Shown here: positions 1 to 14,822 of the stretch, piece by piece
Numbering within the stretch: the first letter of the stretch is position 1
Layout of the letters: the number at the start of each line of letters is the position of its first letter
Notes under the pieces: generated by a model
What the model was told of the DNA's origin: nothing
Seen by the model: only the letters and a program-made list of their open reading frames with translations
Databases searched by the model: none
Translations under genes and position numbers: made by a program
Assembly (NCBI GenBank): GCA_001515955.1
Contig: LOES01000010.1
Coordinates: 1-14,822, forward strand
DNA: 14,822 bases
Reading direction: 5' to 3'
Origin: Clostridia bacterium BRH_c25
GTDB lineage: Bacteria; Bacillota_A; Clostridia; Lutisporales; Lutisporaceae

Positions 1-702
1 TTTACTATCGTACTGATCATTTCGTTTCAAGCTAAAGGAGTAGATAAGACTTTATTGCAAAGCAGTGATAGTGTCAAAGTTGTAAATGATTCATATAAGA
101 TAGAATTTATACCACTAAAAAGTGTAAAAGATTCTGCTTTGATTTTCTATCCAGGCGGATTTGTTGACCCCAAAGCATATGTACCTATGGCAAGAAAAAT
201 TACAGACAACGGGTATAAGGTAATAATTGTAAAGCTACCATTAAGAATAGCATTTTCAAATTCCCAAAAACAAGAATTGTTTTTCCGAAGCAAGGAGTTA
301 ATTCAAAATGATGATGAAATAAATCATTGGGTTATGGCAGGACATTCACGTGGAGGTGCATTAGCAGCAGAATTTGTTAAGGACGAAAGTAAACTTGTAG
401 ATAGCTTAATATTAATCGGTACAACTCATCCAAAAGAGTTTGACCTTTCTGATTTAAAAATTGATGTTACCAAAGTTTTTGCAACAAATGACGGGTTAGC
501 AAGTGAAAAGGAGGTTAAGGAATACGCAAAAAATTTACCACCTCATACTAATTGGGTAAAGATTGAAGGTGGAAACCATTCACAGTTTGGTTATTACAGC
601 TTTCAGATAGGTGATAAAAAAGCGACTATTGGTAGGGATACACAACAAACTATATTAGTGGATTTGATAATACAAGTATTGCAGAGAGTAATATCTGAAT
701 AA
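1..702 (+). CDS. Alpha/beta hydrolase, membrane-anchored or secreted (5' end outside window)
   Basis: The reading frame is open to the window edge, so the gene is partial. The first visible residues (FTIVLIISFQAKG) look like the end of a hydrophobic signal or anchor segment, which suggests an extracytoplasmic enzyme; the internal TTG at 55 is therefore probably not the start. The body resembles the dienelactone-hydrolase-like alpha/beta hydrolases (Abhydrolase_5 type). An oxyanion-side FYPGGFVDP segment is followed by the nucleophile elbow AGHSRGGA (Ser at visible residue 116). A later Asp in FATNDGLAS (about 164) and His in EGGNHSQFGYY (about 193) complete a plausible Ser-Asp-His triad. The C-terminus ends normally with a helix. 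The substrate cannot be told. It lies just upstream of the IS21 element, which is on the opposite strand, so no operon partner is visible on this side. Confidence 0.8.
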   Translation, partial: FTIVLIISFQAKGVDKTLLQSSDSVKVVNDSYKIEFIPLKSVKDSALIFYPGGFVDPKAYVPMARKITDNGYKVIIVKLPLRIAFSNSQKQELFFRSKELIQNDDEINHWVMAGHSRGGALAAEFVKDESKLVDSLILIGTTHPKEFDLSDLKIDVTKVFATNDGLASEKEVKEYAKNLPPHTNWVKIEGGNHSQFGYYSFQIGDKKATIGRDTQQTILVDLIIQVLQRVISE

Positions 703-711
703 TATTAGGTC

Positions 712-750
712 GCATTTTTTATAAAACGTGTAGAAAAGGTTATAAAATGC
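712..750. other. Imperfect A/T-rich hairpin after the hydrolase gene
   Basis: The arms GCATTTTTTATAA and TTATAAAATGC pair apart from two extra T residues, starting 10 bp after the hydrolase stop. There is no run of T after the second arm, so it is only a weak candidate terminator. Confidence 0.25.
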
Positions 751-772
751 AGTTGTAAGCAGTCAAGTAAAA

Positions 773-790
773 TGTACATTTTTTCGCCAC
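773..790 (+). repeat. IS21 left terminal inverted repeat
   Basis: TGTACATTTTTTCGCCAC at the istB end matches the right end TGTGCAATTTTCCGCCAA read on the minus strand at most positions. A second TGTACA copy occurs a few bases further inside, at about 795. Confidence 0.6.
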
Positions 791-806
791 AAAGTGTACA
801 CATCTA

Positions 807-1547
807 TTAGCCCTGTGTAATAGATTTTCTGTGTTCCAGTCTGTAGCTGTTGCCGGTCATATTCAGAATCTTACAATGATGGATAAGCCGGTCTAAAATA
901 GCGGTGGTTATTGTGGCATCTCCCATAAAGTCTGTCCACTCGTCAAACCCTTTATTGGATGTAATTATCAAAGATGCCCTTTCAGACATTGAGGACACAA
1001 ATCCAAAGAATAGGTTAGCTTCTGCATTGCTGAGCGGCATAAATCCTACCTCGTCTATGATAACCATTGCCGCCTTGTTAATTATCTTCAGCCAGCGCCG
1101 GCTGGCAGCAGAGATCTCGGAAGTCTTAAGTATTTTTATCAGTTCATCCAGGGTATTAAATGCAACAGCATATTCCATATCCAATGCTTTTACTGCAAGT
1201 GACAGGGCCAAATGAGTTTTCCCAATGCCTGGAGGCCCTAAAAAACATACGTTATATGCCTGCTCAACCCATGTCATGTCAGATAACCTCAGCATCTGCT
1301 CCTTTGAGATACTGCGCTGAAAACCGAAATCAAACCTGTCCAAAGTTTTTTCTGCCGGTAACTTGGCGCGCTTCCTGCGTATAATGTTCTGCTTTTCTGT
1401 CCGGAGGCTCTGCTGTTCATTAAGAAATATTTCTATGCTTTCGAGTGGTGTAAGGTTGTTCTTTTCCTTGTATAGTGTCTCGAAGTCCATAGGCGACAAC
1501 CTAAGCGCACTTATTAATGTACTGATATGCTCGATCCTTTTATTCAA
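807..1547 (-). CDS. istB: IS21-family helper ATPase IstB
   Basis: IstB is the AAA+ ATPase that assists the IstA transposase in target selection and strand transfer. At 246 aa it has the usual family length. Visible motifs are Walker [10 protein letters not shown] (residues 104-112), Walker B MVIIDE (161-166), a sensor-like IITSNK (194-199) and an arginine-finger-like AILDRLIHH (216-224). The start is a TTG whose bases overlap the istA stop in the sequence TTGA. A TAGGTGG ribosome binding site lies six bases upstream, so it is translationally coupled to istA. The gene appears intact, but with istA destroyed it could act only with an IstA supplied from another copy. Confidence 0.93.
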
Positions 1548-2336
1548 TTCATACCACCTACTTTCGCATATACCTCGAGGGATCTTTTCTGAGTGGTGAT
1601 ATGGTATTTGTTATCGCTTACAGGTATTTCTTTAAAGGCTATTTCTTTCTTTGGCTTCTCATTGTACTCAAGGAAGTCCCTTACATATGTGGTACTAAAA
1701 AGCTCGCTGGTATTACAGAAGTCTATTGCCCTGAGTACTTTATCCAGGCCATACTTATCATACATTGTTTGTAGGAGCTTGAACTGATCACGGGCATACC
1801 TTGATTTTTCAGTACGTATGGTCTGCAGGAACTCTGTTGCTTTATACTGCAGCAGTTCATCAATTGCAGCCTGTGCTGCATCCAGTGGTTCCTTCCTGTT
1901 GCGTGAATGACTTGTATTCTTAATCAGCAGGCCTCTGCCGGTACTGATAGGATGATCACATATTGGATCTCCAAAGCTTGTCTCTATGAATAGTCTGTTG
2001 TCTTTAACTTCTATTCGAACTTCCTTTTGGCTGTTGTATGTACCAAGGGGTACGGAATATCTATTACTGTCATAAACAATGGTATTATCTTTCCTTACAG
2101 TCCTGTATATGTAGGCAGTGCTGTTTATTTCAATATCAAGCAATGGACGCAGATGTTCACATTCTTCCTTAAAAACTTCAGCAGGGATCTTCTTGGTTGT
2201 ACCGTGCACCTTAGCATTGGCAGTCCTGTCCAGCCAGTCAAGGCATGATCTGTTGAGGACATCTATATCAACATAAAGCCTGTTTTCCAAGAAGTTGTAC
2301 TTAACATATTTTACAACATTCTCTACCTTGCCTTTG
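1544..2336 (-). pseudogene. istA: IstA transposase, C-terminal fragment (cut off by the RIT insertion)
   Basis: This is the 3' part of the IS21 transposase gene. It resumes with KGKVENVVKYVKYNFLEN, the conserved stretch whose glutamate is the likely third acidic residue of the DDE site. It continues through the beta-rich target-binding region (VYDSNRYSVPLG) and a C-terminal helical part, ending four bases into istB. The reading frame runs further upstream (to 2359), but those residues (ICEASHI) are encoded by the palindrome at the RIT junction and are not genuine IstA. The matching 5' fragment lies at 5829-6263 on the far side of the RIT element. Confidence 0.9.
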
Positions 2337-2362
2337 ATATGTGAAGCTTCACATATCAAAGG
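2331..2362. repeat. Perfect 32-bp palindrome at the left RIT junction
   Basis: CCTTTGATATGTGAAG is followed immediately by its exact reverse complement; the centre is a HindIII-like AAGCTT. The outer CCTTTG belongs to istA, and the inner CAAAGG belongs to the RIT end. The right junction has only one CCTTTG and no palindrome. The 20 bp between the two hexamers are thus extra DNA present on one side only. Confidence 0.9.
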
Positions 2363-2390
2363 GAATGTAAAGTTAATGAAAATGTAAAGT
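2357..2390 (+). repeat. RIT left terminal inverted repeat (34 bp, perfect)
   Basis: It begins CAAAGGGAATGTAAAG and ends ATGAAAATGTAAAGT, and is identical to the reverse complement of 5799-5832. It holds two direct copies of the box AATGTAAAGT, likely recombinase binding sites. Confidence 0.92.
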
Positions 2391-2425
2391 CAGAACATGA
2401 AATCCTTATGGCATAAGAGGCTTTT

Positions 2426-2446
2426 ACTGATTCACTTCACATTTTC
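2426..2446 (+). repeat. RIT left inner repeat, inverted box
   Basis: ACTGATTCACTTCACATTTTC lies 36 bp inside the terminal repeat and carries the AATGTAAAG-type box in the opposite orientation. It matches the right inner repeat (5743-5763, opposite strand) at 19 of 21 positions. Confidence 0.8.
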
Positions 2447-2502
2447 GTACTCCGATAGTTAAATTAGGCACTTAGCCAAAAAACTATGGGAGGGATCTGA
2501 AA

Positions 2503-3765
2503 ATGGATTCAATAATAAACCAAAAATCATTGGATACCATGGCGGATGAGCTGATTTCCTTTCTCAAGCAGATAGGTTTTCATCCAAATCATATTCAAAG
2601 GTACCGCCAGTATATCAAAAGAATCAGACAGTTTATGAACGAGCAAGCTTTAGCCAATTTCACAAGTAATGAGTGCGACATATTTGTTAGGCAAATTATT
2701 GGAAATGGCGAATACAAAGATTTAAGTTATTGTGATAAAGAAGCAATTCGATGTGCAAATATTTTGATTGAATATCAACTGACTGGAATGATTTCATATA
2801 GGATCAAGCAAAAGCAAGAATTGCTTCATGGCTCAATTGGAAATGATATTCAATCATATCTTGATTACCGGAAATCTGTAGGGATTTCATCTGAAACACT
2901 GTATAACACTCGGACCTATCTTGGGCGTTTTCAAAAATATCTTGATTCAGTCAGGCGAAGTACATTCGGTGATATGACACAGCAAGATATTCTTGGCTTC
3001 ATTAAAAGCATCAGTTATTCCACAAAGGCTACCATACATTGTACACTCTGTGCTTTAAGAGGACTTCTGAGATACTTACATAGTGAAAGAATCCTTGAAA
3101 TAGACTGGTCGTATTTGGTTCCAAAGGATAGCTACAGAAAAGAAGCAAAGCTTCCAACAACCTATACGAAGGATGAAGTCGAGCGTATGCTTAATGCAGT
3201 TGATCGCGGAAACCCAAAAGGGAAACGCGATTACGCCATGATGCTACTAGCGGCCAGACTTGGTCTACGTGCATCGGATATCTGCGGTTTGACCTTTGAA
3301 AACCTGCTTTGGTCACAGAATCTCATTGTGCTAATTCAGGAAAAGACAAAAAAACGGATCGAACTACCACTGCTCACTGAAGTCGGAAATGCTATCATTG
3401 ACTATCTTAAATATGGGCGCAAAGCGTCGGATTTGCCGTATATGTTCCTCCATGCCAATCATGGTTATCGTCGGCTTCAAGAGCCCACACTTCACAGTAT
3501 TGTCTGTTTCTACATGCGGCTTGCAGGAATAGAAAATGTAGATGATAAAAAACATGGCCCCCATGCATTACGCCATAGTCTGGCTGGATTCCTGCTTGAG
3601 AAGAAAACACCACTTCCTGTAATTTCGGAAGTGCTTGGTCATTCAAACACAGAGTCAACAAAAACATACTTAAGGACCGATATGGAATCGTTGCGTCAAT
3701 GCGCCCTCCAAGTCCCCTCTGTCAGCAACGGCTACTATCAGAAAGGGGGTCTCTGCAATGAATGA
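2503..3765 (+). CDS. ritA: RIT tyrosine recombinase A
   Basis: First recombinase of the trio, 420 aa. The N-terminal half (about 1-205) is helical and contains a SAM-like core-binding domain (about 111-200). The catalytic domain follows with Arg256 in AARLGLRASDICGL, Lys281 in the beta-hairpin IQEKTKKR, His354-xx-Arg357 in HALRHS, His380 in EVLGHSN, and nucleophile Tyr389 in STKTYLRT. All residues needed for cleavage and rejoining are present. It forms a DNA 3'-phosphotyrosine intermediate during integration or excision. The ATG is preceded by GGGAGGG nine bases upstream. Its stop overlaps the start of the next gene by 8 bp. RIT proteins are thought to act together; the division of labour is unknown. 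Confidence 0.93.
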   Translation: MDSIINQKSLDTMADELISFLKQIGFHPNHIQRYRQYIKRIRQFMNEQALANFTSNECDIFVRQIIGNGEYKDLSYCDKEAIRCANILIEYQLTGMISYRIKQKQELLHGSIGNDIQSYLDYRKSVGISSETLYNTRTYLGRFQKYLDSVRRSTFGDMTQQDILGFIKSISYSTKATIHCTLCALRGLLRYLHSERILEIDWSYLVPKDSYRKEAKLPTTYTKDEVERMLNAVDRGNPKGKRDYAMMLLAARLGLRASDICGLTFENLLWSQNLIVLIQEKTKKRIELPLLTEVGNAIIDYLKYGRKASDLPYMFLHANHGYRRLQEPTLHSIVCFYMRLAGIENVDDKKHGPHALRHSLAGFLLEKKTPLPVISEVLGHSNTESTKTYLRTDMESLRQCALQVPSVSNGYYQKGGLCNE

Positions 3766-4717
3766 TTTAAGAAGCAGTATGGCACCCCTCATTAAATCTT
3801 ATGTGGATTTTAAACGCAGTCTTGGATACAAGTTCAAATACATATATGTTTTTATCAATTTCGACAGGTTCCTTTGTGATCAGTACTATGAGTCCCTAGG
3901 GCTCAGTGAAGAAATATTAAGCAAATGGAGTCAACGCCGTCCCAATGAAACGGATGTTACCTGGTATAAAAGGGTGGATGACATACGAAACTTTTCCATC
4001 TATCTGAACGGAATCGGTTATCCATCCTATGTCCCACGGCTACCAAGAAGATATATCACAAATTTTAAACCATATATCTTTACAGATGAAGAACTCCAGC
4101 GTTTTTTCGAAGCATGCGACAGCATGGAATATAACACCAACTACCAGTCGCTTTATCATGTATGTCCTGCTCTGTTCAGGCTTTTATTCGGGTGTGGTCT
4201 GCGCGTAAATGAAGCTCTTTCACTAAAATGTGAAGATATCAACCTGACAGATGGATTCATTATCATTCATGAAACGAAAAACGGAGAAGAGCGCCAGTTA
4301 CCACTTTCAGAATCATTAATAAATGTATTGGTACAATACCGTAACTACTGCCGCAGCAATGCCAATGGTCAGGATTACTTCTTTGTAAAACGTAATGGCG
4401 AAAGATGCTCATCTGACACTATATATAGAAAGTTTAGAAAAATACTGTATTACGCCAAAATATCACATGGCGGAAAGGGACATGGCCCACGGGTGCATGA
4501 TTTCAGGCATTCGTTCAGTGTCCACTCACTGGCAAATATGGCTGATCAGGGGTTGGATTTGTATTACTGCCTTCCATTGTTATCAAAATACCTTGGACAT
4601 AAGTCTCTTGCGGCTACAGATGGTTATGTCAGGTTAACAGCAGAGATGTACCCAAAGCTAATAAATGCTATGAACCAAATATGTGCTTTTGTCTTTCCGG
4701 AGGTGAAGCAGCCATGA
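3758..4717 (+). CDS. ritB: RIT tyrosine recombinase B
   Basis: Second recombinase, 319 aa, with a short N-terminal arm and core-binding region (1-105) and a catalytic domain after it. Catalytic residues are visible as Arg149 in LLFGCGLRVNEALSL, Lys174 in HETKNGEER, His247-xx-Arg250 in VHDFRHS, His281 in KYLGHKS, and Tyr290 in ATDGYVR. The ATG lies inside the end of ritA, behind an AGAAAGGGGGT ribosome binding site, and its TGA overlaps the ritC ATG. Coupled translation of the trio is therefore expected, with the three products in similar amounts. The insertion between the HxxR motif and the second His (MADQGLDLYYCLPLLSKYLGH) is longer than in XerC/D-type proteins. Confidence 0.93.
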   Translation: MNDLRSSMAPLIKSYVDFKRSLGYKFKYIYVFINFDRFLCDQYYESLGLSEEILSKWSQRRPNETDVTWYKRVDDIRNFSIYLNGIGYPSYVPRLPRRYITNFKPYIFTDEELQRFFEACDSMEYNTNYQSLYHVCPALFRLLFGCGLRVNEALSLKCEDINLTDGFIIIHETKNGEERQLPLSESLINVLVQYRNYCRSNANGQDYFFVKRNGERCSSDTIYRKFRKILYYAKISHGGKGHGPRVHDFRHSFSVHSLANMADQGLDLYYCLPLLSKYLGHKSLAATDGYVRLTAEMYPKLINAMNQICAFVFPEVKQP

Positions 4718-5733
4718 AACCGACGGATTTCGCCTATTATCTGACTAACTTCTTTACAAAGTACCTTCCCATTGAGTGTGGTGTAAGTCCAAACACCGTA
4801 TCGTCTTACCGGGACACATTCCTGCTTTTCTTTGCATTTGCCAGAGACGAGAAAGGCAAGGTCATCGAAAGGCTGCAACTGAAAGACATCAATAAAGAAC
4901 TCATTACAGACTTCCTTAACTGGATTGAAACCGGCAGAAAATGTTCAATACCAACGAGGAATGTGCGGTTAACTGCTATACACTCGTTTTTTCAATACTT
5001 GCAGTACGAATATCCGGATTTCCTGATTGAATGGCAGAAAATACTCTCAATACCTGTAAAAAAGGGTGAACGCGGAACTCTGAACTACACGTCTCTCGAG
5101 GGCATAAAGCTTCTTCTTGAAATGCCGGATCAACATACAAAATCAGGAAGAAGGGATCTGGCACTTTTATCATTGATGTATGATACAGGAGCAAGAGTTC
5201 AGGAAATCGCAGATCTCACTCCTTCAATGGTGCGTCTTTCTGAACCAAGCACCATCAAGCTTATTGGTAAAGGCAATAAAGCCCGTATTGTTCCGCTAAT
5301 GGAAAAGCAGGTTGACATTCTTAATTGTTACATGAACGAGAATAAACTGAATGCTCCATATGCTAATCAGTATCCACTGTTTTTTAACAACAGAAAAGAA
5401 AAACTCACACGTGCAGGCATTGGCTATATACTTGATAAATACGTAAAAATGGCGAGAATCAAGGATGCATCACTAATCCCGCCCAAATTTAGCTGCCACT
5501 GCATGAGGCACAGTAAAGCAATGCATATGCTCCAATCAGGAGTTAATATTGTATATATCCGGGACATGCTTGGGCACGTATCCATACAAACCACAGAAAT
5601 CTACGCAAGAGCTGATTCCCGCAAAAAACGTGAGGCAATCGAACAGGCTTATACAGATGTGACTCCTGATACAAAACCACAGTGGGAAGGTAACCAAGAT
5701 CTTATTGAATGGCTGAAGTCATTTAATAAGTAA
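4714..5733 (+). CDS. ritC: RIT tyrosine recombinase C
   Basis: Third recombinase, 339 aa from the ATG at 4714. That start is chosen because it overlaps the ritB stop as ATGA and has GGAGGTG ten bases upstream; an in-frame ATG at 4681 lies within ritB and lacks such a site. It is the most XerD-like of the three. A SAM-like N-terminal domain (5-115) is followed by Arg161 in YDTGARVQEIADL, Lys186 in IGKGNKARIVPL, His262-xx-Arg265 in CHCMRHSKA, His288 in DMLGHVS and Tyr297 in TTEIYARA. The C-terminal tail (about 300-339) is charged and could mediate contacts between recombinase protomers. The gene ends 10 bp before the right inner repeat of the element. Confidence 0.93.
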   Translation: MKPTDFAYYLTNFFTKYLPIECGVSPNTVSSYRDTFLLFFAFARDEKGKVIERLQLKDINKELITDFLNWIETGRKCSIPTRNVRLTAIHSFFQYLQYEYPDFLIEWQKILSIPVKKGERGTLNYTSLEGIKLLLEMPDQHTKSGRRDLALLSLMYDTGARVQEIADLTPSMVRLSEPSTIKLIGKGNKARIVPLMEKQVDILNCYMNENKLNAPYANQYPLFFNNRKEKLTRAGIGYILDKYVKMARIKDASLIPPKFSCHCMRHSKAMHMLQSGVNIVYIRDMLGHVSIQTTEIYARADSRKKREAIEQAYTDVTPDTKPQWEGNQDLIEWLKSFNK

Positions 5734-5742
5734 CAGTAATAT

Positions 5743-5763
5743 GAAAATGTAAAGCGAATCAGT
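5743..5763 (-). repeat. RIT right inner repeat, inverted box
   Basis: GAAAATGTAAAGCGAATCAGT is the counterpart of 2426-2446 on the opposite strand, with 19 of 21 positions matching. It lies 35 bp inside the right terminal repeat. Confidence 0.8.
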
Positions 5764-5798
5764 ATAATTTTGTTGTATTCCATTGGTTTTACGATTTC

Positions 5799-5832
5799 AC
5801 TTTACATTTTCATTAACTTTACATTCCCTTTG
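5799..5832 (-). repeat. RIT right terminal inverted repeat (34 bp, perfect)
   Basis: Exact reverse complement of 2357-2390. The outermost CCTTTG (5827-5832) is shared with the istA target, so element and host sequence cannot be separated within that hexamer. Confidence 0.92.
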
Positions 5833-6263
5833 CTTTCAGGGTCACTCCTGCGGCATAGATAGATACTGAGCTTGCATTCCTGCCGGAGCTTTTCAAACTC
5901 ATATGTATAGATAATATCTCCATAGTTCTCTGAGACACTTACTATATGATCCTGATCAAAGACCAGCTCCAATGGCATACCGCCAATGTATCTGAAACAG
6001 TCCTGACAGCAGCGAACCAAGTCGACGGCAGTAAAAGGATTTTCTTGAAACTGTACATATCATCTTACGATTGTTTCCTCATATTCAGAAAGGAGTTTTG
6101 TTCGGTTGACTGTAAAGGTATTATCCTCAAATTCATCAGCAGTCATGTCCCAGTAGCGCTTTACGGTATTTCTATGTATGCCAAGCTGCCTGGACACATT
6201 TGTCTGCTTAAACCCCTTCTCCTTAAGTTGCTGTATTTTAGTGTACATCTCGTAACCCTTCAT
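5829..6263 (-). pseudogene. istA: IstA transposase, N-terminal fragment with internal deletion
   Basis: The start is ATG 6263, with GGAGG seven bases upstream. Residues 1-35 form the N-terminal helix-turn-helix (QQLKEKGFKQTNVSRQLGIHRNTVKRYW). After ...SEYEETIVR a TGA (6060-6062) interrupts the frame. The same frame then continues as YVQFQENPFTAVDLVRCCQD...LVFDQD, sequence that in full-length IstA lies roughly 100 or more residues later. The middle, including the first catalytic Asp, is therefore deleted. LVFDQD probably carries the second catalytic Asp. Sequence stays IstA-like through CRRSDPESKG, where the RIT element begins; beyond that point the frame reads into the RIT repeat and stops at about 5802. 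Confidence 0.88.
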
Positions 6264-6330
6264 CTTTCCGCCTCCAAAACTGTTTCTTAGAGCAATTCTA
6301 ACAAACATATTCTGAAAACTGTATAGTTTC

Positions 6331-6349
6331 GTTGGCGGAAAATTGCACA
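6331..6349 (-). repeat. IS21 right terminal inverted repeat
   Basis: Read on the minus strand this is TGTGCAATTTTCCGCCAAC, the partner of the left end at 773-790. It lies about 70 bp upstream of the istA start. Confidence 0.6.
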
Positions 6350-6358
6350 CTTTATTTT

Positions 6359-6459
6359 ACCATTCACAGTAACAGATAAAATAGTAAAAGCAAGTATATA
6401 TCAATATACTAAATGAAAATAATTTGCGTACTTAACCATTTACAGTAACATGCTATACT
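6359..6459 (+). promoter_or_regulatory. Putative promoter and operator region of the SDR operon
   Basis: ACCATTCACAGTAACA (6359-6374) and ACCATTTACAGTAACA (6435-6450) form a direct repeat with one mismatch and a 76-bp period. The second copy is followed directly by TGCTATACT (6451-6459), an extended -10 element; the -35 at the right distance (CTTAAC) is poor. A repressor or activator site overlapping the promoter spacer is a reasonable inference. The first copy begins 10 bp outside the IS21 end and is followed by the AT-rich GATAAAATA. Confidence 0.45.
6393..6410. promoter_or_regulatory. Dyad symmetry, possible operator
   Basis: AGTATAT, a 4-bp spacer ATCA, and ATATACT form a perfect 7-bp inverted repeat between the two direct repeats. 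Its size suits a dimeric winged-helix regulator, but no regulator gene is in the window. Confidence 0.35.
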
Positions 6460-6503
6460 AAAGTTGTCAACAAAAATTCGAAAGTTCGAAAGGATGTATT
6501 CTC

Positions 6504-6993
6504 ATGAAAACAATACTTATAACAGGTGGAACAGATGGAATGGGAAAAGGTGTTGCTATGCACTTCTTAAAAAAAGGCGACCGAGTAATTGTTGTCGGTA
6601 GTTCAACAGCAAAAGGCGACATTTTCTATAATGAGGCTAGACAATTGGGAGCAGAGGAAAGGGCATTTTTTCTTCAAGCAAATTTGAGTTTGGTAAAAGA
6701 AAATCAGCGTATTGTCGAAGAAGTAAAAAGCCGGTTCCATTCTTTGGATATGCTAGTGTTATGTGTAGCCTCTCAAAAGTACAAAAAAACATATTCTGAA
6801 ACACAGGAGGGGTTTGAATTTACTTTTGGGCTATATTATAGAATTGTTAGAAAATCCACCTAAAACTTCTTTATCTGCTTTTAAACAACGAAAAGAAGTA
6901 AGCCTTGCAATGGAAACTTTTGATAAAGAAAATGCTCAAAAGCTTTTTAATATAACCGTTCAATTGATGAGCGGATATTCGAATAAGCAATAG
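6504..6993 (+). pseudogene. Short-chain dehydrogenase/reductase, internally deleted
   Basis: The N-terminal part starts at ATG 6504 with AAAGGA nine bases upstream. It has the Rossmann glycine motif TGGTDGMGKG (residues 7-16) and the LDMLVLCVASQ strand in place of the usual NNAG. The frame ends at a TAA at 6861 after FTFGLYYRIVRKST. From 6829 a different frame reads GYIIELLENPPKTSLSAFKQRKEVSLAME and on to a TAG at 6991; this looks like the natural C-terminal tail of the same SDR type. The middle, with the Ser-Tyr-Lys catalytic centre, is missing and the frame is shifted at the join, so the gene is non-functional. About 165 codons remain. The next SDR gene starts 14 bp later. Confidence 0.8.
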
Positions 6994-7007
6994 GAAGGGA
7001 AAAAGTT

Positions 7008-7967
7008 ATGAAAGGCATAAAGAAAAAAGATAGTTGGACGGTTTCCAATATTCCCTCACAGAGAGGTCGTTTAATCATTGTTACAGGAGGTACAGGGGGA
7101 TTAGGCTATGAAACTGCTTTGGCTCTAGCTCGTGCAGGCGCAGAAGTTATTTTGGCAGGACGTAATAGAAGTAAAGGTGAGGCGGCACTCAAAAAAATTC
7201 GGTCAAGTGTTATTTCAGCAAACATTCGTTTTGAGGAGCTTGATCTTGCTGATCTCGCATCCGTTGAAGCTTTCGCAAAACGAATGCACAGTAAGTATCA
7301 AAGGCTGGATGTTCTTATAAATAATGCTGCAGTGATGCTGATTCCACACCGAAAAGTTACGAAGGATGGCTTCGAATTGCAATTTGGCACAAACTACCTT
7401 GGACATTTTGCGTTGACGGCTTATCTTACGCCACTTTTGCGAAAGGGACATAACCCACGTGTGGTCAATGTCTGTGCCATGGCTGCCCATACTGGTGTGA
7501 TTAATTTCGATGATTTGCAGTCAGAACACCACTATAAGCCCATGGAAGTATATAGGCAATCAAAGCTGTCAAACTTGGTTTTTTCACTTGAGCTTCATCG
7601 TCGTAGTGAAGCTGAGAAGTGGGGAGTTAAGAGCATTGCTGTTCATCCGGGTTTGTGTCAAACAGATTTAGCTGCCAATGGAATAGGGGCAAATAATATG
7701 CTCATAAAAGTTTATCGCCTGCTTGGACCAATTTTCTTTCAGTCTGCTGCACAAGGGGCTTTGCCAACACTTTTTGCGGCAACATCCCCAGAGGCTGTAA
7801 GCGGACAGTATTATGGACCAGATGGTTTTAATGGAATATGGGGGTTCCCCACATCTGCCAGAATATCACCTTGGGCAAAAGATGTGAATGCTGCGAAGCG
7901 ATTATGGAAAACCTCAAAACAATTGACGAATGTAGATTTTGACATGATAACGTCAATGCAGATTTAA
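7008..7967 (+). CDS. SDR-family oxidoreductase (retinol-dehydrogenase-like) lacking the catalytic Ser
   Basis: A 319-aa member of the SDR subgroup related to retinol dehydrogenases and WWOX-like proteins, normally NADP(H)-dependent and acting on carbonyl or alcohol groups. A short N-terminal extension precedes the Rossmann fold. TGGTGGLG is at residues 26-33, AGRN at 50-53 (Arg fits NADP preference), LDLADL at 78-83, NNAAV at 105-109, and YRQSK at 182-186 gives the catalytic Tyr and Lys. The motif usually reading VNVSS reads VNVCA (153-157). Ala157 sits 25 residues before Tyr182, where the catalytic Ser is expected by comparison with RDH12. Activity may be altered or lost. The HPG motif (213-215) is present. 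The ATG has AGGAAGGGA upstream. It is probably cotranscribed with the following gene, 59 bp downstream. Confidence 0.9.
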   Translation: MKGIKKKDSWTVSNIPSQRGRLIIVTGGTGGLGYETALALARAGAEVILAGRNRSKGEAALKKIRSSVISANIRFEELDLADLASVEAFAKRMHSKYQRLDVLINNAAVMLIPHRKVTKDGFELQFGTNYLGHFALTAYLTPLLRKGHNPRVVNVCAMAAHTGVINFDDLQSEHHYKPMEVYRQSKLSNLVFSLELHRRSEAEKWGVKSIAVHPGLCQTDLAANGIGANNMLIKVYRLLGPIFFQSAAQGALPTLFAATSPEAVSGQYYGPDGFNGIWGFPTSARISPWAKDVNAAKRLWKTSKQLTNVDFDMITSMQI

Positions 7968-8026
7968 GTTTCATATGTTGTAAAGCATTAATTCTAGCAA
8001 ATATTTTAGAATAGGAGAGAATAATC

Positions 8027-8431
8027 ATGAATTTAGAAGAAATGAAAGCAGTGATTCCAATTCACACAAATGGCTATTTTGCAACTGTCGACAGCGACAA
8101 AGCTGACATCAGAGGATGGCAGTTTCAATTGATTGAGGACGGCAAAATATATTTTTGCACATCCAACAAGAAAGCTGTCTACCGTCAGTTACAGAACAAT
8201 CCTAATTGTGCTTTTACCTGTAATGCAGGTGGCTATGCTTTTCGCATCAGAGGCAAAGCTATTATGGTAACTGATAAAGAAGTAACAGCGAAGATACACG
8301 CATCAATTGACGCGCAGGTTGCTGCCGTTTATCCCACACCGGACGCCAACGGATTTACCGTATTTTATCTGGAGCACGGAGAAGTGAAATACTCAAGTAA
8401 CTTCATAGCTTTTGACAGCTTTACCTTTTAA
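8027..8431 (+). CDS. Pyridoxamine 5'-phosphate oxidase-fold flavoprotein
   Basis: A 134-aa protein of the small split-barrel flavin-binding family, cytoplasmic with no signal peptide. The typical N-terminal strand pair is seen in GYFATVDSDKADIRGWQFQLIEDGKIYFCTSNKKAVYRQL (about residues 17-56), followed by NCAFTCN and the RIRGKAIMV strand (74-82). Proteins of this sort bind FMN, F420 or haem and are often annotated only as PPOX-class; most are not the true PdxH enzyme. The start ATG has AGGAGA nine bases upstream. It lies 59 bp after the SDR and on the same strand, so the pair probably form one redox operon. The substrate is unknown. Confidence 0.85.
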   Translation: MNLEEMKAVIPIHTNGYFATVDSDKADIRGWQFQLIEDGKIYFCTSNKKAVYRQLQNNPNCAFTCNAGGYAFRIRGKAIMVTDKEVTAKIHASIDAQVAAVYPTPDANGFTVFYLEHGEVKYSSNFIAFDSFTF

Positions 8432-8679
8432 AAGGGAAAATACACCAAAAAGAAGACGAAGGTTAAGAAGGTCACTATTCCTATAACTTCATTGTCTCGA
8501 CTCGCTCCACGACAATATTTCTGAACTTAACTAGTTTTTGGAACATACTCACCCTTTTATGGATAATCATGCAGGTCTATTACTCCGAAGAAGCCATGGT
8601 GTTGATACTGGAAAACATAAAATAAAGGTTGCGTTTTACCTGTATATACGGGCACTATAATAGAGAAATTTGAGTATGA
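8432..8679. other. Intergenic stretch with no supportable gene
   Basis: I see no convincing gene. A 33-codon frame (8559-8660, starting MDNHAGLLLRRSHGV) is open but has no clear ribosome binding site and resembles nothing I recognise. ATTGTC and GACAAT at about 8491-8516 form a short dyad. A TATAAT at 8656-8661 has only poor -35 candidates (TTTACC with a 15-bp spacer). Confidence 0.4.
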
Positions 8680-8722
8680 CTGCCAATATGGGAGAAAATC
8701 TCTCTGGTTGGCAGATTTTTTT
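8680..8722 (+). terminator. Rho-independent terminator
   Basis: CTGCCAA pairs with TTGGCAG, an inner GAGA/TCTC stem extends the hairpin, and the second arm is followed by ATTTTTTT. It is oriented for plus-strand transcripts and would end the SDR-PPOX operon about 250 bp after its last gene. Confidence 0.8.
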
Positions 8723-8723
8723 G

Positions 8724-8781
8724 TTATATTTGACTTTTATGCACACTATATTTTTATTATAAGCATAAAAGTCAAATATAA
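8724..8781. repeat. Long hairpin: perfect 19-bp inverted repeat
   Basis: The arm TTATATTTGACTTTTATGC (8724-8742) and its exact complement (8763-8781) flank a 20-bp AT-rich loop. It sits immediately after the terminator and before the RAYT relic. It is not followed by a T run, so it is not an obvious terminator; it may be a relic of a small non-autonomous element. Confidence 0.85.
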
Positions 8782-8788
8782 TAAAATG

Positions 8789-8815
8789 GGAACCTTAGGA
8801 ACCTTAGGAACCTTA
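8789..8815 (+). repeat. Three tandem copies of GGAACCTTA
   Basis: Exact 9-bp unit repeated three times, running directly into the GGTGCCAGGTGC palindrome-like box. It is too short and lacks spacers, so it is not a CRISPR. Confidence 0.9.
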
Positions 8816-8816
8816 G

Positions 8817-8827
8817 GTGCCAGGTGC
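8817..8827 (+). repeat. REP-like box upstream of RAYT relic 1
   Basis: GTGCCAGGTGC is a variant of the GTGCCAGGCAC palindrome found at 9651, 10319 and 11128. The following bases (..GTTATTAAGTTATTGA) resemble those after the box at 10319 (..GTTAGCTGGTTATTGA), so the two RAYT modules share their upstream end. Confidence 0.65.
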
Positions 8828-8903
8828 AAAAGTTATTAAGTTATTGATATGAATTAGCCCTTCTGATAGCATATAAGTAAGAATGTTATCAGGAGGTTTT
8901 TTT

Positions 8904-9635
8904 ATTGCTAGAGCATGGAGAGAAGAATACAAAGGGGGGATATATCATGTAATAGCCAAGGGGAATAACAAGGAATACATATTTAAGGAAAGTGTTGACA
9001 AGGGCTACTTTATTAAGCAGCTAAAAGAATACAGCAAGATCATGGGATATACAGTATATGGATATGTGCTGATGGGCAATCATTATCATTTGATCATTCA
9101 AACAAAGGATAAAAAGCTTCAGGAGATCATGCATCAGATAAACAATAAGTACAGTAAGTATTTTAACGGCAAATATAATAGAGTGGGGCACGTATTTCAA
9201 GGCAGATACAAGGCAGTACTGGTGCAGGATGAGAGATATATATTAAAACTGTTAAGATATATTCATCAAAATCCGGTAAGAGCAGGCATGTGTAACAGGG
9301 TATCGGAATATAAGTGGAGCAGCGATATTTTTTATAGAAAGTATATTAACAGTTTTGTTGATATACTTGTTATATTGGAAATACTGGACAAGAACGAAAC
9401 ACAGGCGGTAAAAAAATATATGGAGTTTATGGCAGTGGAAGAGCAGGATAATTATAGCAAACCAAATGCAATAGGAGAAGAAGCATATTGTATAATGTGT
9501 GAAAGCAGAAAACGGGTAAAGCAAAGGAAGGGTTTGGATGAGATACTGATTGAAACAGGAGTATCACTGGATGACTATCAAAAAATAAAATCGGCTTCAA
9601 GAAAAAGAGCGCTGACAGAATACAAGCTTAAATAA
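8904..9635 (+). pseudogene. REP-associated tyrosine transposase (RAYT, IS200-like Y1 fold), decayed copy 1
   Basis: The protein aligns with the second RAYT in this window and has the HUH nuclease motif MGNHYHLII, a tyrosine-bearing INNKYSKYFN helix and the VGHVFQGRYKAVLVQDE stretch typical of the family. Two defects are visible. The start homologous to ATG 10414 of copy 2 is ATT here (8904), placed seven bases after AGGAGG; the only in-frame ATG (8883) lies upstream of that site. The C-terminus stops after YKLK, whereas copy 2 continues about 37 more residues. The nuclease core itself is complete, so weak residual activity cannot be excluded. A GTGCCAGGCAC box follows 15 bp after the stop. 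Confidence 0.8.
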
Positions 9636-9650
9636 GTACCGATCCCGATC

Positions 9651-9661
9651 GTGCCAGGCAC
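9651..9661. repeat. REP-like palindrome after RAYT relic 1
   Basis: GTGCCAGGCAC, an 11-bp odd palindrome, lies 15 bp after the RAYT stop. It is the typical recognition-type sequence associated with Firmicute RAYTs. Confidence 0.75.
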
Positions 9662-9793
9662 CGTAAAGTACCTGTCCCTGCAGGGTGTATCACATTATGT
9701 TGATTATTAGTATTATATATTGGAATGAAAATCTATAGATTTCAATTGTTCGTAATAGAAATCAGTGTTAATAATCATGAGAGGAGGGAGACT

Positions 9794-10318
9794 ATGATAT
9801 ATTATAGAAGGTTTGCAGACATGGTTGGAACTTCAACAAATCCGGCAAGAACGATTAGGGCTGCAAAAGACAGTGATTATAGAAGGCTTGCAGACATGGT
9901 TGGAACTTCAACAGTAATTATGTTTGGGCTTATGTATTTAAATACTTACGAGGAAGATCATTTATACTTTAGCGAGAATCGAGTGTATATGGCCCTTATA
10001 ATGGGAGCAGCAATGGCTATGATTATGCTTTCCAACATGCAGGATATGTACACTGACATAAGAATGAATTCCAACATTTTCTTGTTTAGTGCCGTTGTAT
10101 TTGCACTTGCCCTTTGGCTCTTACGCAGCCAAGCGCTCATCGATGATGTTTCCTGGATGAAATCAATGATACCACATCATTCAATTGCCATTCTTACCAG
10201 TGAGCGTGCTAATCTAACAGACCCACGTACTCAGGACCTTGCAAATAGGATTATAGAATCTCAGCGCGAGGAAATTGAAGAGATGAAGGTACTGATTGAG
10301 GATATTGAAATGTCTTAA
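9794..10318 (+). CDS. DUF305 membrane protein with duplicated N-terminus
   Basis: A 174-aa protein from ATG 9794, chosen because AGGAGGG lies five bases upstream; an in-frame ATG at 9725 has no such site. The predicted layout is three hydrophobic segments (about residues 36-52, 63-80, 94-111) followed by a DUF305 region (121-172) with the WMKSMIPHHSIAI motif (His128, His129), whose His and Met residues suggest metal binding. The family is often found near copper-handling genes, and a multicopper oxidase lies 1.4 kb downstream on the other strand; a shared role is only a guess. Residues 4-15 (YRRFADMVGTST) recur as 29-40 (YRRLADMVGTST) owing to a 75-bp in-frame duplication. The stop codon abuts a REP-like palindrome. 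The gene sits between two RAYT relics. Confidence 0.85.
   Translation: MIYYRRFADMVGTSTNPARTIRAAKDSDYRRLADMVGTSTVIMFGLMYLNTYEEDHLYFSENRVYMALIMGAAMAMIMLSNMQDMYTDIRMNSNIFLFSAVVFALALWLLRSQALIDDVSWMKSMIPHHSIAILTSERANLTDPRTQDLANRIIESQREEIEEMKVLIEDIEMS
9801..9913 (+). repeat. In-gene direct repeat, 38 bp with 75-bp period
   Basis: 9801-9838 and 9876-9913 differ at one position (GGTTTG versus GGCTTG). The period of 75 bp equals 25 codons, so the frame is kept. The second copy joins the membrane segment as expected for the family, which suggests that the first copy and the 37-bp spacer are the added material. Confidence 0.92.
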
Positions 10319-10348
10319 GTGCCAGGCACGACTGTTAGCTGGTTATTG
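10319..10348 (+). repeat. Left inverted repeat of RAYT module 2 (includes REP-like palindrome)
   Basis: It begins GTGCCAGGCACGACTGTTAG directly at the DUF305 stop. It matches the reverse complement of 11109-11138 at 27 of 30 positions, so the second RAYT lies within a defined pair of ends. Confidence 0.85.
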
Positions 10349-10413
10349 AGAAGGATAAGGTCTTCTGATAAAATGGAAATAATATGTAAAATATAATCAG
10401 GAGGCTTTTTCTT

Positions 10414-11114
10414 ATGGGAAGACCATGGAGGGAAGAATATCATGGTGGTATTTATCATGTCATTGCCAGAGGTAATAATAAAGAGTACATTTGATTATGC
10501 ATCAGATAAACAACAATTACAGCAAATATTTTAATGGCAAGTATAAGCGGGTAGGCCATGTTTTTCAAGGACGGTATAAGGCTATTTTGGTACAAGATGA
10601 GCGGTATCTCAAAGGTTTGCTAAGGTATGTTTATCAGAACCCGGTACAAGCCCGTCTTTGTAAAGAAGTTGGTGAATATAAGTGGAGTAGTGATGTTTTT
10701 TACCGAAAAGGCATAAAAGGCTTTGTTGATGTAGATATTGTACTGAATATGTTAGATATGGACAGAGCCGAAGCAGTCAAGCAATATATTGGTTTTATGA
10801 GAGAAAAAGAAGAACAGGATTTTGAAAAACTGAAAGTGATAGGGGATGACGCCTATCAGGTCATGTGCAAGAGCAGAAATAAGATAAATGAGAGAAAACC
10901 GCTGGATAGTATTTTGAGGGAAACTGGCATCAGTGAAGAAGATTACCAGTTAATCAAGAGAGGTTCAAGAAAAAGGGGGTTAACAGTCTACAAGCTGGCT
11001 TATGCAAGGGCTGCCCTGATATTGAAATATACTTTTAAGGAGATTGGACGGAACATTAATGCGGCTGAAAGCTCTGTTAAAGACTTGGTGTACAAATATG
11101 ATGACAGGCAATAA
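10414..11114 (+). pseudogene. REP-associated tyrosine transposase (RAYT), decayed copy 2 with internal deletion
   Basis: The start ATG 10414 follows AGGAGG and encodes MGRPWREEYHGGIYHVIARG, the normal RAYT N-terminus. After NNKEYI the frame hits TGA (10492-10494). Homology resumes at once in another frame as IMHQINNNYSKYFNGKYKRVGHVFQGRYK and then runs to a full C-terminus ending YKYDDRQ. Comparison with copy 1 shows that about 48 codons, including the HUH motif, are missing. This copy is therefore dead, but it keeps the C-terminal region that copy 1 has lost. Its stop codon lies inside the right inverted repeat of the module. Confidence 0.85.
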
Positions 11115-11138
11115 CCGACTAACCGTCGTGCCTGGCAC
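11109..11138 (-). repeat. Right inverted repeat of RAYT module 2
   Basis: Partner of 10319-10348, ending with GTGCCTGGCAC at 11128-11138. It overlaps the last codons of the RAYT relic. Confidence 0.85.
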
Positions 11139-11595
11139 TCATTTTTATCTACTCAAGGCATACAGAATGTTGCGTGAAGATTGAGCGGCTGAAAGGTTGA
11201 TGAATAGAGGGTTATGGGCAATTTAAACTTTTGTAATTGTAAGGAGACCCTTGAGGATATAAAAAAGATGACATAGAGATCAAATACATTTTTAAGGTGT
11301 TAATGCTACTCTAAAGTTGCGATTCCCATCAATATATTACGACATTTAGATAAAGATAAGTTAGTGTTTCTGGAACGTTAAAAGGGGGCTAACAGAAGCC
11401 GAAAAGAACTGATTGCGGGAAAAGGAACGGGTAACAGCTCTATAAAAAAAGAATTTCTTCTTCTGTGTTTTGGCTTCAAAGCAAAAAAAATATATGCAAT
11501 AATTTAGAATGACAGATACGGTAGAGAACTTCACGAGCAAAAGACAGCTTAAGATGATCATATGCTGTTAGGTTTATTAAAGTGCGCTTAAAATC
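11139..11595. other. Intergenic stretch with no supportable gene
   Basis: Frames in this stretch are broken by frequent stops and none resembles a family I recognise. Short open pieces such as NCKETLEDIKKMT near 11240 could be scraps of a lost gene. No tRNA, repeat array or clear promoter was seen. Confidence 0.4.
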
Positions 11596-11646
11596 AAAAA
11601 GGCTGTCAAAAGTTATAGTGATAAGCAGCTTTTCTCAGCCTTTTTT
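11596..11646. terminator. Bidirectional rho-independent terminator
   Basis: AAAAAGGCTG pairs with CAGCCTTTTT around a 30-base loop, giving a T run on both strands. It lies about 110 bp beyond the multicopper oxidase stop and probably ends that minus-strand transcript. Confidence 0.7.
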
Positions 11647-11755
11647 AGTTATAGGATAGAAAGAGAGTATCACTAACTCTTAAAAAGTAGTTTTGTGACA
11701 CCCCCTTCTTATTGCTTAGCAAATCATCAAGGCAGATGACTTGAAAATTAGGTAG

Positions 11756-14700
11756 TTATAGGTTCACGTTTGCTGTGTTCGAGTAAGCTGACAACCCCGC
11801 CTCATTTACGGCCGCTACCCTATAGTTATAGCTATTGCCAAGCGTGACAGTACTATCAGTGTAGCTCACATTACCTGTTAATAATCTTGGTCCAACTGTA
11901 GCAAGTGTGAAATAGGCTCCGCCATTATCAGACCTTTCGATTACAAAACCTGTCTCGTTATTGGCATTGTCTCTCCAAGTCAGACGAACCCGCGGCGCAA
12001 CTAGCTGTGCTGCAGTTAAATTGGTTGGAGCCGCTGGCGGCAGAACTTGATTTTGACCTACCTTCACTAAGTTTGAAGGATCGGACTCGACTGTTATAGT
12101 TGGGAAGCCGGGAGTGGCAGTATCACCCACGGTGCTGGATGCAGTTACCCGGTAGTAATAAATGTTGTTTGTAAACCCGATTGGGTCGGTATACGAAGTT
12201 GAACCGGACGGCAGCTTCACAAGGGAAGTCCAGGGACCAGCAGCATTTACTGCTCTGTATACAGTAAAGCCGGTTTCATTTATTGAATTGTCCATCCAGG
12301 TCAATACTACACGTTTATAGAATAAGAAACTGACAACATTGGCAACCAGGTTGGAAGGTGCTTTCGGCGGAACGGCAAATGCCATTGAGTGCATCATATC
12401 CATCTCTTCGTGAGCGAGAATATGACAGTGATACACATACTCCCAACCGTAGTTTACATAATGGTTAGTAACCTGGCTGACCGGTTCTCCCAACGGGTCA
12501 AACCATTCCCCGGCTGGTGGCGGCGGTGGTAGAGCAGCACCCTCGGGCATTGTCGGATCGATAAGACGGACACTGTTCGGCACCTCGAAGGGCACCTGTG
12601 AATGTGTAGGAATATTTGGCCTCAACGCTATGATAGTATGCTCGAGTGGGTTTACCCTAAAGGTTTCCTTCCAGCCCAGTTCATTGGGATCAGGAGGTAT
12701 CATGGCACCGTCCCAGGCAACACGGTTGATGAGCTGCGCGGAAAACAGGTGGGTGTGAATGGTATGGGTATCCACACCGTTGTGAGTAATTTTCCAAATC
12801 TGAGTTCCGTCCTTAAGAGAGCCGATGGGAGTCGTATGAAGATTCGCTGTGCCTCTGACAATCTCAACAGGCGGACTAGCATAGGGATAGACTACAAATT
12901 GGGCGTTGCTAGAACTGGAAACTGGGAATTCAAGCCCAAGCATTCCGCTCATCCGCCCATACCCTGTGTCGTAAACTTCACCCATTTCATCCTGTAAAGC
13001 TTTAGGCTCTATCTTTAGCGCAACAGAGGGCTGAAGGGCTCCATTTGCGTCTATAGGCTGAAAGGTCTTGGAGAACTCATGAAGTTGCACGTAAGCACTA
13101 GCAGCATCTGCAGGAAAATTCGTAACGTAGTAGGCGGAGTTGTAAGCAGCCTGGGGGATAATTATCGGATCCTGGGATGCTTCAAATACTCCTTTTTTCG
13201 TACTTGTCTTAGCAAACACTGATTCTAACTTAGTTATGTCATATGCCGGGGCGGGAGTGGAAGCGGCTACTCTTATCTGCATTATTGTGCGGATGTTGGG
13301 CCCATAGCCGGGTTGCGTGGTCGGCGCACCACCCTCATCAGTCAGATCAGGATTACCCGTGTAGTAGTCGTAGCGCGGATCGGCAGCTGGAAATGCTGCG
13401 GGAGCATCGTTGTAAAGTATGATAGTCTTACCGGCATACTGGGAAAAGTCAACGATGACATCTGACCGCTCTGCGGTTCCCAGCAGCAGCGAGTGCTGAT
13501 CGACATTGCCGGCATTAAAGGTAGTAGCATTCAGGTTCCAGGTAATCGGCTGGCTGGGTATTACCACAGGTGCAGGCAGGAAACTGCTTTCAGTACCGAT
13601 TTGAATCCAGTCCGGCCCCTTTAAGGCAGGATCAGGTACGCCGCTCGGCCAGTCTGCAGGGATACCGGGCGTTCCGCAAGCAGATACCATCTTGACTTCT
13701 GTAGCATATCCTGTATCAGGTGAAATATAACTATCGGGATCAGCTACATACATCTGCAGGTTAAAGAAGCGGTCGTCGGCAGCGTTCAGTATGCGGAACC
13801 GGTATGCCTTTGGATCCACTACCAGGTAGGGATAGGCAGTGCCGTTTACAATAGGGGTATCCATAAAAGCCTCGCCCGGCATTGAGGGGAAAGGCATAGC
13901 GGGCATCATTGGAGGCCGTTCATCCGGATTCTGAGGGTCGTAGTAAGGATTGGAAATCGGACCGTGTTGTATATCTGTTGTAGGCGGCCAGAACCATGGG
14001 CCATACATCCAGCGGCCAAACGGGTTTACTCCGTCGGGAGCCCAGGGGTTCTGGGCAGGGCTATAGACATGAGGATACCAAAGGTCGCCTGTATATGGTG
14101 TGCCAGGTGTTGTTCCCCATGCCCAAGTAGGGTCGGTGCTTAGAATGGTGTTGGCATCAACAAAAGTTTTGTCTTGGATAACAAGGGGAATGCCAAGCCC
14201 GGGAAGGATTTTTTCCAGTCCGGGATTTACTCCGGTTTCGTTGGTGCCGTTGATAAGATCTTGTTCCACCCGGTCTGTCAGCAGATAAGCTGCGGCTTCT
14301 CCGACATAAACGTTAAGACGGGTGATGCCGTATGTGTGGTCATGGTAAAACATTAACCTTGCACTCTGTGCATTAGTATAGTACAGGGTCATTACTCCAT
14401 CCCGGGGGTTGTCTACCTCATCCATATCAGGAACATTAACTACACTGACACCCTGGGGATAAGGAGTATCTTCTCCTGCGGGGGTAATCCACTGATGAGG
14501 CGTCCCATCACTTATCCACACGGAATTATTGCCATGGAGGTGGATGGTTGACCGGTTTTGCATATAATTCATAGGCATTGCATCATGCCCCATTGGTCCG
14601 TGTCCTGCGCCCATAACGGTTGTATCCACGGGAATGAAGAGGTCGCCTCCGGCTCTGGTAGGAAGAAGATTGTAGAACTTGATACGAACCGGTATATCAC

Positions 14701-14822
14701 GGGTGGCAATAATAGCAGGTCCCATATAATGGGGTGAATCCACAGCATAAGCCTGAGTACCATCACCTTTCAAGATCGGTACACCGTTATGGGTCAAAGT
14801 AATATGAGTACCGGGGACAACC
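11756..14822 (-). CDS. Large multicopper oxidase with two C-terminal fibronectin type III domains (5' end outside window)
   Basis: The frame is open past the window edge (VVPGTHITLTHNGV...), so the start is not seen; about 1,021 residues are visible. Numbering here counts from the TTG at 14797. The copper ligands of a three-domain laccase/CotA-like oxidase are all present: HLHG (86-89), HDHTYG (152-157), HTIHTH (678-683), and HCHILAHEEMDM (790-801) with type 1 Cys791, His796 and likely axial Met801. Such enzymes oxidise a substrate at the type 1 copper and reduce oxygen at the trinuclear centre. Two fn3 domains follow (about 810-905 and 920-1013), each with an LTWxDN...NETGF signature. They suggest a surface or extracellular protein that binds a wall or matrix partner. 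Residues 225-310 form an unusual Trp/Pro/Tyr-rich insertion. It is roughly twice as long as CotA (about 510 aa) and richer in G+C than its neighbours. Substrate unknown; metal or phenol oxidation are possibilities. Confidence 0.92.
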   Translation of the reverse strand, partial: VVPGTHITLTHNGVPILKGDGTQAYAVDSPHYMGPAIIATRDIPVRIKFYNLLPTRAGGDLFIPVDTTVMGAGHGPMGHDAMPMNYMQNRSTIHLHGNNSVWISDGTPHQWITPAGEDTPYPQGVSVVNVPDMDEVDNPRDGVMTLYYTNAQSARLMFYHDHTYGITRLNVYVGEAAAYLLTDRVEQDLINGTNETGVNPGLEKILPGLGIPLVIQDKTFVDANTILSTDPTWAWGTTPGTPYTGDLWYPHVYSPAQNPWAPDGVNPFGRWMYGPWFWPPTTDIQHGPISNPYYDPQNPDERPPMMPAMPFPSMPGEAFMDTPIVNGTAYPYLVVDPKAYRFRILNAADDRFFNLQMYVADPDSYISPDTGYATEVKMVSACGTPGIPADWPSGVPDPALKGPDWIQIGTESSFLPAPVVIPSQPITWNLNATTFNAGNVDQHSLLLGTAERSDVIVDFSQYAGKTIILYNDAPAAFPAADPRYDYYTGNPDLTDEGGAPTTQPGYGPNIRTIMQIRVAASTPAPAYDITKLESVFAKTSTKKGVFEASQDPIIIPQAAYNSAYYVTNFPADAASAYVQLHEFSKTFQPIDANGALQPSVALKIEPKALQDEMGEVYDTGYGRMSGMLGLEFPVSSSSNAQFVVYPYASPPVEIVRGTANLHTTPIGSLKDGTQIWKITHNGVDTHTIHTHLFSAQLINRVAWDGAMIPPDPNELGWKETFRVNPLEHTIIALRPNIPTHSQVPFEVPNSVRLIDPTMPEGAALPPPPPAGEWFDPLGEPVSQVTNHYVNYGWEYVYHCHILAHEEMDMMHSMAFAVPPKAPSNLVANVVSFLFYKRVVLTWMDNSINETGFTVYRAVNAAGPWTSLVKLPSGSTSYTDPIGFTNNIYYYRVTASSTVGDTATPGFPTITVESDPSNLVKVGQNQVLPPAAPTNLTAAQLVAPRVRLTWRDNANNETGFVIERSDNGGAYFTLATVGPRLLTGNVSYTDSTVTLGNSYNYRVAAVNEAGLSAYSNTANVNL

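Follow-up and report, generated by a model that had tools for sequence, protein, structure and literature searches.

The DNA analysed here, a stretch of 14,822 nt (the window), contains a complete RIT (recombinase-in-trio) element lying within the istA gene of an IS21-family element, with the two on opposed strands. The window RIT itself joins the known RIT elements. Its end anatomy, together with the one-sided palindrome at a fixed spacing, the likeness of the flanking hexamers, the position of the palindrome on the C-terminal side of motif-bearing targets and the native hexamer at the palindrome-free end in 4/7 loci among its relatives, is probably best explained by an element that moves in a double-core joined form and inserts by strand-biased exchange.

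Anatomy of the RIT element and its IS21 host

The core of the element spans positions 2363-5826 (3464 bp) and is bounded by terminal inverted repeats at 2363..2402 (M1 2363-2372 and M2 2380-2389, with a 7-bp gap) and 5787..5826 (M2 5800-5809, M1 5817-5826). Over their outermost 27 nt the two ends match perfectly in inverted orientation (27/27), and an inner repeat at 2422..2449 is an inverted copy of 5740..5767 with 86% identity. A sequence-only reading of the window had already described a complete RIT element with perfect ends nested in istA, all of which is borne out here, while the limits it gave (2337-5828) are a few bases off. It had also noticed a single shared CCTTTG hexamer and overlooked a perfect 32-bp palindrome at the left end (2331-2362), CCTTTG-ATATGTGAAG-CTTCACATAT-CAAAGG, the only perfect even palindrome of at least 18 bp in the window. 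This is made up of an outer spacer Nc (CCTTTG, 2331..2336, forward strand), a 20-bp perfect palindrome M.M' of two abutting half-sites (2337..2356, ATATGTGAAG followed by CTTCACATAT) and an inner spacer Nb (CAAAGG, 2357..2362, forward strand), which is the reverse complement of the outer one. At the palindrome-free end lies the target hexamer Na (CCTTTG, 5827..5832, forward strand; CAAAGG in the istA sense). Because the left end is a 32-bp palindrome, the hexamer occurs three times around the element, one copy being inverted. All three are equal, and the labels native and carried are borrowed here from the rule seen in relatives (below), by which the inserted stretch would be 2331-5826 (3496 bp), Nc having arrived with the element and 5827-5832 being the native hexamer.

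Between the RIT ends only three genes are found, all on the forward strand and all coding for tyrosine recombinases, the remaining listed ORFs overlapping them. These are ritA (2503..3765, 420 aa), ritB (3758..4717, 319 aa), which overlaps ritA by 8 bp, and ritC (4714..5733, 339 aa from the ATG at 4714), which overlaps ritB by 4 bp in an ATGA. Each product matches Phage_integrase (PF00589). The R, K, HxxR, H and Y residues, read by eye, are covered in alignments of RitA and RitC with XerD and of RitB with a XerC-like protein, in agreement with the catalytic set that had been proposed for all three. RitA has a SAM-like N-domain match at residues 117-195 above cut-off and a second at residues 17-65 below cut-off; two core-binding domains in RitA are described in the accessible text of PMC8138268. 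With its intact ORFs and perfect ends, activity of the window copy is plausible; transposition of RITs we infer solely from the copies present in relatives. A DNA search of phage records gave no match.

The host IS21 copy lies on the reverse strand and comprises istB (807..1547), coding for the IS21 helper ATPase (NF038214, 230.9 bits, cut-off 200), and two parts of istA, these being a C-terminal part from KVENVV onward (1547..2330) and an N-terminal part (5827..6350). Placed side by side, the flanks of the RIT read CRRSDPESKG/KVENVVK. The rejoining of istA in frame, as earlier proposed, holds at this junction but not upstream of it, where comparison with an intact relative reveals a stop near 6060 and a loss of about 99 codons, corresponding to residues ~77-175 of the 513-aa relative. 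The missing stretch includes QVDFGEKW, which we take to hold the first catalytic Asp. An intact istA with a DDE triad is not present, given the deleted stretch and the RIT interruption, and the istA pieces score under the IS21 transposase cut-off. In view of the upstream stop and the missing codons in its N-terminal half, istA is broken independently of the RIT; a gene that is whole except for the RIT is ruled out by the same two features.

Related IS21 elements do not always carry the insertion, as the site was uninterrupted in 22/23 related istA places (from 12/82 genomes), with the same CAAAGG at 14 of these 22; the 23rd place (L135) gave no alignment at the site. Nor do the two istA halves of the window look to come from two IS copies, both being collinear with one relative and meeting at the junction without gap or overlap. 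For the outer ends of the IS21 element, the best candidate was a 10-nt inverted match of 9/10 (791-800 and 6344-6353) and this IS21 copy is consequently not delimited.

Palindromes, targets and hexamers among relatives

A total of 93 sources (the window and 92 loci) was available, of which 50 were counted for the palindrome. Those left out had no ends placed (8), poorly defined ends (20), under 32 bp to one side (14) or were masked (1); L093 was left out before counting. Taking at least 7/10 pairs at the expected place as the criterion, for the 50 loci (100 ends) with well-defined ends and flanks, a palindrome was present at 45/100 ends compared with 0-2/100 at each of 24 shifted places. It consists of two abutting half-sites at one fixed distance from the RIT end, in some relatives with 1-3 mismatched pairs. 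Per locus, the palindrome was found at one end in 37, at both in 4 and at neither in 9, and in the one-sided loci it lies at the left (ritA) end in 20 and at the right (ritC) end in 17. Among the nine loci without it, L052, L060 and L066 are flanked by two N-halves (by eye), L040 has a palindrome of 6/10 pairs and L007 looks misplaced, with no explanation for L046, L049, L065 and L067. Five stretches with plasmid trios were also collected and three examined, of which L225 has neither a terminal repeat nor a palindrome. In the RIT of Cupriavidus pHG1, one end carries a perfect palindrome of 32 bp. Among the RIT loci screened, none had a joined circular form with both M1' and M1.

The host genes of the relatives lend strong support to the suggestion that RITs can target other mobile DNA; they include istA-like, istB, transposase, parA, radC, resolvase and reverse-transcriptase genes. 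A Pfam scan of 27 of the 41 host-gene pieces assigned a family to 20, the reverse-transcriptase assignment (1 of these 20) being below the curated cut-off. Insertion into other mobile DNA is already known for a few RITs from the accessible parts of PMC3414803 and PMC2864759. In all 19 loci with a KG[KRNH][VI]E or P-loop junction (assigned by eye; 5 with the palindrome-side flank alone, and L055, L057 and L058 being near-duplicates), the palindrome is on the C-terminal side, with ritABC in sense orientation in 10 and antisense in 9. L030, which is without either counted motif, has L/KGG on the opposite strand and its palindrome on the N-terminal side.

The RIT ends are flanked by three 6-bp spacers (Na, Nb, Nc), which resemble one another within a locus. 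With L071 (masked) and two duplicates (L057, L092) left out, 34 loci give 148-163/204 matches, compared with an average of 62-63 and a highest value of 88-95 over 2000 shuffles; positions 5 and 6 of the hexamer agree in 94-100% of these loci. Seven loci were compared with intact relatives, and in four the native hexamer is Na, at the plain end, the other three (L047, L054, L063) giving no decision. The intact sites are identical to Na for L147 (4/4) and nearer to Na for L055 (10/10). For L032, 8 alignable of 11 loci are all nearer Na, the closest being identical to it, as are all 4 alignable of 7 loci for L059. The three loci set aside by eye in each of these two cases were mismatched at the plain-end flank (4-9/24 bases matched, against at least 12/24 in those retained). 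In the distant relatives of L063, 5/11 loci are nearer Nc (5/6) than Na (3/6). With the native spacer at the palindrome-free end in four loci, the palindrome-side spacers would have been carried in. A first form of the rule, in which reversed elements would retain the native hexamer on the palindrome side, was ruled out by the intact sites of L055. In one genome, five compared RIT copies differ by 0-2/3430 bp in different parA contexts, and the spacers of these near-identical copies fit a pedigree. The spacer rule was not found in the searchable literature.

Proposed mechanism and alternatives

The RIT would be a site-specific transposon, inserted in this case at Lys-Gly/Lys codons of IS21 istA, and using cores of the form M'-N6-M with a 6-bp overlap, where M stands for a half-site resembling TTATGnAAAG. 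The element would probably move as a circle with its ends joined as M1'-N6-M.M'-N6-M1, thereby having two cores with the central M.M' palindrome in common. Either core could recombine with the target, so that ritABC may land in either orientation while the palindrome would always come to lie on the same side of the target. With strand-biased exchange, as in the SE elements, the target hexamer would stay at the palindrome-free end and both hexamers flanking the palindrome would be imported from earlier sites. We infer the circular form, copy-out, the strand bias and the assignment of recombinases to sites.

A palindrome that is a fixed part of one RIT end, upstream of ritA, in an element that simply excises and integrates, would suit the window, where it has just this position; according to the available text of PMC3414803, moreover, ritA and ritC are flanked by an inverted repeat with an overlapping palindromic sequence. 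Barring misassembly, the left and right counts of 20:17 lead us to reject a fixed left-end palindrome and make such an element very unlikely. It is hardly credible that RITs seek out palindromes already present in their targets. The palindrome does abut target sequence, but at empty sites, as in the 22/23 istA relatives, the flanks are joined by one hexamer, and no palindrome is present in the 10 sites for L055, the 4 for L147, or in the comparison of L213 with L032, where the flanks match at 40/40 and 24/24 positions; this reading was rejected on these palindrome-free sites.

Tyrosine recombinases use hairpins as substrates both in integrons and as telomere resolvases, and this is counted in favour of a further reading of the same anatomy, in which a single strand folds M.M' into a hairpin attachment site similar to integron attC, or the palindrome represents the end of a hairpin after resolution. 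Also in keeping with it are the perfect or near-perfect symmetry of M.M' and the strand bias implied by the hexamer rule, and a single-stranded circle has been considered for SE elements in the accessible text of PMC10214605. However, SE circles are described there as mainly double-stranded and nicked, and the mismatched pairs in some palindromes also speak against this reading, leaving the hairpin rather unlikely, though with some weight. Finally, the decay of istA might suggest an inactive relic, either acquired passively with the IS21 copy or lying in a locus pieced from two IS copies. This is improbable, as the istA halves are collinear, the RIT ends and ORFs are perfect, and related elements have near-identical copies at different sites.

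Returning to the double-core joined form, the hexamer rule and the anatomy of the ends define a substrate (the M1'-N6-M.M'-N6-M1 joint and a target hexamer) precise enough for stepwise testing, would explain why insertions recur at motifs conserved in other mobile elements, and would provide a means of delimiting RIT ends in annotation. We see an even chance that RITs have a mechanism of their own, with a symmetric double attachment site, use of either core and orientation, carriage of the last two target hexamers and a Gly-Lys preference. If so, the carried hexamers would be a record of earlier landing sites from which transposition pedigrees could be read in genomes, and the Gly-Lys codon preference would explain the repeated insertions at transposase KGK[VI]E and P-loop GxGK motifs.

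Comparison with known systems

With regard to the IS21 family, the window istB scores above the NCBIfam cut-off and the istA relatives are collinear; a difference from the family is that the window istA contains the RIT and, apart from this, a deletion. Like the window element, the RITs of Cupriavidus metallidurans CH34 and pHG1 have three overlapping tyrosine recombinase genes, a size of ~3.5 kb, inverted repeats and an overlapping palindrome, and insert into radC or a transposase gene, as given in the available text of PMC3414803 and PMC2864759. The window RIT differs from these in sitting in an IS21 istA, and the available text of the two papers does not describe palindrome placement, 6-bp spacers or the native-hexamer rule.

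The Tn554 family and GInts also have several tyrosine recombinases that act jointly, with a 6-bp footprint for Tn554 as well, but their gene sets (TnpA, TnpB and TnpC, and GinA-D, respectively) are unlike that of RITs, according to the accessible text of PMC10214605. The window RIT is not matched to the GInts, as no fourth gene lies between its ends. In Tn554, TnpC is not known to be a tyrosine recombinase, and the Tn554 family is not matched, since the third window protein is also one.

The SE (strand-biased circularizing integrative) elements share the 6-bp spacers with the RITs, retaining the native 6 bp at one end and receiving those of the circle at the other, and can likewise insert into an IS gene, namely insJ of IS3 (PMC10214605, available text). 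In the same text, where the word palindrome does not occur, the SE genes are IntA, Tfp, IntB and Srap, whereas the RIT here has three recombinases alone. The parallel in spacers between the RITs and SE elements is, by analogy, a likeness in working and not one of membership.

The recombinase trio and its host gene

The element is a further member of the recombinase-in-trio (RIT) family, and its three genes, ritA (2503-3765), ritB (3758-4717, overlapping ritA) and ritC (4714-5733, overlapping ritB), lie on the + strand, each coding for a tyrosine recombinase with a Phage_integrase match. RitB has up to 93% identity to its relatives. The R, K, HxxR, H and Y residues assigned to all three recombinases by the sequence-only reading are covered in alignments to XerD or a XerC-like structure, as judged by eye. 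Inverted repeats bound ritABC and the outer 27 nt of both are identical, and to this extent the ends are perfect as that reading described them; but the left end additionally has a 32-bp perfect palindrome, CCTTTG-ATATGTGAAGCTTCACATAT-CAAAGG (2331-2362), which had been overlooked and which is the only perfect even palindrome of at least 18 bp found on scanning the window. The limits of 2337..5828 first given for the element are replaced by a RIT core of 3464 bp (2363-5826), and the single shared hexamer CCTTTG by three copies at 2331-2336, 2357-2362 (inverted) and 5827-5832.

Parts of an IS21-type istA are found on both RIT flanks on the - strand, followed by istB, which matches NF038214 with 230.9 bits (cut-off 200); the istA pieces are below the IS21 transposase cut-off. 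Placed together, the flanks give CRRSDPESKG|KVENVVK, so the proposed in-frame junction SKG|KVENVV stands, but against L124, a relative of 513 aa, the rejoined gene is missing residues about 77-175 and has a stop in that region. The missing stretch includes QVDFGEKW, which we take to contain the first catalytic Asp. The halves are collinear with L124 and their junction is gapless, as expected if both come from one gene and not from two IS copies. With the istA C-part as query, 82 genomes yielded 23 places in 12 of them. At 22 of the 23 no insertion breaks the KG|K (or KG|R) site (L135 being unaligned there), so the RIT is not a constant feature of related IS21 elements. The hexamer at the 22 uninterrupted sites is CAAAGG (14), CAAGGG (four), TAAAGG (two), GAAGGG (one) or TAAGGG (one).

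Elsewhere in the window, a short-chain dehydrogenase ORF at 6504-6863, which is short and apparently truncated, lies just upstream of a longer one (7008-7967). An IS200-like (Y1_Tnp) transposase gene (8883-9635) and a shorter similar ORF with no Pfam match (10491-11114), together with GTGCCAGGCAC-like palindromes near 8818, 9651, 10319 and 11128, resemble REP-associated transposase units. The long ORF at 11756-14822 (- strand) is multicopper-oxidase-like, has a weak match to fibronectin type III and runs off the window end.

Palindromes and spacers in related copies

Related trios were collected from at least 80 loci on genome contigs and 13 on viral contigs. RIT ends were placed by a script using TTATGnAAAG-like half-sites, two per end and 7 bp apart, and end counts concern the 50 of 93 sources listed, with well defined ends and at least 32 bp on each side. 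A 20-bp palindrome (at least 7/10 pairs) lies exactly 6 bp outside the first half-site at 45 of the 100 ends of these listed loci, compared with 0-2 per 100 at any one of 24 shifted positions. Of the 50 loci, 37 have it at one end (left 20, right 17), four at both and nine at neither. The palindrome consists of two half-sites head to head (M.M'), giving an inner junction M'-6 bp-M, which we infer to be laid out as a tyrosine-recombinase core whose overlap is 6 bp.

Three plasmid trios were examined. In the Cupriavidus pHG1 RIT, TAGCGC-AAATGTGCTGCAGCACATTT-GCGCTA adjoins one end and TAGCGC the other. Upstream of its trio, a Bacteroides finegoldii copy carries a comparable palindrome of 32 nt, its terminal repeat not being resolved, and in a Cupriavidus taiwanensis plasmid copy (L225) neither terminal repeat nor palindrome was found. 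Three copies (L052, L060, L066) have two N-halves of the host gene as flanks (by eye) and no palindrome, four (L024, L025, L053, L068) have palindromes at both ends, and in L024 one host-gene half is repeated, inverted, on both sides. These rearranged copies fit recombination between copies, or assembly.

Three 6-bp spacers are named here with the palindrome drawn on the right: Na adjoins the plain end, Nb (read inverted) lies within the palindrome and Nc beyond it. Over the 204 positions of 34 loci listed, Na and Nc agree at 163, Na and Nb at 148 and Nb and Nc at 158, while shuffled pairings (2000 trials) average 62-63 and never exceed 95. Agreement is 94-100% at positions 5-6 and 50-59% at position 4; an earlier count of 37 loci, including one masked and two duplicate loci, gave the same picture. 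The direction of ritABC relative to the palindrome is either (27:24 in 51 loci listed, the masked one included).

Targets and the native hexamer

The junction is KG[KRNH][VI]E or a P-loop, by eye, in 19 loci among those listed (window included), five being read from the palindrome-side flank alone and three being near-duplicates. The palindrome is on the C-terminal side in 19/19, with ritABC sense in 10 and antisense in nine. L012, L037 and L039, with the motif seen by eye and the frame not read by script, were not counted; the L030 junction, read on the other strand, is L|KGG. In DNA terms, 18 of 51 loci listed have GG|NAAR.

A Pfam family was assigned to 20 of 27 host-gene pieces scanned. 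Hosts recognised by motif or Pfam piece include IstB and ParA (both entered at the P-loop), IS4-type transposase, RadC, resolvase, an HK97-gp10-like phage protein, topoisomerase, ResIII, YpsA, amidoligase, a Fic-domain gene and PDDEXK transposase; IstA-like proteins were recognised by motif only, and reverse transcriptase below cut-off. The suggestion that RITs can target other mobile DNA is borne out by the relatives in IstA-like, IstB, transposase, resolvase and reverse-transcriptase genes. As two papers already report RITs in radC and IS66 tnpA genes (PMC2864759) and in radC and a Tn6049-type transposase gene (PMC3414803), such nesting is known; the breadth of targets and the codon-level pattern are the present addition. 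A ParA subgroup (L059, L153-L155, L158) whose native P-loop is apparently GVAKT instead of GVGKT is still a RIT target.

Seven loci were compared with uninterrupted relatives and four were decided, with ritABC forward in two and reversed in two. For L147 (parA), intact sites in three of 397 genomes and one viral contig are 4/4 TGTGGG, its Na. At L032, eight of 11 loci examined were alignable and 8/8 are nearer Na, the closest relative having a hexamer identical to Na and flank matches of 40/40 and 24/24; at L059 (parA), with four alignable of seven, Na matches 5/6 and Nc 1/6. The possibility that reversed elements have the native hexamer beside the palindrome was rejected by L055 (parA), for which 10/10 intact sites (seven of 397 genomes) are closer to Na, matching it at 4-6 of 6 positions and Nc at 2-3. 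On this evidence the plain end of the four decided loci keeps the native hexamer, and the hexamer outside the palindrome was carried in. Outside these four are L047, L054 and L063, distant relatives of the last leaning to Nc in 5/11.

Possible pedigree of copies and proposed movement

In one Lachnospiraceae genome (G018) six strong places of this RIT type were found; five copies compared have 0-2 differences over 3430 bp and occupy four parA contexts (one shared by L055 and L058, and those of L059, L147 and L060). The hexamers of L055 (Na, Nb, Nc) are AGTCGG, GACGGG and AACTGG. In L059 and L147, which occupy two further parA genes, AGTCGG is Nb and GACGGG is Nc, and the native Na differs. Such a pattern would be expected of an element that departed from an L055-like site, taking along the hexamer native to that site, and went on to use its other core. 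The Nc that L055 carried in, AACTGG, adjoins one of the two N-halves flanking L060. Another genome (G017) has seven copies of a more distant trio (L176-L182) with an inverted-repeat module at one end, left or right (six), or both (L176); module-side hexamers are the same in 7/7 (by eye) and the plain end varies in 2/6. Judging by these copies, such an arrangement may extend beyond the RITs treated here.

The joined form would be circular, M1'-N6-M.M'-N6-M1, and recombination at either core would let ritABC land either way round while leaving the palindrome always on one side of the target; this joined form was not found among the related loci searched. Circularity, the choice of strand and what each RIT enzyme does are all inferred. 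PMC3414803 says of the RIT palindrome and inverted repeat that they 'do not fit well' usual sites, and PMC10214605 gives RIT target specificity, empty site and movement as untested. The spacer and palindrome rules were not found described in the portions searched of RIT-related papers (including PMC3414803, PMC10214605, PMC8138268, PMC2864759 and PMC5385486); Ricker et al. 2013, outside that search, may describe part. The native-hexamer rule would imply exchange of one preferred strand, as described for SE elements, which keep native bases at one end and place circle bases at the other (PMC10214605).
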